Shown here: in pieces, positions 1 to 64,000 of the stretch
Layout of the letters: every line of letters begins with the position of its first letter
Numbering within the stretch: position 1 is the stretch's first letter
Assembly (NCBI RefSeq): GCF_001465795.2
Contig: NZ_CP013659.2
Location: 3,118,501-3,182,500, forward strand
Direction: 5' to 3'
Source: Planococcus rifietoensis
Lineage (GTDB): Bacteria; Bacillota; Bacilli; Bacillales_A; Planococcaceae
Length of the DNA stretch: 64,000 bases
Position numbers and translations under genes: made by a program
Notes under the pieces: generated by a model
What the model was told of the DNA's origin: nothing
What the model saw: only the letters and a program-made list of their open reading frames with translations
Databases searched by the model: none

Positions 1-322
1 TGGCCAGATCCAAGCTCAAGGTGCCGCCCATCGATTGCCCAATGACAAAGACCGATGTGCATGTTTGCTTGAGTTCTAAATAGGCCTGCTCGACACTCTG
101 GAACCAGTCCTCATTAGAGAATGGTTGCAGGTCCTTGAAATGGGTGCCATGGCCTGGCAGCCGCGGACAGGAAACCGTATAGCCTTGCTTGCCGAGCGCT
201 TCGCCTAACTCCCTAACGCTTTGCGGCGTGCCGAGAAACCCGTGGCACAGTAGGATGCCGGTGCCGCCGCCTTTCAGAAAGAAGGCTTCCGCCCCTTGGA
301 TGACAGGATATTGTTCGTTCAT
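1..322 (-). CDS. alpha/beta hydrolase, carboxylesterase/monoacylglycerol-lipase type (C-terminus cut by window edge)
   Basis: Only the first 107 residues lie in the window; the rest is beyond base 1. The start is an ATG at 322 with a strong upstream ribosome site (AAGGAGGG). An HGF motif at residues 27-29 fits the oxyanion-hole strand, and the nucleophile elbow GQSMGG puts the catalytic Ser at residue 97. No signal peptide is seen, so it is probably cytosolic. The pattern resembles the small Est30-like carboxylesterases and monoacylglycerol lipases of Bacillales that hydrolyse short acyl esters; the natural substrate cannot be told. The catalytic Asp and His are off the edge. Confidence 0.8.
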   Translation of the reverse strand, partial: MNEQYPVIQGAEAFFLKGGGTGILLCHGFLGTPQSVRELGEALGKQGYTVSCPRLPGHGTHFKDLQPFSNEDWFQSVEQAYLELKQTCTSVFVIGQSMGGTLSLDLA

Positions 323-405
323 GCAATCCCTCCTTCAGCTGTTTAAAAATCAGGAGGCCCACTAGCTGCCTTTAATGTGAAGTAATGCGAAAAAAGCTTA
401 TTCAC

Positions 406-444
406 ATTAGACTATATTTAAAACCTACTTGTCAACTAGGTTTT
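406..444 (-). promoter_or_regulatory. promoter of the esterase with a palindromic operator over the -35 box
   Basis: On the minus strand a TTGACA (430-435) and TCTAAT (406-411) are 18 bp apart and face the esterase. The -35 box sits inside a near-palindrome at 419-444 with arms AAAACCTA and TAGGTTTT. That suggests a repressor operator. The same palindrome could also serve as a weak terminator for the mmuM operon, which ends at 479. Confidence 0.5.
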
Positions 445-478
445 ATAAAATGAACGATCACCCGCATCAGGAGCTGCC

Positions 479-1432
479 TTAAACTTCCGAAGCCTTCCCT
501 TGGCGCGCCCACGAGGCGATCGCTGCAATATCATCGGGAGTCGTGCTGCAACAGCCGCCGATGATATCTGCTCCTGCTTTATGCCAGGCTTTCGAATTAG
601 CTGAAAACGCACCAGCTGACGGTTCTTCGCTCCAGGTTTTGCTTATCGGGTCGTAAGTGGCGCCGGAATTCGGATAAACGATGACCGGTTTGGAAGACGC
701 GCTTTTCACTTCCTGGATCAAGGATTCGATAAACTGCGGAGCTGTGCAATTAATGCCGATTGCCGCCACTTGCGGTTGTTGCTCGAGCCATTTTGCACAA
801 TCCGCGATCCGCTCCCCGTCGCTGATATGGAACTCATCTTTCGCACTGAATGTGAACCAGGCAGACACTTGCGGGAATTCTTCCAGCACGCTCACGATCG
901 CTTTCGCTTCCGCAAGGCACGGCAAAGTTTCGCACGCTAAAATATCCGCTCCTGCTTCCACCAGCACCCGGATGCGCTCTCTATGAAATGCGGCCAATTG
1001 CTCTTCGCCAATCGCATAGCCGCCGCGGTATTCAGACCCGTCCGATAAAAATGCGCCGTACGGGCCGACTGATGCCGCCACTAAAGGCTTGGGCCTGTCC
1101 GAGCGATCCGCTGCAGCGCCCCAAAACTCGTCGCGCGCTTGTGTTGCCAACTCGACAGACTTCGTGATCAATGCGATCGCTTGTGATTCTGTCAGCCCTC
1201 TCTCCTGATAGCCTTCAATAGTCGCCTGGTAACTGGCCGTAATGGCACAATCCGCCCCAGCCTGGAAATAATCCACATGCACTTTCTTGATTAACTCCGG
1301 ATTTTCCATCAATATTTTCGCTGACCATAAAGAATCATTTAAATTGCATCCATAGTTTTCAAGTTCTGTCGCCATAGCCCCGTCCACGATGAGGACCGGG
1401 AACTCGTTCAATATCTGTTCAATCGGGTTCAT
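479..1432 (-). CDS. mmuM: homocysteine S-methyltransferase
   Basis: A 317-residue protein of the cobalamin-independent homocysteine methyltransferase family. It would transfer a methyl group from S-methylmethionine (or SAM) to homocysteine, giving methionine in the cytosol. The zinc/thiolate ligands are visible: a Cys in GINCTAP near residue 229 and the Cys pair in GGCCSTTP near 294-295. The ATG at 1432 is chosen over an upstream in-frame start at 1465 because it has an AAGGA site nine bases upstream and the family begins close to this point. It is the last gene of an operon with an amino-acid ABC transporter, 42 bp after the ATPase gene, under the SAM riboswitch at 3852-3994. Confidence 0.9.
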   Translation of the reverse strand: MNPIEQILNEFPVLIVDGAMATELENYGCNLNDSLWSAKILMENPELIKKVHVDYFQAGADCAITASYQATIEGYQERGLTESQAIALITKSVELATQARDEFWGAAADRSDRPKPLVAASVGPYGAFLSDGSEYRGGYAIGEEQLAAFHRERIRVLVEAGADILACETLPCLAEAKAIVSVLEEFPQVSAWFTFSAKDEFHISDGERIADCAKWLEQQPQVAAIGINCTAPQFIESLIQEVKSASSKPVIVYPNSGATYDPISKTWSEEPSAGAFSANSKAWHKAGADIIGGCCSTTPDDIAAIASWARQGKASEV

Positions 1433-1474
1433 TCCAAACCATCCTTCCGCTCTCAGTCGTTTCACTTTATTCCC

Positions 1475-2212
1475 TCAGCCTTGGACGGCTTTCCCTAAAA
1501 ATTGTCTCGTTCTTTCAACGGCGGGCTCAGTGAAAATTTGCTCAGCCGTGCCTTGCTCAATAATGACGCCGTCTTCCATAAAGATGACGCGGTCCGAAAT
1601 TTCCCGCGCAAAACTCAATTCATGGGTCACGATGAACATCGTTTTTCCGGTGTCCGCGACGCGGCGGATGGTGGCCAATACTTCATCGACCAGTTCAGGG
1701 TCCAATGAAGAAGTCGGTTCGTCGAATAACAGCACTTCCGGGTCCAAAGCCAGCGCACGGGCGATGCCGACACGCTGCTGCTGGCCTCCGGACAATTGCG
1801 CAGGGTAATGGCTCAGTTTAGACGACAAGCCGACCTGCTCGAGCATCTCGATGCCTTTCTTGTCAGCAGCGTCTTTTTTCATCCGCTTGACGCTCGTCAA
1901 ACCGACGGAGACATTTTGCAGCACAGTCAGATTCTTGAACAGGTTGTATTGCTGGAACACCATGCCCGTTGCAGTCCTGAGCGCGAAGATTTCCTTTTTC
2001 TTGGCGGTGGCCGCATCCACCCGCTTTCCGCCGATTTCCACGATGCCGCTCGTCGGATCTTCGAGAAAATTGATGCAGCGCAACAACGTCGACTTCCCGG
2101 AACCACTTGGCCCGAGGACCGCCACCACTTCGCCTTTTTCGACGGTTAAATCGATGCCTTTCAACACATGCTGGCGATCGTAATATTTATGCAGCTTCTC
2201 CAATTTGATCAT
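1475..2212 (-). CDS. polar amino-acid ABC transporter, ATP-binding protein
   Basis: This 245-residue ATPase is of the GlnQ/TcyN type. Walker A is GPSGSGKST at residues 34-42, the signature LSGGQQQR at 140-147 and Walker B LLFDEP at 161-166. It energises uptake at the inner face of the membrane. Its ATG overlaps the permease stop by one base (TGATG), which indicates translational coupling. The SAM-riboswitch leader and the adjacent mmuM point to a sulfur amino acid such as methionine or S-methylmethionine as substrate. That assignment is inferred from context, since PAAT ATPases do not reveal their substrate. Confidence 0.92.
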   Translation of the reverse strand: MIKLEKLHKYYDRQHVLKGIDLTVEKGEVVAVLGPSGSGKSTLLRCINFLEDPTSGIVEIGGKRVDAATAKKKEIFALRTATGMVFQQYNLFKNLTVLQNVSVGLTSVKRMKKDAADKKGIEMLEQVGLSSKLSHYPAQLSGGQQQRVGIARALALDPEVLLFDEPTSSLDPELVDEVLATIRRVADTGKTMFIVTHELSFAREISDRVIFMEDGVIIEQGTAEQIFTEPAVERTRQFLGKAVQG

Positions 2213-2931
2213 CAGGCAATCCCTCTTTCATATCTGCGTGCACGCTTCTCGATCTTCACCAATAATCGCTCGACGGCAATGCATAAGATCCAATAGACGA
2301 TCGAGACGGCGATATACACCTCAAAGAACGCCAAGCCGCGGGAGCCGAGGATTTTTGCCTGCCCCATGATATCGATGACGCCGATGATGAACACGAGCGA
2401 GGTGTCTTTGATGGTGCTGATGAACATATTGCCGAGGTTCGGGATCGCTACCGTCAAGGCCTGTGGAAAGACGATCTTCAGCATCATCTGCACAGGCGTC
2501 ATGCCGATTGCTTTGGCGGCTTCGAACTGGCCGCGGTCGACCGATTCGATCGCCGAACGGATCGTCTCGGATAAATACGCGCCCAAATTGATGGAAAAGG
2601 CCATCAAGGCATAGAATTCCGGCGCGATGCTATTGACGTCCGCCGACTGAAGCCAGCCGTATTCGCTCTGAAGAAAATAAATGATTTTCGGAATCCCGTA
2701 AAACACCAGGTAAATCTGCACCAATAACGGCGTCCCCCGGATAAAGGAAATATAGATCGACGTGATGACGCTGAGCACGGGCACTTTGTAGATTTTGATC
2801 AATGCCGCAGCCACGCCGATGACCAGACTCAAAAGCAGCGAGCCGACTGCTATGCCGATCGTAACCGGCAGCCTGGAAATAATGGCAGGAAAGCTCTCGA
2901 TCAAGAAATTCAAGTCCAGTAAATTTTCCAT
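2212..2931 (-). CDS. polar amino-acid ABC transporter, permease
   Basis: A 239-residue integral membrane protein of the HisM/GlnP family with about five hydrophobic segments. It shows the family's EAA loop, seen as EAAKAIGMTPVQMM in the C-terminal third, which docks on the ATPase. It lies between the ATPase (1-base overlap) and the binding-protein gene (21-bp gap), so the three form one transporter. Only one permease gene is present, so the channel would be a homodimer. Confidence 0.92.
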   Translation of the reverse strand: MENLLDLNFLIESFPAIISRLPVTIGIAVGSLLLSLVIGVAAALIKIYKVPVLSVITSIYISFIRGTPLLVQIYLVFYGIPKIIYFLQSEYGWLQSADVNSIAPEFYALMAFSINLGAYLSETIRSAIESVDRGQFEAAKAIGMTPVQMMLKIVFPQALTVAIPNLGNMFISTIKDTSLVFIIGVIDIMGQAKILGSRGLAFFEVYIAVSIVYWILCIAVERLLVKIEKRARRYERGIA

Positions 2932-2952
2932 TGTCTCTGTCCTTCCGCTAGC

Positions 2953-3765
2953 TTATTCAGGGATGTAGTCGCCGCCGGTCCATTTCTCGGACAGTTCGGA
3001 CAAGGTGCCGTCTTCTTTCAGCTGTTTCAAAATCGGGTCGATTAAGGCTTTCAGCTCTTTGCCTTTTTCTTCGTCTTTCAAGACGATGCCCATATCGTCA
3101 TTGACCAAAGGCTGGCCGACAATCTCCACGCCGAGGTCATTCTTTTCCAGCACCGCGTTCATCATGATCGGGTCATTGACGTAAGCGTCGACGCGTCCGT
3201 TCTGCACATCCTGCAGAATTTCCGACGGGTTGCCGCTTTCGCTGTATTTCAGTTCGATCGGCTCGGCGGCAGTTTCGTTATATTCCTCAAGCAATAAAGT
3301 ATAGGAGTCACCCGCCAACGCCCCGACCGCTTTGCCTTCCAAATCTTCAATCGTCTGAATGTCTTCTCGGCCTTCCTTCACTGCGATGACCGTTTCCGCT
3401 GCGAAATACGATTCATCGGTGAACAAATACTTTTCTTGGCGTTCCGGCGTTTTCGCTACTTGGTCGGCGATGGCCTGAATTTTATTTGACTCGAGCGCAA
3501 GGAACATGCTGTCCCACGGTACGGCGACGTATTCAAACGTATAGCCGTCCAATTGTTCATCGACGGCTTTCATCATGTCCACGTCGTAGCCCGTCAGCTG
3601 GTTGGCATCATCCGCAAAAGCGAAAGGCGGATAGTCGTTTTGCGTCCCGACGCGGATCACTTGCTCTCCGTCAGCGTTCGCCGTCTCTTCCGATGAACAG
3701 CCGGCGAGTGCCCCGGCAAGCCCCACTAAACAGGCAGTTGCGAATACATAAGCGTTTCTTTTCAT
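2953..3765 (-). CDS. amino-acid ABC transporter substrate-binding lipoprotein
   Basis: A 270-residue family 3 periplasmic-type binding protein. The N-terminus has a lipoprotein signal with lipobox LAGC, so it should be anchored outside the membrane. The mature domain starts with IRVGTQNDYPPFAF, the usual entry to this fold. The ATG at 3765 has a good AAAGGAG site upstream. It is the first gene after the SAM riboswitch. Ligand is inferred to be methionine, S-methylmethionine or a related sulfur amino acid. Confidence 0.9.
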   Translation of the reverse strand: MKRNAYVFATACLVGLAGALAGCSSEETANADGEQVIRVGTQNDYPPFAFADDANQLTGYDVDMMKAVDEQLDGYTFEYVAVPWDSMFLALESNKIQAIADQVAKTPERQEKYLFTDESYFAAETVIAVKEGREDIQTIEDLEGKAVGALAGDSYTLLLEEYNETAAEPIELKYSESGNPSEILQDVQNGRVDAYVNDPIMMNAVLEKNDLGVEIVGQPLVNDDMGIVLKDEEKGKELKALIDPILKQLKEDGTLSELSEKWTGGDYIPE

Positions 3766-3851
3766 AATTCAAGCTCCTTTTGGTGTGTAGTTTTTTATGA
3801 TAGGGCTGGACTTTCCGCCTTGTGTAGAGTGCCTGCCCTCCTTTTGGATGC

Positions 3852-3994
3852 AAAAAAGCCTCTTTCAATAGGAAAGAGGCTTCGACCAATTTCTTATCTC
3901 TCAGAATGAATACATCCTGCAGGAATTAGCACCTCTCATGAATATGATGGTTGCTGGACGTCATAGGGCCTGTCCCTCAGTCTCTCTGGATAAG
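3852..3994 (-). ncRNA. SAM-I (S-box) riboswitch with terminator
   Basis: Read on the minus strand, the leader opens with CTTATCCAGAGAGACTGAG and continues with GGCCCTATGA, CCAGCAACC and AGGTGCTAATTCC, closing with GAGAGATAAG that pairs back to the start. These are the conserved blocks of the S-box aptamer (about 3893-3994). An intrinsic terminator follows: a stem of CCTCTTTC with GAAAGAGG and a T-run at about 3852-3882. It precedes the ABC transporter-mmuM operon, so high SAM should stop transcription. Confidence 0.95.
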
Positions 3995-4021
3995 TTATTT
4001 AATTTTTTTAACATATTAACG

Positions 4022-4050
4022 ATAGTATTTGAGATAGCCCCTGCTGTCAA
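4022..4050 (-). promoter_or_regulatory. sigma-A promoter for the SAM riboswitch operon
   Basis: On the minus strand TTGACA (4045-4050) and TACTAT (4022-4027) are exactly 17 bp apart, about 28 bases before the aptamer starts. This is a near-consensus vegetative promoter. Confidence 0.8.
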
Positions 4051-4201
4051 ACCCTTTTTGAAAATAAATCGAAATTTCGCATAAAAATTCAGGAGGAAAT
4101 TGACAAAGCCTGCCGTATTGCATACCATCAATTTAATATTCCATTGCTGCCGGGTTCCACTGGGCGGCATGCATCCAATACAAGAGCGGAGTGAACACAA
4201 G

Positions 4202-5341
4202 ATGAGCGAGGAGACTGTTTTTGATGTCGCCATCGTCGGTGCCGGCACGATGGGCATGGCCGCCGGCGCCTTTTTGGCACAGCAAGGCAAGAAGACATTG
4301 GTGATCGATACATTCGACCCGCCCCATGCGAACGGCAGCCATCACGGCGATACCCGGTTGATCCGCCACGCCTACGGGGAAGGTAGGCATTACGTTAGGT
4401 TAGTGTTGCGCGCGCAGCAATTATGGGAAGACTTGGAGAAGCAGACCGGCTATAAGGTGTTCGACAAGACAGGCGTCATCGGGCTCGGCCCGGAAGACTC
4501 GCCTTTTCTATTGGAAAGCATTGCCGCCGCCAATAGCTACGGCTTGCCGCTCGAAATATTAAGCAGCGGCGCCATCCAGGACAGATGGCCGGGCTTCACT
4601 GTGCCCGAGCATTTCATCGGCTGCTTCGAAGCACAGGCAGGCGTGTTATACAGTGAGAATGCCATCCGTGCCTATAAGAAACTGGCGCTTGAAAATGGCA
4701 TCCATTACGTGCCGAATACACCCGTCCAGCACATTAATATACAGGATGGCAAGCGTGTGAAAATTTCCACCGCACAAGGTGTTTTCTATGCTGAAAAAGT
4801 GATCGTCACAGCCGGTGCTTGGGCGAAGAAGCTGCTGCCAGACCTGCAATTGCCGATCCAACCGACGCGCAAAGCGGTCGGCTGGTTTGAAGCACCGGAG
4901 ATGTACAATGCCGATCAATTTCCCGGTTTTTTTGTGGAAGGCCCCGAGATGATGTTCTACGGCTTCCCGAGTATCGACGGCGCTGGCGTAAAAGTCGGAC
5001 GCTCGGACGGCGGGCAGCCAATCGACCCGGACGAACAAACCCAGAACTTCGGGCAATACGAATTTGATGAGGGCGACTTAAGAAGATTCCTGGACCTTTA
5101 TATGCCGGAAGCGAGCGGAGAATTGAAACAAGGTAAAACTTGTTTATACACCGTCTCGGACGACCATAACTTCATCATCGACCACCATCCGGACAACGAG
5201 CGCGTTATTTTCGCCTGCGGTTTTACCGGCCACGGCTTTAAATTCGGCAGCGTCATGGGCGAAGTGTTGAGCCAATTGGCAATAGACGGCCACACCGAAT
5301 TCGATATCGCGCCCTTCTCACTCAACCGTTTCAAACTATGA
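4202..5341 (+). CDS. monomeric sarcosine oxidase / N-methyl amino-acid oxidase family flavoenzyme
   Basis: A 379-residue FAD enzyme expected to oxidise N-methyl amino acids such as sarcosine or N-methyltryptophan, giving formaldehyde, the free amino acid and H2O2. The FAD-binding GAGTMG is at residues 13-18. The covalent flavin Cys is in GKTCLYT at residue 314, and the conserved GFTGHGFKFGS is near 340-350. The ATG at 4202 is chosen because the family starts just before the Rossmann motif. An upstream TTG at 4100 with AGGAGG would add 34 unrelated residues. It is divergent from the SAM-regulated operon and may feed the same methyl/one-carbon metabolism, which is inference. Confidence 0.85.
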   Translation: MSEETVFDVAIVGAGTMGMAAGAFLAQQGKKTLVIDTFDPPHANGSHHGDTRLIRHAYGEGRHYVRLVLRAQQLWEDLEKQTGYKVFDKTGVIGLGPEDSPFLLESIAAANSYGLPLEILSSGAIQDRWPGFTVPEHFIGCFEAQAGVLYSENAIRAYKKLALENGIHYVPNTPVQHINIQDGKRVKISTAQGVFYAEKVIVTAGAWAKKLLPDLQLPIQPTRKAVGWFEAPEMYNADQFPGFFVEGPEMMFYGFPSIDGAGVKVGRSDGGQPIDPDEQTQNFGQYEFDEGDLRRFLDLYMPEASGELKQGKTCLYTVSDDHNFIIDHHPDNERVIFACGFTGHGFKFGSVMGEVLSQLAIDGHTEFDIAPFSLNRFKL

Positions 5342-5428
5342 GCGAAATGAAAGAAGAGTGTTGAAGAAATTAGTGATTCACTATGGATAAAAAGAAAATC
5401 ACTTATTCTACATTTTAAGATCAATGTT

Positions 5429-5585
5429 CTACCTAAGTATTTGGAGAAGCGTTTGCTCGACTCCAGTGGTAAAGCGAGACGACCGAGACCCCGCAAGACG
5501 CGTAGCGGCTGAGGAGGCTTGGGCGCGAGCCCACGGAAAGCGAGCGATAAGCTTCGGAAAATACGGCTTCTTAACTTTTCTCGAC
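5429..5585 (+). repeat. dispersed GC-rich repeat R1, copy 1
   Basis: This ~150-bp non-coding element begins near TATTTGGAGAAGCGTTTGCT and contains ACCGAGACCCCGCAAG, GCGGCTGAGGAGGCTTGGGC and GGAAAGCGAGCGATAAGC. It contains local hairpins such as TGGGC-GCGA-GCCCA. Nearly the same sequence occurs inverted at 25541-25690 and, with an internal replacement, at 55355-55665. It lies between the 3' ends of two convergent genes. Confidence 0.85.
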
Positions 5586-5590
5586 AAACC

Positions 5591-5629
5591 AAAGAGTCTC
5601 TCCTTATTGATAAAGGAGAGACTCTTTTT
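5591..5629 (+). terminator. intrinsic terminator overlapping the end of the Gfo/Idh gene
   Basis: A long perfect stem (AAGAGTCTCTCCTT with its complement) is followed by TTTTT on the plus strand. It should end transcription coming from the sarcosine-oxidase side. The last codons of the convergent minus-strand dehydrogenase lie inside the hairpin. Confidence 0.8.
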
Positions 5630-6662
5630 CGATGGTGACCACTTGCTTGGTGTCGGCTGCTTCCATGATGCCCAAAATGACTTTCAGTGATTTCAAGGCA
5701 TCTTCTCCCGTAACGATCGGCTCCTGGTCCAGGCGGATGGAATCGACGAACGCATCAATGACGCCGCTCGGAGTCTGGTTGTCATTCGTTTGGATCGCTT
5801 CCAGCTGATAGTTCACTTTCTCGCCGGATTCCATGATGAGTTCCAGCTGATACTCGTCATCGTGATAGATTTTCATGATTCCTTTCTCGCAATAAACAAC
5901 GGTGCTATTGTCCTCTTCCCCGTAATAGGTCCAGGAGAAGGCAGCGTTTCCGAGACGCCCTTTTTCGGTCGCCAGGCTGCATACGAGATTGTCGCACACT
6001 TCAATCGGCTCGCCGTTTTCATCCGTTTTGTGTAAAGCTCCCTGAAAGGCGCTCACTTGAACGATTTCATCATCGAGCAGGTAATGCAGCAAATCGATTT
6101 TATGGATGCCGAGGTCGCCGCCGACACCGAAGCCCGAGCGCTCCTTTTTGAAGAACCATGTCGACTTGGTTTTATTGATGCCCCAGGATTCCGGGCCCGA
6201 ATGCCCAAAAGCGGTGCGGAAGGTCAAGACTTTCCCGAGCTCTCCGCTGCCCAGGATTTCGCGTGCTTTTTGATGGGCGCGCGTAAAGCGCTGATTGTGG
6301 TCGACCATCAGTTTCTTGCCGGATTTTTTCTGTGCCGCCAAAATTTCCTTGGCATGTTCAATCGTTAAGGAAATCGGTTTTTCGCACAGCACGTGCTTGC
6401 CGCTCAATAATGCTTGTGTCGAGAATAAATGATGGTGTTCATTCGACGAACAATCACTGATGGCTGTGATGTCGGGATCGTTGAACAATTCCTCGACGCT
6501 TTCCACATTCCGGCCGCCGAACAACTCGACCATCGCTTCGGAACGGTGGAGATTGCGGTCGTAAAAGACGATTTCATCTACATATGGATTCGCTGTATAT
6601 TCCGGCGCGTGGCGCATTTTCGTAATGGCCCCGCAGCCAATGATGCCTACCTTGATGCCCAT
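5604..6662 (-). CDS. Gfo/Idh/MocA family NAD(P)-dependent oxidoreductase
   Basis: A 352-residue protein with an N-terminal Rossmann motif (GIIGCGAI, residues 6-13) and the family's CEKPISLT motif near residue 94, where Lys acts in catalysis. The C-terminal half matches the usual beta-sheet substrate domain. Relatives include inositol 2-dehydrogenases and sugar dehydrogenases. It is the last gene of a sugar ABC operon, 11 bp after the permease, so it probably oxidises the imported sugar or cyclitol. The exact substrate is unknown. Confidence 0.9.
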   Translation of the reverse strand: MGIKVGIIGCGAITKMRHAPEYTANPYVDEIVFYDRNLHRSEAMVELFGGRNVESVEELFNDPDITAISDCSSNEHHHLFSTQALLSGKHVLCEKPISLTIEHAKEILAAQKKSGKKLMVDHNQRFTRAHQKAREILGSGELGKVLTFRTAFGHSGPESWGINKTKSTWFFKKERSGFGVGGDLGIHKIDLLHYLLDDEIVQVSAFQGALHKTDENGEPIEVCDNLVCSLATEKGRLGNAAFSWTYYGEEDNSTVVYCEKGIMKIYHDDEYQLELIMESGEKVNYQLEAIQTNDNQTPSGVIDAFVDSIRLDQEPIVTGEDALKSLKVILGIMEAADTKQVVTIEKESLLYQ

Positions 6663-6673
6663 GCGATCTCCTC

Positions 6674-7648
6674 CTATTCTCTTTTTTGGAACACGACGGC
6701 AATGATGATGATCAAGCCTTTGACAAAGCCTTGCAGGTGGGGCGAAACATTCATCAAGTTCATCATATTGTTGAGGATGCCCAAGATCAAGATACCGAAA
6801 ATCGTGCCGATGATTTTGCCGCGCCCGCCTGTCATGCGCGTGCCGCCGATGATAACGGCCGCAATGGCGTCAAGTTCATATTGCGCGCCTGAACTTGAAG
6901 ATGAAATCGAGTTCAACCGTGACGTTTCAATGACCGCCGCAACGCCGACCAGCGTCCCGATCAGCGTATAGACGCCGATCTTGATGCGGTCCACACGGAT
7001 AGCGGACAGCATCGCCGCTTTTTCATTCGACCCGAGCGCATAGACGTACCTGCCGAACCGTGTTTTGTGCATGACGATATAAATCAGCACCGCCATGGCG
7101 AAGAAAATGAGCACCGGCAAATCAAAAATCCATACATTGTTGTTGGCGATCGCGGTGAATCCGCTCACTTCGCCCGACACGCTGCCGCCTTCTGCAATAT
7201 ACAGTGCGATCGAACGGGCTGCGGCCATCATGCCGAGCGTGGCGATAAACGACGCGATCCTGCCTTTCGCGACCATTAGCCCATTCAGGAATCCGGCGAA
7301 AGCCCCGACCAATAAGGCCGTGAACACGCCGATTAAAATGCTGCCGGATGCGTTCAATGCCAAGACGGAAATGACGCCGGCGAGCGCCAGGACAGAGCCG
7401 ACCGATAAATCAATGCCGCCTGACAGCATAACGACCGTCATCCCCAGCGCAATGATGCCGATGATCGACACTTGCATGAGAATGTTCAACTGGTTATTGA
7501 TATCGAGAAACCTCGGATTCATCACGGAAGCCGCGATAAAAATGATGATGAACGCAATGATGACGCTGTATTCCGACCATAGCCAGGACAGCCTGCTTTT
7601 CATGCTTGGAGATTCAGGGCTGTATTCCTTTGTATTGATATTATCCAA
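6674..7648 (-). CDS. ribose/inositol-type sugar ABC transporter permease
   Basis: A 324-residue RbsC-like membrane protein with 8-10 hydrophobic segments and the family's GGIDLSVGS and GGTRMTGGRG motifs. A TTG start at 7648 is preferred: it has GGGAGG about nine bases upstream and overlaps the ATPase stop by eight bases. An earlier in-frame start at 7762 would lie deep in the ATPase gene and add a polar, non-homologous leader. It would form the channel for the RbsA/RbsB-like partners encoded upstream. Confidence 0.9.
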   Translation of the reverse strand: MDNINTKEYSPESPSMKSRLSWLWSEYSVIIAFIIIFIAASVMNPRFLDINNQLNILMQVSIIGIIALGMTVVMLSGGIDLSVGSVLALAGVISVLALNASGSILIGVFTALLVGAFAGFLNGLMVAKGRIASFIATLGMMAAARSIALYIAEGGSVSGEVSGFTAIANNNVWIFDLPVLIFFAMAVLIYIVMHKTRFGRYVYALGSNEKAAMLSAIRVDRIKIGVYTLIGTLVGVAAVIETSRLNSISSSSSGAQYELDAIAAVIIGGTRMTGGRGKIIGTIFGILILGILNNMMNLMNVSPHLQGFVKGLIIIIAVVFQKRE

Positions 7649-9155
7649 TGTGCTCTCCCTCCCTTTTCGCGCCTGTGGCATAATGCATGATTTCTTCTTC
7701 GTTTGTCTCATCGCCCATAAACCTGGCCGTGATTTCCCCGTGGTACATAACGTTGATGACATGGCAGATCCTCAACACTTCAGGGGCTTCCGATGACAGG
7801 ATGATAATCGCTTTGCCCAGTTTTGCGAGTTCTAGGATTTCCTGATAGATTTCCTGTTTGGCGCCGACGTCGATGCCTTGTGTCGGGTTGTCGAAAATCA
7901 GGATATCGGTATCCGCTTCAAGCCATTTGGCGATGATCACTTTCTGCTGGTTGCCGCCGCTCAATTTGTCGATGGTGATGCGCGGATTGGCCACTTTGAT
8001 GTTCAAGGCTTTTTTATAGCTGCTAAACTTTTCCAGCTCCCGCTTGTCTTGGATGAAGCCCCATCGCTCAAAATTGCCCATCGATGACAAGCTCATATTG
8101 TGGACGACGCTCAAATCTTTGATGATGGCATTTTCTTTGCGGTCTTTTGGCACATAGCCCATGCCCGCTTGCAATGCCGTTCGCGGATGGGTGATTTTCA
8201 TCACTTTGCCTTTCACTTTGATGGTACCGGTGTATTTTTTGCGGTAGCCGAATAAACTCTCAAACAGCTCCGTCCGGCCATCTCCCGCAAGCCCGGTAAA
8301 TCCGACAATCTGGCCTTTTCGGACGGTAAAGTCGATGTCCTGGAATAAGCCAGGGCTGCTTAAGCGCTCGACTTCCAGTGCCATTTCGCCAAATTCGTGC
8401 TCATGGACAAAGCGCTCCTGTGAAATCGCTTTGCCGACCATCAGCTTGGTGATTTCCTCTAAATTCCCGCTCTGCATGTTATCCGTCTTCACCAGTTGGC
8501 CATCGCGCAGCACGGTATAGCGGTCGCATACCGCTTGAATTTCCTTTAATTTATGGGAAATATAAATGATCGACACGCCTGACTTCTTCAAGTTGCGCAT
8601 CAATTCGAACAGCCGGCCCACTTCATGTTCCGCGAGCGATGTCGTCGGCTCATCCATGATAATGAGCTGTGATTTATGCAGCAGCGCTTTGGAAATCTCG
8701 ATCAATTGCTTATAGGACGTGGCGAGATTGCGCACATATTCTTTCGGATTGAGAAACACGCCCAGTTCCGCCAAGATCTCACGCGTTTGGCGGCACATTT
8801 CTTCCACGTTCAAAAATCCGGCCTTGTTGCGAATTTCTGAACCTAGAAACATGTTTTCATACACTTTCAAATCGCCGACCATATTCAATTCCTGATGGAT
8901 AAAGCTGATGCCATGCGTCTGGGAAATATGCGGGTTCGCCATAGTTACTTGTTTGCCTTCAATGAAGATCTGCCCGCTGTCCGGTTGGTGGACGCCACCT
9001 AAAATATTCATCAGCGTCGATTTGCCGGCGCCGTTTTCCCCAAGCAAGGCATGAATCTCCCCTTTTTCCACTTCCAGCGTCACTTTCTTTAAAACCGGGA
9101 CGCCGTTAAATGATTTGTCGATTTGGTTCATCGCCACGAAAGGCTGCGAAGTCAT
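7641..9155 (-). CDS. ribose/inositol-type sugar ABC transporter, double ATP-binding protein
   Basis: A 504-residue RbsA-like protein with two fused ATPase domains. The first has Walker A GENGAGKST near residue 38 and Walker B LIIMDEP. The second has a divergent Walker A (GLAGDGRTE), LSGGNQQK and LIFDNPTQG, in which the usual DEP is DNP. Such degeneracy in the second half is normal for this family. It powers uptake through the permease encoded next, and it follows the binding-protein gene by 64 bp with a hairpin between. Confidence 0.92.
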   Translation of the reverse strand: MTSQPFVAMNQIDKSFNGVPVLKKVTLEVEKGEIHALLGENGAGKSTLMNILGGVHQPDSGQIFIEGKQVTMANPHISQTHGISFIHQELNMVGDLKVYENMFLGSEIRNKAGFLNVEEMCRQTREILAELGVFLNPKEYVRNLATSYKQLIEISKALLHKSQLIIMDEPTTSLAEHEVGRLFELMRNLKKSGVSIIYISHKLKEIQAVCDRYTVLRDGQLVKTDNMQSGNLEEITKLMVGKAISQERFVHEHEFGEMALEVERLSSPGLFQDIDFTVRKGQIVGFTGLAGDGRTELFESLFGYRKKYTGTIKVKGKVMKITHPRTALQAGMGYVPKDRKENAIIKDLSVVHNMSLSSMGNFERWGFIQDKRELEKFSSYKKALNIKVANPRITIDKLSGGNQQKVIIAKWLEADTDILIFDNPTQGIDVGAKQEIYQEILELAKLGKAIIILSSEAPEVLRICHVINVMYHGEITARFMGDETNEEEIMHYATGAKREGEHIG

Positions 9156-9180
9156 GTCTTAACCTCCTTATAGGAAAAGA

Positions 9181-9208
9181 GGAAATGCAATGGCTCCACT
9201 GCATTTCC
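9181..9208 (-). terminator. intercistronic hairpin between the binding-protein and ATPase genes
   Basis: GGAAATGCA pairs with TGCATTTCC around a 10-base loop and is followed by TCTTTTCC on the minus strand. It probably acts as a leaky terminator or 3' stabiliser that keeps binding-protein mRNA more abundant than the rest of the operon. This is inferred from position. Confidence 0.55.
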
Positions 9209-9219
9209 CGGCTATTGGC

Positions 9220-10200
9220 TTAGAATTTCGATTCCGGATCGTAATACTCATCCACGTTTTCTTTGGTCACTTGCGTCGCTTCCTTGACGACCATCGATTC
9301 AGCCGGTTCCTCGCCTTGCGCCAAATCGCCAGCGATCGTCACCGCATCTTCGACCATCGTCGGTGAATACAGGAACGTCGCTTTCATCAGCCCGTCGTTT
9401 TGGATGTCTTCGAATACGCCTTTCGCGCCGCCTGCCCCTGTGACGAATTGGATATCCGTGCGGCCTGCTTCTTTAATGGCCTGCATGACGCCTAATGCCA
9501 TGCCATCGTCTTGAGTGAAAACGGCATCGATTTCAGGGTTGGCCTGCAAAATGTTCTGCATGACTTCCAATGATTTTTCAGTGGAAAAGTCGCCGCTTTG
9601 TGAAGCGATGATTTCCATGCCTTCCTGTCCTTCAACTGCTTCTTTAAATCCGGCTCCACGCTGTTCCGTTACTGAACTTGGCGGCCCCGTGATTTCGACG
9701 ATTTTCCCTTCGCCATTCAATTGCTCGACGAAGTATTTGCCGGCATTGACGCCGATTCCTTCGTTATCCCCTTTGACGACCACTGTCGCTGCATCGTTTT
9801 CCAGTTCGCGGTCAACGATGACGAGCGGGATGCCTGCATCTTTGATCTTCTGGCCGACTGGGGTCAATGCTGCGGATTCAATCGGCAGCATGACGATGAC
9901 GTCCACGCCTTGTGCGATCAAATCATCCACGTCATTTGCTTGTTTGTTCGGATCTGCTGCGTTGGTCATGACGTAGTCAATGCCTTCTGATTCCTTCAAC
10001 TCCATCGCCTGTTTCTCGGCGCTATCGATCAAAGCCCCCATCCAGCCGTGCGTTGCCGAAGGAAGCGAAATGCCGATCGTCATATCTCCATCGCCTGAAC
10101 CTTCATCCGTTGAACCCGAACTTTCGTTTTCTGTGCTGCCACATGCCGCAAGTCCAAAAATCGTTACGAAAGACAATAAAATGAGCAATAGTTTTTTCAC
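9220..10200 (-). CDS. sugar ABC transporter substrate-binding lipoprotein (RbsB-like)
   Basis: A 326-residue family 1/type I binding protein for a pentose, inositol or similar sugar. A lipoprotein signal ends in a LAAC lipobox near residue 20, followed by a Ser/Gly/Glu-rich linker, then TIGISLPSATHGW as the first strand of the fold. The GTG at 10200 is preferred because AAGGGG lies eight bases upstream; the GTG at 10209 sits too close to that site. It is the first gene of the operon, just downstream of the palindromic operator at 10235-10252. Confidence 0.88.
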   Translation of the reverse strand: MKKLLLILLSFVTIFGLAACGSTENESSGSTDEGSGDGDMTIGISLPSATHGWMGALIDSAEKQAMELKESEGIDYVMTNAADPNKQANDVDDLIAQGVDVIVMLPIESAALTPVGQKIKDAGIPLVIVDRELENDAATVVVKGDNEGIGVNAGKYFVEQLNGEGKIVEITGPPSSVTEQRGAGFKEAVEGQEGMEIIASQSGDFSTEKSLEVMQNILQANPEIDAVFTQDDGMALGVMQAIKEAGRTDIQFVTGAGGAKGVFEDIQNDGLMKATFLYSPTMVEDAVTIAGDLAQGEEPAESMVVKEATQVTKENVDEYYDPESKF

Positions 10201-10234
10201 TTTATTCACCCCTTAGTTTTGTATGGATCCGTTA

Positions 10235-10252
10235 AATGTAATCGATTACATT
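10235..10252. promoter_or_regulatory. LacI-type operator before the sugar ABC operon
   Basis: The 18-bp perfect palindrome AATGTAATCGATTACATT lies 35 bp upstream of the binding-protein gene. The central CG within symmetric arms is typical for LacI/GalR regulators. Related sites occur on both sides of the adjacent lacI-type promoter region (11345-11362 and 11453-11468). Confidence 0.7.
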
Positions 10253-10314
10253 AATGTTCGGGACCAGCGTTCTTTCTCCCATCCCCATGATAAGCAAGCG
10301 CCGGTTTGAGCCCG

Positions 10315-11304
10315 TTAGCCGGTGGTCGATTCCCGGATGACCAGTTCATGGCCCAGTACTACGCTGTCGACGGTTTTCCCTTGGATCTTCTCGATCAGCA
10401 TACGCGCCGCGACCGTTCCCATTTTGTACATCGGCTGGGCGACGGTGGTCAATGCCGGATTGGTCATATTGGAGAAATCAATCTTGTCGAACCCGACAAC
10501 CGCGACATCGTTCGGCACGTGCAAACCGGCGGCGGTGATTTCTTTCAAGGCGCCGATCGCCAGTAAATCCGATACCGCAAAGACGGCAGTCGGCCGGTCT
10601 TCGAGGCGCAGTATTTTCTTCATCGCCATCTGTCCCTGCTCGAACCCGAGCTCATGCGTGTAGAAAATATAATCGCCATTCACCGGAATGTCGTGTTCAC
10701 GCAATGCCCGTTCATAGCCCATCCGCCGCTCCCTGGCATACAGGAATTTTTCATCGGAATTCATCAATGCGATTTTTTTGTGGCCGATCTGGATCAAATG
10801 CTTCACGGCGCGGTAAGACGCTTCCTCGCTGTCGATCGTGACATACGGGATGCCGATGCCGCCCCCGTATTCGCTGCACTGGATGATGGCGTAGTGTTCT
10901 GCGAGTTCTTTCAAGGTCTCGACATTCACTGCCGGGTCCATTGAAATGATGCCATCCGCCATTTTTTTGCGCACCAAATCGAAATAAATCTCCTCCTTTT
11001 CAGGCTTGGAATCCGTTTCGCATAGCAGGATGCTGTAATTCTGGCTGAGCGCCATATTCTCGATGCCTTTGATGATTTCAAAATAAAACGGGTTGGAGAT
11101 CGTCGGGATCAAGATCAGCACAATGCGGCTTTCCGAATTTCGTAAATTCCTGCCGAGCATGCTCGGCTCGTAATTCAAGTACTGGATCGCCTCCTCCACT
11201 TTCAGTTTCGTTTTGGCCGTTACTTTGTCGTGGCCGTTCAATACCCGGGATACCGTGGCGACTGAAACCCCTGCATGCTTCGCTACTTGTTGTATGTTTG
11301 CCAT
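10315..11304 (-). CDS. LacI-family transcriptional regulator of the sugar ABC operon
   Basis: A 329-residue repressor. The N-terminal helix-turn-helix reads IQQVAKHAGVSVATVSRVLN (residues 4-23), followed by a hinge helix and a type I periplasmic-binding-protein-like sensor domain. It lies directly upstream of the sugar ABC operon and divergent from the TIM-barrel gene. Operator-like palindromes flank it, so it probably controls both and itself. The effector is presumably the transported sugar or a derivative. Confidence 0.9.
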   Translation of the reverse strand: MANIQQVAKHAGVSVATVSRVLNGHDKVTAKTKLKVEEAIQYLNYEPSMLGRNLRNSESRIVLILIPTISNPFYFEIIKGIENMALSQNYSILLCETDSKPEKEEIYFDLVRKKMADGIISMDPAVNVETLKELAEHYAIIQCSEYGGGIGIPYVTIDSEEASYRAVKHLIQIGHKKIALMNSDEKFLYARERRMGYERALREHDIPVNGDYIFYTHELGFEQGQMAMKKILRLEDRPTAVFAVSDLLAIGALKEITAAGLHVPNDVAVVGFDKIDFSNMTNPALTTVAQPMYKMGTVAARMLIEKIQGKTVDSVVLGHELVIRESTTG

Positions 11305-11344
11305 ATGCTTTTCCTTCTTTCTGACGCGACACTTCTGCTGTGAA

Positions 11345-11362
11345 ATGAAATCGTTTACATTT
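11345..11362. promoter_or_regulatory. LacI-type operator upstream of the regulator gene
   Basis: ATGAAATCGTTTACATTT closely resembles the perfect palindrome at 10235-10252 and lies about 45 bp upstream of the regulator start, which fits autoregulation. Confidence 0.55.
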
Positions 11363-11452
11363 TCATCATAATTTGTTCAGAATTATCTGTCAATAACTAT
11401 TTTTATTGCGTAAAATATATTGATTTACGCCGTTTTATTCTATATGTTAAGA

Positions 11453-11468
11453 ATGTAACGGTTTACAT
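11453..11468. promoter_or_regulatory. LacI-type operator upstream of the TIM-barrel gene
   Basis: ATGTAACGGTTTACAT is a near-palindrome with the same arms as the site at 10235-10252. It lies about 40 bp before the start of the divergent gene, linking that gene to the same regulon. Confidence 0.6.
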
Positions 11469-11505
11469 GTCAGTATAATCTGAAAACTTGAATGGAGGGA
11501 TTTTC

Positions 11506-12474
11506 ATGAAATTGGGGGTTTTTACCGTCTTATTTTCTGATCGAAACTTTGAAGATATGCTGGCTTATGTGGCCTCAAAAGGCATTGAAGCGATCGAACT
11601 GGGCACCGGCGGATATCCGGGCGATGCCCATTGCAAATTGGACGAGCTGCTTGAAGACGGAGAAAAGCAGCAAGCTTTCCTGAAGCAAATCGACGACGCC
11701 GGCCTCTTCATCAGCGCGCTCAGCTGCCACGCCAATCCGCTGCATCCCCAAAAAGACATTTCCGGGGCGGCTGATGAGCTGCTCGTCAAGACGATGCAGC
11801 TCGCTTCGAAGCTCAAGGTGCCGGTCGTCAATACCTTCTCGGGCTGCCCGGGCGACCACGAGAACGCGTTGTACCCGAACTGGCCGGTCGCTGCCTGGCC
11901 GAACGATTTCCAGGAAGTGCTCGCCTGGCAATGGGAACAGAAATTGATTCCTTATTGGAAAGAAAAAAACGCCTTGGCCGAATCGCTTGGCGTCAAGATC
12001 GGCTTGGAGCTGCACGGCGGCTTTTCCGTCCATACGCCCGCGACCATGCTGCGCCTGCGTGAAGCATGCGGCCCGTATATCGGCGCGAACCTCGACCCGA
12101 GCCATATGTGGTGGCAAGGCATCGACCCGGTTGAAGCAATCAAGATTCTCGGGCGGGAAAACGCCATCCATCATTTCCACGCGAAAGACACCATCATCGA
12201 CCAGGAAAACACCAACCGCAACGGCTTGACCGATATGACCGACTACTCTGAGATGAAAGACCGCGCTTGGTATTTCCGCACCGTCGGATTCGGCCATGGG
12301 CAAAAAACTTGGGCTGACATCGTCAGCACCTTGCGCCTCTACGGCTATGATTACGTCGTCAGCATCGAGCATGAAGACGGCTTGATGTCGATCAACGAAG
12401 GCTTCACCAAAGCAGTGGAGAATTTGAAGCCGGTCATGGTCAAGGAATCGGTCGATGAGATGTGGTGGGTGTAG
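11506..12474 (+). CDS. sugar phosphate isomerase/epimerase family TIM-barrel protein
   Basis: A 322-residue protein of the xylose-isomerase-like AP-endonuclease 2 superfamily, related to IolE/IolH and similar epimerases. Metal-ligand motifs are visible: IGLELHGG, NLDPSHMWWQG, HHFHAKD and SIEHEDG. The ATG at 11506 is used because GGAGGGA lies five to six bases upstream. It is divergent from the LacI gene and shares an operator with the sugar ABC/Gfo-Idh operon. Together they look like a catabolic module for a cyclitol or rare sugar; the substrate is not known. Confidence 0.88.
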   Translation: MKLGVFTVLFSDRNFEDMLAYVASKGIEAIELGTGGYPGDAHCKLDELLEDGEKQQAFLKQIDDAGLFISALSCHANPLHPQKDISGAADELLVKTMQLASKLKVPVVNTFSGCPGDHENALYPNWPVAAWPNDFQEVLAWQWEQKLIPYWKEKNALAESLGVKIGLELHGGFSVHTPATMLRLREACGPYIGANLDPSHMWWQGIDPVEAIKILGRENAIHHFHAKDTIIDQENTNRNGLTDMTDYSEMKDRAWYFRTVGFGHGQKTWADIVSTLRLYGYDYVVSIEHEDGLMSINEGFTKAVENLKPVMVKESVDEMWWV

Positions 12475-12507
12475 CTTTAGGATGCATCCTGGCTTATCGT
12501 GCAATAG

Positions 12508-12542
12508 AAAGCGGGTCTCTTAAACGGAGCCCGCTTTTTTTT
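12508..12542 (+). terminator. intrinsic terminator of the TIM-barrel gene
   Basis: AAGCGGG and its complement CCCGCTT form a stem followed by eight T residues, about 35 bp after the stop codon. Confidence 0.85.
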
Positions 12543-12700
12543 GCGTCTTTCTTAATCAAATTCCCTTTTTCAACTCTCCTATTCTTCTATCAGTTGGGGC
12601 TGGGCATTGAGAAATCACTCCCGCCATTTCTTATTAAAACTATTCTGAAATATTTAATAATTATTAATTTCACAATCTTTTCCGTTCTTTCTATTTATTT

Positions 12701-12714
12701 ATTTCCCGGGAAAA
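12701..12714. promoter_or_regulatory. candidate Noc-binding site
   Basis: ATTTCCCGGGAAAA matches 13 of 14 bases of the Noc-binding consensus ATTTCCCGGGAAAT known from Bacillus subtilis. A noc gene is in this window at 61256-62119. The site is intergenic. Confidence 0.5.
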
Positions 12715-12747
12715 CTGCTTGTTCATGAGATTTTCATGAGTATTTAC

Positions 12748-12762
12748 TAGAAAGCGTTTACA
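12748..12762 (+). promoter_or_regulatory. candidate catabolite-responsive element (cre) upstream of ahpC
   Basis: TAGAAAGCGTTTACA matches the cre consensus WTGNAANCGNWNNCW at all but one position. It lies upstream of the -35 box of the ahpC promoter. Confidence 0.4.
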
Positions 12763-12776
12763 CCTCAGGGTTCTCT

Positions 12777-12830
12777 TTGACAAAATCTCCGTTTCATATG
12801 ACAATGGAAATAGAATTAGAATTATTATAA
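12777..12830 (+). promoter_or_regulatory. ahpC promoter with PerR box
   Basis: TTGACA (12777-12782) and GACAAT (12800-12805) are 17 bp apart. Just downstream, TTAGAATTATTATAA (12816-12830) matches the 15-bp PerR box TTATAATNATTATAA with one mismatch. Its position near the start of transcription suits repression that is relieved by peroxide. Confidence 0.75.
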
Positions 12831-12929
12831 TCAGATAACGATATTAATTGAAGCCACCACTTCGATTATTTTTTTTTTGGCGTTATCGGTTATGGTCATT
12901 CTAAAAAACATTCAGGAGGTAATTATTCT

Positions 12930-13499
12930 ATGTCTTTGATCGGAAAAGAAATCCAACCATTTAACGCGTCAGCTTACCAGGCGGCGAGCGGCGAATTTAT
13001 CGAGGTCACGGAACAAAACATGAAAGGCCAATGGAGCGTCGTATGCTTCTACCCAGCAGATTTCACGTTCGTTTGCCCAACTGAACTTGAGGACCTCCAA
13101 AGCCAATACGCAACATTGAAAGAGCTTGGCGTGGAAGTATACTCTGTTTCTACAGACACTCACTTCACCCACAAAGCTTGGCACGACCACTCAGATGCAA
13201 TCGGCAAAATCGAATACACCATGATCGGCGATCCGTCGCAGCGCATTTCACGCGGATTCGATGTTCTTAATGAAGAAGAAGGCCTTGCACAGCGCGGCAC
13301 ATTCATCGTTGACCCAGAAGGCATTGTCCAAGCTGCAGAAATCAACGCAGACGGCATCGGCCGTGACGCAAGCACGCTTGTCGGCAAAATCAAAGCAGCA
13401 CAATACGTGCGCAACAACCCAGGCGAAGTATGCCCGGCTAAATGGGAAGAAGGCGGCGACACATTGAAGCCAAGCCTTGACCTCGTAGGCAAAATTTAA
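12930..13499 (+). CDS. ahpC: alkyl hydroperoxide reductase, peroxiredoxin subunit C
   Basis: A 189-residue typical 2-Cys peroxiredoxin that reduces H2O2 and organic hydroperoxides in the cytosol. The peroxidatic Cys is in FVCPTE (residue 49) and the resolving Cys in GEVCPAKW (residue 168). The start has an AGGAGGT site nine bases upstream. It is followed at once by ahpF, its reductase. A PerR box precedes it after a ~100-base leader. Confidence 0.97.
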
Positions 13500-13512
13500 G
13501 GGAGTTTTGACA

Positions 13513-15060
13513 ATGATACTAGATGCGCAAATCAAATCTCAATTAGAGCAATACTTGCAGCTATTGGAAGGCGACGTGCTGCTCCAAGTGAGCGCCGGAT
13601 CCGATAAGGTATCAACAGATATGATCGACTTGGTAGAAGAACTGTCTGCCATGTCTCCGCGCATTCAAATGGAGCGCACGAAGCTTGAGAGAACCCCAAG
13701 CTTCAGCGTCACCCGTCCTGGAGAAGAAATCGGCATCACATTCGCTGGCATCCCGCTCGGCCATGAGTTTACGTCGCTCGTCCTTGCCCTATTGCAAGTG
13801 AGCGGACGCACGCCCAAAGCCGACGCGAAAACAATGGATCAGATCAAAGCGCTCGAAGGCACTTACCATTTCGAATCCTATATCAGCCTGAGCTGCCAGA
13901 ACTGCCCGGAAGTCGTGCAATCCCTTAATTTGATGAGCGTCCTTAACCCGAACATCACGCACACGATGATCGACGGCGCTGCCTTCAAAGAAGAAGTCGA
14001 ACGCAAAGACATCATGGCTGTTCCGACGGTATTTCTAAACGGCGAATCGTTCGCAAGCGGACGCATGTCGCTTGAAGAATTGCTCGCGAAACTCGGCAGC
14101 GCGCCGGATGCATCCGAATTCGAAGGCAAAGAGCCATTTGACGTGCTCGTTGTCGGCGGCGGCCCGGCCGGTGCCAGCGCAGCGATCTATGCGGCGCGTA
14201 AAGGCATCCGCACAGGCATTGTCGCGGAGCGCTTCGGCGGCCAGGTGATGGATACCTTAAGCATCGAGAACTTCGTTAGCGTCAAGCACACAGAAGGCCC
14301 GAAATTTGCGGCAAGCCTCGAAGAGCATGTGAAGGAATACGATATCGAGCTGATGAACTTGCAGCGTGCGAAACGCTTGGAGAAAAAAGAGCTGTTCGAG
14401 CTTGAACTCGAAAACGGCGCTGTCGTCAAAGGCAAGACCGTCATTCTTTCAACAGGTGCCCGCTGGCGCAATATCGGCGTTCCTGGCGAAGAGGAATTCA
14501 AGAACAAAGGCGTGGCGTATTGCCCGCATTGCGACGGTCCGTTATTTGCCGGCAAAGACGTCGCGGTGATCGGCGGCGGCAATTCCGGCGTCGAAGCGGC
14601 GATCGACCTTGCAGGCATCACGAATCACGTGACGGTGCTGGAATACAACGCAGAGCTTAAAGCGGATTCCGTTTTGCAGGACCGCCTGAAGAGCCTGCCA
14701 AACGTCACGGTGCTGACGAATGCACGCACACAGGAAATTACCGGCACCGATAAAGTGAACGGCCTTTCCTATATCGACCTTCAAACCGGCGAAGAAAAGC
14801 ATGTCGAACTATCCGGCGTCTTCGTCCAAATCGGCCTCGTGCCAAACACCGACTGGCTCGGTGACTTCGTCGAGCGCACAGCGCACGGCGAGATCGTCAT
14901 CGACCAGCGCGGCGCAACGAATATGCCGGGCGTGTTTGCGGCAGGCGACTGCACGAACATCCCGTACAAACAGATCATCATTTCGATGGGCTCTGGCGCA
15001 ACGGCTTCACTGAGCGCGTTCGACCACCTTATCCGAAGCGATATCCCTGTTTTAGTGTAA
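13513..15060 (+). CDS. ahpF: alkyl hydroperoxide reductase subunit F (NADH-dependent disulfide reductase)
   Basis: A 515-residue flavoprotein that re-reduces AhpC with NADH. The N-terminal thioredoxin-like domain carries CQNC (Cys 128 and 131). An FAD motif GGGPAG is near residue 217, the active redox pair CPHC near 340 and an NADH-binding GGGNSG shortly after. The ATG at 13513 is preferred over a TTG at 13507 because the AAGGGAG site then has normal spacing. Thirteen bp separate it from ahpC, so both are one operon. Confidence 0.97.
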
Positions 15061-15066
15061 TAAAGA

Positions 15067-15108
15067 CAAAAGGACTGCGAAGAGACTTTTCTCTTCGCAG
15101 TCCTTTTA
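15067..15108. terminator. bidirectional intrinsic terminator between ahpF and the deaminase gene
   Basis: AAAAGGACTGCGAAGAGA pairs with its complement and has A/T runs on both sides, so it can serve both convergent genes. Confidence 0.85.
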
Positions 15109-15115
15109 TATGTGC

Positions 15116-15598
15116 TTATTGTTTCGCTTCATGCAAGCGCCGGTGAAGCTGGTGCACTTGTTCCGCGAGATCCGGTACTGGCCCGTCGACGTTCGGGGCT
15201 TTCAGTATTTCCGGGATGGACAAGTTGCGGACAGGTGAAGGCTCAGCACCGAGCTCTTGCATCCATTCGCCCAATTGCTTCGACGAACTCGCGTAGACGA
15301 TGCGGCCGAGCCCAACCCAGCCATGCGCCGCCGCGCACATCGGGCAATGCTCGCCTGACGTATAGACAGTCGCTGCCGCACGTTGATCCAGTGCCATGTG
15401 TTCCGCCGCCCAGCGCGCAATCGCAAATTCGGGATGCTGCGTATGGTCGCCTGATGCTACGTGGTTATGGTCTTCGAACAGCACCTCTCCCTGTGCCGAT
15501 ACGAGAACTGAACCAAACGGCTCGTCGCCTTTTTCAAGTGCCTGTTCAGCGAGTTCGACACAACGCTTCAAATGTTTTAAATCGGTTTCAGTGATCAT
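15116..15598 (-). CDS. nucleoside/nucleobase deaminase (guanine deaminase-like)
   Basis: A 160-residue cytidine-deaminase-fold enzyme. The zinc-binding set is visible as HPE (residues 55-57, the Glu being the proton shuttle) and SGEHCPMC, where the two Cys bind zinc. Length and motifs fit the small cytosolic deaminases that act on guanine or related bases, but the motif HPE, not HAE, and the divergent C-terminus prevent a firm substrate call. It stands alone between the ahp operon terminator and the beta-glucosidase operon. Confidence 0.82.
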   Translation of the reverse strand: MITETDLKHLKRCVELAEQALEKGDEPFGSVLVSAQGEVLFEDHNHVASGDHTQHPEFAIARWAAEHMALDQRAAATVYTSGEHCPMCAAAHGWVGLGRIVYASSSKQLGEWMQELGAEPSPVRNLSIPEILKAPNVDGPVPDLAEQVHQLHRRLHEAKQ

Positions 15599-15727
15599 AG
15601 TGGCCCTCCTTTAAATGCTTCTCATCCAGTATATCCCACCTGCATAAAAATTCCGATTTACCCGGCTCTTGCTTAAACATGCGCTTCATTTTCAAATTAT
15701 AAAATGAAAGCTCCAGACCACATAAAC

Positions 15728-15761
15728 AAGCCCCTTATGAAAAAATCCATAAGGGGCTTAA
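15728..15761 (-). terminator. intrinsic terminator of the beta-glucosidase operon
   Basis: AAGCCCCTTAT pairs with its complement around an AT-rich loop, directly after the GH1 stop codon on the minus strand, with a T-rich tail (TTGTTTAT). Confidence 0.75.
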
Positions 15762-15763
15762 AA

Positions 15764-17113
15764 TCAGTAATTCATATCGAACCAGCCGTTGCTGATCGTT
15801 TGCTTGTACCAGTAATAACTGTCTTTTTTCGTTCTTTCCAATGTGTTGAAATCGACGTGGATGATGCCGAAGCGCTTGTCGTAGCCTTCTGCCCATTCGA
15901 AATTATCCATGAGCGACCATGTCAGATAGCCTTTGATGTTGACGCCGTAATCCATGCTTCTCTTTAGAGACGTCAAATGCTGCTTCAAGTACTCGATTCT
16001 TCTTTGGTCGCGCACACGGCCGTTTTCCGGCTCGTCGTTATAGCAAGCTCCATTTTCCGTTATGTAAATCGGAATCGCGCCGTATTGGTCTTTGATTTTT
16101 GCCAATACGCGGTAGAAGCCTTCAGGGAAGATGGCCCAGCCGAAATCGGTTTTCTCGAAACCGATGTCCACGCGCTCTAGATCGAATAGATCGGCGTCTT
16201 TTTTATACCTGCCGACACTGCCGGTGTAATAATTGATGCCGACAAAGTCGATCGGCTGATTGATGATTTCCATATCGCCTTCTTCAACTTGAAGCGTCAC
16301 GCCTTTTTTCTCGAACCACTCGACCATGAAGGCCGGGTAGCTCCCTTTGAAGACCGGGTCGAAAAACCATTCCATCAAGAAGCCCATGCTGCGGTTGCAC
16401 GCGTCGATGTCTTCTTGCTTATTGCTGAACGGTTCGAGCCATTCAACGTTCGGCGCATAGCCAATTTCGCCATCCACACCCAACTCTCTAAAGCGGCTGA
16501 CCGCTTTCCCGTGAGCCAGCAAAACGTGGTGGGAAATATTTGTGGCCAGCTGGAGGTCCTGGTTGCCTGGTGCATGGATGCCGATAAAGTTTGATAAGAA
16601 CGACACACACCAAGGTTCATTGATCGTCACCCACTTGCTAATCTTGCCGCCAAATTCCTTGAACATCAACTCGGCATAATCCGCAAAGGCGTCGACTGTC
16701 TTGCGATTGGCCCAGCCACCTTCGTCCTGCAAAGCTTGCGGCAAGTCCCAGTGATACAGCGTACACATCGGTTCGATGCCGTTCGCGAGCAAGGCGTCGA
16801 CAAAGTCGTGATAGAATTTCAAGCCTTTGTCGTTCACTTCGCCGGTTCCTGAAGGGAAAATTCTCGGCCACGACACAGAGAAACGGTACGTATCGATGCC
16901 CAATTCCTTCATGAGCTTGATGTCTTCCTCGTAGCGGTGGTAGCTGTCGGCTGCAACATCCCCATTGTCCCCGTTTAGTACTTTCCCGGGAGTATGCGAG
17001 AACGTATCCCAGATCGATAGCCCTTTGCCGTCTTTAAAAGCCGCGCCTTCTATTTGATAAGCGGCCGTCGCCGCTCCCCATTTCATGTCTTTTGGAAATT
17101 CCATAATCGCCAT
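15764..17113 (-). CDS. beta-glucosidase, glycoside hydrolase family 1
   Basis: A 449-residue GH1 enzyme with no signal peptide, so intracellular. The acid/base Glu is E166 in TINEPW and the nucleophile is E353 in ITENG. The ATG at 17113 is used because GGAGG lies eight bases upstream; an in-frame ATG at 17140 has no better site. It hydrolyses beta-linked di- or oligosaccharides brought in by the upstream ABC transporter. As the sequence lacks obvious 6-phospho features and the importer is ABC-type, unphosphorylated beta-glucosides are the likely substrate (inference). Confidence 0.93.
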   Translation of the reverse strand: MAIMEFPKDMKWGAATAAYQIEGAAFKDGKGLSIWDTFSHTPGKVLNGDNGDVAADSYHRYEEDIKLMKELGIDTYRFSVSWPRIFPSGTGEVNDKGLKFYHDFVDALLANGIEPMCTLYHWDLPQALQDEGGWANRKTVDAFADYAELMFKEFGGKISKWVTINEPWCVSFLSNFIGIHAPGNQDLQLATNISHHVLLAHGKAVSRFRELGVDGEIGYAPNVEWLEPFSNKQEDIDACNRSMGFLMEWFFDPVFKGSYPAFMVEWFEKKGVTLQVEEGDMEIINQPIDFVGINYYTGSVGRYKKDADLFDLERVDIGFEKTDFGWAIFPEGFYRVLAKIKDQYGAIPIYITENGACYNDEPENGRVRDQRRIEYLKQHLTSLKRSMDYGVNIKGYLTWSLMDNFEWAEGYDKRFGIIHVDFNTLERTKKDSYYWYKQTISNGWFDMNY

Positions 17114-17167
17114 TCCTACTACCTCCAATTGCCGCATCATGCGGCTCCACTCACTTTTTTTTCAGTG

Positions 17168-18199
17168 TCATGCCTTTGATTTTAAAATTGCGTTGCCACA
17201 GGATTCCCGGGCGATCAGTTCGGAATCGATAAACACCGGTTTTAATTTCGATTGGCCGTTGATCAAGTCATTCAACATATACGCGGCCAGTTTGCCTAGT
17301 CTTTCCTTGTCCTGCCGAACCGTCGACAATAGCGGAGCGCTGTAGCGGCAAGCATCGATATCATCACAGCCGACCAGCCGGATATCTTCCGGCACTCTAA
17401 GCCCAGCTTCCTTGATCGCCCTTAAGGCGCCGAATGCCATTAAATCAGATGCCGCAAACACCGCTTCCGGACGCTCGGGAGCCTGCAAGATTTTTTTCAT
17501 GGCTGTATATCCACTGTCTTCGTAATAATCGCCGTACTGCATCCATTCGTCTTTTATTTCAAGGCCGAATTGGTTCATCGCTTGCAAATAGCCCCGGCCT
17601 CTCAGCTTGGTGACTTCCGAATTTTGCTGGCCGCCGATAAAGCCGATTGTTCTCACCGAGTTTAAGTAAAGATGCTGGATCACTTTGGCGCCCAGATTAA
17701 TGTTATCGGTCATGACGTAGCTCGAACGCGGGCCGTCAAGTACCAAGTCGATGCCCATGCACGGGATTTCGCTGTTGACGAGGTCATGGATGGAATCTTC
17801 AATTTCCTCACCTGTGATGATCAAGCAGCCATCCACGTGGAAATGTTTGCAGCGAGCCAAATAGCTGCCATTGTCTTGGGAAAAGTTCTCGTTGGAGAAC
17901 ATCAGGATATCGTAACCCAATAAGCCCATATTCTTTTTGAACGCGGTCACGACTTCATTGAAGAAAGGATGGGTAAATTCGACATTCACTTTCCCGGCAT
18001 AAATCAAGCCGATCAAATTGGATTTTTTGGTCGCCAAGGATTTCGCTGAAAAATTCGGCTGGTATCCGGTCTCCTTGATGACATCCAGTATCTTTTTCTT
18101 GGTAGCTTCGTTAATGCCATGATAATTATTGATCGTTTTGGACACAGTGGCCGGCGAGACACCGGCCATTTTTGCGATATCTTTTATGGTTAGGCTCAT
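17168..18199 (-). CDS. LacI-family transcriptional regulator of the beta-glucoside operon
   Basis: A 343-residue repressor. The DNA-binding helix-turn-helix is TIKDIAKMAGVSPATVSKTI (residues 4-23), followed by a sugar-binding sensor domain. It is the fourth gene of the operon, between the permease and the GH1 gene. Palindromes with the core AAACCGGTTT upstream of the operon (21530-21541 and 21634-21643) are its probable operators. The imported glycoside or its product is the probable inducer. Confidence 0.9.
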   Translation of the reverse strand: MSLTIKDIAKMAGVSPATVSKTINNYHGINEATKKKILDVIKETGYQPNFSAKSLATKKSNLIGLIYAGKVNVEFTHPFFNEVVTAFKKNMGLLGYDILMFSNENFSQDNGSYLARCKHFHVDGCLIITGEEIEDSIHDLVNSEIPCMGIDLVLDGPRSSYVMTDNINLGAKVIQHLYLNSVRTIGFIGGQQNSEVTKLRGRGYLQAMNQFGLEIKDEWMQYGDYYEDSGYTAMKKILQAPERPEAVFAASDLMAFGALRAIKEAGLRVPEDIRLVGCDDIDACRYSAPLLSTVRQDKERLGKLAAYMLNDLINGQSKLKPVFIDSELIARESCGNAILKSKA

Positions 18200-18274
18200 G
18201 CGTACCCCTCTTTACTGTCTTTAATTTAAGATTATTGTAACTAAGATAGTGAGCCAATGGTTACAATGAGGCCT

Positions 18275-19117
18275 TTATTTTACTGAACCTTCTGCAATGC
18301 TTGAGATAAACAAGCGGTTGAACAAGAGGAAAATGATGATCAATGGCATCGTTGCCCAAAATACGCCAGATAAGATCATGCCGAAATCGACGTTGACCGT
18401 GTTGCGCAACGAAGCCAAAGCGACTTGGATCGTGTAATTATCCGGGTCTCTGAGAATCGTGAACTGCCATAAAAACTCGCCCCATACCGCGGTAAACACG
18501 ATGATCCCGAGCGTCGCAAAAGCCGGTAAGATGATTGGCAGCACGATGCTGCGGTAGATTTTGAAGTTCGAACAGCCATCCAATTTGGCGGCTTCAATCA
18601 ATTCATCCGGCACCGAGTCACCAATATATTGGCGCATCAGGAAAATGCCCAATGGGTTCAAAAAGAACAAAATCATGACGCCAGCTAAGGTATCTAGCAG
18701 ACCCGCATTGGCGATTAAAAAATACTGCGGGATCAACCCAAGCTGCGGCGGGATGATCATCGTCAACAAGATGGTGATGAACAGGAAATTTTTTGCCGGA
18801 AAATAGAACTTGGCAAAAGCAAACCCTGCCAGCGAACTGATGAATAACACGACCAAGGTGACGATGGAACACAAGACGAACGACGTCCAGAGGGCGCCGA
18901 AAAAGTCGATTTGCAGCAATACTTTCTGAAAATTTTCCACCAATAAATTCCCTGGCGTGATTGTCGGAGGAATGGAGTTATACGCTGAACTGGTTTGCGT
19001 CGCCATCACGAACATCCAATAGAACGGGAACAATGACAGCAAAGAAGCAAGGGACAAGAACAAATAGACGAATAACTTATTCATGGAAAACTTTCGTTTG
19101 CTTTCAGCTTGATTCAT
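18275..19117 (-). CDS. carbohydrate ABC transporter permease (MalG type)
   Basis: A 280-residue inner-membrane protein with six hydrophobic segments. The EAA loop is seen as ELIEAAKLDGCSNFKIYRSI, which contacts the ATPase. Its gene begins four bases after the partner permease. No ATPase gene is in this operon, so a shared MsmX-like ATPase encoded elsewhere must energise it, which is common for oligosaccharide importers of Bacillota. Confidence 0.92.
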   Translation of the reverse strand: MNQAESKRKFSMNKLFVYLFLSLASLLSLFPFYWMFVMATQTSSAYNSIPPTITPGNLLVENFQKVLLQIDFFGALWTSFVLCSIVTLVVLFISSLAGFAFAKFYFPAKNFLFITILLTMIIPPQLGLIPQYFLIANAGLLDTLAGVMILFFLNPLGIFLMRQYIGDSVPDELIEAAKLDGCSNFKIYRSIVLPIILPAFATLGIIVFTAVWGEFLWQFTILRDPDNYTIQVALASLRNTVNVDFGMILSGVFWATMPLIIIFLLFNRLFISSIAEGSVK

Positions 19118-19121
19118 CAGT

Positions 19122-20066
19122 TCATCCCCTCCCTTTCTTTTTGCCGAGTCGACCGGATGCTACATACGTATTGATGGCCGCGAAAATGACGATGATGACC
19201 AATAAAATAATCGCTGTGGCAGAAGCGGTTCCAAACGACTGCAGCCTGAAAGCATCCCGGTACAGATACATGACCACGGTCATCGCTTCGTCTCGTGTAA
19301 ATGCCGCAGCCCCTAAGAACACCGTCGGCTCGGAAAACAGCTGCAAGGCGCCGACTGTCGAGAAGAACACCGTCAAAATAATGAACGGCTTGAGCAATGG
19401 CAAGGTAATGTGAATAACCTGTTGGAATTTATTGGCACCATCGATAGTGGCTGCCTCGTACACATCATTCGGAATGCTCTGGATGCCGGCTAGATAGATA
19501 ATCGTGTTATATCCAACCCATCGCCAGAACACCATGATCGAGATCGCGATTTTGGTCCCCCATTCAGAAGTTGCCCAACTAACAGGTTCCATCCCAAAAA
19601 GCCCCAGTACATAATTGGCCAATGATGATTCATGATTGCTGAAAATGACACTGAAAATCAAAGCCACGGCTACCATCGACGTGATATATGGCATGAAAAT
19701 CGTTACCCGGAAAAAACTTCTTAAGCGGAGAAAGGCCACATTCAGCAAAATCGCCAAGATAATGCCGATGACGATTTGAGGGGCTGTCCCGATCAAGCCG
19801 ATAATGATGGTATTGTACAAAGACTTCCAGAACAGCGGATCTTCCAAGACGATCCGAAAGTTATTCAAGCCGACAAAACTCATATCTCCCAGGCCATTCC
19901 AGCTTTGAAAAGCTAAGTAGAAACTAAAAAGTGCTGGGTAGAGGCCAATGACGGCAAAAATAATAAAGAACGGCGCTATGTATAAATAAGAGGAGATCAT
20001 GTTCTTGCGTTTTTCGGACGATCGTTTTTTCCCGCCTTTGTTTCCTTTTCGGTAAACAGAGTCCAT
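19122..20066 (-). CDS. carbohydrate ABC transporter permease (MalF type)
   Basis: A 314-residue permease with a basic N-terminus and six hydrophobic segments. Its EAA loop reads VYEAATIDGANKFQQVIHIT. The ATG at 20066 is chosen; a longer in-frame version starting at 20198 would run into the binding-protein gene and add a non-homologous leader, and a GTG three codons upstream is also possible. It forms the channel with the MalG-type protein. Confidence 0.9.
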   Translation of the reverse strand: MDSVYRKGNKGGKKRSSEKRKNMISSYLYIAPFFIIFAVIGLYPALFSFYLAFQSWNGLGDMSFVGLNNFRIVLEDPLFWKSLYNTIIIGLIGTAPQIVIGIILAILLNVAFLRLRSFFRVTIFMPYITSMVAVALIFSVIFSNHESSLANYVLGLFGMEPVSWATSEWGTKIAISIMVFWRWVGYNTIIYLAGIQSIPNDVYEAATIDGANKFQQVIHITLPLLKPFIILTVFFSTVGALQLFSEPTVFLGAAAFTRDEAMTVVMYLYRDAFRLQSFGTASATAIILLVIIVIFAAINTYVASGRLGKKKGRG

Positions 20067-20088
20067 TTCACTCACCCGCTTTAATTTA

Positions 20089-20131
20089 AAATAGGGGCAT
20101 GGATTCCGTGAAGTCACCATACCCCTTGAAC
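20089..20131 (-). terminator. intercistronic hairpin after the binding-protein gene
   Basis: AGGGGTATGG can pair with CCATGCCCCT and is followed by ATTTTAAATT on the minus strand. Its place between the binding-protein and permease genes suggests partial termination or mRNA protection. Confidence 0.5.
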
Positions 20132-20149
20132 TGTTGGCTGTGCCAATTG

Positions 20150-21436
20150 TTATTGACGGTCGATCAAATCTTGTGCGCGTTTGACGGCTGCATCCCATTC
20201 TTCTTCAGGGTCTGCCCCATTCTGCACATTTTTCAACGCGTTCAGCACTTCATTATTTACCGGGAAATATTTCACGCCTTTGAAGACGGCTGTATCGATA
20301 TCTTGCGCCGCTTCCGCGAATACAGATGACGTGACTTGGCCGCCGAAGAACTCATCTTCGTTGCCTGTGAACTCGTCCATTTCATACACAGCAGGAGCTG
20401 AAGGGAACAAGCCTTTTTCCTGGAATGATCCAAGCTGGTTGTCAGCTGACACTAGCCATTCCGTAAAGTCGTAAGCTTCCTGTGCATTTTCCGTTTCGCT
20501 TGGGATAGCTAGATAAGACCCGCCCCAGTTAGCCGCGAATTCTGTCGGCAATGTTGCCACTCTCCACTTCCCTGCTGCATCCGGCGCGTTTCCTTCCATC
20601 CAGCCTTTCAGCCAGCCTGCACCTAGTTCGACTGCAAATTCGCCCGTGTTGACGGCGTTGGCCCATTCAGGTGTCCACATTTCAAATTTGCCGACGACGC
20701 CCGCTTCGTTCAGTTCAACTGCGTAATCATAGGCTTTTTTCACATCGTTGCCTTCTTGTGCAATCAATAGTTCGCCTTCAGGATTCAAATAAGTTTCTTC
20801 TGAAGCGTCGAGATATGCTCTAAACGCCATTTCGATGCTGTCGACAAATGGCTTTCCGGTCTCTTCAAGAACTTGCAAGCCCGCTTCTTTGAAGGCTTCC
20901 GGTGAATCGATCATAGCTGATACTTCTGCAGGATCTGTTGGCAGCCCGGCTTCTTCAAAGACATCAGAACGGTAATACAAAGCCTTTGGCCCGATGTCAG
21001 TTGGCAGGCCGAAGAGGAAATCGCCTTCTTGGTTCGCTCCGGCATTCCATTTCCATTCCAAATACTCCCCTTGAACATCTTCTGCCCCTAAATCATATAA
21101 GTTTTCAAAGCTGCCTTGCGCTTCTTTGAATCGATCGAACTGGTCGACTTCGAGCATCGCGATATCAGGCGCGCCGCTTCCTGCAGACAATGAGGTAAAT
21201 AGCGCATCATGGTGTTCGGCTGTTTCTGAAACTTTCACATTGATGGTAACGTTCGGGTTTTCCGCTTCGTACGCTTCAGCTAACTCTTCATAGTTTGTGG
21301 CTCCAAACGACCAAAAATCCAGTGTCACTTCGCCGCCTTCTCCGGAACCAGCTGCCTCTTCTTCATTGCATGCTGCCAGTGTTGCGGAAAGTGCCAATGT
21401 CATTCCAAGCACAGGCCATTTTTTCATGTTCTTCAT
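20150..21436 (-). CDS. carbohydrate ABC transporter substrate-binding lipoprotein
   Basis: A 428-residue family 1 extracellular binding protein. The signal peptide ends in a LAAC lipobox near residue 23, followed by an acidic linker and VTLDFWSFGATNYEEL, the usual first strand. It captures an oligosaccharide, most likely a beta-glucoside given the GH1 enzyme in the same operon. It is the first gene, preceded by LacI-type operators. Confidence 0.9.
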   Translation of the reverse strand: MKNMKKWPVLGMTLALSATLAACNEEEAAGSGEGGEVTLDFWSFGATNYEELAEAYEAENPNVTINVKVSETAEHHDALFTSLSAGSGAPDIAMLEVDQFDRFKEAQGSFENLYDLGAEDVQGEYLEWKWNAGANQEGDFLFGLPTDIGPKALYYRSDVFEEAGLPTDPAEVSAMIDSPEAFKEAGLQVLEETGKPFVDSIEMAFRAYLDASEETYLNPEGELLIAQEGNDVKKAYDYAVELNEAGVVGKFEMWTPEWANAVNTGEFAVELGAGWLKGWMEGNAPDAAGKWRVATLPTEFAANWGGSYLAIPSETENAQEAYDFTEWLVSADNQLGSFQEKGLFPSAPAVYEMDEFTGNEDEFFGGQVTSSVFAEAAQDIDTAVFKGVKYFPVNNEVLNALKNVQNGADPEEEWDAAVKRAQDLIDRQ

Positions 21437-21529
21437 TTCATTTCCCCCCTATATGGTGATCGACGTGCCTCAACTAAAATGATGAGTGCTGATTCATGTT
21501 GAGCGAAAATAGTGTCCGTTTCAGTTAAC

Positions 21530-21541
21530 GAAACCGGTTTC
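21530..21541. promoter_or_regulatory. LacI-type operator, proximal to the beta-glucoside operon
   Basis: The perfect 12-bp palindrome GAAACCGGTTTC lies about 95 bp upstream of the binding-protein start. Confidence 0.7.
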
Positions 21542-21560
21542 CATAATCGCTAAAAAAAAT

Positions 21561-21643
21561 GAGTTAAACCGCTTACATTTACAATAATAACTCAATTTTT
21601 TCATTAATCAATCTTTTATTTTAGAAAATATGTAAACCGGTTT
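21561..21643. promoter_or_regulatory. distal LacI-type operators of the beta-glucoside operon
   Basis: TGTAAACCGGTTTCG with core AAACCGGTTT at 21634-21643 repeats the proximal operator, and a weaker related site GTTAAACCGCTTACA occurs near 21562-21576. The region between is very AT-rich and would hold the promoter. Several operators on one promoter suggest looping repression. Nothing else was recognised in the 21437-21724 gap. Confidence 0.6.
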
Positions 21644-21724
21644 CGTTAATTCCCCGTCATTTCTAGTAAATAAGCGATAAAAATTTTTTTCTTGTCCATA
21701 CGACATTAATCGCTCGATATACAA

Positions 21725-21773
21725 AAAGAGCAATGGCTTGAAGGGAATTCAAATTCCCCAAGCCATCGCTCCT
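21725..21773 (-). terminator. intrinsic terminator of the DUF4317 gene
   Basis: GAGCGATGGCTTG and CAAGCCATTGCTC form a long stem followed by TTTTT on the minus strand, just after the DUF4317 stop. Confidence 0.8.
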
Positions 21774-21780
21774 GTACTTC

Positions 21781-22968
21781 CTACTCCAATTCTTCCTCCG
21801 CCAACAACTTAAACCCTTCCACGACCGTATCCTCTTCGACTTCGATCAGGATGCAGCGCCGGCCGTTGTAATTGACTTGTTTGACGTAACGTAAGTCTTC
21901 GGGGCCGATCTTGATTTCCGCGATTTTCGTGTTGATCTTGATCGATTTGGCCCCGTATTTCGGCACGATGTGGCTCGCTTTCATTTCGTACTGGCGGTCA
22001 TCGGTCACTTGCTGGAAAGCCTGTTCCACTTTCTCGGTGCTGATGTCTTTGATGCCGCTTGCCTTCAAGACGCGTTCGACTTCCTTGGAATCGAGCATCG
22101 GCGCCGGCTCGTCCTCATCTTCCGCTTCCACTTCGAGCATGCTGTTGATCTCATCGTAGACGCCCGCCAGCGTTCTCGAATTGACCTCATCACCGATCAC
22201 CTGCTTGACGATTTCTTCAAACACCACTTTATCGTCTTCAGCGGTGGTGATTTCGTCGCCGTTCAGCACGTTTTCGATAAACTGGAAATCCGGCTTATTG
22301 GCCTTCGCCGCCGAATACAGGATGCGGTTGACGTCTGCGGCATTGTTCGTGAAGCTCGGGAACAAGAAACCGCCGACTGGGGATGACAGTTTGATGACCG
22401 GGTCCGCCATGATGTTCGACTTGAATTCCTTTTCGACAAAATCAAACACCAGTGACGATTTCGGCAGCTCGGTCTGGTTCATGCTGCTGAGGACAAATGG
22501 CGTCGTGTATACCTCGTCGCGCATGGCGGCTTCCGTCTCGTCAGGTTCGCGTTTCGTCGTCTTGAAATACGTGCCGCGGATGAAAGTGATGACCATGTCT
22601 TTCTCGTATGGCGTTTCCTCGACCATCTTCAAGGCGACGCGCTGCATATTGTCTTTCCAGCCCTCTGCATCGTCCGCGTGAAGCCCTTCGTATAGTAAAT
22701 GCTGCGTATGGTCCGCTTGCCCTTCTTCCGGGCGCTGAAACTTCACTTCGAACAGCTTAATGTCGAGCTTGCCCGCGAGCACTTTCTTGAAATTGGCCAA
22801 AAACAGCTCTTGCTGCTCCCGATCGAGCAAGGAAAACGAACGGCTTTCCTCGTGGAAGATCTCGCTTGTGTCCTGTTTGATATATACGTTGTAAATCTCG
22901 GCGATTTTCAGTAAATCCGTCTCCAGCTTGAACTGCTTGCGGATTTCGGCAATGTCTTTTTTGTTCAT
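21781..22968 (-). CDS. DUF4317 family protein of unknown function
   Basis: A 395-residue soluble protein that resembles the DUF4317 family, beginning MNKKDIAEIRKQFK. The ATG at 22968 matches the usual N-terminus; a longer in-frame reading from 23052 adds residues that overlap the upstream terminator. It has an acidic stretch (EVEAEDEDEPAP) before a C-terminal domain and no membrane segment. No catalytic motif can be pointed to. It is monocistronic, with terminators on both sides. Confidence 0.8.
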   Translation of the reverse strand: MNKKDIAEIRKQFKLETDLLKIAEIYNVYIKQDTSEIFHEESRSFSLLDREQQELFLANFKKVLAGKLDIKLFEVKFQRPEEGQADHTQHLLYEGLHADDAEGWKDNMQRVALKMVEETPYEKDMVITFIRGTYFKTTKREPDETEAAMRDEVYTTPFVLSSMNQTELPKSSLVFDFVEKEFKSNIMADPVIKLSSPVGGFLFPSFTNNAADVNRILYSAAKANKPDFQFIENVLNGDEITTAEDDKVVFEEIVKQVIGDEVNSRTLAGVYDEINSMLEVEAEDEDEPAPMLDSKEVERVLKASGIKDISTEKVEQAFQQVTDDRQYEMKASHIVPKYGAKSIKINTKIAEIKIGPEDLRYVKQVNYNGRRCILIEVEEDTVVEGFKLLAEEELE

Positions 22969-23007
22969 CTCTATTTCCAACTCCCAGCTAGTAAAATCCA
23001 TATGGTG

Positions 23008-23050
23008 CAAAAAAAGAGCATCCAAGCCAATTCGCTTTGGACACTCTTTC
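23008..23050 (-). terminator. intrinsic terminator of the AEC carrier gene
   Basis: AAAGAGTGTCCAA pairs imperfectly with TTGGATGCTCTTT and is followed by a run of T on the minus strand, between the carrier gene and the DUF4317 gene. Confidence 0.75.
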
Positions 23051-23113
23051 ATTATAACAAGATTTCATCAGGAAACCGGGATTGCCCCTAGATGATTTCC
23101 AAATCATTGGTGT

Positions 23114-24028
23114 TCACAAGACCAGCAGTAATGCCGGAATGGTAACGATGCTTGCCAAGGTGCTGACGAACATCGCACTCGACACCATATCCGGATTCAT
23201 ATTGAATTTCATGGCCAACAGCGTCGTCGTGGCAGCAGCCGGAGTCGCCGCAGAAATCAGCAGCACCTTCGCTTCCAACGACCCTGCCGGATACAGCCAG
23301 GCCAGCAGCACGAACGCGATTGCCGGGAACGCGGCCAATTTCAGCACAGCCGCGGTCCCAATAAACTTCAGTACGGTTTTGATCTGAATCGATGCCAAGG
23401 TGATTCCGAGCAGTGTCAACAGCACCGGCACCGCCGCCTGCCCAAGCAAGCCCGTCGCATTGCCGAGCGCCTCAGGAACTCCTATGCCCGCTATTTTCAG
23501 AACCAGCCCGATCGTGATGGCAATAAACCCAGGCATGCGGATGATGGTAATGAAAATCGCTTTCTTCGACACATCGGCATGATTCGAAGCGTAGAAAATG
23601 CCAGCCGAATTCATCAGCAAAGATTGCATGACGACGTAAATAATGGCAATCGCCATCCCCTCGTCCCCGAAGGCGAACAACACGATCGGCAAGCCGTAAT
23701 TCCCGGTGTTCGGAAACGCGCTCGCGAGCATCATCGTGTTGCGGTACGACAGATTCCATCCAAACACGATGCCAAGAAGCTGAATCAGCACCGCAAACAA
23801 GACGAACAACAACACCGCAAACAGCACGATCCGCCCTAAATCTCCCAAATCCAACGAGGAGGTCGTGACGGAATGGAAAAATAACGCCGGGCTGAACACG
23901 TAGATGCACAAATCCGACACCGGTTTTGTCTGGATGTCCATGAACCGGCCGACGAAAAACCCGATGCCGAGCAAAATAAAGACCGGCAAAATGACATTGA
24001 TGATTTCACTGACAATCACGGCGTTCAC
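23114..24028 (-). CDS. AEC (auxin efflux carrier) family transporter
   Basis: A 304-residue, very hydrophobic protein with about ten predicted membrane segments in two halves, typical of bacterial AEC/BASS-fold carriers for organic acids such as malate or malonate. The opening segment VILPVFILLGIGFFVGR and the central SAFPNTGNYGLP match the family pattern. It lies 52 bp after the 2-hydroxycarboxylate transporter gene without a clear terminator, so the two may be cotranscribed and both handle carboxylates (inference). Confidence 0.87.
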   Translation of the reverse strand: MNAVIVSEIINVILPVFILLGIGFFVGRFMDIQTKPVSDLCIYVFSPALFFHSVTTSSLDLGDLGRIVLFAVLLFVLFAVLIQLLGIVFGWNLSYRNTMMLASAFPNTGNYGLPIVLFAFGDEGMAIAIIYVVMQSLLMNSAGIFYASNHADVSKKAIFITIIRMPGFIAITIGLVLKIAGIGVPEALGNATGLLGQAAVPVLLTLLGITLASIQIKTVLKFIGTAAVLKLAAFPAIAFVLLAWLYPAGSLEAKVLLISAATPAAATTTLLAMKFNMNPDMVSSAMFVSTLASIVTIPALLLVL

Positions 24029-24080
24029 TCTCCATCAGAAAGAGGGAAAGGATTTCTCCCCTCCCCCAAAGTTTAATTTA

Positions 24081-25388
24081 TTAAATGAAAAACGGGATAA
24101 ACACACTGGCGAGTAATAAGATCAACGCGCCGCCGAGACGGGACGAAATTTGCGCAAATGGCATCAATTCCATGCGTCTTGCCGCAGACAGCACCGCGAC
24201 ATCGCCCGTTCCGCCCATATTCGCCATACACAACCCTGCTGTGATAGCCGCTTCGATCGGGTAGAAGCCCATGAATTTCCCGACGACGCCGGCACCGATG
24301 ACAGCACCGATGACAACGGCTAAGACGATGAGCACGTATTGGATGCTCAAGGCATTCAGCACGGCTTCAAGATCCGTATACGCGACCCCAATGCCTACTA
24401 GCAAAGCGTTGGTCCAGTTGCGCGCCACGAATTCATACCACTGGCTTGCGCCTTCTACGATAATTTCCGGCATGACGTTCGCGACTTTGAGCAATGCCAC
24501 CAAAACGATCATGATCGCGTACGGATGAAGCGGGATAAAATCGCCCAATAAATTCCCTAAAATATAGAACGACACCGCAGCCAAGACGCCGATTCCCATT
24601 TTGGCCAAATCGTAGCTCGGCGTTTCTTTTTTCTCGTAATGGAAATTGCGGATCAGCTGGCCATTCCCCGTCAAGCTCGGGTATTTATCACCGATCAAAT
24701 TCAATACACTCGCCAAGATGATGGCGAAGACATTCCCAAGTGCCAAAGCCGGCACTAAAATCGACAGGTAATACCCGGGTTCATTGCCCAGCATTTCCGA
24801 ATAAACTTGAGACATCGGCACAGCGCCTGCACCCATGCCGCCGCCCATGATTGGCATGGCGATGACGAGCACCGCTTCCTGGACGCTAAAGCCCAATACC
24901 ATCCCGACCAACGCAGCCAGGCCAACCGCTCCTGCCACCGCAGCGAGCAATGGCAAGGCATAGCGGACGCCCGCTTTCACCAGGATCTTCGATTCCATCC
25001 CCAAAATACTGCCGGTAATTAAAGCCGCAATATAGAAGTTGAGGAAATCGCCGTCTTTCATGAATTCCGTAATGCCTGCCGTTGTGCTTTCAGGCATAAG
25101 TCCACTATAGACCATATAAGCGGATCCGAAAATAGCGACAATCGCGCCGCCTCCGAGGAACGTGCGGACGATTGGCATATGATTGCCGAACCAGCCCAAT
25201 AATTCACCAAGCACCATGGTAATGAGCAAGGCGCCGATCATGCCGGCCGGCAAGTTTTCGGTGTACATCGCATAGATCGCAATCGCTGCGAAAACCCCGA
25301 ACCATAGAATCGGCATATTGAAAATCGTGAATTTGTCTTTCAAATTTCTCGCCGGCAACTGCGGCGGAACCTTATTTGTTTCCTTCAT
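24081..25388 (-). CDS. 2-hydroxycarboxylate transporter (2HCT family; citrate/malate:cation symporter)
   Basis: A 435-residue membrane protein with about eleven hydrophobic segments. The 2HCT signature is seen as MGGGMGAGAVPMS, and near the C-terminus ANMGGTGDVAVL supplies the second re-entrant-loop GG motif. Relatives are CitS, CimH, CitP and MaeN, which import citrate or malate with Na+ or H+. A cre-like site and direct repeats precede it, and a CitA/CitB-like two-component pair is encoded just upstream, so induction by external carboxylate is likely. Confidence 0.92.
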   Translation of the reverse strand: MKETNKVPPQLPARNLKDKFTIFNMPILWFGVFAAIAIYAMYTENLPAGMIGALLITMVLGELLGWFGNHMPIVRTFLGGGAIVAIFGSAYMVYSGLMPESTTAGITEFMKDGDFLNFYIAALITGSILGMESKILVKAGVRYALPLLAAVAGAVGLAALVGMVLGFSVQEAVLVIAMPIMGGGMGAGAVPMSQVYSEMLGNEPGYYLSILVPALALGNVFAIILASVLNLIGDKYPSLTGNGQLIRNFHYEKKETPSYDLAKMGIGVLAAVSFYILGNLLGDFIPLHPYAIMIVLVALLKVANVMPEIIVEGASQWYEFVARNWTNALLVGIGVAYTDLEAVLNALSIQYVLIVLAVVIGAVIGAGVVGKFMGFYPIEAAITAGLCMANMGGTGDVAVLSAARRMELMPFAQISSRLGGALILLLASVFIPFFI

Positions 25389-25425
25389 CGTTGGACACCT
25401 CGTTTTCTTGAGCTTGCGCCATTCA

Positions 25426-25440
25426 GGTAAGCGCTTTCAA
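25426..25440 (-). promoter_or_regulatory. candidate cre site upstream of the 2HCT gene
   Basis: On the minus strand TTGAAAGCGCTTACC fits WTGNAANCGNWNNCW with one mismatch. It lies 38 bp before the transporter start, suitable for CcpA repression of carboxylate uptake. Confidence 0.6.
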
Positions 25441-25451
25441 TGTATTTCATA

Positions 25452-25473
25452 TTTTAGACAAATTTCAGACAAC
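25452..25473. promoter_or_regulatory. direct repeat, candidate response-regulator site before the 2HCT gene
   Basis: TTTTAGACAAA and TTTCAGACAAC stand side by side with an 11-bp period, one turn of the helix. That arrangement suits two monomers of the adjacent CitB-like response regulator. Confidence 0.45.
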
Positions 25474-25508
25474 TTCTAGCTTATGAAAGTATTGGTTTTA
25501 TTGTAATT

Positions 25509-25540
25509 AAAAAAAGCAGCCGCATTGGCTGCTTTTTTTG
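25509..25540 (-). terminator. intrinsic terminator of the two-component operon
   Basis: AAAGCAGCC and GGCTGCTTT form a stem flanked by A and T runs. On the minus strand it ends in TTTTTTT after the response-regulator gene and the R1 repeat. Confidence 0.8.
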
Positions 25541-25690
25541 AGTGTCGCGAAACCGTATTTTCCGAAGCTTATTGCTCGCTTTCCACGGGCTCGCGCCCAA
25601 GCCTCCTCAGCCGCTTCACTGCTTGCGGGGTCTCGGTCGTCTCGCTATTCCGTTGGAGTCGAGCAAACGCTTCTCCAAACACTCAGACAT
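25541..25690 (-). repeat. dispersed GC-rich repeat R1, copy 2 (inverted)
   Basis: Read on the minus strand this is nearly the same sequence as 5429-5585, including GTTTGGAGAAGCGTTTGCTC, ACCGAGACCCCGCAAG and GGAAAGCGAGCAATAAGC. It lies between the response-regulator stop and its terminator, so it is probably part of that transcript. Confidence 0.85.
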
Positions 25691-25741
25691 CTCACTGAAC
25701 TATTAGATGACGCAATGTTTTCCAAAGCCCCACCTTAACCC

Positions 25742-26458
25742 TCAAAGATAAGGATCGAGACGATGTGCGTTTTCCGGCGCCACACGGTATTGATAGATAG
25801 GCCGGCCGACGCCGTAGGTCAAATCTTCCTGCAAATAGCCGATGGCGCTGAGGAATTTCAGGTATTTCCGGACGGAGACCCTGGAAATGTGGGCTGACTG
25901 CGCCAGTTCATCTGTTGAAAACACCGCAGCTTCGTTCGCCAGGATCACTTGCTGGATGGTCTGCAGCGTTCCTTTTGTCAGCCCTTTCGGCAATGATTGC
26001 ACCGTGGCTGATGTAGAAGTGGCTGGCTGTTTTCTGCCGAGCAGGCTGTCGATTTCCTGCTGGCTGATTTGTTTATTATCGTTCAGTTTATGGAAATGTT
26101 TTTGGTATTGCAGCAGCGCTTCCTGGAAACGGCTGAACTCGAAGGGCTTGATCAAATAATCGGAAGCCCCGAGCCTCAAGGCGTGCTGGATTTGCTGGAT
26201 TTCAGAGGCTGCCGTGATCAAGATGACGTCAAGGTCCTGCTGTTGTTCGCGGAGCATCTGCAAAAATTCGATGCCGGTGAGTCCCGGCATGTGGATGTCG
26301 AGCAATACCAAATCGATGTCCGACTCCGCGAGGATCGCGATGGCCTGCTGGGCGTTTTCGGCGGCGCCGATCACCTCAAAGCCTTCCATGCGCCCGACAA
26401 ATTGTCGGTTCAAGGCAGCCACCATTGGGTCATCTTCTACTATCATTACCTTAATCAT
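25742..26458 (-). CDS. CitB/DctR-type response regulator
   Basis: A 238-residue regulator. The N-terminal receiver starts MIKVMIVEDDPMV, with the acidic pocket near residues 9-10, phospho-acceptor Asp in LVLLDIHMPG near 55 and Lys in YLIKPF near 105. A C-terminal helix-turn-helix (SAHISRVSVRKYLKFL) follows a linker. The ATG at 26458 overlaps the kinase stop by eight bases; a longer in-frame start at 26533 would lie inside the kinase gene. It probably activates the 2HCT transporter gene downstream. Confidence 0.92.
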   Translation of the reverse strand: MIKVMIVEDDPMVAALNRQFVGRMEGFEVIGAAENAQQAIAILAESDIDLVLLDIHMPGLTGIEFLQMLREQQQDLDVILITAASEIQQIQHALRLGASDYLIKPFEFSRFQEALLQYQKHFHKLNDNKQISQQEIDSLLGRKQPATSTSATVQSLPKGLTKGTLQTIQQVILANEAAVFSTDELAQSAHISRVSVRKYLKFLSAIGYLQEDLTYGVGRPIYQYRVAPENAHRLDPYL

Positions 26459-28064
26459 CTGTTTCACCCCTTGCTTCATACGGCAGCACCAACTCGAACG
26501 TCGTACCTTCGTTTTTCTCGGAGGCCACTTCAATCGAACCTTCGAGTTGGTCTACGCTATTTTTCACCAAATGCAATCCGAATCCGCGGTGGTAGCCTTC
26601 CTTACTGGAGACGCCTTTTTCGAACATTGTTTCCTGCAATTCCTCGTCGATCCCCGTTCCTGTATCGCTGATCGTGATCGTCAGCAATTCATCGATATAG
26701 GAAAACGCGGCATGCACCTGCTTGTGTTCGGTCGCTTGGACATTGTCGATCGCGTTGTCGACCACATTGCCAATGATCGTGATCAACTCGTGCGTGACCG
26801 CCGGATCGTCCGGTTTTGGGATATCGGTCTCGCAGCTGATCGAAAGATTCACTTGCGCTTCTCTCGCGAAACTGATTTTCCCGAGAATAAAGCCTGCTAG
26901 CACCGGGTCCTTAATGGAGCGCGTCACATTGCCGACTTCCACGGCCTGGTGGTCGACCAACTTCGCGATAAACTGCGACACTTGCTCGTATTGCTCCATT
27001 TTAATCAAGCCGAGCAAGACATGCAGTTGATTCATGAATTCATGCGACTGCGCCCGTAAAGTCTCTGCGTACATCTCGACGCCGGTCAATTGTTCGGCAA
27101 GCAAGTCGATTTCCGTCTTGTCCCGGAATGTCACCATTGCGCCGATCACTTGGTCATTCACCAATAAAGGCACTTGGTTCGACAAGATCGACAGGCCATT
27201 AAGCTCCTGCTCTTCATCCAAAACGGTATGTTTTTCAAGCAATACACGTTGCGTGTTGAGGCCTGGCAAAAAGTCATGGATCTCCTTGCCGATCGGCTCA
27301 CGGCCCGTGAAGCCCGCTTTTTCGAACAGCTCTCTCGCCGACCGGTTGGCGAGCATGATACGCGAATTTTGATCGATCGCGATAACGCCTTCGTAAACGG
27401 AATGAAGCATCTGGTTGCGTTCTTCATGGATGCGCGCAATTTCGGGAGGCTCCAGCCCGAACAGGCTCTTTTTGATATATCGCGCTAAAAACAATGCGCC
27501 GATGATGCCGAACAACAAGCCTGTCAGCGAACCGATCCAGATGGTCTGCCGGTTTTGCCCGACCGCCGCTTCTACTTCCTCCAAGGAAATACCGACCGAG
27601 ACTGCACCGATTTGATTATCGTCTTCATCAAACACCGGCGTGAACGCACGGACCGATTGCCCGAGCGTCCCTTCCGCCCGCGAGGTGTATTCTTCGCCTG
27701 CTAGCACACGGAGTTCATCGCCACCGGCAAACGCCTTGCCGATATTGTCCGGATTCGGATGCGATTTGCGGATGCCGTCCATATCCATGACGACGACAAA
27801 TGACACGTCAGCGGCTTGTTGCACGGCCAGCGCATAATCCTGTATATTCGCTTCCGCCGCTTCCCTCTCCAAGCCCTGATGAATGACTTGCGATTCCGCA
27901 GCGGTCCGTGAAATGCTGACGGCTTTATCTTCCAGCTGCTGCTCGATCCGGTCGCCCGATGTATCGGCCACCAACAGATTGGTGATCACGAGCGACACCA
28001 ACACCACCAAAAGCACAAACGAGATAATGATCGTACTTAATTTAAATCGTGACAAAAACGCCAT
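26451..28064 (-). CDS. CitA/DcuS-type sensor histidine kinase
   Basis: A 537-residue membrane kinase. Two membrane segments (residues about 9-32 and 165-190) enclose an extracellular PASc-like domain that binds di- or tricarboxylates in this family. A cytosolic PAS domain follows, then a SPOB-like dimerisation segment with the phospho-acceptor His in SHEFMNQLHVLLGL, and an ATPase domain with N box (NVVDNAIDN) and G boxes (DTGTGID, GFGLHLV). The ATG at 28064 has GAGGTG upstream and is preferred to one four codons earlier. Confidence 0.92.
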   Translation of the reverse strand: MAFLSRFKLSTIIISFVLLVVLVSLVITNLLVADTSGDRIEQQLEDKAVSISRTAAESQVIHQGLEREAAEANIQDYALAVQQAADVSFVVVMDMDGIRKSHPNPDNIGKAFAGGDELRVLAGEEYTSRAEGTLGQSVRAFTPVFDEDDNQIGAVSVGISLEEVEAAVGQNRQTIWIGSLTGLLFGIIGALFLARYIKKSLFGLEPPEIARIHEERNQMLHSVYEGVIAIDQNSRIMLANRSARELFEKAGFTGREPIGKEIHDFLPGLNTQRVLLEKHTVLDEEQELNGLSILSNQVPLLVNDQVIGAMVTFRDKTEIDLLAEQLTGVEMYAETLRAQSHEFMNQLHVLLGLIKMEQYEQVSQFIAKLVDHQAVEVGNVTRSIKDPVLAGFILGKISFAREAQVNLSISCETDIPKPDDPAVTHELITIIGNVVDNAIDNVQATEHKQVHAAFSYIDELLTITISDTGTGIDEELQETMFEKGVSSKEGYHRGFGLHLVKNSVDQLEGSIEVASEKNEGTTFELVLPYEARGETDD

Positions 28065-28157
28065 GATGCACCTCATTCTTTACTGCGAAAAAATTCTTGT
28101 AAACAGATGTTTCTACTATAAGCCAAATCCGCCCTAAAGAAAATCGTGGGAATGAAT

Positions 28158-28193
28158 CAAAAAAAGCAACTGCATGAAAAATGCAGCTGCTTG
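28158..28193 (-). terminator. intrinsic terminator of the NAD(P)-binding protein gene
   Basis: AAGCAGCTGCAT pairs with ATGCAGTTGCTT around a short loop, followed by TTTTTTT on the minus strand. Confidence 0.8.
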
Positions 28194-28206
28194 GCGTGTC
28201 AGTGAT

Positions 28207-28824
28207 TCACGTCGCAATCCCGATCGACTCGTTTTCGTACGTTGCATCTCCAAGCGCTTTCAAAATAAAATGCGCCACGTCTGCGCGCGGAATGGTCTTC
28301 GATTTGCTCGGCACGCTTTCTTCAGACTCACGGTACTGTCCGCTAAAGGAATCATTGGTCAAGCCCATTGGCCGGACGATCGTATAGGTCAGTCCAGCTT
28401 GTTGAATGGCATCGACAGCGGCGCGGTGATCGATCAGCACCTGCTTCAGCACACCCATCATCAACTTTCCTCCAATGCCTGGAAGTTCATCGTTAATTCC
28501 TGCAGATGCCGTGTAAACGATGCGCTTGATGCCATGCTGTTGCATGCCCGCCACGATATTTTTCGCCATTGTTTGCAGATCCGCTGACTTTTTCATCCCT
28601 TGATTCGAACCCAAGCACGACACAACTGCTTCATGGCCGGCAATTGCTGCAGCTACTTGTTCCACGTGGAACGCATCTCCTTGCACTACCGTTAACTTTT
28701 CACCGGTCACTTTCAATTTGTCCGGAGTTCTCACAAACGCCGTCACTTCATAGCCTTGCTCCAATGCTTGCTCGACGACCGATCGGCCAACGCCGCCCGT
28801 CGCCCCGAATACGATGATTTTCAT
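28207..28824 (-). CDS. NAD(P)-binding atypical short-chain reductase (NmrA/flavin reductase-like)
   Basis: A 205-residue protein with an N-terminal dinucleotide motif GATGGVGRS (residues 7-15). It lacks the YxxxK pair of classical SDRs, which fits the atypical SDR group that includes biliverdin/flavin reductases and NmrA-like sensors. An AAGGTG site lies seven bases before the ATG at 28824; a GTG one codon upstream is possible. It is monocistronic. The physiological substrate is not evident. Confidence 0.82.
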   Translation of the reverse strand: MKIIVFGATGGVGRSVVEQALEQGYEVTAFVRTPDKLKVTGEKLTVVQGDAFHVEQVAAAIAGHEAVVSCLGSNQGMKKSADLQTMAKNIVAGMQQHGIKRIVYTASAGINDELPGIGGKLMMGVLKQVLIDHRAAVDAIQQAGLTYTIVRPMGLTNDSFSGQYRESEESVPSKSKTIPRADVAHFILKALGDATYENESIGIAT

Positions 28825-28866
28825 CACGCTTCACCTTGCTTTCTTATGAGTTGTCGAGCTGTCGAA

Positions 28867-29832
28867 TCAACGAAATTCCACGCGGTCCGAAATGACTTTT
28901 ACGGCTTTCACGAATTCCGCAACGAACGCTTCCCGGTCCACACTATGCAAAACATGGACGTTCGGCTTCTCCCCTGTCCGGTTCGTGAAATCCACTACCG
29001 TCGCTCCGGCAGTGATGCCTTCGAGCGATGCTTCCACAAAGCAGTCCTGTCCTTCGAACAACTCCGGTTTCAATAAATACATAACCGCACAGACGTCGTG
29101 GAAATGCAGCACCTGGTCGTAATTCTCCTCATGAAAAGGAGTTCTCTTGATAACATCCAAATAATGCGTAACGAGGCTATACGCCTTCTCCGCAAATTCA
29201 GTGCCGATAGCCAAAATGCCCTGAGCTTCTTCCAGTGTCACAAATGCTTTATGCGTCACATCTAAGCCGCTCATGACAACCGGAACGTTCGAGCGGAAGA
29301 CGATTTCCACCGCATGCGGGTCGACATAGGCATTGAATTCAGCGGACGGCGACATATTACCGCCGACTGCCGCTCCGCCCATCCACGAAATGCGCTCGAT
29401 TTTCGGCTTCACTTCCGGATGCGCCAATAATAAGGCCGCCACATTCGTCAAAGGGCCCGTTGCGACTAGGGTCATTTTCTCCTCGCTCGCAAGCAAAGTC
29501 TCACGCATCGCAGCAATAGCCGGCCGTTCGCTCACTGGCAAAGTCGGCGGCGGAAACTCAACATTCCCAAACCCGCTTTCCCCGTGGATCTCTTCCGCCA
29601 TCTCGAGCTCGCGGAACATCGGCTGTTCCAAACCACGCGCCACTTCTACCTGTGCCCCGATATAACTGAGAAACGTGCGTGCATTATAATTCGTCTTGTC
29701 CTGCGAAATATTCCCCGAACACGTCGTCACCAAGCGCACGTCCAACGCGTCATCATGCGCGAACGCCAACGTCAGCATCATCGCATCATCAATCCCCGGA
29801 TCCGTATCGATCATTATCGGCAATCTGGCCAT
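28867..29832 (-). CDS. inosine-uridine preferring nucleoside hydrolase
   Basis: A 321-residue hydrolase that splits the N-glycosidic bond of ribonucleosides, releasing base and ribose. The calcium-binding motif DTDPGIDDA lies at residues 9-17. ATGPLTNVA, GNMSPSAEFNAYVDPHA and the C-terminal HFHDVCAV follow in family order. No signal peptide, so cytosolic salvage is expected. It stands between single genes and shows no linked transporter. Confidence 0.92.
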   Translation of the reverse strand: MARLPIMIDTDPGIDDAMMLTLAFAHDDALDVRLVTTCSGNISQDKTNYNARTFLSYIGAQVEVARGLEQPMFRELEMAEEIHGESGFGNVEFPPPTLPVSERPAIAAMRETLLASEEKMTLVATGPLTNVAALLLAHPEVKPKIERISWMGGAAVGGNMSPSAEFNAYVDPHAVEIVFRSNVPVVMSGLDVTHKAFVTLEEAQGILAIGTEFAEKAYSLVTHYLDVIKRTPFHEENYDQVLHFHDVCAVMYLLKPELFEGQDCFVEASLEGITAGATVVDFTNRTGEKPNVHVLHSVDREAFVAEFVKAVKVISDRVEFR

Positions 29833-29940
29833 CCCTGAAAACCACCTTTTCTCATCTATTGGTTTTGATTTTACGCTAGTCGGGGCTTGGAGTGAAATGA
29901 TAGCAAGTGTCTCTATTGATTACTCAAAACTCAATCCATA

Positions 29941-29976
29941 CAAAAGCCATCAAAGTCAGGGACCTTGATGGCTTGT
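29941..29976 (-). terminator. intrinsic terminator of the DUF4230 gene
   Basis: GCCATCAA and TTGATGGC pair around a ten-base loop and are followed by TTTT on the minus strand, just after the stop codon. Confidence 0.75.
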
Positions 29977-29988
29977 TGGTTATATGTA

Positions 29989-30588
29989 TTAATAAAATTC
30001 GATAATTACTTCGTTGTATGCAGGAGTTTCAAGAAGCGCAGTTAAAATCTCTTCTGTGTTTTTGTCTGCTTCTTCCAAGAATCCTTGTTCGACTTTCTCT
30101 TTTTCCAGCTTTTCTTTTTCAAGGTTTATATCCTCTACAATTTTCTGAGAAGGATAGTCCGAGAATAACTCATCTTTGATATCTCTGATTTCCATATTTT
30201 CAGTATCCGCCACGTTCTCAAGTATTTCTGCTTTCGGTACTCTAACGACCAATTGCTTTGTGCTCTCGTCGTAGGAAGTTTCAATTTCCGAAGCTTTGGA
30301 CCCCGCTTTTATATACCCATCGTATTCAATTAATCTGATCGCTTCTGCAAATTTAATATCTGATATCCCAGGCAAGGAAATGTTCTTATCTGTCTCACTG
30401 ACTATGACATTGCTATACTCGTACTCTAATGAGGCCAATTCCGCAATCTTTACGATCTGATCCTTCACCAAGGAGGCGTCGGAACTGCTATTGGTAGTGA
30501 CGCCAAATAAACTTGTTTGTGAAAATGCATATCCAGCAGCTGCCCCTACAATTAATACAAAAAATAAAATTCCGACCAATTTTTTCAT
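29989..30588 (-). CDS. DUF4230 family membrane-anchored protein
   Basis: A 199-residue protein with one N-terminal membrane segment (LVGILFFVLIVGAAAGYAF, residues 4-22) and the rest probably outside. The pattern of an extracellular alpha/beta domain with long charged stretches (EKEKLEKEKVEQGF, a likely coiled coil) matches DUF4230 proteins. Function is unknown. It has its own terminator and no evident partner. AT content is higher than in the core genes. Confidence 0.75.
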   Translation of the reverse strand: MKKLVGILFFVLIVGAAAGYAFSQTSLFGVTTNSSSDASLVKDQIVKIAELASLEYEYSNVIVSETDKNISLPGISDIKFAEAIRLIEYDGYIKAGSKASEIETSYDESTKQLVVRVPKAEILENVADTENMEIRDIKDELFSDYPSQKIVEDINLEKEKLEKEKVEQGFLEEADKNTEEILTALLETPAYNEVIIEFY

Positions 30589-30650
30589 CGTTTAGTTCCC
30601 CCACATGTTTAATTTATTGCCCTCTCTATGGTAGACCATAAAATGATTTA

Positions 30651-31139
30651 TTACGCATATTGAAAAACAAGTTCGCCCTCTTCCATTCCAGCTGGTGTAA
30701 ACTCCAGCTTTTTAAGCAACTGGATGGAAGCCAGATTTTCAGGAGATGTACCGGCTTTAATTTTGACCCCGGGATATGCCTGTCGAATCCACTGAACCAT
30801 GGCTCTAATCGTTTCATAAGCATAGCCTTGTCTTTTAAAAACCGGGTTGATGGTATAGCCGATCCAACAAGCTTCGGCTTCCTTTTTAATAAACACATCC
30901 CCCATTAGGGACTCGTCGGCTTTACGGATAATTGCTAATTGAGCACCTTTTTCCACAGATGGTTCTCTTATTAAAATTTCTTCATATTCTTCTCGGGCCA
31001 GACCTTTAAAATATTGAAATTCCATCCATTCAGGATTATTGCGGTATGTAATAAAAGCATCCAAATCACTTTCAATAAAAGGCCTGATGTAGCACCTTTT
31101 CGACTCAAAGACAGCTTGCATCCTATTGTCTCTCTTCAT
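30651..31139 (-). CDS. GNAT family N-acetyltransferase (RimJ/RimL type)
   Basis: A 162-residue acetyltransferase. It starts with the RimJ/RimL pattern SKRCYIRPFIESDLDAF and has the acetyl-CoA loop region NPVFKRQGYAYETIRAMVQW, followed by NLASIQLLKKLEF, the typical last helix. The ATG at 31139 has GGAGGAG eight bases upstream. The substrate may be a protein N-terminus, an amino sugar or a small amine. A possible 44-residue reading frame lies 32 bp upstream. Confidence 0.87.
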   Translation of the reverse strand: MKRDNRMQAVFESKRCYIRPFIESDLDAFITYRNNPEWMEFQYFKGLAREEYEEILIREPSVEKGAQLAIIRKADESLMGDVFIKKEAEACWIGYTINPVFKRQGYAYETIRAMVQWIRQAYPGVKIKAGTSPENLASIQLLKKLEFTPAGMEEGELVFQYA

Positions 31140-31171
31140 TTCATGCGCTCCTCCCCATGAACATGCATCTG

Positions 31172-31306
31172 TCACCCTGGTCGTATCTCTTGGATGCTTT
31201 TCCCGTCCAAGAACGCTTGGCCCATCTGTACGAGTGATGCTTCCTCCTGTATATATTCTAACAAGGCAGCGATGAGACCTTTTTCTTCGAATACTTCGAA
31301 TGTCAC
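31172..31306 (-). CDS. possible small protein or gene remnant upstream of the GNAT gene
   Basis: A GTG-initiated frame of 44 codons, rich in Glu and Leu (contains FEEKGLIAALLEYIQEE and QAFLDGKSIQEI), ends 32 bp before the GNAT start. The amphipathic composition looks protein-like, and the frame stays open a few codons upstream of the GTG. The ribosome site (AGGA, 11 bases away) is weak. It could be a real small protein or the tail of a decayed gene. I do not recognise it. Confidence 0.3.
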   Translation of the reverse strand: MTFEVFEEKGLIAALLEYIQEEASLVQMGQAFLDGKSIQEIRPG

Positions 31307-31392
31307 GAACCCAAATTTCCTACAGTGATCCGAATGCTATATACTGATTACAAATTCTTTATGACTTTACTATGACGTTTGGAGGAGATCAG

Positions 31393-32142
31393 ATGATGTT
31401 CGAAAACAAAGTAGTGGTTGTTAATGGTGGAACGGATGGAATTGGCAAGGAAGTGGTTCGTTTCTTTTGTAAGGAAGGAGCTACTGTTCATTTTACGGGC
31501 AGAAACAGCGACAAAGGCTCTCAGGTGGAGAAGGAATGCGACGGGAAAGCTCATTTTCACCAAGTTCATAACGAAAACCCGGAAGAAATTGAAAGCTTTT
31601 TTAAAGCACTTGAAACTGATGGGCATACTATCGATATTCTCTTCAACAGTGCCGGTGTTCTGTCTATCGGAATGGGACCCTTGTCTCGCGTAAAATTGGA
31701 TGACTGGAATCAGTTGATTGCCGTCAATCAAACGGCGATTTTCCTCTACATGAAATATGCGTTGGCCGTGATGGGCAAGCAAAAACATGGCGTCGTGATT
31801 AATAATGCGGCGATCCTTGGAAACGACAAGGTCAATCCGATGCTGCCAGCTTATAGCGGAACCAAAGCAGCCGTTGTCGCGATGACCCAAAGCACGGCTC
31901 TGCGCTTTGCCAACCAAGGCATCCGCGTCAACTGCATCTCCCCTGGCCCAACAGAAACCGACCTAGCCATTAAAGCATACGGCGGAAAAGAGAATTATGA
32001 CAAACAATCTCAGGGACACCCGAGAGGAAGCTACGGGAAGCCAAGTGAGATCGCAGAAGTCGTGCTGTTCTTGGCTTCAGACAAGGCGTCTTATATAAAT
32101 GGGGCGGAAATCGTTGTGGATGGTGGTTATTCGTTGAAATAA
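31393..32142 (+). CDS. short-chain dehydrogenase/reductase family protein lacking the usual catalytic Ser
   Basis: A 249-residue classical-type SDR. The cofactor motif is NGGTDGIG (residues 9-16) and the active-site pair is YSGTK. The Ser normally found in an N-x-S-S segment 13-14 residues before the Tyr is replaced by NNAAI, so catalysis may be changed. C-terminal ISPGPTETD and the final VDGGYSL fit the family. GGAGGAG precedes the ATG at 31393 (31396 is an alternative). It is a single gene between terminators, on the strand opposite to its neighbours. Confidence 0.85.
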   Translation: MMFENKVVVVNGGTDGIGKEVVRFFCKEGATVHFTGRNSDKGSQVEKECDGKAHFHQVHNENPEEIESFFKALETDGHTIDILFNSAGVLSIGMGPLSRVKLDDWNQLIAVNQTAIFLYMKYALAVMGKQKHGVVINNAAILGNDKVNPMLPAYSGTKAAVVAMTQSTALRFANQGIRVNCISPGPTETDLAIKAYGGKENYDKQSQGHPRGSYGKPSEIAEVVLFLASDKASYINGAEIVVDGGYSLK

Positions 32143-32268
32143 ATAGATTTAGGAAACAAGATAGGATTAGTTTAATCATTTAACATAGAGAAGTTTATTT
32201 TCCTGTCGGGTGAAGTAAAGTTGTTTTTTTACAGTCTTTCACAAGGAGCGCTTGATCGATTCAATAAA

Positions 32269-32312
32269 GTAAAAAGGTTCATTCTTCTCATTAAAAGAAG
32301 AATGAACCTTTT
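32269..32312. terminator. bidirectional intrinsic terminator
   Basis: AAAAGGTTCATTCTTCT pairs perfectly with its complement around a short loop, with A and T runs on both sides. It separates the SDR gene from the convergent DUF1846 gene. Confidence 0.85.
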
Positions 32313-32388
32313 CAGTAAACGCTATAAATGAAAATAAATCTGTCTCAGGCTTATATGGAAGGAGAAAAAGGCAGGTGTTTTCTAAAAT

Positions 32389-33896
32389 CTAATTGTAATA
32401 TAGGTTCTCAGTTGGATATACCGGATCATTGGTGATGTCGATTCCAAGCTTCTTAAAGGTCTGTTCGTTTTCTCTATTCAATATAACCGTCGAATGTGCT
32501 TGGGTGTCTTTTAAATGTGGCAATTGCTTATAAGCCAGCTCAGAAGTAGGATTGGTGACCGCACTGATTGCCAGTGCAATGAGCACTTCATTGGCGCTTA
32601 ATGTCGGGACGCGGCTATTCAAATCATCGGTTTTCAACCGTTGAATCGTTTGTAAAATCATCGGCGACAGCAAATCAATTTCATCGGAAATATTGGTCAA
32701 TTTCTTCAACCCATTCAGAATCGCGGCTGCCGAAGCATCCATCAAAGTGGTCGTTCGACCGGTGATCATCTCGCCATTCGGCAATTCTATCGCAATGACG
32801 GCTTGTAAATTCGTGCTGTCAATTTGCGCTTGGACTTCTTTCGCATAATTACGGGCCGGCAATACAGGTGCCCGATCCTCTTTCTTTAAACCGGTTTCTT
32901 CTAAAATCACTTGCATGTGGCGTACACTGTCTTCATCGGCAAGCCCTTTTTTATAATCGTTCTCTACGACGAAACTGCGCCGAATGATTTCCTGCTTGGC
33001 AGCTTCCTGGACAACTCGATCGTCCGTGATGCCCGATTTCAGGCGATTAACCCCCATATCAGTCGGTGAGCTGTAAACAGACTCTTTGCCGGTAATCCTT
33101 TCAATGATCCGTTTGATGACAGGAAATGTCTCAATATCACGATTGTAATTGACCGCTACTTTCTCATAGGCTTCATAATGATAATTATCAATCATGTTTA
33201 CGTCTTTTAAATCGACGGTAGCTGCTTCATAAGCGATGTTTACTGGGTGCTTTAACGGCAAGTTCCAAACTGGAAAAGTCTCAAACTTGGCATAGCCGGC
33301 TTCATTTCCCAGTTTGTTCTCGTGGTACATTTGGTTAAGGCAGGTGGCAAGCTTTCCGCTGCCCGGGCCAGGGCCCGTTACTACCACGATTGGCTTTGTC
33401 GTTTTAATATAAGGATTCGTCGCAAATCCTTCTTCCCCAAGGACCGCCTCCACATTTGCCGGATAACCTTCGATTTCGCGGTGAATACAGACGTTAATTC
33501 CGCTTCTCTCCAGCTTTGTCATAAATACTTTGACTGTTGGCTGCCCCTGGTAACGTGTGATCAAGACACTGTTGACAGAAATGCCGTATGCCCGATATTC
33601 ATCAATTAAGCGCAAGACATCTTGGTCATAAGTGATGCCGTAATCTTCACGGACTTTGTTTCGTTCGATGTCTCCAGCGTAGACACAGATGATGATTTCT
33701 GCCTTTTCTTTCAGTGTATGCAATAGTTTGATTTTGGCATCTTCATCAAATCCAGGCAACACACGCTTGGCATGTTTGTCCCCTATCAATTTTCCGCCAA
33801 ATTCCAAGTAAAGTTTATCGTACTGCTGCACCCGCTCCAGGATGTAGGCTGATTGTTCTTGCAAATATTTCTCCGAATCAAATCCAATTTTTTCAT
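32389..33896 (-). CDS. DUF1846 family protein, apparently frameshifted at the start
   Basis: The frame 32389-33864 encodes 491 residues of a DUF1846 protein with the nucleotide-binding-like [17 protein letters not shown] and FETFPVWNL. Known members begin about ten residues earlier with MKK followed by a [FY]-x-SE-x-YL stretch. That leader is present here ([13 protein letters not shown]), and an ATG with AAAGGTGGG upstream lies at 33896, but an A-run of six where seven are needed puts the ATG one base out of frame. Either translation starts at an internal TTG (33864), or the run slips, or it is a sequencing error. Function is unknown. Confidence 0.85.
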
Positions 33897-34035
33897 TAAG
33901 TTCAGTCCCACCTTTTATACTTCAAACTCTCTTAACTCAAGGGATAAAAACGCCTTAAGAGATACTCCTAAATAAAAATCTACTCTTTATGATTATAAAC
34001 TTTTGAAAAAAAGTAAATCGGTCCAATTGCTTCAT

Positions 34036-34515
34036 TTACTTATGATACGGCTCACCCTTCATAATCCGGAAAGCCCGATATACCTGCTCCAGCAAGATCA
34101 ACTTCATCAATTGGTGGGGAAACGTCATCTTCGAAAACGACAATTTCTCATCCGCGCGCTTCAACACTTCGTCGTGGAGGCCCAGAGATCCCCCGATAAC
34201 GAAAACGACTTTGCTGCGGCCGTAAGTCATGAGTGATTCCATGTCTTTGGCGAGCTGCTCGGAGGTCTTCATCTTGCCGTCGATCGCCAGGGCGATGACG
34301 TAGGCGTCTTGTGGGATTTTTGCGAGTATGCGCTCGCCTTCTTTCTTTTTGACGATTTCCATATCCGCTTCGCTTAATTGCTCCGGCGCTTTTTCGTCCG
34401 CGACTTCAATCTCCGTAATTTTTGCATAAGCCCCTAAACGTTTTGCATATTCTGCAATGCCCGCTTTCAAGTATTTCTCTTTCAGTTTTCCGACCGTCAC
34501 AATGGAAATGTTCAC
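34036..34515 (-). CDS. rlmH: 23S rRNA (pseudouridine1915-N3)-methyltransferase
   Basis: A 159-residue SPOUT methyltransferase that methylates pseudouridine 1915 in helix 69 of 23S rRNA, using SAM. The SAM-binding knot is seen as [14 protein letters not shown] and the C-terminal [18 protein letters not shown] is nearly invariant in the family. The start is a GTG at 34515 with GGGGG seven bases upstream. This marks the left end of the conserved origin-proximal block (yydA position in B. subtilis). Confidence 0.97.
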
Positions 34516-34563
34516 AACTTATCCCCCTTTACACGAAATTTACAAACAAGTTGCCCACAGACT

Positions 34564-34931
34564 TTATGCACATATCCACAGGCGATTCTACATCTTGTAG
34601 AATTTTATTTACTCGCCACAAGATACAATGCCTGTTGTTCACAGTAGTTGCACTTTGTGGATAACTTTTCGCTATCTGATAATTCAGTCAGTATAGGATA
34701 GCTTTCCGTTTTGGCAACAAATTCGTCAAGCCCTTGTCCCACATGCGTTTGGCAGCAATGTAGCTCCATTTTTACGCCTCCTTTCGATTTCCGAATATTC
34801 AACACAGTTATACACATTTCGTTCCCTTTTATCCACAATCCATTTTAACAGATATAAAACACTACGGATAGCGAAGCTTTTGCCGCCTGTGGATTGTTAA
34901 CAATCGATTTTTAACAAAAAAGTTATCCACA
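34564..34931. promoter_or_regulatory. cluster of DnaA boxes
   Basis: Three perfect TTATCCACA boxes lie at 34656-34664 (minus), 34829-34837 and 34923-34931 (plus). One-mismatch boxes lie at 34564-34572 (TTATGCACA), 34572-34580 (ATATCCACA) and 34808-34816 (TTATACACA), and a two-mismatch box at 34888-34896. The cluster spans the small CxxC gene and its upstream gap. The 34770-35033 gap otherwise holds only promoter-like AT-rich sequence. Confidence 0.75.
34605..34769 (-). CDS. small CxxH/CxxC zinc-finger-like protein
   Basis: A 54-residue protein with two paired motifs: CCQTH near the start (residues 5-9) and CNYC near residue 40. This is the pattern of the small CxxH/CxxC family found next to rlmH in Bacillales. 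The four ligands could hold zinc. GGAGG lies seven bases upstream of the ATG at 34769; longer in-frame readings lack homology. Function is unknown. Confidence 0.85.
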   Translation of the reverse strand: MELHCCQTHVGQGLDEFVAKTESYPILTELSDSEKLSTKCNYCEQQALYLVASK

Positions 34932-35035
34932 TGCCATTTTCCCGAACAATTGCCCTTTTTCAGCTAAAAATTCGAGCTCCGAAGTGTATAATATTCAGCT
35001 GATTTTTGTTTCTTCCTTTCATTTTCGGAAATGAA

Positions 35036-35081
35036 AAAAACAGTTCCAATTGGTGCATAAAACACCAATTGGAACTGTTCA
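35036..35081 (-). terminator. intrinsic terminator of the HtrA-like protease gene
   Basis: AACAGTTCCAATTGGTG pairs perfectly with its complement and is followed by TTTTTTT on the minus strand. Confidence 0.9.
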
Positions 35082-35085
35082 GGTA

Positions 35086-36288
35086 TTACTGTGTGGAATT
35101 GTCAGTGAGTTCAAGCTCGAATTCGAGCAATTCTCCGTTTCGGTATGCTTTTACCTGCAGCATATCCCCAATTTGTTTTTCGTTGTAAAGATGCTGGCGC
35201 AACTCGATAATATCGCCAATTTCTTCACCATCCAGCTCGACGATGACATCGTATTGGCGCATGCCCGCTTCATCCGCCGCAGAAGACGGGACAACCGAGC
35301 TGACGACGACACCTGCCGTGACGTCTTCCGTCAAATTCAATGTATCGTCACGGTATGTGCTCGGCACTTGCGCCAAATCAATCAGCGTGATGCCCATTGC
35401 CGGACGCACCATTTCACCCGTTGCTTCGAGTTGATTGATGACCGGCAGCGCCGAATTGATCGGAATCGAGAAGCCGATTCCCTCGACTTGAGAAGTGGCG
35501 ATTTTCATGGAGTTGATGCCAATCAATTGCCCTGCCAAATTGACGAGCGCACCGCCGCTGTTTCCGGGGTTGATCGCTGCATCTGTCTGCAAGACTTCCG
35601 CTTGCCAGTCTTCTGTGCCGTCGCCGTCCAGGTCGACCGGCACTGCCCGGTCAGTGCCTGACACGACGCCGCTCGTCACAGAACCTGAGAATTCAAGACC
35701 AAGCGGATTGCCGATCGCGATGACCGCTTCGCCGCGCTTCAATGCATCCGAATCACCCAGCTCCACAACACCCTGCACTTTCTCGTTGCTCATTTCAAGA
35801 ACAGCGAGATCGGTCCAAATATCGCTGCCGACCACTTGTGCGTCGACTTTCGTCCCATCGGCCAACGTCACTTCGATGCCGCTCGCGCCGTCAACGACGT
35901 GATGGTTCGTTACAACATACGCGGTATCGCCTTCACTTTTATAAATGACGCCAGAGCCCGTGCCGACTGCCTGTTCCTGGCTTTGCGAGAAGAAATCCCC
36001 GCCTGTCTGGAGATTCGACACGCCGACTACCGCATCCGACGCCTCGTCGACTGCTTTCGTCACGTCAGTCGTGATATCAAGCGACGCGCCTTGCTGCTCA
36101 CGGTTTTGCTGCTGGATCTGGGTGCCGGAATTTGTTGATTCGGTGCCTGGCAATAAGCCCGGTGCTTGCGAAAACAACAGCCACATTAATAACGCTCCGA
36201 CCAGTACGCCGAATATCCCCGCAAAGAAACTGCCCGCACGGCTCGGCTTCGGCTGCCTGCCATTCGGCGTTTGATTGTAATAACCCAT
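35086..36288 (-). CDS. HtrA/DegP-like membrane-anchored serine protease
   Basis: A 400-residue trypsin-like protease of the HtrC/YyxA group. One membrane segment near residues 24-45 anchors it with the catalytic part outside. The triad is visible: His in VVTNHHVVDGA, Asp in DIWTDLAVL, Ser in NPGNSGGAL. A C-terminal PDZ domain covers about the last 95 residues. It should handle misfolded exported proteins. It follows the wal operon as in B. subtilis but is separated by repeats and a terminator. The ATG at 36288 gives the better ribosome-site spacing. Confidence 0.93.
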   Translation of the reverse strand: MGYYNQTPNGRQPKPSRAGSFFAGIFGVLVGALLMWLLFSQAPGLLPGTESTNSGTQIQQQNREQQGASLDITTDVTKAVDEASDAVVGVSNLQTGGDFFSQSQEQAVGTGSGVIYKSEGDTAYVVTNHHVVDGASGIEVTLADGTKVDAQVVGSDIWTDLAVLEMSNEKVQGVVELGDSDALKRGEAVIAIGNPLGLEFSGSVTSGVVSGTDRAVPVDLDGDGTEDWQAEVLQTDAAINPGNSGGALVNLAGQLIGINSMKIATSQVEGIGFSIPINSALPVINQLEATGEMVRPAMGITLIDLAQVPSTYRDDTLNLTEDVTAGVVVSSVVPSSAADEAGMRQYDVIVELDGEEIGDIIELRQHLYNEKQIGDMLQVKAYRNGELLEFELELTDNSTQ

Positions 36289-36509
36289 AGCCTCCATCCT
36301 CTCTTATGCCTCTCTTTTTATCATAAGATGTACCCGCCAAAATGCAAGCAATCCTCCCTGTATGAGCAGGCTAGAAGGTTGTCATTCAACTTACTTTGTA
36401 CACTTTTAAACTGGATGATTGGTCGTAGGGCAGTAAGATGATGCTTCCCACAACTATTACTTCGACTTCTATATTCATCCCACACGAGCTGATGTAGATC
36501 GAAGCGGCG

Positions 36510-36640
36510 AATAAACGGACGAAGTCACGCTAAGTCCATTTATTTGCGACGTATCTGATTGGGAAATGCGGGAGCAACGTAGAGTTACCCGATGCGCTTC
36601 AGCAACTTTTCCCCAATCACTATGCTTTTTCGGCATAAAG
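36510..36640 (+). repeat. dispersed hairpin repeat R3, copy at 36.5 kb
   Basis: The segment starts with the inverted pair AATAAACGGAC / GTCCATTTATT, then GCGACGTATCTG, GGGAGCAACG, GATGCGCTTCAGCAAC and TTTTTCGGCATAAAG. The same order of blocks occurs inside tandem-repeat unit 2 (51796-51905), and a shorter part at 55530-55575. It is non-coding. Confidence 0.65.
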
Positions 36641-36701
36641 ATCTTTTTAAGCAAGCTTATAGAACTAGTCTATAGTATTTTTCCCCTCACTCTAGCTGAT
36701 G

Positions 36702-36825
36702 AGAATGGAGGCGGCGACTCCTGCGGGAACAGCGCGAGCTGAAGACCCTGGACTGAGCGCAGCGAGGGAAGCGGCTGAAGCCGTGCCCGCGGAAAGCGTC
36801 CGCCGCAGTGAGCATCAGCGGCTCT
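36702..36825 (+). repeat. GC-rich intergenic repeat R2 (Bacillaceae-type)
   Basis: Contains GGCGACTCCTGCGGGAACAG, GCGCGAGCTGAAGACC, GAGCGCAGCGAGGGAAGCGG and CCGCGGAAAGCGTCCGCC, with outer inverted ends GCTGATG / CATCAGC. Similar palindromic elements are widespread between genes in Bacillaceae and Planococcaceae (from memory). Only one copy is in the window. The rest of the 36298-36832 gap outside R2 and R3 shows nothing recognisable. Confidence 0.7.
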
Positions 36826-36832
36826 AAAAACA

Positions 36833-36880
36833 AAAAAGACTGCCCCACAGGCCGCATCTAAGGCTTCTGGGACAGTCTCT
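36833..36880 (-). terminator. intrinsic terminator of the wal operon
   Basis: AGACTGTCCCAGAAGCC pairs with GGCCTGTGGGGCAGTCT (imperfect) and is followed by TTTTTTG on the minus strand, just after walJ. Confidence 0.8.
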
Positions 36881-36889
36881 CCTATCTAT

Positions 36890-37678
36890 TCACACCACAA
36901 CCAAAGGCGTCGCTTCGGTCGGCGAGGTATCAAACAAATCGACGTAATCGCCGACGATGATGCCTTTTGTCTGCAATGTCTGCTCGACGCTCATGCGCGC
37001 GAGGTCTTTCATGTTATTGTCTTTGCTCAAATGCGACAAGTAGATGCGCGTCGGCTTCTCCGCGAGCACTTCCGACATCGCCACCGCCGCATCTTCATTC
37101 GACACGTGCCCGACGTCGCTCAGGATGCGTCGTTTGACCGACCATGGGTAGCGCCCCATCTGCAACATTCCGATGTCGTGGTTGCTCTCAAACACATAAG
37201 CATCGGATGCGCCGATGATGCCTTTCATGCGATCGCTGACATAGCCCGTATCGGTGATCAGCGCAAGTTTGCGCCCATGTTCATGGAATACATAGAACAT
37301 CGGGTCCGCCGCATCATGCGACACGCCGAACGATTCGATGTCGAGGCCGCCAAACGATTTCGTCGTCTCCATATCGAAATGGAAACGCTGGTCGACCGGA
37401 ATCTCGCCGACCAGCCCGTCCATCGCCGTCCACGTTTTGGCGTTGGCGTAAATCGGCACTTTATGCCGGCGGGCGGCGATGCCGAGCCCTTTAATATGAT
37501 CGCTATGCTCATGGGTGACAAGAATGCCGTCTAGCTTGCCCATATCGCGGCCGATGGAGGCGAATAACGACTCCAATTTCTTGCCGCTAAGCCCTGCGTC
37601 CACTAAAAACGCATGCTCGTCGTTTTCTATATAAATGGCATTGCCAGTCGAACCGCTGGCCAATACACTGAAGCGCAT
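36890..37678 (-). CDS. walJ: WalJ, metallo-beta-lactamase-fold exonuclease
   Basis: A 262-residue cytosolic protein (YycJ). The metal-binding signature is [10 protein letters not shown] near residue 55, with further ligands in [15 protein letters not shown] and LSHLSKDN. Homologues are 5'-3' exonucleases linked to DNA mismatch repair and cell-cycle coordination. It is the last gene of the wal operon, 13 bp after walI. Confidence 0.95.
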
Positions 37679-37691
37679 AGTTAAAATCTCC

Positions 37692-38495
37692 TTACTCTGC
37701 TGTTTCCTCGTTCTTTTTATTCAATTCAATGACACCGTCTTTGATGGCATTGACGAAATGATCTGTTTCGACACCTTCAGAATCCTTCACACGGACGCGC
37801 CAGGTCGGAACGAACATCTGCCGGTTTTCTGACACTTGCACATGCGTCGAATAGCCAAGTTCGACTTCCGTGATGCGGCTATTGGTCTGAAGCAGACTCT
37901 TTTGATAGAGCGTATGGATCGCTTCTAGCGGTTTGATCAATCTCTTTTGCTCTTCATTTTCGATAATATTGTTAAATAAAGTTTGCTCGAAGCCAATCAC
38001 GGCATCGTTTTCATTCCAGAACACCGTCAACTGGCCGCCCGTGCTATAGAATAGCGGGACGTCTGTGATCTGCTGGAAAAATACCGCGTGGTTCTGGTCT
38101 TCATCGATTTTCCATAAGGTGTATTCTGAGCTTTCCGGAACTTCCTCTTCAATGAATGCCTGCAGTGCGTCTTCTTTATCGCCTTCTAGATCGACTGGCT
38201 TATCGTAAGTGATTTGCAGCAGCCGTTCATCTAAAACATTGACGATCCCGTCAATGTCCACTTCGTTTTCAGTGAACGATTTTGATTCGCCGCGCACATA
38301 GGGCTTGTCTTCAGATGAATCCGGCAATGCCGAATAGGTGATATTGTCTCCGTGGAGCTTCTCATCGATAGACGATTCCGGAAGTGGTTGGATCTGTTCG
38401 GCTTCCGTATAACGGTCGATATACAGTGAATACAAGAAAACATTGAGAATCGAAAAAACAACGATGAAAATGGTCTTTGTTTTACTCCAATCCAA
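37692..38495 (-). CDS. walI: WalI, regulator of the WalK sensor kinase
   Basis: A 267-residue YycI homologue. It has a single N-terminal membrane segment (residues 7-25) and an extracellular domain ending in the conserved [10 protein letters not shown] stretch. With WalH it restrains WalK at the membrane. The gene overlaps the end of walH by 14 bases, so the two are translationally coupled. Confidence 0.93.
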
Positions 38496-39817
38496 GCTTC
38501 ACGCCTCCTACTGATTCGTCAGATAGCCGTGTCCAGTTGCCATTTGCTTTATAATACCAAGCCGGTTGGAACATAATCAATTGACCGTCTTCACTGCGTG
38601 TCAGCTCATAGCCAATCGTCACTGCTTCAATCGTCGATAGATCTGTATCAAGGCGCGACAAAGCTTTCAGAACGACTTCGCCTGACGTCATTTCGACGTC
38701 ACGGGTTTCAGCGACTGAATCGCGGAAATAAGTCGGACGGCTATAACGGAATGCCTGCTCGATGCCGTCACTGATGCCCCATTCGACGTCTAGACTCACG
38801 GCCATCGTATTGCTAAAGACCGGCAAGCCATCAAAAAACAATTGATAACTGATCTGCTGGTTGACCGATTTCATGCCAAAATACACATATTGGTCGGTCC
38901 AGCCGCCGTGTTCATTGACGAAACTAATCGAGTTGAACACCAGGTCGGACGGGATCGCCGGGTCGGAGGTTTCGGCTTTCGGCTGTACATAATTGATGCT
39001 TTTCTGGCCGTCCAATTCGCGCATGATGGCCCCTGACTCATCGGTGAATTCCTCACTCTGCAGGTCCCCTGCAAACTGTGAGCTCGGGCTGTCCATGATG
39101 GCATCTGCAAATGTAGATGCTGGAGTTTCGCCCAGCAAATAATTAAAAGCTGTCTTCTCTATCGGGCCTTCCGGCACATAGACCGGCAATGTGCCGATGT
39201 CAGGATCCGTGACGTAGCGGTCGTACTCTTCTGATGGCTGCACATAGTCGCCGCGGAACTCAATCAACTCAGCGTCCGATACTTGTGCTTCGTAAACCCG
39301 GCCGGATCCGGTGTTGATAAAGTAAATGACAGAATCGGGATTTTCCTCTGTGCCCCATTCGACTACGACCCTGTTAAAGGTCGATTCCGGCAAATTATTA
39401 TCGGAAATGTCCATGATGATGTCAAACACAGGAAACGGCACAGCCCCTGGATAATACAGCACGGTGCGCCCCGGTTCTTGTAAATACTGCTTGAGTACTT
39501 CGGTCCCCGCTTCTTCTTCAAATAGCTGGACGTCGGAAATCTCCCATTGCTGGATCGTGTCCAACATCGTTTCAATTTTCGGTTTGTGAGAAAGTGCCGG
39601 TCACTTCGTTTTCGTGGTGATACAACACTTTCACGGGCCTCACGACTTCCTCTGCGCTGCGCTTGTCGCCGATTGAGACATCATCCACTTGCGTGGGCGT
39701 TTCGAGCTCCTCAAGCTTTGGGGTGAATGTCCAAATAGTGAAAGTCAGTGCCAGGCTTAGAAAAATCAAAATAAACAAGGCAACGGATTTTACATGCTCC
39801 AAGTATTTCAATCCCAT
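38482..39817 (-). pseudogene. walH: walH, split by an apparent frameshift
   Basis: Two adjoining frames together make a full-length YycH homologue of about 440 residues. The 5' part (39572-39817) encodes 81 residues with the membrane anchor (ALFILIFLSLALTFTIWTF) and stops after GTFSQTEN. The 3' part (38482-39567, 361 residues) continues the protein from IETMLDTIQQWEISD. The break falls at an AAAA run: removing one A (or adding two) restores a single frame. WalH normally inhibits WalK together with WalI. The break could be a true mutation, slippage, or a homopolymer read error. Confidence 0.85.
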
Positions 39818-41634
39818 TCACCTCCATCATCAATTTCATATGGCAAGGTGAAATAAATCGAGGTCCCTTTGCCGTAACGGCTTTGCGCCCAAATCCTACC
39901 GCCGTGGGCATTGATCATTTCCTTTGAAATCGCAAGGCCAAGCCCCGTTCCGCCCATGGCACGCGAACGCGCTCGGTCGACGCGGTAGAAGCGGTCGAAA
40001 ATGCGCTCGACATTTTCTTTCGGGATGCCCATTCCTTCATCGCTGATTGAAACGAGCAATTCGCCTTCTTTCTCGCGGACAGAAAAGCGAACTTTGCCGC
40101 CTTCCGGAGAATACTTCAAGGCATTGGAAATGATGTTATCAATGACTTGCGTCAATTTATCGGTATCGATTTCCACGAAGTACTGCGATTTCGGTACTTT
40201 CCGCTCGAACGATACATTTTGGGATTTCGACATTTCAAAGCGGTCGATGATGCGGTTGAAAAACACACCGAACTCGACCATTTCGCGGCTTAAATCCGCT
40301 TCGCTCGAATCCATCTTCGACAATTTCAGCAAATCGTTGACGAGGCGGATCATCCGCTCGGTCTCGGTCTGCGTGACATTGAGGAAATTCGGCGCGAGAT
40401 CCGGATCTTGCCAAGCACCGTCAGCGAGCGCCTCCAAATAGCTGCGCATCGTCGTGAGCGGTGTCCGTAGTTCATGCGATACGTTCGCCACAAACTCACG
40501 GCGTTCCATATCAATCTTCTCCTGCTCGGTATTATCGTGCAGGACGGCGATCAAGCCGTTGACAAAACCGGTCTCTTTTTGGATGACCGAGAAAGTCGTG
40601 CGCAGAAGCGTCGCTTGATCTTGTGAACTGATATCAAGCGTAATCGCATCGCGCATATCGATTAAATCTTCGAATGTATAGGATTCATCCAAGCCAAGAA
40701 CCGTCGTGACAGGCCGGTTGATGACTGTTTCACGTGAAACATTCAATAATTGCAAAGCCGGTTCATTGATCAAGATGATGCGCCCTCTGCGGTCTGTCGA
40801 AAGAACGCCATCCGTCATATTGGCAAGCACCGAGGCGAGTTTACGCCGCTCACTTTCCGTTGACTGCTGGGATTCCTGCAGCCGATTTGTTAAGTGGTTG
40901 AACGCCCGGGCAAGCTGGCCGATTTCATCTTCACTGTAAACGCGGACTTTGCGTGAGAAATTGCCTTTTGCCATCGCCTGCGCTTGCCTGCGCATATCAG
41001 CAATCGGCCGCGAAATCGTCTGGGCGACCAATACGCCAAGCACAGCCGTGATGACCAAAGCAATGGCGGTACCGCCGGCCAAAATGGAGTTGATGGTGTC
41101 CATTTGATCATAGACATTCTCGACTTCCGCTTTCACATACAGTGTGCCAAGCATCTCGCCCCCGACCGCCGTGATTGGCAAGGTTCGGACCCATACCCGC
41201 TCTTCTAGGGTTCTGTCTATATATGTTTGCGTGAGCAGCGTCTCCCCGACGATGGAGCGACGGATTTGGTCATCTGTCGAACGCTGGCCGACGAGCGACT
41301 GGTTCTCGCCCAAGGACGTTGCCAAAATCCGGTAACGATTATCGACGACGCGGATTTCAATGATATCCTGCGAATTAAAATTAGAAAGGACCGACCGAAG
41401 GCTCTGCTCGACTGTCAGGTCCTCGTCTGTCCGGTTGCGGATCATCTCTTCGCGGACGCTGAACTCGATGATTTCCATGCGGTCTACAATCGAATCCTCG
41501 AAGTTTCCGCGCAGCGTTTGTTCGAGCTGCTCGGAAAAATAAAGGCCGATGATCTGCATCGCCAACAAGATCAGCAAAATATAGATCAATACAAATTTCA
41601 CATGGATCGACTTAAAAAAACTGGTTTTCAGCAT
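39808..41634 (-). CDS. walK: WalK, essential cell-wall sensor histidine kinase
   Basis: A 608-residue membrane kinase. Two membrane segments (about residues 13-32 and 183-205) enclose an extracellular PAS-like sensor. Then come HAMP, a cytosolic PAS domain around NVSRETVINRP, a dimerisation domain with phospho-acceptor His in VSHELRTPLTTM, and an ATPase domain with NIISNALKYS, DEGMGIP and GTGLGLAI. It phosphorylates WalR to control autolysins and wall metabolism. Its stop overlaps the walH start by ten bases. A perfect parS site lies in the codons for NVSRET. Confidence 0.97.
   Translation of the reverse strand: MLKTSFFKSIHVKFVLIYILLILLAMQIIGLYFSEQLEQTLRGNFEDSIVDRMEIIEFSVREEMIRNRTDEDLTVEQSLRSVLSNFNSQDIIEIRVVDNRYRILATSLGENQSLVGQRSTDDQIRRSIVGETLLTQTYIDRTLEERVWVRTLPITAVGGEMLGTLYVKAEVENVYDQMDTINSILAGGTAIALVITAVLGVLVAQTISRPIADMRRQAQAMAKGNFSRKVRVYSEDEIGQLARAFNHLTNRLQESQQSTESERRKLASVLANMTDGVLSTDRRGRIILINEPALQLLNVSRETVINRPVTTVLGLDESYTFEDLIDMRDAITLDISSQDQATLLRTTFSVIQKETGFVNGLIAVLHDNTEQEKIDMERREFVANVSHELRTPLTTMRSYLEALADGAWQDPDLAPNFLNVTQTETERMIRLVNDLLKLSKMDSSEADLSREMVEFGVFFNRIIDRFEMSKSQNVSFERKVPKSQYFVEIDTDKLTQVIDNIISNALKYSPEGGKVRFSVREKEGELLVSISDEGMGIPKENVERIFDRFYRVDRARSRAMGGTGLGLAISKEMINAHGGRIWAQSRYGKGTSIYFTLPYEIDDGGEWD
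40726..40741. promoter_or_regulatory. parS site inside walK
   Basis: TGTTTCACGTGAAACA is a perfect 16-bp palindrome and full match to the parS consensus TGTTNCACGTGAAACA bound by ParB. Confidence 0.93.
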
Positions 41635-41639
41635 TCAGC

Positions 41640-42347
41640 CTACTCCTGTTCAGGGTTCCGCAGGTAGTAGCCGACGCCGCGACGCGTCACGATCCACGCT
41701 GGGTGACTCGGATTGTCTTCAATTTTTTCACGCAAGCGGCGAATCGTGACGTCCACTGTCCGCACATCGCCGAAATAATCATAGCCCCATACCGTTTGCA
41801 GCAAATGCTCACGCGTCATGACTTGCCCGATATGTTTCGCTAAATAATGCAAAAGCTCAAACTCCCGGTGCGTCAATTCGATCGTCTCTTCGCGCTTCAA
41901 CACCAAATACGCATCCGGCTGAATCGTCAACGACCCGACCTGAATATCATTCGAGCCTACGCCTTCCTCTTCTGCCGGCACAACATTCTGGCGCCGCAGA
42001 TTCGCTTTGACACGCGCAATCAATTCACGCGTCGAGAATGGCTTCGTCACGTAATCATCCGCTCCGAGCTCAAGCCCCAGCACTTTGTCGATCTCTGAGT
42101 CCTTCGCCGTCAGCATAATGATCGGAAAATCGAATTTCTTGCGCACTTCCCGGCACACTTCCATGCCGTCGCGGTTTGGCAGCATGATGTCGAGCAGCAT
42201 CAAGTCCGGCTGAATCTCTTCCGCCACTTTGATCGCCTCGTCGCCGTCATAAGCCACGACCACATTAAAGCCTTCTTTTTTCAAATTAAATTGCAAAATA
42301 TCCGCAATGGGCTTCTCATCATCCACAACTAATATTGTTTTATTCAT
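41640..42347 (-). CDS. walR: WalR, essential OmpR-type response regulator
   Basis: A 235-residue regulator. The receiver domain begins with [14 protein letters not shown], phospho-acceptor Asp is in [13 protein letters not shown] (near residue 53) and the conserved Lys is in [13 protein letters not shown]-terminal winged helix contains [14 protein letters not shown]. It controls cell-wall hydrolase genes, typically via paired TGTWAH sites. First gene of the wal operon, five bases before walK. Confidence 0.97.
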
Positions 42348-42499
42348 CTATCTTCTCCCCCTCTGATTCCCATTTGTTCCACCTGTACACAGCCGTTTTG
42401 ACATTCTTTGCTATCCTTTACTTTATCATTATTTCAAGCATTTCGCACCTTTGGATGGTCACAGCGGGGCTCAGCGGCTTACGGGTTCTAGAGGCGTAA

Positions 42500-42972
42500 A
42501 CGCCTGGCGATGATAGCGAGGGATTTTGTGTAGACGTATTTCTTTGTGCTAATTAAGCATCTTATTGGTCTTCGCCGCCCTGCTTGGGGTTGGCCTCTTG
42601 CCATAAGCCAAGAAGAACACTTGGCTTACGGCTTCGGCTCACCCCTTTACGCTGTGCGGCTGAGAGATTTCGTTGATTCAGGTGCGTTTAAATAGATATG
42701 CTTCTGTACGAGTTGCCGGCTAGCGGGGGAATCGCTTCCCAGGGAATATGAGAAGATAGCGGGAGTTTGCGTGTTGACCTATTTCTGCATTCTACTTTTT
42801 CTTCCTCTTATTATTCGCCGCTCTGCTTTGGGTTGGCCTCTTGCCATAAGCCAGAAAGAACACCTGTCTTACGGCTTCGGCTCGCCCCTTTACGCTGTGC
42901 GACTTGAAGATTTCGTTGAGTCGAGTGCGTTCAGGTGGATCTGCTTCTATAACTAGTTGCCGGCTAGTGGGG
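42500..42972 (+). repeat. left array of the ~246-bp tandem repeat (two units)
   Basis: Unit A runs from about 42500 to 42728 with a degenerate beginning; unit B is 42729-42972 (244 bp). Each carries the ~87-nt hairpin described for the right array (42574-42660 and 42817-42903). Shared blocks include GCTTTGGGTTGGCCTCTTGC, CTTACGGCTTCGGCTC and GTTGCCGGCTAG. The gap between walR and the M23 gene (42348-43335) contains this array and the module that follows; nothing else was seen. Confidence 0.9.
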
Positions 42973-43068
42973 GAATCACTTCCCGAGATGCGGCATCTGA
43001 CAAATAAGTGTTTGAACTGAAAATCATACTCTCTTCGATCCAAATGATATGAACTGCAAAATATGATG

Positions 43069-43280
43069 TATTTCCACACTTCCTATCGATTGGACAGAAG
43101 AAGTTTTCTTCCCCTCTAAAACTTGAGACGGAGTGGAAGGGGCCGACGCCTGGGGGACCGAGCGGGCTGGCGAGACAATTGTGCCGCGCTCTTTGGCACA
43201 TTGGCTCAACACCCGCCCCCCGGCAAGCGTGCCCCTGGAACGCAGTCTAATAGCGCAAGCTATTTTACTCACTTGATCGA
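43069..43280 (+). repeat. GC-rich module following the left array
   Basis: Contains CTTCCCCTCTAAAACTTGAG, GACGGAGTGGAAGGGG, GCGGGCTGGCGAGACAA and TTGGCTCAACACCCGCCCC. The same order of blocks follows the right array at 53078-53290 with about four-fifths identity by eye. Both modules sit 3' of a repeat array in the same orientation. Confidence 0.85.
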
Positions 43281-43335
43281 ATGTTCTACAACACTCCAGA
43301 TGCACTATCCCACAATCTATCTATATTGAAATACA

Positions 43336-43370
43336 TAAAAAAAGCTCCCAGCACGCTGGCAGCTTCTTAT
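43336..43370 (-). terminator. intrinsic terminator of the M23 peptidase gene
   Basis: AAGCTGCCAGC and GCTGGGAGCTT form a short GC-rich stem followed by TTTTTTT on the minus strand. Confidence 0.85.
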
Positions 43371-43374
43371 TAGT

Positions 43375-44661
43375 TTATTTCTTCACATAATCCAACGGGT
43401 CGCGGTCCTGGCCATCATAGGAAAGCTCGAAATGCAGGTGGATGCCCGTAGAGCGCCCTGTCGTCCCCATATCGCCGAGTTTCGTGTGCGGGGATACTTT
43501 GTCTCCCACCTTGACGTCAATCGACGACAGGTGCGCATAGATCGTCTCATAGCCGTTCTTATGGTCGACGACGACGCGGTTGCCGAATGTGCCAGCTTTA
43601 CCTGCTTTTGTCACCGTCCCATGGTCTGCAGAGACGATATCAAGCGTATCAGGCTGCGCGATGTCGATGCCTTTATGGGCACGGCCCCAGCGCTGGCCTT
43701 TCTTGCTTGAGACGTAGCCGCCATCTGCCGGCCACGTGAATTCGCCTGTGCCGATGCCCGGCAATTCTTTCTCGCCTTCAAGGACGATTTTGTCGACCGG
43801 CTCTTTCAGGATTTTCTCGCGTGTTTCGGAACGGCCGACGCGTTCGCCGTTGACTTCGCGTACAGCGTAGCTCACCGCTTTTTCGCCGCGCTTGCCTTTT
43901 TGGCCGACTTCCGTTTCGCCGATATAGACATCTTTGCTGTCTTTTTCGACCGTTTCGTATGGCATTTTCTTCAAAGCTTTTTCGGCTTTATTGACGAGCA
44001 CGTCCACGCCGAGCTCATCTGTTACGTGTTCTGCAGCTTGTTTCGGCTCCATCACCTGTTTCGGGTCAATTTGCTTCGACAAGCCGTTGATCGGTTCCGA
44101 AAAGGAAATATCGGTGATGCGCGACTCGCCCGCTTTTAGCTCGGGCAGTTCCGCTGCGTCTTGCTGCTCTTCGAATTGCTCGAGCTCTTCTTCCGTTAAG
44201 GCGCTTTGTTTCATGAGCTGGACGGTCTCTTCATAAGCTTTCCGGTCTTTTACATAGACCGCCGCTTCACCGTCGACTTGCAGGGCGAATGCTTCCGCCT
44301 TGACCTTTAATTGCTCGTCCAGCTGGCTGATGACCGTGTCATCGTCTTTCGAGCTCGATGCCACAGCTTGTTCGGTGACAATGTTCAGTTCTTCACTCGG
44401 CGCGAGGCGCAGATTGTCGTAGTCGCTTGAGGCCGTTTCCAGTTTTTCATCAATCAATTCGTCGATTGGCGCATCGTCCGAGACGGCTCCGAGGTAGCTG
44501 GTGTTGTGATATATATGATAAACCGGCTCCAGGTTTTGCGGCTCATTCGGTTCGGCAAAAATCGTGTTGGCGCCGAATGCACTGGCAGCTAAAACGAGGG
44601 CGGTTCCGATTTTCCATTTGCGCAGTTTCAACTTGTCTTCGTTCTGGTGTTTCGCGTTCAT
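43375..44661 (-). CDS. secreted or membrane-attached M23 peptidase with G5 domain
   Basis: A 428-residue cell-wall hydrolase. A hydrophobic export segment (KIGTALVLAASAFGANTIFA) lies near residues 17-36. A long charged region follows, then a G5 domain (about 245-325) and a C-terminal LytM/M23 domain with zinc ligands in HKGIDIAQPD and HLHFEL. It should cut peptide cross-bridges in peptidoglycan. The ATG at 44661 follows AAAGGAG at a rather long 13-base distance; a GTG at 44724 is an alternative. Its place beside walR suits a WalR-linked autolysin (inference). Confidence 0.9.
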   Translation of the reverse strand: MNAKHQNEDKLKLRKWKIGTALVLAASAFGANTIFAEPNEPQNLEPVYHIYHNTSYLGAVSDDAPIDELIDEKLETASSDYDNLRLAPSEELNIVTEQAVASSSKDDDTVISQLDEQLKVKAEAFALQVDGEAAVYVKDRKAYEETVQLMKQSALTEEELEQFEEQQDAAELPELKAGESRITDISFSEPINGLSKQIDPKQVMEPKQAAEHVTDELGVDVLVNKAEKALKKMPYETVEKDSKDVYIGETEVGQKGKRGEKAVSYAVREVNGERVGRSETREKILKEPVDKIVLEGEKELPGIGTGEFTWPADGGYVSSKKGQRWGRAHKGIDIAQPDTLDIVSADHGTVTKAGKAGTFGNRVVVDHKNGYETIYAHLSSIDVKVGDKVSPHTKLGDMGTTGRSTGIHLHFELSYDGQDRDPLDYVKK

Positions 44662-44963
44662 GTTGCGGGTCTGGCTCCTTTCGTACTCCCGTAGAGGGGT
44701 CTTCCGTTTTTTTAACTTCCCCACTCTACCACATCCGTTTTCGCAAGCTCACCCGATAAACTCATTGTTACAGAAGCGTTATGAAACAGACAGTATTATC
44801 CAGTTATTGTCATGATTTTCTTTAATTCTGCAAATAGAGGCAAAAAACTTATGATTTCCGCCCTTTTTTTCCATTTCGCATCCAGTTTCTGTGACCTTAT
44901 TGTCATAAACATCATATAAGCGCATGAGACGGCTTTTTTATTTATGGCGAATTTGTAGCAAAC

Positions 44964-45006
44964 GCAAAAAAACCACTGCCCTCTTGAAAAAAGAGGCAGT
45001 GGCTTG
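44964..45006 (-). terminator. intrinsic terminator of purA
   Basis: GCCACTGCCTCTTTT pairs with AAGAGGGCAGTGG, followed by TTTTTTT on the minus strand, after the purA stop. Confidence 0.88.
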
Positions 45007-45017
45007 TAGGGATTCGA

Positions 45018-46304
45018 TTAACGCCAAACGCTTTTGACGATGTTTGTTTGGTTGCGGTCCGGTCCGACAGAGAAAATCGAGATCTGGACACCGGTCAATT
45101 GAGAGATGCGCTCCAAATAATGGCGCGCGTTGTCCGGCAATTCATCCAATGATTTGCACGATGTCACGTCTTCAGACCAGCCTGGCATTTCTTCGTAGAC
45201 TGGTTCGCAGTCTGCGAGCATGCGCAAGTTCGCTGGGTATTCTGTGATCAACTCGCCTTGGTAACGGTAAGCTGTACAGATTTTCACTGTATCGAGGCCC
45301 GTCAAGACGTCGATCGAGTTGACGGTCAAATCCGTCAATCCACTGACACGGCGTGCGTGGCGCACGACGACGCTGTCGAACCAGCCGATGCGGCGCGGGC
45401 GTCCTGTTGTCGTGCCGTACTCTTTGCCGACTGTGCGGATCTGGTCGCCCACTTCATCGAACAATTCTGTCGGGAATGGGCCGTCGCCGACACGGGATGT
45501 GTAGGCTTTGCAGACGCCGATGACGTGTGAAATATTCGTTGGGCCCACTCCTGCGCCGATTGTGACGCCGCCCGCTACTGGGTTGGATGACGTGACGAAC
45601 GGGTAAGTGCCTTGGTCGATATCGAGCATGACGCCTTGTGCGCCTTCAAACAACACGCGGCGGCCGGCATCAAATGCATCGTTCAGCACTTTCGATGTAT
45701 CGGTCACGTATTTCGCGATTTCCTGTCCGTATTGATAATACTCTTCCATGATCTCTTCGACTGTGAAGCCTTCTGTTTCATAGAATTTCTCGAACATGCG
45801 GTTTTTCTCTTTCAAGTTCATGCGCAATTTCTCTTCGAACACAACGTGGTCCAGCAGGTCCGCCATGCGGATGCCGACGCGCGCTGCTTTGTCCATGTAC
45901 GCAGGCCCGATGCCTTTGCCGGTCGTGCCGATCTTGTTCGCACCGCGGCGCGTTTCTTCCACTTCGTCTTGCTTGATGTGGTAAGGCAAAATGATGTGCG
46001 CGCGGTTTGAGATGCGCAAGTTCTCCGTTGTCACTCCGCGGTCGTGAAGGCCTTTCAGCTCTTGCACAAGCGCTTTCGGGTCGACAACCATGCCGTTGCC
46101 GATAACTGATGTTTTATCTTTATAAAAAATCCCCGATGGAATCAAATGCAATTTATACGTTTCGCCGCCGAAAATGATTGTGTGGCCAGCATTGTTCCCG
46201 CCTTGGTAACGCGCGATTACTTCTGCGTGTTCCGACAGAAAATCCGTGATTTTCCCTTTTCCTTCGTCTCCCCATTGCGTTCCTACTACTACGACTGATG
46301 TCAT
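45018..46304 (-). CDS. purA: adenylosuccinate synthetase
   Basis: A 428-residue cytosolic enzyme that joins IMP and aspartate with GTP, the first step from IMP to AMP. The GTP-binding loop [11 protein letters not shown] lies near residues 8-18, NNAGHT near 38 and GIGPAY further on; the C-terminal [12 protein letters not shown] is also present. GGAGGTG lies six to seven bases before the ATG at 46304. A PurR-type operator lies 90-134 bp upstream. Confidence 0.97.
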
Positions 46305-46393
46305 CGTCCGCACCTCCGTTAGGCTTGTCGCCCTGTTTCAAACAGTCTTTATTGTATCAATAGAGCGCCTTGGCGTCAATATGAAATCAAAGA

Positions 46394-46438
46394 AAACACG
46401 AACATCGAAATGCATGTGCGCATTTAATGTTCGTGTTT
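46394..46438 (-). promoter_or_regulatory. pair of PurR boxes upstream of purA (may also terminate dnaB)
   Basis: Two inverted 14-bp sites, AAACACGAACATTA (46425-46438, minus) and AAACACGAACATCG (46394-46407, plus), are separated by exactly 17 bp. This is the arrangement of Bacillus PurR operators with CGAAC cores. Because the sites are inverted, the RNA can also fold into a stem followed by TTTTCTTT, which would suit a dnaB terminator. Confidence 0.72.
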
Positions 46439-46448
46439 AATAGATGCT

Positions 46449-47804
46449 TTAGAAATCGCCGCCGCCTTCTTGGTCAGCCCAATCGATGGTGACGAACTTA
46501 TTGTATTCCTTCACAAACGCCAGCTTGACGGTGCCGGTCGGGCCGTTCCGCTGCTTGGCGATGATGATTTCAATCATGTTCTGGTCTTCGGTTTCTTTGT
46601 CGTAATAATCTTCACGGTATAAAAACGATACGATATCGGCATCTTGCTCAATCGATCCGGATTCACGTAAATCGGACATCATCGGCCGTTTGTCTTGCCG
46701 CTGCTCAACCCCACGGGACAGCTGCGACAAGGCGATGACCGGGACTTCGAGTTCACGCGCCAGGCCTTTCAATGAACGGGAAATATCGGATACTTCCTGC
46801 TGGCGGTTTTCGCCGGCCTTGCCGGGTCCTTGAATGAGCTGCAAATAATCGATCATGATCATGCCAAGGCCGTATTCCTGTTTCAAACGGCGGCATTTCG
46901 CGCGGATATCGTTGACGCGGATACCCGGCGTGTCGTCGATGAAAATGCCAGCATTGGATAAACTGCCCATCGCCATCGTCAGCTTGCGCCAGTCTTCATT
47001 CTGGAGCGCACCGGTCCGCATGACTTGAGCATCGATATTGCCTTCTGCGCAGAGCATCCGCATGACGAGCTGCTCTGCCCCCATCTCCAAACTGAAGATC
47101 GCGACATTCTCTTCGGTTTTCGTCGCGACGTTTTGCGCGACGTTAAGTGCGAAGGCTGTCTTACCGACGGACGGGCGGGCAGCAACGATGATCAGATCGT
47201 TGCGCTGAAAGCCCGCTGTCACTTTGTCCAAATCGCGGAAACCGGTCGGGATGCCGGTGACATCACCTTTACGCGTATGCAATAGCTCGATATTGTCGTA
47301 AGTTTTCACCAAGACATCTTTAATGTGGATAAAGTCGCCAGCGTTTTTGCGGCTCGACACTTCCATCATTTTCTTCTCCGCTTCGGCAAGCAACGCCTCC
47401 ACTTCGTCTTCGCGCGTAAAGCCGTCTTCGACGATCGTGGTGGCCACTCGGATGAGGCGGCGCAATAAGGCTTTCTCTTCCACGATATGGGCGTAATGCC
47501 CAACGTTTGCGGCTGTCGGCACCGCATTGGCGATCTCGGTCAAATACGATAAGCCGCCGACATCTTCCAGCTCTTTCTTGACCGATAGCTCTTCTGTCAC
47601 CGTGACCAAGTCCACCGCTTTGCCGCGGTCCGTCAAATCGATCATCGTCTGGAAAATCTTCTGATGGGCGACGCGGTAGAAATCCTCCGGCATGACAATT
47701 TCCGCTACGGAAACAAGTGCCTGTGGCTCCAGGAAAATGGCCCCGATGACGGATTGCTCGGCTTCCTGGTTATGCGGCGGGACGCGGTCGATCGATTCGT
47801 TCAT
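46449..47804 (-). CDS. dnaB: replicative DNA helicase
   Basis: A 451-residue hexameric helicase (called DnaC in B. subtilis). The N-terminal domain binds primase. The RecA-like domain has Walker A ARPSVGKTAF, then FSLEMGAEQL, Walker B MIMIDYLQLI and the LSQLSRGVE motif. It unwinds DNA at the fork. It follows rplI by 11 bp in the same operon. No intein is present. Confidence 0.97.
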   Translation of the reverse strand: MNESIDRVPPHNQEAEQSVIGAIFLEPQALVSVAEIVMPEDFYRVAHQKIFQTMIDLTDRGKAVDLVTVTEELSVKKELEDVGGLSYLTEIANAVPTAANVGHYAHIVEEKALLRRLIRVATTIVEDGFTREDEVEALLAEAEKKMMEVSSRKNAGDFIHIKDVLVKTYDNIELLHTRKGDVTGIPTGFRDLDKVTAGFQRNDLIIVAARPSVGKTAFALNVAQNVATKTEENVAIFSLEMGAEQLVMRMLCAEGNIDAQVMRTGALQNEDWRKLTMAMGSLSNAGIFIDDTPGIRVNDIRAKCRRLKQEYGLGMIMIDYLQLIQGPGKAGENRQQEVSDISRSLKGLARELEVPVIALSQLSRGVEQRQDKRPMMSDLRESGSIEQDADIVSFLYREDYYDKETEDQNMIEIIIAKQRNGPTGTVKLAFVKEYNKFVTIDWADQEGGGDF

Positions 47805-47815
47805 ATCTATTCCCC

Positions 47816-48265
47816 TTACGCTTCTTCAGTAACGTGCACACGCAATGTCGCGGTTACATCGTGATGCAATTTCACCGGCACATTCGTATAGCCAAGCGTG
47901 CGGATGGCGTCGTCGAGCTCCATTTTGCGCTTGTCGATTTTATGGCCATGGGTCTTTTCAAGTTCTTTCGCTATTTGCTTGGTCGTGATCGAGCCGAACA
48001 AGCGCCCGTCATCACCGGATTTCGCTGTCAGTTCAATCGTTAAAGCTTCAAGTTTTTCTTTCAGCTCTTTCGCTTCGTTCAATTCCTGCTCGACTTCCTT
48101 TTCCTGCTTTTTCTGCTGTCCGGCAAGTTTGCTCATCGCCGCCTGGTCCGCTTCTACGGCCAAGTTGTTTTTCAACAGGAAGTTGTTCGCGTAGCCGTCC
48201 GCCACGTTTTTGATATCACCTTTTTTACCTACATTTTTTACGTCTTTCAAGAAAATCACTTTCAT
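47816..48265 (-). CDS. rplI: 50S ribosomal protein L9
   Basis: A 149-residue ribosomal protein with the family start [17 protein letters not shown] and GYANNFLL, a long charged connecting helix and a C-terminal RNA-binding domain with [11 protein letters not shown]. Its ATG overlaps the gdpP stop by four bases (ATGA). Confidence 0.98.
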
Positions 48266-50238
48266 TCTTCAGATCCCCCTCTATCGTTTTCGGTTAATAC
48301 GGTCTTTAATTGCCCGACCGCTTCTTCAAGGCTAGCATCCGGCATTTGCGTGGCCGCATTCGTTAAATGGCCGCCGCCGCCGAGATTTTCCATCACGACC
48401 TGTACATTGACTTCGCCGAGCGAACGGGCGCTGATGCCCACGCCGCCTTCTGTGCGTTCTGCGATGACAAACGACGCGTTGACGTCTTTCATCGTCAGCA
48501 GGATATCTGCCGTCTGGGCGATCAGCACAGGGCTGTAGATGCGCCCAGGCTCGCCTTTTGCGATGGCAATGCCGTCGCCGACAAATTCCACGCTCTGGAC
48601 GATTTTCGCCCGCTCGATGTACGTCTCCAGGTCTTCTTTCAATAATCGCTGCACAAGTACCGTATCGGCACCGTTCGAGCGCAAGTACGATGCCGCTTCA
48701 AAGGTCCGGGCGCCGGTGCGCAGCGTAAAGCTTTTCGTGTCGACGATGATCCCGGCGAGCATCGCTGTCGCTTCGAGCATCGTCAATTTTTCGTGTTTCG
48801 GCTGGTATTCGATCAATTCGGTCACGAGCTCCGCCGTAGACGATGCGTACGGCTCCATATAGACGAGCATCGTATTGGTGATGAATTCCTCGCCTCTTCT
48901 GTGATGATCGATCAAGACGACGCGCTCCATGCGCTGAAGCAGGCGTTCATCGATGACCATCGACGGTTTGTGCGTATCGACCACGACCAGCAAGGAATGT
49001 TCGGTCATTTCCGATAATGCCTCTTCCGGGGTAATGAAACGCTCGAACAAATCCGGATCGCTCTCGATTTCTTCCATCAAGCGCATGACGCTGCGGTCGT
49101 ATTCGTCGAAATCGATGACGATGCGGCCTTTGACGCGGTTCATTTCCGCCATTTTGGCAACGCCGACCGCTGCGCCGATCGAATCCATATCGGGCATTTT
49201 ATGGCCCATGACAAAGACTTGGTCGCTTTCTTGAATCAAGTCACGCAGCGCGTGCGAAATGACGCGTGCACGCACCCTCGTGCGTTTTTCGACCGGATTG
49301 GTTTTGCCCCCGTAGAACTTGACCTTGCCGCTCGGATGCTTGATCGCCACTTGGTCGCCGCCGCGCCCAAGCACCAAATCGAGCCCCGACTGCGCCATGG
49401 CGCCCAGTTCGATCAAGGAAGCGGAACCCGCCCCGACCCCGATGCTCAGTGTCAGCGCCATATTGTCTTTCGCTGTCACTTCACGGATGTCATCGAGCAC
49501 TGTAAACTTGGTTTCTTCCAATTGCTTCAAGATGGATTCATTGAACACTGCCATAAAGCGGTCCGATGAAATCCGTTTCACAAAAATGCCGTTATCGGTC
49601 CCCCATCGATTGATCAAGGACGTCACCAGGCTATTTAAATTACTGCGTACCTGATCGTCCATCCCTTGTGACAATTCATCGTAGTTATCGATGAACAGGA
49701 TGCCGATGACGGTCCGGTCCGCATGATACAAAGTTTCAATCTCTACTTGCTCGGTAATATCGAACAAATAGAACAAACGGTCATCTGCACGGTAGTAGAC
49801 GCGGTATTTACGGCCGCCGAGTGACATGACCATTTCATTCGATTCGGCAGATTTGACCAATTGGTTAAATTCTTCCGTTAAGCTATAAACCGATTCACCG
49901 ATCAGCGTCTCGTAATCGAGCGCCGAGGTGATATAGGGATTGGCCCATTCGATCTGCTGGTTTTCATTGACCAGCAGAATCCCGATCGGCATCTCGAGCA
50001 ATGCTTCCTCACCGACTTTTTTCATTCGGTAAGACAGCGTTTCGATATGCTTTTCGGTTTCTTCATAGTTGCGCTTCTCCAGTACCCACGCCGAGGTGAT
50101 CGCCGCCCCGTAAAGGATGGCGAAAATGCCCGCGCCCCATTCAGACCAAAGGGAGATGAGGATGACAGCGGCCATTCCAAGAGCCAGCAATGCCAGCAAT
50201 GGGTATCTTAGATTACGTTTCCTGAAAAAAGCCGACAT
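48262..50238 (-). CDS. gdpP: cyclic-di-AMP phosphodiesterase
   Basis: A 658-residue membrane protein (YybT). Two N-terminal membrane segments are followed by a PAS domain (about 85-150), a degenerate GGDEF domain (about 175-300) and a DHH/DHHA1 phosphodiesterase. Metal-binding motifs are visible as [19 protein letters not shown] and IDHHRRG, with [11 protein letters not shown] near the end. It hydrolyses c-di-AMP and so affects potassium, osmotic and wall homeostasis. Cotranscribed with rplI and dnaB. Confidence 0.96.
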
Positions 50239-50252
50239 TTCTCTTCAGCTCC

Positions 50253-51221
50253 TTACTTTCCTTTAGACTCGTGCGCCCGCTTGATCCAGCCCCGGACATC
50301 GAAGCCAAGATCCAAAATTCCGATGATGCTCGTAAACGACTGCAAAGGAAATGCAAGAACCGTCACAACGACCACCACCCAGCGGGGCCAGCCCTCTTGG
50401 TGGATATAGAAATGATAGAACGATACCCCCTGCAAGAACAGCAGGAACTGCAACAGCATCGAGGCATTGACGAAAATCAAATAAGCCATGGTCCCCTGCT
50501 CGAAATCCGACAGCAAGGACACCAAAATGACGATCAAATAATACCACAGTACGCTTTTCGGCAAGCGCATCTCGCGGAACGGCGGGAATTTCGGCACTTC
50601 GATGCCAAGCCGTTTCAAAATCGGCAACAGGATCAACAACAAGATCCACACCGTCGTAAATACCGACAAAATCAATAGCGTCGGCAACAAGGTCTCGAAG
50701 GTCAGCATGAACTGCGCCACAAGCTCCTCATATTCCTGCGTCGATTCCGACCCAAGCCGCTCCAGCCACGTACCGGCCTGTTCATACGAACTGCGCATCG
50801 TCGCCATGAATTCTTCCAGGAAATTAATCCCTAAAAAGGCGATAGCTGCCACGTACTGCACCATCAATGACACCAATAGCACGATACTTGAACCCATAAA
50901 CATGAACAATTTGCTTTTTTTATAATGGATCGACAGCCCAATCATGAGCCCCAGCGGAATGTGGATCAATGCCAAAGGCAAAGACAGCAATCCGCCGATC
51001 AGAAAGCTTAACACGACCCCGACCACTGCGACCAGCGCCGACGCCTTCACCGGATACTTGGCGCTATACCAAGCAATCGGCAATGCCAAAAACAAGGTAC
51101 TGATCAAACTCAGCACCGGTACATATACAGAAATAGCCAATAGGACGGCAAACAGCGCCGTCATCATGGCTCCATTCGTCAACTGACGTGTCTTTTGGTT
51201 AGGCATATCTGCGTTTTTCAT
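50253..51221 (-). CDS. yybS: DUF2232 membrane protein (YybS)
   Basis: A 322-residue protein with about eight hydrophobic segments. The position immediately upstream of gdpP and the N-terminal segment TNGAMMTALFAVLLAISVYV fit the YybS/DUF2232 family, whose fold resembles the S components of ECF importers. Its role is unknown. It begins the yybS-gdpP-rplI-dnaB operon; the ribosome site (GAAAGAAG) is weak, and a second ATG lies five codons in. Confidence 0.88.
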   Translation of the reverse strand: MKNADMPNQKTRQLTNGAMMTALFAVLLAISVYVPVLSLISTLFLALPIAWYSAKYPVKASALVAVVGVVLSFLIGGLLSLPLALIHIPLGLMIGLSIHYKKSKLFMFMGSSIVLLVSLMVQYVAAIAFLGINFLEEFMATMRSSYEQAGTWLERLGSESTQEYEELVAQFMLTFETLLPTLLILSVFTTVWILLLILLPILKRLGIEVPKFPPFREMRLPKSVLWYYLIVILVSLLSDFEQGTMAYLIFVNASMLLQFLLFLQGVSFYHFYIHQEGWPRWVVVVVTVLAFPLQSFTSIIGILDLGFDVRGWIKRAHESKGK

Positions 51222-51795
51222 CTTCTTTCGGGTTTATTTCATCCGTATAATTGTACCATGATTCAATCTCCCGAACAAAAAAGGGAGGTTGCCTCACTGT
51301 ACATCTATCGACCCGTTTCGAGAAGAAAAAAGTTCCTGCCCTCTGGCAATAGCCGTCTATAGAAAATCATTATCGCTGATTCGACAGAGGATGGAAATAG
51401 TAGATGGAAATTAAAATGTGGGAATCGCTTCCTGGATATGCTTGAAGAAAATAGTGAGAGTTTACGTGTTGAAGTGTTTCAGCATTCTATTTGTGCTTCA
51501 TCTTACGCTTCACCGCCCGGCTTTGGGTTGGCCTCTGGCAGTAAGCCAAGAAGAACACTTGTCTTACTGCTTCGGCTCACCCCTTTACGCTGGGCGGCTT
51601 GAAGATTTCATTGATGAGGGTGCGTTTAAATAGATCTGCTTCTGTAGGTGGTTGCCGGCTAGTGGGGGAATCGCTTCCCGGGACAAGGTTGAAGAAGAAA
51701 GTGAGAGTTTGCGTGTCGAAGCATTTCAGTATTCTACTTGTGCTTTAGCTTATTATTCGCCGCCCTGCTTTGGGTTGGCCTCTTGCCATAAGCCA

Positions 51796-51905
51796 ATGAA
51801 CTAGCGAAAGGAAGTTGAGTCATTTCATTGGCGACGCATCTGCGTAGCAGATGTGGGAGCAAGGTGTTTGAGGTGATGCTTGAATAAACTTTTTATCTTC
51901 GGCAT
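51796..51905 (+). repeat. dispersed hairpin repeat R3 inserted in tandem-repeat unit 2
   Basis: It replaces the apical part of the unit-2 hairpin. It has inverted ends CCAATGAA / TTCATTGG, then GCGACGCATCTGCG with AGCAGATG (a small hairpin), GGGAGCAAGG and GATGCTTGAATAAAC, followed by TTTTTATCTTCGGCAT. These blocks match the copy at 36510-36640 in order. Confidence 0.65.
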
Positions 51906-52090
51906 CGGCTCACCCTTGGCGCTCGGGGACTTAGTGATTTCATTGATTTGGGGCGAGGTTAATCTGAGCTACTTCTGTAAAAGTTGCCGGCTAGTGGGAG
52001 AATCGCTTCCCGGGATAAGTTTGGAGCAGCTAATGAGAGTTTAGGTGTTGAAGTGCTTCAGCATGCTGTTCATATTTTATCTTACTATTC

Positions 52091-52177
52091 GCCGCTCTGC
52101 TTTGGGTCGGCCTCTGGCAGTAAGCCAAGAAGGACACTTGTCTTACTGCTTCGGCTCACCCCTTTGCGCTGGGCGGC
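52091..52177 (+). ncRNA. candidate structured element: ~87-nt hairpin of the tandem repeat (unit 3 as example)
   Basis: Outer arms GCCGCTC / GGGCGGC enclose GGG and CACCC arms and then a long inner stem in which GCAGTAAG pairs with CTTACTGC around a loop near AAGGACA. Equivalent hairpins are at 51511-51598, 52337-52422, 52583-52668, 52828-52914, 42574-42660 and 42817-42903. Other units read GCCATAAG / CTTACGGC in the inner stem, so both arms changed together. No promoter or terminator specific to it was found, and the transcribed strand is unknown. Confidence 0.5.
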
Positions 52178-53077
52178 TTGAAGATTTCATTGAATGGGGG
52201 GCGTTTAAGTAGATTTGCTTCTGTACGAGTTGCCGGCTAGTGGGGAAATCGCTTCCCGGGATAAGTTTGAAGTAGATAGTGAGAGTTTAGGTGTTGAAGT
52301 GCTTCAGCATGCTATTCATATTTCATCTTATTATTCGCCGCCCTGCTTTGGGTTGACCTCTTGCCATAAGCCAGGAAGAACGCCTGTCTTACGGCATCGG
52401 CTCACCCTTGGCGCTGGGCGGCTTGGTGATTTCATTGATTGAAGTGTGTTTAAGTAGATTTGCCTCTTTATTTAGTTGCCGGCTAGCAGAGAATCGCCTC
52501 CCGGGATAAGGTTGAAGTAGATAGTGAGAGTTTAGGTGTTGAAGTGCTTCAACATGCTATTCATATTTTCATCTTGTTATTCGCCGCCCTGCTTTGGGTT
52601 GACCTCCTGCCATAAGCCAGGAAGAACGCCTGTCTTACGGCATCGGCTCACCCTTGGCGCTGGGCGGCTTGGTGATTTCATTGATTGAAGTGTGTTTAAG
52701 TAGATTTGCCTCTTTATTTAGTTGCCGGCTAGCAGAGAATCGCCTCCCGGGATAAGGTTGAAGTAGATAGTGAGAGTTTAGGTGTTGAAGTGCTTCAGCA
52801 TGCTATTCATATTTCATCTTATTATTCGCCACCCTGCTTTGGGTTGGCCTCTGGCAGTAAGCCAAGAAGGACACTTGTCTTACTGCTTCGGCTCACCCCT
52901 TTGCGCTGGGCGGCTTGAAGATTTCATTGAATGGGGGGCGTTTAAGTAGATTTGCTTCTGTACGAGTTGCCGGCTAGTGGGGAAATCGCTTCCCTGGATG
53001 CAGTGTCTGGCACGTTGGTGGATTAGAACTAACTAGCCTCTCTAAATCAAAGATGACTTCAGCTGAAAAACAGGAAG

Positions 53078-53290
53078 CATTTCCACATTTTCTGTCGAGT
53101 GAACAGAAAAAAATTCCTTCCCCTCTAAAACTGGAGACGGAGTGAAAGGGGGCTGACGCCTGTGGGACCGTGCGGGCTGGCGAGACAAACGTGGCGCGCA
53201 CTTTGCGGCACGTTGGCTCAACACCCGCCCCACGGCAAGCAGCCCCCTGAAACGAAGTCGAAAAGCGGAAGCTTTTCCAATCACTTCTTT
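53078..53290 (+). repeat. GC-rich module following the right array
   Basis: Contains CTTCCCCTCTAAAACTGGAG, GACGGAGTGAAAGGGGGCTG, GCGGGCTGGCGAGACAAACG, GGCTCAACACCCGCCCCACG and CCCCCTGAAACGAAGTCG. It is the second copy of the module at 43069-43280 and again directly follows a repeat array. Several blocks are mutually complementary (GGGGGCTG with CAGCCCCC), so the module could fold. Confidence 0.85.
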
Positions 53291-53367
53291 CTCCATTCCC
53301 TCCCTCCAGTTACAATCTTTACGATGTAATCTTAACTTTTCCAATACAGTCAACTTCCCAAAGCATA

Positions 53368-53398
53368 TAAAAAAGAGGCCGGTTTCCCGGCCTCTTTG
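53368..53398 (-). terminator. intrinsic terminator of the rpsF-ssb-rpsR operon
   Basis: AAAGAGGCCGG and CCGGCCTCTTT form a perfect stem around a short loop, followed by T residues on the minus strand. Confidence 0.9.
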
Positions 53399-53405
53399 GA
53401 CAATC

Positions 53406-53642
53406 TTATTTTTCTTCCGCTACGAACGGTAGAAGTGCCATGATACGAGCGCGTTTAACTGCAATTGTCAAACGACGTTGCCATTTAGCGCTTGTGCCCG
53501 TAACACGACGTGGCAAAATTTTGCCTCGCTCAGAAATGAATTTCTTAAGCAAATCAGTGTCTTTGTAGTCGATGCGTGTAATGTTGTTTGAAGTGAAATA
53601 ACAAACCTTTTTACGCTTCTTGCCTCCGCGACGTGGTGCCAT
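53406..53642 (-). CDS. rpsR: 30S ribosomal protein S18
   Basis: A 78-residue protein with the family core [20 protein letters not shown] and the basic C-terminus [18 protein letters not shown] basic [12 protein letters not shown] leader precedes it. It partners S6 on the platform of the 30S subunit. Last gene of the operon, 53 bp after ssb. Confidence 0.98.
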
Positions 53643-53695
53643 ATCGAATTACCTCCCTCATTTTCAGATTTTCTATTCGCTGATGGGCGCCTGGT

Positions 53696-54190
53696 TTAGA
53701 ACGGCAGATCGTCGTCCGAAACTTCGATCTTCCCGCTTCCGCTTGAAAACGGATCGTCATCTACACGAGTATTGTTTTGCTGACTTGGACTAGACGGTTG
53801 GTTCTGTTGATAAGACGGCTGCTGTCCATACGAGCGATCGTTTGAACGATCCCCAGATCCGGAGTTGGCGCTTTTCGGTTCAAGGAATTGAACGCTGTCC
53901 GCCACCACTTCCGTCGTATAAACGCGCTTGCCATCTTGACCCTCGTAGCTGCCAGTCTGAATGCGGCCTTCGACACCGGCGAGACTTCCTTTTTTGAGGA
54001 AATTCGCTGTGTTTTCAGCCTGCTTGCGCCAAACGGTACAATTGATAAAATCTGCTTCGCGTTCACCTTGCGCATTGGAGAATGTCCGGTTTACAGCAAG
54101 TGTAAAACGAGCCACCGCCGCTCCGCTTGGCGTGTAACGAAGATCAGGATCTTTTGTCAGTCTTCCGACCAATACAACCCGGTTGATCAT
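53696..54190 (-). CDS. ssb: single-stranded DNA-binding protein
   Basis: A 164-residue SSB of the SsbA type. The OB-fold starts [19 protein letters not shown] and contains [15 protein letters not shown] Gln/Ser/Asn-rich disordered linker follows, ending in the acidic tip SDDDLPF that docks partner proteins. It lies between rpsF and rpsR, as in most Bacillales. Confidence 0.98.
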
Positions 54191-54241
54191 CAGAATTCAA
54201 CCTCCTTTTTCAAGTCGTGTATTATCTGTATTCCGCTTATC

Positions 54242-54529
54242 TTATACGTCTAGGCGTACAGCGATGTGGCGGATAATGTCTTCATTGATGTTCGCAAGAC
54301 GTGTAAACTCGTTGATAGCTTCAGTTCCAGCGTTCGCTTTCACGATCTGGTAGAAACCTTCTTTGAAATCATTGATTTCATAAGCCAAACGGCGTTTACC
54401 CCATTCTTTCGACTCGATGATTTCCGCACCGTTTGAAGTTAGGATTTCGCTGAAACGCTCAACTAGCGCTTTCTTAGCGTCCTCTTCAATGTTCGGGCGT
54501 ACAATGTACATTACTTCATATTCTCTCAT
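54242..54529 (-). CDS. rpsF: 30S ribosomal protein S6
   Basis: A 95-residue protein with the family start [17 protein letters not shown] and the RNA-contacting [12 protein letters not shown]. It begins the rpsF-ssb-rpsR operon, preceded by AAGGAGGTGAC and a hairpin leader. Confidence 0.98.
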
Positions 54530-54553
54530 CGTATTGTCACCTCCTTATGGACT

Positions 54554-54588
54554 TGGGCCCTGCTGTTTCCAGCGGGCAAGGAGCAAGC
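54554..54588 (-). promoter_or_regulatory. candidate S6:S18-binding leader hairpin upstream of rpsF
   Basis: On the minus strand GCCCGCTG pairs with CAGCAGGGC around a GAAA loop, with unpaired bases on one side. Leaders of rpsF operons in many bacteria hold such a hairpin for feedback by the S6:S18 complex. Assignment here is by position and shape only. Confidence 0.45.
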
Positions 54589-54694
54589 AATCATAAATAT
54601 TACTCACATCAATATATTGTAGCATACGCTGAGGCTTCCGGCAAGCTGTAATTTAGGCTATACTGGGAGCATCAAAATTCGGGATGTGTTGCCA

Positions 54695-55246
54695 ATGGAA
54701 CCGCATAAAGTCATCGATTTGAATCTGGAAGAAATTGCACCAAAAGCGCTATGGTTCAATATCGTGCTCGTCGTCGCCTTTGCGCTCGCCTATCAGCTGT
54801 TCCGCGAGCCGCTATCTTTCGGCTTTTCGCTGTTCGGCATTCTTTATTTCTTCGGCGGCTACGCACTATTGATCGTACTGCACGAACTATTCCATTTGAT
54901 CGGCTTTGTCGTCTTCGGCAAAGTGTCAATTTCGTCGCTTCAATACGGCCTCAATTTAAAATTGGGCATCGCTTATGCGACCAGCGACCGGCCTGTGAAA
55001 AATCGGGCCACGCGGGCTGTCTTATTGCTTCCGTTTTGGATGACCGCTGTGCTGCCGACCGTCATCGGCTTTTGGATCGGCGATCAAGTGCTCGTCCTGC
55101 TCGGCGCCATGCTGACTGCCGGCGCGTTCGGCGACTTCCTCATGTACCGTGAATTGCGCAAAGAACCGAACGAAGCGTGGATACTGGATGATCCAAAACT
55201 CCCCCGCCTCCACGTCTATTCCAGCTATCCGCCACTTGATGAATAA
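54695..55246 (+). CDS. DUF3267 family membrane zincin-like protein
   Basis: A 183-residue protein with about four membrane segments. The third bears HELFH near residue 60, the zinc-binding HExxH pattern that marks DUF3267 as a putative intramembrane metallopeptidase. No substrate or PDZ domain is visible. ATG at 54695 or GTG at 54686 may start it. It is on the opposite strand from the surrounding core genes, sharing its promoter gap with rpsF. Confidence 0.82.
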   Translation: MEPHKVIDLNLEEIAPKALWFNIVLVVAFALAYQLFREPLSFGFSLFGILYFFGGYALLIVLHELFHLIGFVVFGKVSISSLQYGLNLKLGIAYATSDRPVKNRATRAVLLLPFWMTAVLPTVIGFWIGDQVLVLLGAMLTAGAFGDFLMYRELRKEPNEAWILDDPKLPRLHVYSSYPPLDE

Positions 55247-55354
55247 ACGGCAGGATTCGTGCAAATAAAAAAAGACACAGCAGTGTTAAAGAAGTGTATT
55301 AATTTAGTTATGAATCAAAATGACGGCATCTTTTCGACACTCAAAAATCAATGA

Positions 55355-55665
55355 CCTATCTAAGTATTTGGAGAAGCGTTCGCTCGTAAAACCTTCTGCT
55401 CAATAATGCTGCGCATTACTTCGCAAAGATAAAGTCTCACGTAGTTCGACTTTATCTTTCCTGCGGGAGCAGCGAAGCGACGGGTTTGAGAGACCTCGCA
55501 GGCAATGGATATGTGAAGCTTTGGCTGAGCATATTCATTTGCGACGCATCTGCTATGCAGATGTGAGAGCACACGGTTTTCGTAGCGGCTGAGGAAGCTC
55601 GATTCCCGCCCGCGGAAAGCGAGCGATAAGCTTCGGAAAATACCACTTCTTAACTTTTTCGACAA
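55355..55665 (+). repeat. dispersed GC-rich repeat R1, copy 3, with a replaced centre
   Basis: Both ends match 5429-5585: TCTAAGTATTTGGAGAAGCG at the left, and GTAGCGGCTGAGGAAGCTC with GGAAAGCGAGCGATAAGCTT at the right. The middle holds unrelated sequence, including a hairpin AAAGATAAAGTC / GACTTTATCTTT and an R3-like piece (ATTTGCGACGCATCTGC, AGATGTGAGAGCAC at 55536-55573). The 55247-55354 bases show nothing else. Confidence 0.8.
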
Positions 55666-55666
55666 G

Positions 55667-55708
55667 CAAAAAGAAGGTGCAGCAGATTTCCTGCCACACC
55701 TTCTTTTT
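55667..55708 (-). terminator. intrinsic terminator of the GGCT-like gene
   Basis: AAAAAGAAGGTGTGGCAG pairs with CTGCTGCACCTTCTTTTT, with a T-tail on the minus strand (A-run on the other side, so it may also work on the plus strand). Confidence 0.85.
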
Positions 55709-55713
55709 ACTTG

Positions 55714-56097
55714 TTATTTCACAAACGACCGTTCCACATCCCAGACGCCTTCCGGGATATATTCCTTCAACAATCGCTCCGCTTTCGCCGTATAGACAAT
55801 CGCTTGTTTCGTGCCGCGTTCGGTTTCAACTTCGATCGTCAAGCGGTCGTACATATCGGTTTTCGCATTTCCCGAATAATCTTCCAAATCGTTGATCGCC
55901 GGCCATAAGACATCCGGGATATCGTAAAGCTCTCCTTGGATGACATCGTCTCCCGCCAGTGCCAGCGCCGGATAGCCGAGCCCTGTATCGTACAAGCTTC
56001 CTGAAATCGTCACGTGTTCGGCCACCAATTCCGCTTCTTCCAGATAGAAATGGTATTTGCCGCCTCTTTTCAAAGTTCCATATGCGAATAAATACAT
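55714..56097 (-). CDS. gamma-glutamylcyclotransferase-like protein
   Basis: A 127-residue protein of the AIG2/GGCT superfamily. The substrate-binding YGTLKRGG lies at residues 6-13 and the likely catalytic acid is in DLEDYSG near residue 70. Members cyclise gamma-glutamyl amines to 5-oxoproline, but for small bacterial homologues the substrate is unclear. Monocistronic between two terminators. Confidence 0.88.
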   Translation of the reverse strand: MYLFAYGTLKRGGKYHFYLEEAELVAEHVTISGSLYDTGLGYPALALAGDDVIQGELYDIPDVLWPAINDLEDYSGNAKTDMYDRLTIEVETERGTKQAIVYTAKAERLLKEYIPEGVWDVERSFVK

Positions 56098-56112
56098 TCG
56101 TTTCCCTCCTCA

Positions 56113-56147
56113 TAAAAAACCGGATGCTCAAAAAAGCACCCGGTTCG
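56113..56147 (-). terminator. intrinsic terminator of ychF
   Basis: AACCGGGTGC and GCATCCGGTT pair around TTTTTTGA, followed by TTTTT on the minus strand. Confidence 0.82.
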
Positions 56148-56225
56148 GTATTCTTTTCCAGCCGCCAATCCGTTGTTAACTTGTTTCCATGGCAATGACT
56201 GACAATAAACTATTAGGCGTATGCC

Positions 56226-57326
56226 TTATACATTAAATCTGAAGAGCATGACATCGCCGTCTTTGACGATGTACTCCTTGCCTTCTTGGCGCACTTTTCC
56301 AGCTTCTTTCGCCGCTGCCATCGAACCGGCTTCCACCAATTCGTCGTAAGCGACGGTTTCTGCGCGGATAAAGCCGCGTTCGAAGTCCGAGTGGATGACG
56401 CCGGCACATTGAGGGGCTTTCATGCCTTTTTTAAATGTCCATGCCCGTACTTCTTGCACGCCGGCAGTGAAATAAGTCGCCAGCCCGAGCAAGCTGTATG
56501 AAGCTTTGACCAATTGGTCCAATCCAGACTCAGTGATGCCCAATTCTTCAAGGAACATTTCTTTTTCCTCATCATCCAGTTCAGCCATTTCTTCTTCGAT
56601 CTTCGCGCAAATGACGATAACATCAGCTTTGTCTCCAGCAGCAAACTCACGAACTTTTTGGACATATTCGTTGTTGTCGGCATCCGCGATTTCATCTTCT
56701 GAAACGTTCGCTACGTAGAGCATCGGTTTCAGCGTCAAAAGATTCAAGCCTTTAGCGATGCGCAGCTCATCATCTGTGAAATCGATCGAACGTGCCAATT
56801 TGCCGTCCTCGAAAGCTTCACGCAGTTTTAACAAGACCGGCTCTTCTGCAATTGCGTCCTTGTCTCGTTGCTTTTTCAATTTCGCTGCACGTGCAATGCG
56901 TTTCTCGATGCTTTCCATATCCGCCAGTATCAATTCTAGGTTGATGACTTCAATATCGGAAATTGGATCCACTTTTCCCGTAACGTGCGTGATGTTGTCG
57001 TCAGCAAAGCAGCGGACCACTTGGCAAATCGCGTCTACTTCACGGATGTGGGACAGGAATTTATTCCCAAGCCCTTCCCCTTTGCTGGCACCTTCAACAA
57101 TTCCGGCGATATCGGTGAATTCAAAAGCCGTTGGGACGGTTTTTTTCGGATCCACTAATTCCGTCAATTTATTGAGACGCTCATCAGGCACTTCGACGAT
57201 GCCGACGTTTGGATCTATCGTACAGAACGGGTAGTTCGCCGCTTCGGCGCCCGCTTTCGTAATAGCGTTGAATAATGTGGATTTCCCCACGTTTGGTAAT
57301 CCTACAATCCCTGCAGTTAATGCCAA
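56226..57326 (-). CDS. ychF: redox-regulated ATPase YchF (Obg-like)
   Basis: A 366-residue Obg-family P-loop protein that prefers ATP. G1 is GLPNVGKST near residue 8 and G3 DIAGIVEGASKG near 68. A coiled-coil arm follows, and a C-terminal TGS domain contains CAGVIHSDFERGFIRAE. It associates with ribosomes and responds to stress. A TTG start at 57326 gives the family start (L/M)ALTAGIVG and the same length as the B. subtilis protein; the in-frame GTG at 57335 is too close to the AAAGG site. Confidence 0.95.
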   Translation of the reverse strand: MALTAGIVGLPNVGKSTLFNAITKAGAEAANYPFCTIDPNVGIVEVPDERLNKLTELVDPKKTVPTAFEFTDIAGIVEGASKGEGLGNKFLSHIREVDAICQVVRCFADDNITHVTGKVDPISDIEVINLELILADMESIEKRIARAAKLKKQRDKDAIAEEPVLLKLREAFEDGKLARSIDFTDDELRIAKGLNLLTLKPMLYVANVSEDEIADADNNEYVQKVREFAAGDKADVIVICAKIEEEMAELDDEEKEMFLEELGITESGLDQLVKASYSLLGLATYFTAGVQEVRAWTFKKGMKAPQCAGVIHSDFERGFIRAETVAYDELVEAGSMAAAKEAGKVRQEGKEYIVKDGDVMLFRFNV

Positions 57327-57381
57327 AGGATTCACGACCTTTCTTTTTCGCTCACAAATTTTGCAACCATTCCATTATAGA

Positions 57382-57420
57382 AAGACGAGGCGGAAATGTC
57401 CATTCCTCATTCCGCCTCGG
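57382..57420 (-). terminator. terminator overlapping the end of the DUF951 gene
   Basis: GAGGCGGAA and TTCCGCCTC pair around a 13-base loop and are followed by GTCTTTCT on the minus strand; the stem includes the last codons. Confidence 0.6.
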
Positions 57421-57607
57421 CCTTCACCAACACTTTTTTCATTTTTTTATTGAACTCGGCGCGCGGCAGCATGACGCTGTGCTGGCAGCCTTCACATTTG
57501 ATGCGGATATCGGCGCCCATGCGGATAATTTTCCAGGCATTCGCCCCGCATGGATGCCCTTTTTTCATTTCGACAATATCATGTAACCCGAATTCTTTCA
57601 TTTCCAT
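57407..57607 (-). CDS. DUF951 family small protein
   Basis: A 66-residue basic protein with the DUF951 pattern: HDIVEMKKGHPCGANAWKI and CEGCQHSVMLPRAEF. The Cys residues (CG and CEGC) might hold a metal. It is probably a small nucleic-acid or ribosome-associated protein, but function is unknown. It lies 15 bp after the MscS gene, in the usual place near ychF. Confidence 0.9.
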   Translation of the reverse strand: MEMKEFGLHDIVEMKKGHPCGANAWKIIRMGADIRIKCEGCQHSVMLPRAEFNKKMKKVLVKAEAE

Positions 57608-57622
57608 GGCTGCGTCCCTCCA

Positions 57623-58525
57623 TCATTTAGTCGCATTCATTGCGGCTGCATCGCCCGGCTCGCGGTGCATGACCACCATGCGAGGATATGGCAATTCGAC
57701 GCCGCGCTGATCGAGAAACTCCTTCAAATCACGGCGCATTCTGCGGGATACCGCAAAATGCTGCATCGGCAAAGTTTCCGCCGTCAAACGCATGACTACT
57801 TCCGTCGCCGTCATATTCTGCACGCCAAGCAATTCGGCTGGGCTGATGACTTCTTCGTAAGTGGGCTGTACCGTTTCCAAAAACTCCAAAATCAACCGTT
57901 CCACTTTTGCCAGGTCGGAATCATGCGAAACGCTCAGATCCACGACTGCGATTGAATTATGAAGCGAGAAGTTGACGACTTCCGTAACCATGCCGTTCGG
58001 GAAGATGAACAGCTCGCCGGTCCACGCCTGCACTTTCGTCGTACGCAAACCGATTTCCTGCACCGTTCCTTCGGCTTGGTTGATGCGGACATAATCACCG
58101 ACTGAAAATTGGTCTTCAAAAATGATGAAGAAGCCGGTGATGACATCGCGCACCAAGTTCTGTGCGCCAAAACCGACAGCGAGGCCGACCACCCCGGCAC
58201 CGGCGATAATCCCGCTGATGTTAACCGAGAACGCCGACAATATGGCGACTAGCGCCATGAATCCAATGACATAGGTAACGATATTCTCCAACAGTTTCGA
58301 CAAAGTCTGATGACGGCGGCCATTCGTTTTGATCGGCCCTCTTAAACGGACTGAAAACGATTTGCGGATGATGATCCGCATGACACGCGTCAATATATAG
58401 GCACCGACAGCAATTAAAATGACACGCAGGGCTGTTCCGGAAATGGCTAACCACATTTCCTCATCCATCAGCTTTGCTATCATCCGATTTACAAATCCTT
58501 CAACAACGCTTCTTTCGTAAAACAC
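57623..58525 (-). CDS. MscS-family small-conductance mechanosensitive channel
   Basis: A 300-residue membrane protein. About three membrane segments precede the MscS beta domain; the pore helix region reads IIAGAGVVGLAVGFGAQNLV and is followed by FEDQFSVGDYV, the family signature. It should open on membrane tension in hypo-osmotic shock. It is cotranscribed with DUF951 and perhaps the DUF554 gene 21 bp upstream. Confidence 0.93.
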   Translation of the reverse strand: MFYERSVVEGFVNRMIAKLMDEEMWLAISGTALRVILIAVGAYILTRVMRIIIRKSFSVRLRGPIKTNGRRHQTLSKLLENIVTYVIGFMALVAILSAFSVNISGIIAGAGVVGLAVGFGAQNLVRDVITGFFIIFEDQFSVGDYVRINQAEGTVQEIGLRTTKVQAWTGELFIFPNGMVTEVVNFSLHNSIAVVDLSVSHDSDLAKVERLILEFLETVQPTYEEVISPAELLGVQNMTATEVVMRLTAETLPMQHFAVSRRMRRDLKEFLDQRGVELPYPRMVVMHREPGDAAAMNATK

Positions 58526-58546
58526 GTCTACACCTTCTTTAATTAC

Positions 58547-59260
58547 TTACATCAGATTGAATTTAAACACGGCCGTGACAAGAAACGCAACTACAATGAT
58601 CCCCGGCAATAAGTTTGCTACACGGATCTTCACAATGCCCATCAAATTAAGTCCAATTGCCACAATCATGACCCCGCCGGTCGCCGTCATTTCGGTGATG
58701 AACAAGTCGAGCGCCGCTTCCGGGATGAGCAGGCTGATCTGTGTCGCGAACAAAGCGATTAATCCCTGGTACACGAATACCGGAATCGCTGACAGCATCA
58801 CCCCGATGCCGAGTGTCGAAGCGAGGATGATCGATGTAAAGCCGTCAATGATGCCTTTCGAGACGAGAACGCCGTGTTCGTTGCTGAGACCGCTCTCCAA
58901 TGCGCCGATAATGCCCATCGCGCCGATGACGAAAATCAGCGTCGCAGTGACAAATCCTTGCGCCAGGCTCCCCTGGCTTTCTTTCGTGCCGAGCATCCGT
59001 TCAATCCAACGGCCGAATGCATTCAATTTGTCTTCGAGCCGCGCCCACTCGCCGATCACCGCACCGAGCACCAAACTGATGATGACGATGACGAAATTCT
59101 GGCTCTCAAAGCCCATCTGCAAACCCAACACTACGACCACAAGCCCAATGACATACATGACCGTCTCTTTCATCCTGTCGGGAATATTGCGCAATGCCCG
59201 CCCGATCAGTGTTCCTATGACAATTAACAGCGCGTTGACCAATGTTCCCCAAAGAACCAT
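58547..59260 (-). CDS. DUF554 family membrane protein (YdfK/YqgA-like)
   Basis: A 237-residue protein with about seven hydrophobic segments. It starts with GTLVNALLIVIGTLIG and has GAVIGEWARLEDKLN and IDGFTSIILASTLGIGVMLS, all typical of DUF554. Transport activity is possible but unproven. In B. subtilis this interval holds yyaC-yyaE instead. Confidence 0.87.
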   Translation of the reverse strand: MVLWGTLVNALLIVIGTLIGRALRNIPDRMKETVMYVIGLVVVVLGLQMGFESQNFVIVIISLVLGAVIGEWARLEDKLNAFGRWIERMLGTKESQGSLAQGFVTATLIFVIGAMGIIGALESGLSNEHGVLVSKGIIDGFTSIILASTLGIGVMLSAIPVFVYQGLIALFATQISLLIPEAALDLFITEMTATGGVMIVAIGLNLMGIVKIRVANLLPGIIVVAFLVTAVFKFNLM

Positions 59261-59405
59261 ATTCGAGCTCCTTCCTCTCCGTGCCTCGGAATGTGCAAAG
59301 CGCCCGGCTCTTCTCCCTCTTTTTTATCGAGTTTTAAAAACCGTCCACTGAGCTGCCATTACGTAAGTGCATGTTTGTTTCGACGGCTTTCTCCCGCTTC
59401 AAAGA

Positions 59406-59442
59406 AACGCCTATTTCCCGTCTCCGGAAAATAGGCCGTTTT
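59406..59442 (-). terminator. intrinsic terminator of the parA-parB operon
   Basis: AACGGCCTATTT and AAATAGGCGTT pair and are followed by TCTTT on the minus strand, 70 bp after parB. Confidence 0.7.
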
Positions 59443-59513
59443 CATACCGATGTCACAGTTCATTTAGATAAACCCGCCATTAGCGTCAAATACGCCATAT
59501 GCCGGTTGAAATA

Positions 59514-60347
59514 TTATTTCAGCAAATCCAAGATCCGTTCCAAGTCATCTTCTGAGAAAAACTCGATTTCGATCTTGCCTTTGTTCTTCTGTTTTTTGAT
59601 CTGGACATTCGTGCCGAAACGGTCACGCAGCTCAGATTGTTTTTCTTCTATAAAGATATCCTTTTTCTTTTCCGGTGTTTCACGTGGAACATTGTCGTTT
59701 AAACGCTGCACCAAGCTCTCCAGCTGGCGGACATTCAATCCTTCTTTGACCGCCTTTTGCGCCGTCTCGGAAATATCCTTTTTGCTGCGCAATCCGAGCA
59801 AGGTACGGCCATGCCCCATCGATAGCTTTTTATCCGAAATGAGCTCGCGAACGTCTTTCGGCAAGGTCAACAAACGGATATGGTTGGTGATATGCGGGCG
59901 GCTTTTGCCAAGCCGGAACGCCAATTGCTCTTGCGTCAAATTCAATGTATCCATCAGTTTCTGGTAGGCTTCCGCTTCTTCGATCGGCGTCAAATCCTCG
60001 CGCTGCAAGTTTTCGAGAATCGCCAATTCCATCATCTGCTGTTCATTGAAATCTTTGACGATGGCTGGAACTTCTTTCAATTTACACAGTTTTGCCGCAC
60101 GGAAGCGGCGTTCTCCGACGACCAGTTCGAATTTTGCGCCTTTTTTCCGCACGACGACTGGCTGCAGGATGCCGTGCTCGCGAATCGATTCGGCAAGTTC
60201 TTCAAGGGCTTGCTGGTCGAACACTTTGCGCGGCTGATGCGGGTTTTCTTTAATATCGGTCAACTTGATCTGCATCACTTTATCCGTTTCGTTGACTGTT
60301 TCTCCTGGAAACAATGCGTTGATGCCTTTTCCCAATCCTTTAGCCAT
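59514..60347 (-). CDS. parB: chromosome-partitioning protein ParB (Spo0J)
   Basis: A 277-residue CTP-dependent clamp that loads at parS and spreads along DNA. The N-terminal nuclease-like domain has NPHQPRKVFD and the CTP-binding GERRFRAAKL; the helix-turn-helix region reads TQEQLAFRLGKSRPHITNHI. It recruits SMC and works with ParA in origin segregation. Its start overlaps the parA stop by eight bases. One parS site lies within this gene. Confidence 0.97.
   Translation of the reverse strand: MAKGLGKGINALFPGETVNETDKVMQIKLTDIKENPHQPRKVFDQQALEELAESIREHGILQPVVVRKKGAKFELVVGERRFRAAKLCKLKEVPAIVKDFNEQQMMELAILENLQREDLTPIEEAEAYQKLMDTLNLTQEQLAFRLGKSRPHITNHIRLLTLPKDVRELISDKKLSMGHGRTLLGLRSKKDISETAQKAVKEGLNVRQLESLVQRLNDNVPRETPEKKKDIFIEEKQSELRDRFGTNVQIKKQKNKGKIEIEFFSEDDLERILDLLK
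59676..59691. promoter_or_regulatory. parS site inside parB
   Basis: TGTTTCACGTGGAACA is the exact complement of TGTTCCACGTGAAACA, a perfect parS match. Confidence 0.95.
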
Positions 60348-61101
60348 TACGAATCACTTCCTTCGCCAATTCTAGATAAACTTCTGCGCCTCTGGACTTC
60401 GGATCATAGATGATGATTGGCTCTCCGTGACTCGGGGCCTCGCTCAAGCGGACATTACGTGGAACCACTGTGTCGTACACTTTGTCCTGGAAGTATTTCT
60501 TCACTTCTTCGATAACTTGCATGCCCAGATTGGTCCGTGCATCGTACATCGTCAACAGCACGCCGTCGATCATCAGATCGTGGTTTAAGTGTTTTTGGAC
60601 CAAGCGGACGGTACTCAATAACTGGCTTAAACCTTCTAGAGCATAATATTCACATTGTACTGGAATAATAATTCCGTCTGAAGCGGTTAACGAATTCAAG
60701 GTCAATAAGCCAAGTGACGGCGGACAGTCGATGATGATGTAATCGTATAAGTCCTTTACTTCTGCCAAGGCATTTTTCAGTCGTGCTTCGCGCGAAATGG
60801 TCGAAACCAATTCAATTTCCGCACCGGCCAATGAAATTGTCGCCGGCACCACATGAAGATTTTCGACTTTCGTCTCCATGATTGTGTCTTTAACATCGAC
60901 ATCATCGATGAGAATTTCGTAGATGCATTGATCGACATCGCCTTTATTGATGCCGACGCCGCTCGTCGCATTTCCTTGTGGATCGATATCTATTAACAGC
61001 ACTTTCTTGCCTAAATATGCAAGGCATGCGCTTAAATTAACTGATGAAGTTGTTTTTCCTACACCGCCCTTTTGATTGGCGATGGCAATCGTTCTACCCA
61101 C
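60340..61101 (-). CDS. parA: chromosome-partitioning ATPase ParA (Soj)
   Basis: A 253-residue deviant-Walker ATPase. The P-loop KGGVGKTTS lies near residues 11-19 with the signature Lys, and DIDPQGNATSG and IIDCPPSLG follow. It binds DNA when dimeric with ATP, moves ParB-bound origins, and in Bacillus also acts on DnaA. Confidence 0.97.
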   Translation of the reverse strand: MGRTIAIANQKGGVGKTTSSVNLSACLAYLGKKVLLIDIDPQGNATSGVGINKGDVDQCIYEILIDDVDVKDTIMETKVENLHVVPATISLAGAEIELVSTISREARLKNALAEVKDLYDYIIIDCPPSLGLLTLNSLTASDGIIIPVQCEYYALEGLSQLLSTVRLVQKHLNHDLMIDGVLLTMYDARTNLGMQVIEEVKKYFQDKVYDTVVPRNVRLSEAPSHGEPIIIYDPKSRGAEVYLELAKEVIRNG

Positions 61102-61221
61102 ACGTGCACCAACTTTCTTCGATACTGTCTTTATTTTACTGCGGAAACACCATTATGGCTATCCGCGACAGCTTCCATTTCTATATTGTATCAAATTTCC
61201 TGTTTCATAGAGATAAATCTG

Positions 61222-61254
61222 CCAAAAAAAGCCCTTTCCTCAACGGAAAGAGCG
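61222..61254 (-). terminator. intrinsic terminator of noc
   Basis: GCTCTTTCC and GGAAAGGGC form a stem followed by TTTTTTT on the minus strand, directly after the noc stop. Confidence 0.82.
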
Positions 61255-61255
61255 A

Positions 61256-62119
61256 TTATGGGCGTTTTTTCGGAATTTTCACGGTAATTTGGTAATAATC
61301 CTCGTGTTCTTCCTCTTTTGTATCCAGCTTAATGCCGCTTTTTTTGACCATCGACAACGACTCTTTGATGGTATTCATCGCAATACGCATATCCCGGCTG
61401 ACAGCTTTTCGGCGTTTCTTCGGCTTTTTCGGAACTTCTTCCGTCAAGTTTCTGATGCGTTCTTCCAGCTCTTTAACGTTAAGCCCTTCCTCCAATAGTT
61501 GTTCAAGCAAGTGCTGTTGGAGTTCAAGGTCTTTTACCGGCAATAAAGCACGGGCATGGCGTTCAGTGATGCTTCGTGTAAGAAGCGCTTGCTGGACGGC
61601 TTCCGGTAGCTTTAACAGCCGCAGTTTATTGGCGACAGCTGACTGGCTTTTACCGAGCCGCTGCGCCAATGCCTCCTGAGTGATCTCCTGGATTTGCAGC
61701 AGATTGGAATAGGCATGCGCCTCTTCAATTGCCGTCAATTCCTCGCGCTGGAGGTTTTCAATCAACGCGATCGATGCCGTTTCTTTATCGCTTAATTGGC
61801 GGACGATTGCCGGAACTTCCTTCCAGCCAAGAGAGGTCATCGCACGGAAGCGCCGTTCCCCTGCAATGATTTCATAAAAACCTTCCTGCTGCGAATCCCT
61901 GACGACGATCGGCTGAATGACGCCGTGGACATGGATCGTCCGGGCCAATTCTTCGATTTTCTCCTCGTCAAAAACGGTCCGCGGCTGGAATTGGTTGGCA
62001 TGGATCTTAGCCAGCGGTATTTTCACCACTTCTTCAGAAGCATTATTTGAAGCTTCTGCTATTGTTGCATCGTTTGCTTTATCTCCGCCTCCGAAAAGAC
62101 GGGCAAAAGGACTTTTCAT
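61256..62119 (-). CDS. noc: nucleoid occlusion protein Noc
   Basis: A 287-residue ParB paralogue. An N-terminal amphipathic membrane-targeting stretch (SPFARLFGG) precedes the CTP-binding fold ([20 protein letters not shown]) and a DNA-binding domain ([20 protein letters not shown]). Noc binds its own palindromic sites and blocks septum assembly over the nucleoid. Position between rsmG and parA is the standard one for noc. Confidence 0.95.
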
Positions 62120-62188
62120 GCTCAGGCACCACCTTATTAAAAACTTGCTCTTGTTGTTTCATTCCAAAGACGCATTTGCAATTCCATA

Positions 62189-62204
62189 TGTTCCACGTGA
62201 AACA
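62189..62204. promoter_or_regulatory. parS site between rsmG and noc
   Basis: TGTTCCACGTGAAACA is a perfect parS match. It abuts the rsmG stop codon and lies about 70 bp upstream of noc. Confidence 0.95.
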
Positions 62205-62918
62205 TTAGCTGATCGGGGATTTGTTCGGCATGCCCGCTTTTCTCGGATATTTCTTCGGCGTTGCCTTGAATTTCCGGAACACTTGGATATGGCGTTCACT
62301 TTCTTCTACTGGCAAGAGGAAGGAATGCACAGCTTCCTGCTTCACTCCGAGCACTTGGAGCGCTTTGTCCGCGTCTTTCAGTTCATCGGTTGCGGATGCT
62401 GCTTTCATTGCGGCAAACACCCCTCCCTGTTTGACGAGCGGCACACAGAGTTCAGCGAGCACTGAGAGTCTTGCTACAGCGCGAGCGGTTACGATATCGT
62501 AGCTTTCGCGGTGCTGTGACTGGCCAAAATCTTCTGCGCGCGAGTGGACGAAAGAAACTTTGTCCAACCCTAAAGCTTCACTCAAATGATTCAAGAATTG
62601 GATTCGTTTGTTCAATGAATCGACGATCGTCACTTCGATATGCGGGAAGCAGATTTTTAGCGGGATGCTCGGAAAGCCAGCCCCTGCCCCGACGTCACAT
62701 AATGACAGCGGCTTGGTGAAATCCATGTAAAAGGCGGCACTGATGGAGTCGTAGAAATGCTTTAAATAGACATCTGCCTGATCCGTGATGGCTGTCAAAT
62801 TCATTTTTTCGTTCCATTCGACGAGTTCCTTGTAATAGATGCGGAATTGCTCCAACTGGCGCTCGGAAAGTTCGATGCCTTGTTGTTTCAATGCTTGCGC
62901 GAATTGCTGTTCGTTCAC
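62205..62918 (-). CDS. rsmG: 16S rRNA (guanine527-N7)-methyltransferase
   Basis: A 237-residue SAM-dependent methyltransferase (GidB). The SAM-binding region is seen as [17 protein letters not shown], followed by [14 protein letters not shown] and [14 protein letters not shown]. It methylates G527 in the 530 loop of 16S rRNA. A GTG start at 62918 with GGGGG seven bases upstream gives the normal family length; an upstream GTG at 62945 lacks a site. Confidence 0.96.
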
Positions 62919-63067
62919 TTTATGTCCCCCTCTCACCTGTCTCACCGCACATTTGCGGGAGCGGGATTAGCGTTTTTATGTAAAAGCAAATGGGCTGGCG
63001 GATACCAGCCCATTTCGAGTTCTGTTATGTGCTGGCGGCCATGCCGCCCAGTGAGCTCAAATCCCAA

Positions 63068-64000
63068 CTAGACTTTTGCGATTCTTCCTTGTTCAATATA
63101 CACCAATAAAATCGAAATGTCAGCAGGGTTGACGCCAGAAATGCGCGTGGCTTGCGCAATCGACAGCGGCTGTACTTCTTTCAGTTTGCCGCGTGCTTCC
63201 GTCGCAAGCCCTGAAATGGCATCGTAATCGATGTTTTCAGGAATCTTTTTATTCTCCATCTTCTTCAGCTTATCGACTTGCTGAAGGGATTTCTCGATAT
63301 AGCCTTCGTATTTCACATGGATCTCGACTTGCTCTTTCACTTCGTCGCTGAGCGCGATGTCGGATTCAGTTAAGGACGCGATCATGTCGTAATTCATTTC
63401 CGGGCGCTTCAACAGGTCGGCTGCGCGGATGCCGTCTTTCAGCTCGCTGCCTCCTGCGTTGCGTATCGCTTCCTGCGTTTGTTCGTTCGGCTTGATGATG
63501 ATGCCGCGCAGGCGCTTGATTTCTTCTTCGATATGATCTTTCTTCTCAAGAAAGCGTGCATAACGCTCTTCTGTGATCATGCCGAGCTGATAGCCGAGTT
63601 CTGTCAAACGCAAGTCAGCGTTATCGTGGCGCAGCAATAAGCGGTATTCGGCACGTGATGTCAACAAGCGGTAAGGCTCGCTTGTGCCTTTGGTGACCAA
63701 ATCGTCGATCAAAACGCCGATATACGCATCCGAACGGCTGAGGATGACTTCTTCTTTGCCGAGCACTTTCGCTGCGGCATTGATGCCTGCCATAAGCCCC
63801 TGTCCCGCTGCTTCTTCGTAGCCGGACGTGCCGTTGATTTGTCCTGCTGTATAAAGATTGGTGATTTGTTTGGATTCAAGCGTCGGCCATAATTGCGTCG
63901 GCACGATGGCATCGTATTCGATCGCATAGCCTGAACGCATCATATCGGCCTTCTCAAGCCCTGGAATCGATTCGAGTAGCTTGCGCTGAACGTGTTCCGG
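63068..64000 (-). CDS. mnmG: tRNA uridine-5-carboxymethylaminomethyl modification enzyme MnmG (N-terminus beyond the window)
   Basis: The last 310 residues of GidA/MnmG are present; the frame is open to the window end. Recognisable parts are [24 protein letters not shown], cut here to its core [10 protein letters not shown], then [12 protein letters not shown] and [20 protein letters not shown], and the C-terminal [11 protein letters not shown]. With MnmE it modifies wobble uridines of tRNAs using FAD and methylene-THF. The FAD-binding N-terminus lies beyond 64000. Confidence 0.97.

Follow-up and report, generated by a model that had tools for sequence, protein, structure and literature searches.

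The array of ~246-bp units between yybS and rpsR in Planococcus rifietoensis is best explained as one member of a new family of interspersed palindromic repeats in the Planococcaceae, REP/BIME- or MITE-like, which would have spread as DNA and been amplified locally; the probability of this reading is put at roughly 0.57. The family is seemingly undescribed and is unusual in its large, conserved hairpin. Its copies are dispersed, occupy gaps past the terminators of genes and conserve their fold above background; orthologous sites carry changing numbers of units, and in one other genus the hairpins are part of a dispersed element bearing terminal inverted repeats.

Architecture and distribution of the hairpin family

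In the window, which is the whole 64,000-nucleotide stretch of DNA that was analysed, six units run head-to-tail on the plus strand from 51420 to 52993 with a period of ~246 bp, as had been described, and are enclosed by seven boundary motifs with starts at 51420, 51664, 51996, 52242, 52489, 52735 and 52979. The units span 51420-51663, 51664-51995, 51996-52241, 52242-52488, 52489-52734 and 52735-52978, and the seventh motif (52979-52993, plus strand) closes the array. Each begins with a palindromic boundary motif that is conserved, and a spacer and an imperfect hairpin of 86-87 nt make up the rest, the hairpins being placed at 51512-51598, 51759-51930, 52091-52177, 52337-52422, 52583-52668 and 52828-52914 on the minus strand, which is the strand with the better consensus fold. 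The hairpin is intact in five of the six units; in unit 2 its apical loop is interrupted by ~100 nt (about 51797-51899). Identity between units is 86-90% at paired positions and 88-89% in the boundary motif, and falls to 61-74% in the spacers; these inter-unit spacers are homologous, unlike the unique spacers of a CRISPR array. Genome-wide there are 42 occurrences of the pattern GGGRAATCGCTTCC, every one of them at or within ~60 bp of a unit match.

The ~100-nt insert has a hairpin of its own (GCATCTGCGTAGCAGATG) and is found in apical loops at window positions 51797-51899 and at loci L030, L042, L053 and L171. Six copies were found by script among the loci examined, with the copy in L053 added by reading, and the insert looks as though it were targeting hairpin tips. 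At a further locus, L259, an insert with GCATCTGCGTAGCAGATG adjoins sequence of a second hairpin family.

The second family is a dispersed element of another kind (AGGGGGCTGACGCC...CAGCCCCCT), also folding into a hairpin, and has a copy in the window on the plus strand (53147-53248, arms 53147-53166 and 53229-53248), separated from the array by a tail of ~150 nt (52994-53146, assigned to neither strand) that is partly alignable between arrays. A string search recognises the element after 19 of the 25 arrays of the 246-bp type that have a complete last unit. The preliminary description had the six units filling the yybS-rpsR gap; they take up most of the gap between the minus-strand ORFs 50253-51221 and 53406-53642, and the second element occupies part of the rest. 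An intrinsic-terminator-like site (53372-53397, minus strand) lies directly 3' of ORF 53406-53642, ahead of the element. A second array of the same family, with two units, is located at 42558-42967 (plus strand; hairpins 42574-42660 and 42817-42903), and the eight units mentioned earlier are the six plus these two.

That this array is singular is not borne out. Two covariance models were searched, a first one trained on 62 of the genome's own hairpins and a broader one. At E 0.01 the broader model detects 81 hairpins, which form 43 clusters in the 3.5-Mb genome, 150 of 1229 first-look candidates having been scored for this count. The 62 were collected by profile search, where a regular-expression search had given 23: 63 hairpins were extracted, 62 of them 85-87 nt long, and the remaining 57-nt fragment was omitted. 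Hairpins of relatives measure ~79-98 nt, with a few longer. Besides the 246-bp type, a second array type with a period of ~216 bp is present in this genome, and periods of ~150 and 208 are seen in the genomes G008 and G082. Copies outside this genome are plentiful. Under stringent filters, which sacrifice weak matches, and with 12-17 candidates scored per genome, the covariance model has matches in 81 of 250 Planococcaceae genomes. All 46 genomes searched from the genus are among them, and the matches extend to 5 of 19 genera (Planococcus and those labelled g3, g5, g11 and g12). Searched in the same manner, the overlapping order set gives 86 of 261 genomes and a sample of the class 16 of 348, all 16 within the Planococcaceae. 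The exact core pattern occurs, among the matches listed, in Planococcus citreus, P. maritimus, P. maitriensis and other Planococcus.

In one genome of another genus (G221, loci L278-L297), the hairpins often occur as inverted pairs, and two inverted hairpins are carried by a dispersed element of ~500 bp that is found at several loci and ends in 13-bp terminal inverted repeats (TATATATGTTGAA/TTCAACATATATA). A 12-nt pattern for these ends has 42 sites in that genome, and its reversed control has 0. Among the 42 sites no two exact ends were seen to face each other at a distance of 1-2 kb, as would mark an autonomous partner, and the element ends that were read establish no target-site duplication.

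The preliminary description knew no family with this layout, and no Rfam family covers the hairpin in the window at gathering cut-off. Relaxing the threshold to E 5 over 51300-53400 yields three matches, all below their own cut-offs, of which MIAT_exon5_2 (E 3.8) touches unit 4; in relatives, where 18 loci were scanned at E 0.5, no match falls on the hairpins. Among the hits listed from open-licence papers, judged by title and start of abstract, none describes the hairpin family. Known RNAs recognised along the way are a SAM riboswitch at window positions 3891-3996 (minus strand, 86.2 bits) and Bacillaceae-1 RNA (RF01690), which lies ~0.9 and 1.4 kb from hairpins of the genome G236 (L238 2493-2560 and L214 2995-3060).

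Genomic setting and turnover of the sites

The arrays are extragenic: none of the 43 clusters of this genome, and none of 40 in G024 and G008 together, lies inside a called gene. Neighbouring genes were taken from codon-scored calls, with counts that are unchanged at a stricter cut-off; these replaced longest-ORF calls (20 (-,-), 13 (+,-), 9 (+,+), 0 divergent and one undecided). Beside the window array the codon-scored caller misses rpsR and takes the next gene, which is on the same strand. Relative to the plus-strand hairpin, the neighbours in this genome are (-,-) in 19 cases, (+,-) in 15, (+,+) in 8 and (-,+) in 1, this lone divergent call (L263) resting on a weak 246-aa gene. In the same order, 20 loci from each of two further genomes give 9, 3, 6 and 2 (G024) and 5, 7, 8 and 0 (G008), from 43 and 41 hairpin matches, respectively. 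In all, 3 of 83 clusters lie between divergent genes. In a background drawn from this genome only, 16 of the 61 gaps that have no array and measure at least 80 bp are divergent (p 1e-4), as are 6 of 36 when the minimum is set at 150 bp (p 0.02) and 1 of 12 when it is set at 300 bp (p 0.4); avoidance of divergent gaps depends on the gap-length comparison and is at most suggestive.

The neighbouring genes mostly have terminators of their own before the element is reached, as seen for 26 of 34 right (-) neighbours and 19 of 23 left (+) neighbours, where base-shuffled sequence gives 1.1 and 0.9. A sigma-70 scan of 51200-53420 shows no promoter excess (1 found, 2.1 expected). An element of the 3'-UTR with constant strand was considered and rejected: this genome has an uneven split of co-directional gaps (19 vs 8, p 0.05), and G008 with G024 an even one (14 vs 14).

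All 13 clade genomes read at the rpsR site have an array there, with between 1 and 6 units, and the gap in seven other members of the genus where it is readable measures ~142-320 bp and has no unit. The 20 genomes fetched for this comparison comprise 12 of the clade, with the member G040 not included, and 8 others, of which L065 is without a yybS match and so falls outside the count. In two of the other genus members (L059 and L063), the unit-less gap has a different repeat-like stretch (CTAGACTTCAGC/CCAGACTCCAGC ... GCTTCCGCTTTTC). Other arrays, in loci chosen for holding a hairpin, have orthologues with the same or a different unit number, and the number thus varies at orthologous sites in the way of VNTR or MIRU loci. 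Mean identity between units is 83-85% within one array, 79% at the same locus in other species and 72% between loci, an order that points to old sites with local turnover. One site in P. citreus has no unit and keeps the boundary motif, which reads as a deletion scar; at the sites read for the 246-bp element, neither a clean empty site nor a target duplication was seen. As the same sites have differing unit numbers in related species, they offer a natural system in which selection on a fold can be set against template-switch mutation, and the arrays are possible markers for strain typing.

Conservation of the fold and its competing explanations

When the 62 own hairpins are aligned without structure (alignment A1), standard pairs fill 93.6% of 1788 cells and two-sided change is seen in 15 of the 29 pairs. 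None of 500 shuffles reaches the observed pairing, and sliding the partner destroys it. As such shuffles ignore relatedness, a null that follows the tree was built on the model of R-scape. Against it, 1 of 29 pairs passes at E<0.05 among own copies only; 4 of 29 pass in a set of 111 hairpins from several genera aligned without structure, and 6 of 29 in the 78 hairpins fitted to the model (alignment A3). A3 holds matches at E 1e-6, a cut-off set to exclude weak reverse-strand matches, and the 111 are the distinct sequences of >=78 nt from A1 and A3. No non-structural column pair, tested where columns are at least 4 apart, passes in any of the three sets. Covariation above phylogenetic background is accordingly found with relatives, while the copies of this genome give the single pair.

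The arms quoted in the preliminary description are there in the sequence. The claim that both arms change together is correct for the apical change from A-T to G-C and the inner change from A-T to C-G, both of which are two-sided; it overlooked that GCCATAAG/CTTACGGC includes an A.C mismatch (columns 30/56 of A1), present in 20 of 62 own hairpins and read as G.U on the minus strand. Mismatches and loops are themselves fixed over five genera, with C.T in 105 of 111 hairpins, T at column 23 in 111 of 111 and NTC in 94 of 111. The earlier argument against a random satellite, and for a fold that is conserved, is supported by tree-based covariation with relatives, by stems that are more conserved than spacers, by the fixed mismatches and by dispersal. 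Part of the paired change may come from template switching, a point absent from that argument.

A real, if doubtful, possibility is that the minus strand encodes a structured non-coding or cis-acting RNA in many copies, with selection acting on the RNA. The consensus fold favours this strand for the hairpin (-30.6 vs -14.8 kcal/mol) and for the whole unit (-32.9 vs -18.8 kcal/mol), an asymmetry that counts against the DNA-repeat reading in that it suits an RNA too. Other strand signals are likewise in its favour: helix 3 has 49 G.U cells on the minus strand vs 15 on the plus strand of 1330 (21 of the 49 at one pair), the conserved unpaired residues of the minus strand are purines (internal loop NRRA/GAN and an A.G mismatch in 105 of 111), the minus-strand loop of the boundary palindrome matches GNRA at 176 of 201 sites (GCGA at 157), and in 34 of the 43 clusters of this genome the minus-strand hairpin is downstream of a same-strand gene. 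However, the orientation excess of this genome is gone in G008 and G024, as given above, and individual own hairpins show no strand preference (31 of 62), with 40 of 49 in other genomes favouring minus. In the outer helix G.U cells are shared about evenly by the two strands (29 plus, 33 minus). Pair 19-66 leans to the plus strand, with a G.U on that strand in 68 of 111 hairpins, and in the boundary palindrome plus-strand G.U cells lead by 105 vs 68. For the second hairpin element it is the plus strand that gives the better fold (-56.9 vs -44.1). The lack of promoter excess in the sigma-70 scan and the terminators that lie before the arrays also stand against the RNA reading. A specific form of product, namely a minus-strand, Planococcaceae-specific structured RNA or folded ssDNA issued by dozens of dispersed arrays and acting in trans via copy number, with each unit contributing two modules (the hairpin with its purine internal loop and a GNRA-like boundary hairpin), is unlikely.

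That the paired changes are mostly mutational, with template switching at quasi-palindromes rewriting both arms under little or no selection on the fold, is rather improbable as a full account. Template switching has been proposed as maker and maintainer of hairpins (PMC8794818). Four pairs reach significance when the alignment is made without structure, and three of them have ratios of both-sided to one-sided change per branch (14/3, 9/4 and 9/2) that would suit it; the fourth has 10 both-sided and 12 one-sided changes, however, and all 29 pairs together have 93 vs 262. Such repair would also erase mismatches and internal loops, yet these keep their places in five genera and argue that template switching is not the whole story, and the difference in identity between stems and spacers is likewise unfavourable to it.

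The predominance of gene 3' end gaps among array sites, together with weak sites resembling terminators where the plus-strand hairpins of units 4 and 5 end (5 in the region vs 2.9 expected in a consensus scan), could suggest that the hairpins serve neighbouring mRNAs as reserve terminators or by stabilising their 3' ends. This is very improbable, as the genes' own terminators precede the element, only ATTTCATTG-like sequence and no long T-run follows the hairpin consensus, and orientation to genes is not constant between genomes. A random satellite, i.e. a drifting tandem duplication without any selected element, would account for unit numbers that differ between species and for the greater likeness of units in one array, and is hardly credible in view of the dispersal to 43 places, the covariation with relatives, the uneven conservation inside the unit and the structured copies dispersed in other genera.

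Proposed mode of spread and comparison with known systems

For the hairpin family as mobile palindromic DNA, we infer the following mode of spread. The conserved core would be the long imperfect hairpin with its fixed internal loops, with which lineage-specific surrounding DNA would co-travel. A putative trans-acting recombinase or transposase recognising the folded strand would spread copies as DNA, and these copies may then multiply in place through recombination or slippage in the manner of a minisatellite. Selection for recognition would keep the paired changes, and template switching probably helps. No partner gene was found for the family: a Y1 transposase (PF01797) is present in 15 of the 20 genomes searched and absent at E 1e-5 from G013, G024, G027, G033 and G221. 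The own copy, at 2169474, is ~21 kb from the nearest hairpin, with no hairpin match in 2148184-2270032, and is thus not flanked by the repeat in the manner of REPIN/RAYT systems. Most of what is described of palindromic interspersed repeats comes from Proteobacteria. The present family is Gram-positive, its hairpin is much larger and conserved, it lacks a tag, and no tyrosine transposase was found next to it, which raises the question of the spreading agent.

Several known systems share features with the family. Among Firmicutes, bcr1 (167 bp), Bhal-1 (74 bp) and other stem-loop families are similarly short, dispersed, intergenic and able to fold (PMC2267715); they differ in having been described in other genera. 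MITEs bearing terminal inverted repeats resemble the ~500-bp dispersed element of G221 with its 13-bp termini, whereas the 246-bp arrays of the window are, by eye, without such ends. The MIRU-VNTR loci of Mycobacterium tuberculosis, compared by partial description, are also interspersed tandem units of variable number; the Planococcaceae family differs in its longer units and in a hairpin conserved over five genera.

There is also a likeness in kind to REP, BIME and REPIN sequences (PMC3733652 and PMC3116915): imperfect palindromes in many copies outside genes, sited for the most part where the flanking genes run in one direction or converge, paired in inverted orientation or clustered and tandemly reiterated with flanking DNA. 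Inverted pairs of the REPIN type are found in G221, and the window genome has direct tandem arrays. The REP palindrome, according to the same sources, is 20-40 bp, in contrast to the ~80-98 nt hairpin of the Planococcaceae, which also lacks a conserved GTAG or CGTC tag: on the plus strand, GTAG or GGAG lies within 12 nt of 19 of the 62 own hairpins and of 1 of the 48 from other genomes, on the minus strand of 0, and CGTC is found for 0. Families with GTAG are reported from Proteobacteria, Cyanobacteria, Chloroflexi and PVC in PMC3733652, from the main text of which the word 'Firmicutes' is absent. Repeats linked to RAYTs differ again, as no Y1 transposase is adjacent here and none was found in some hairpin-rich genomes. 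Membership in REP/RAYT is rejected, as size, tag and linked Y1 transposase all speak against it, and the hairpins are therefore filed as a new family of the general REP, BIME or MITE kind, occurring as extragenic palindromes in singles, tandem clusters or inverted pairs.
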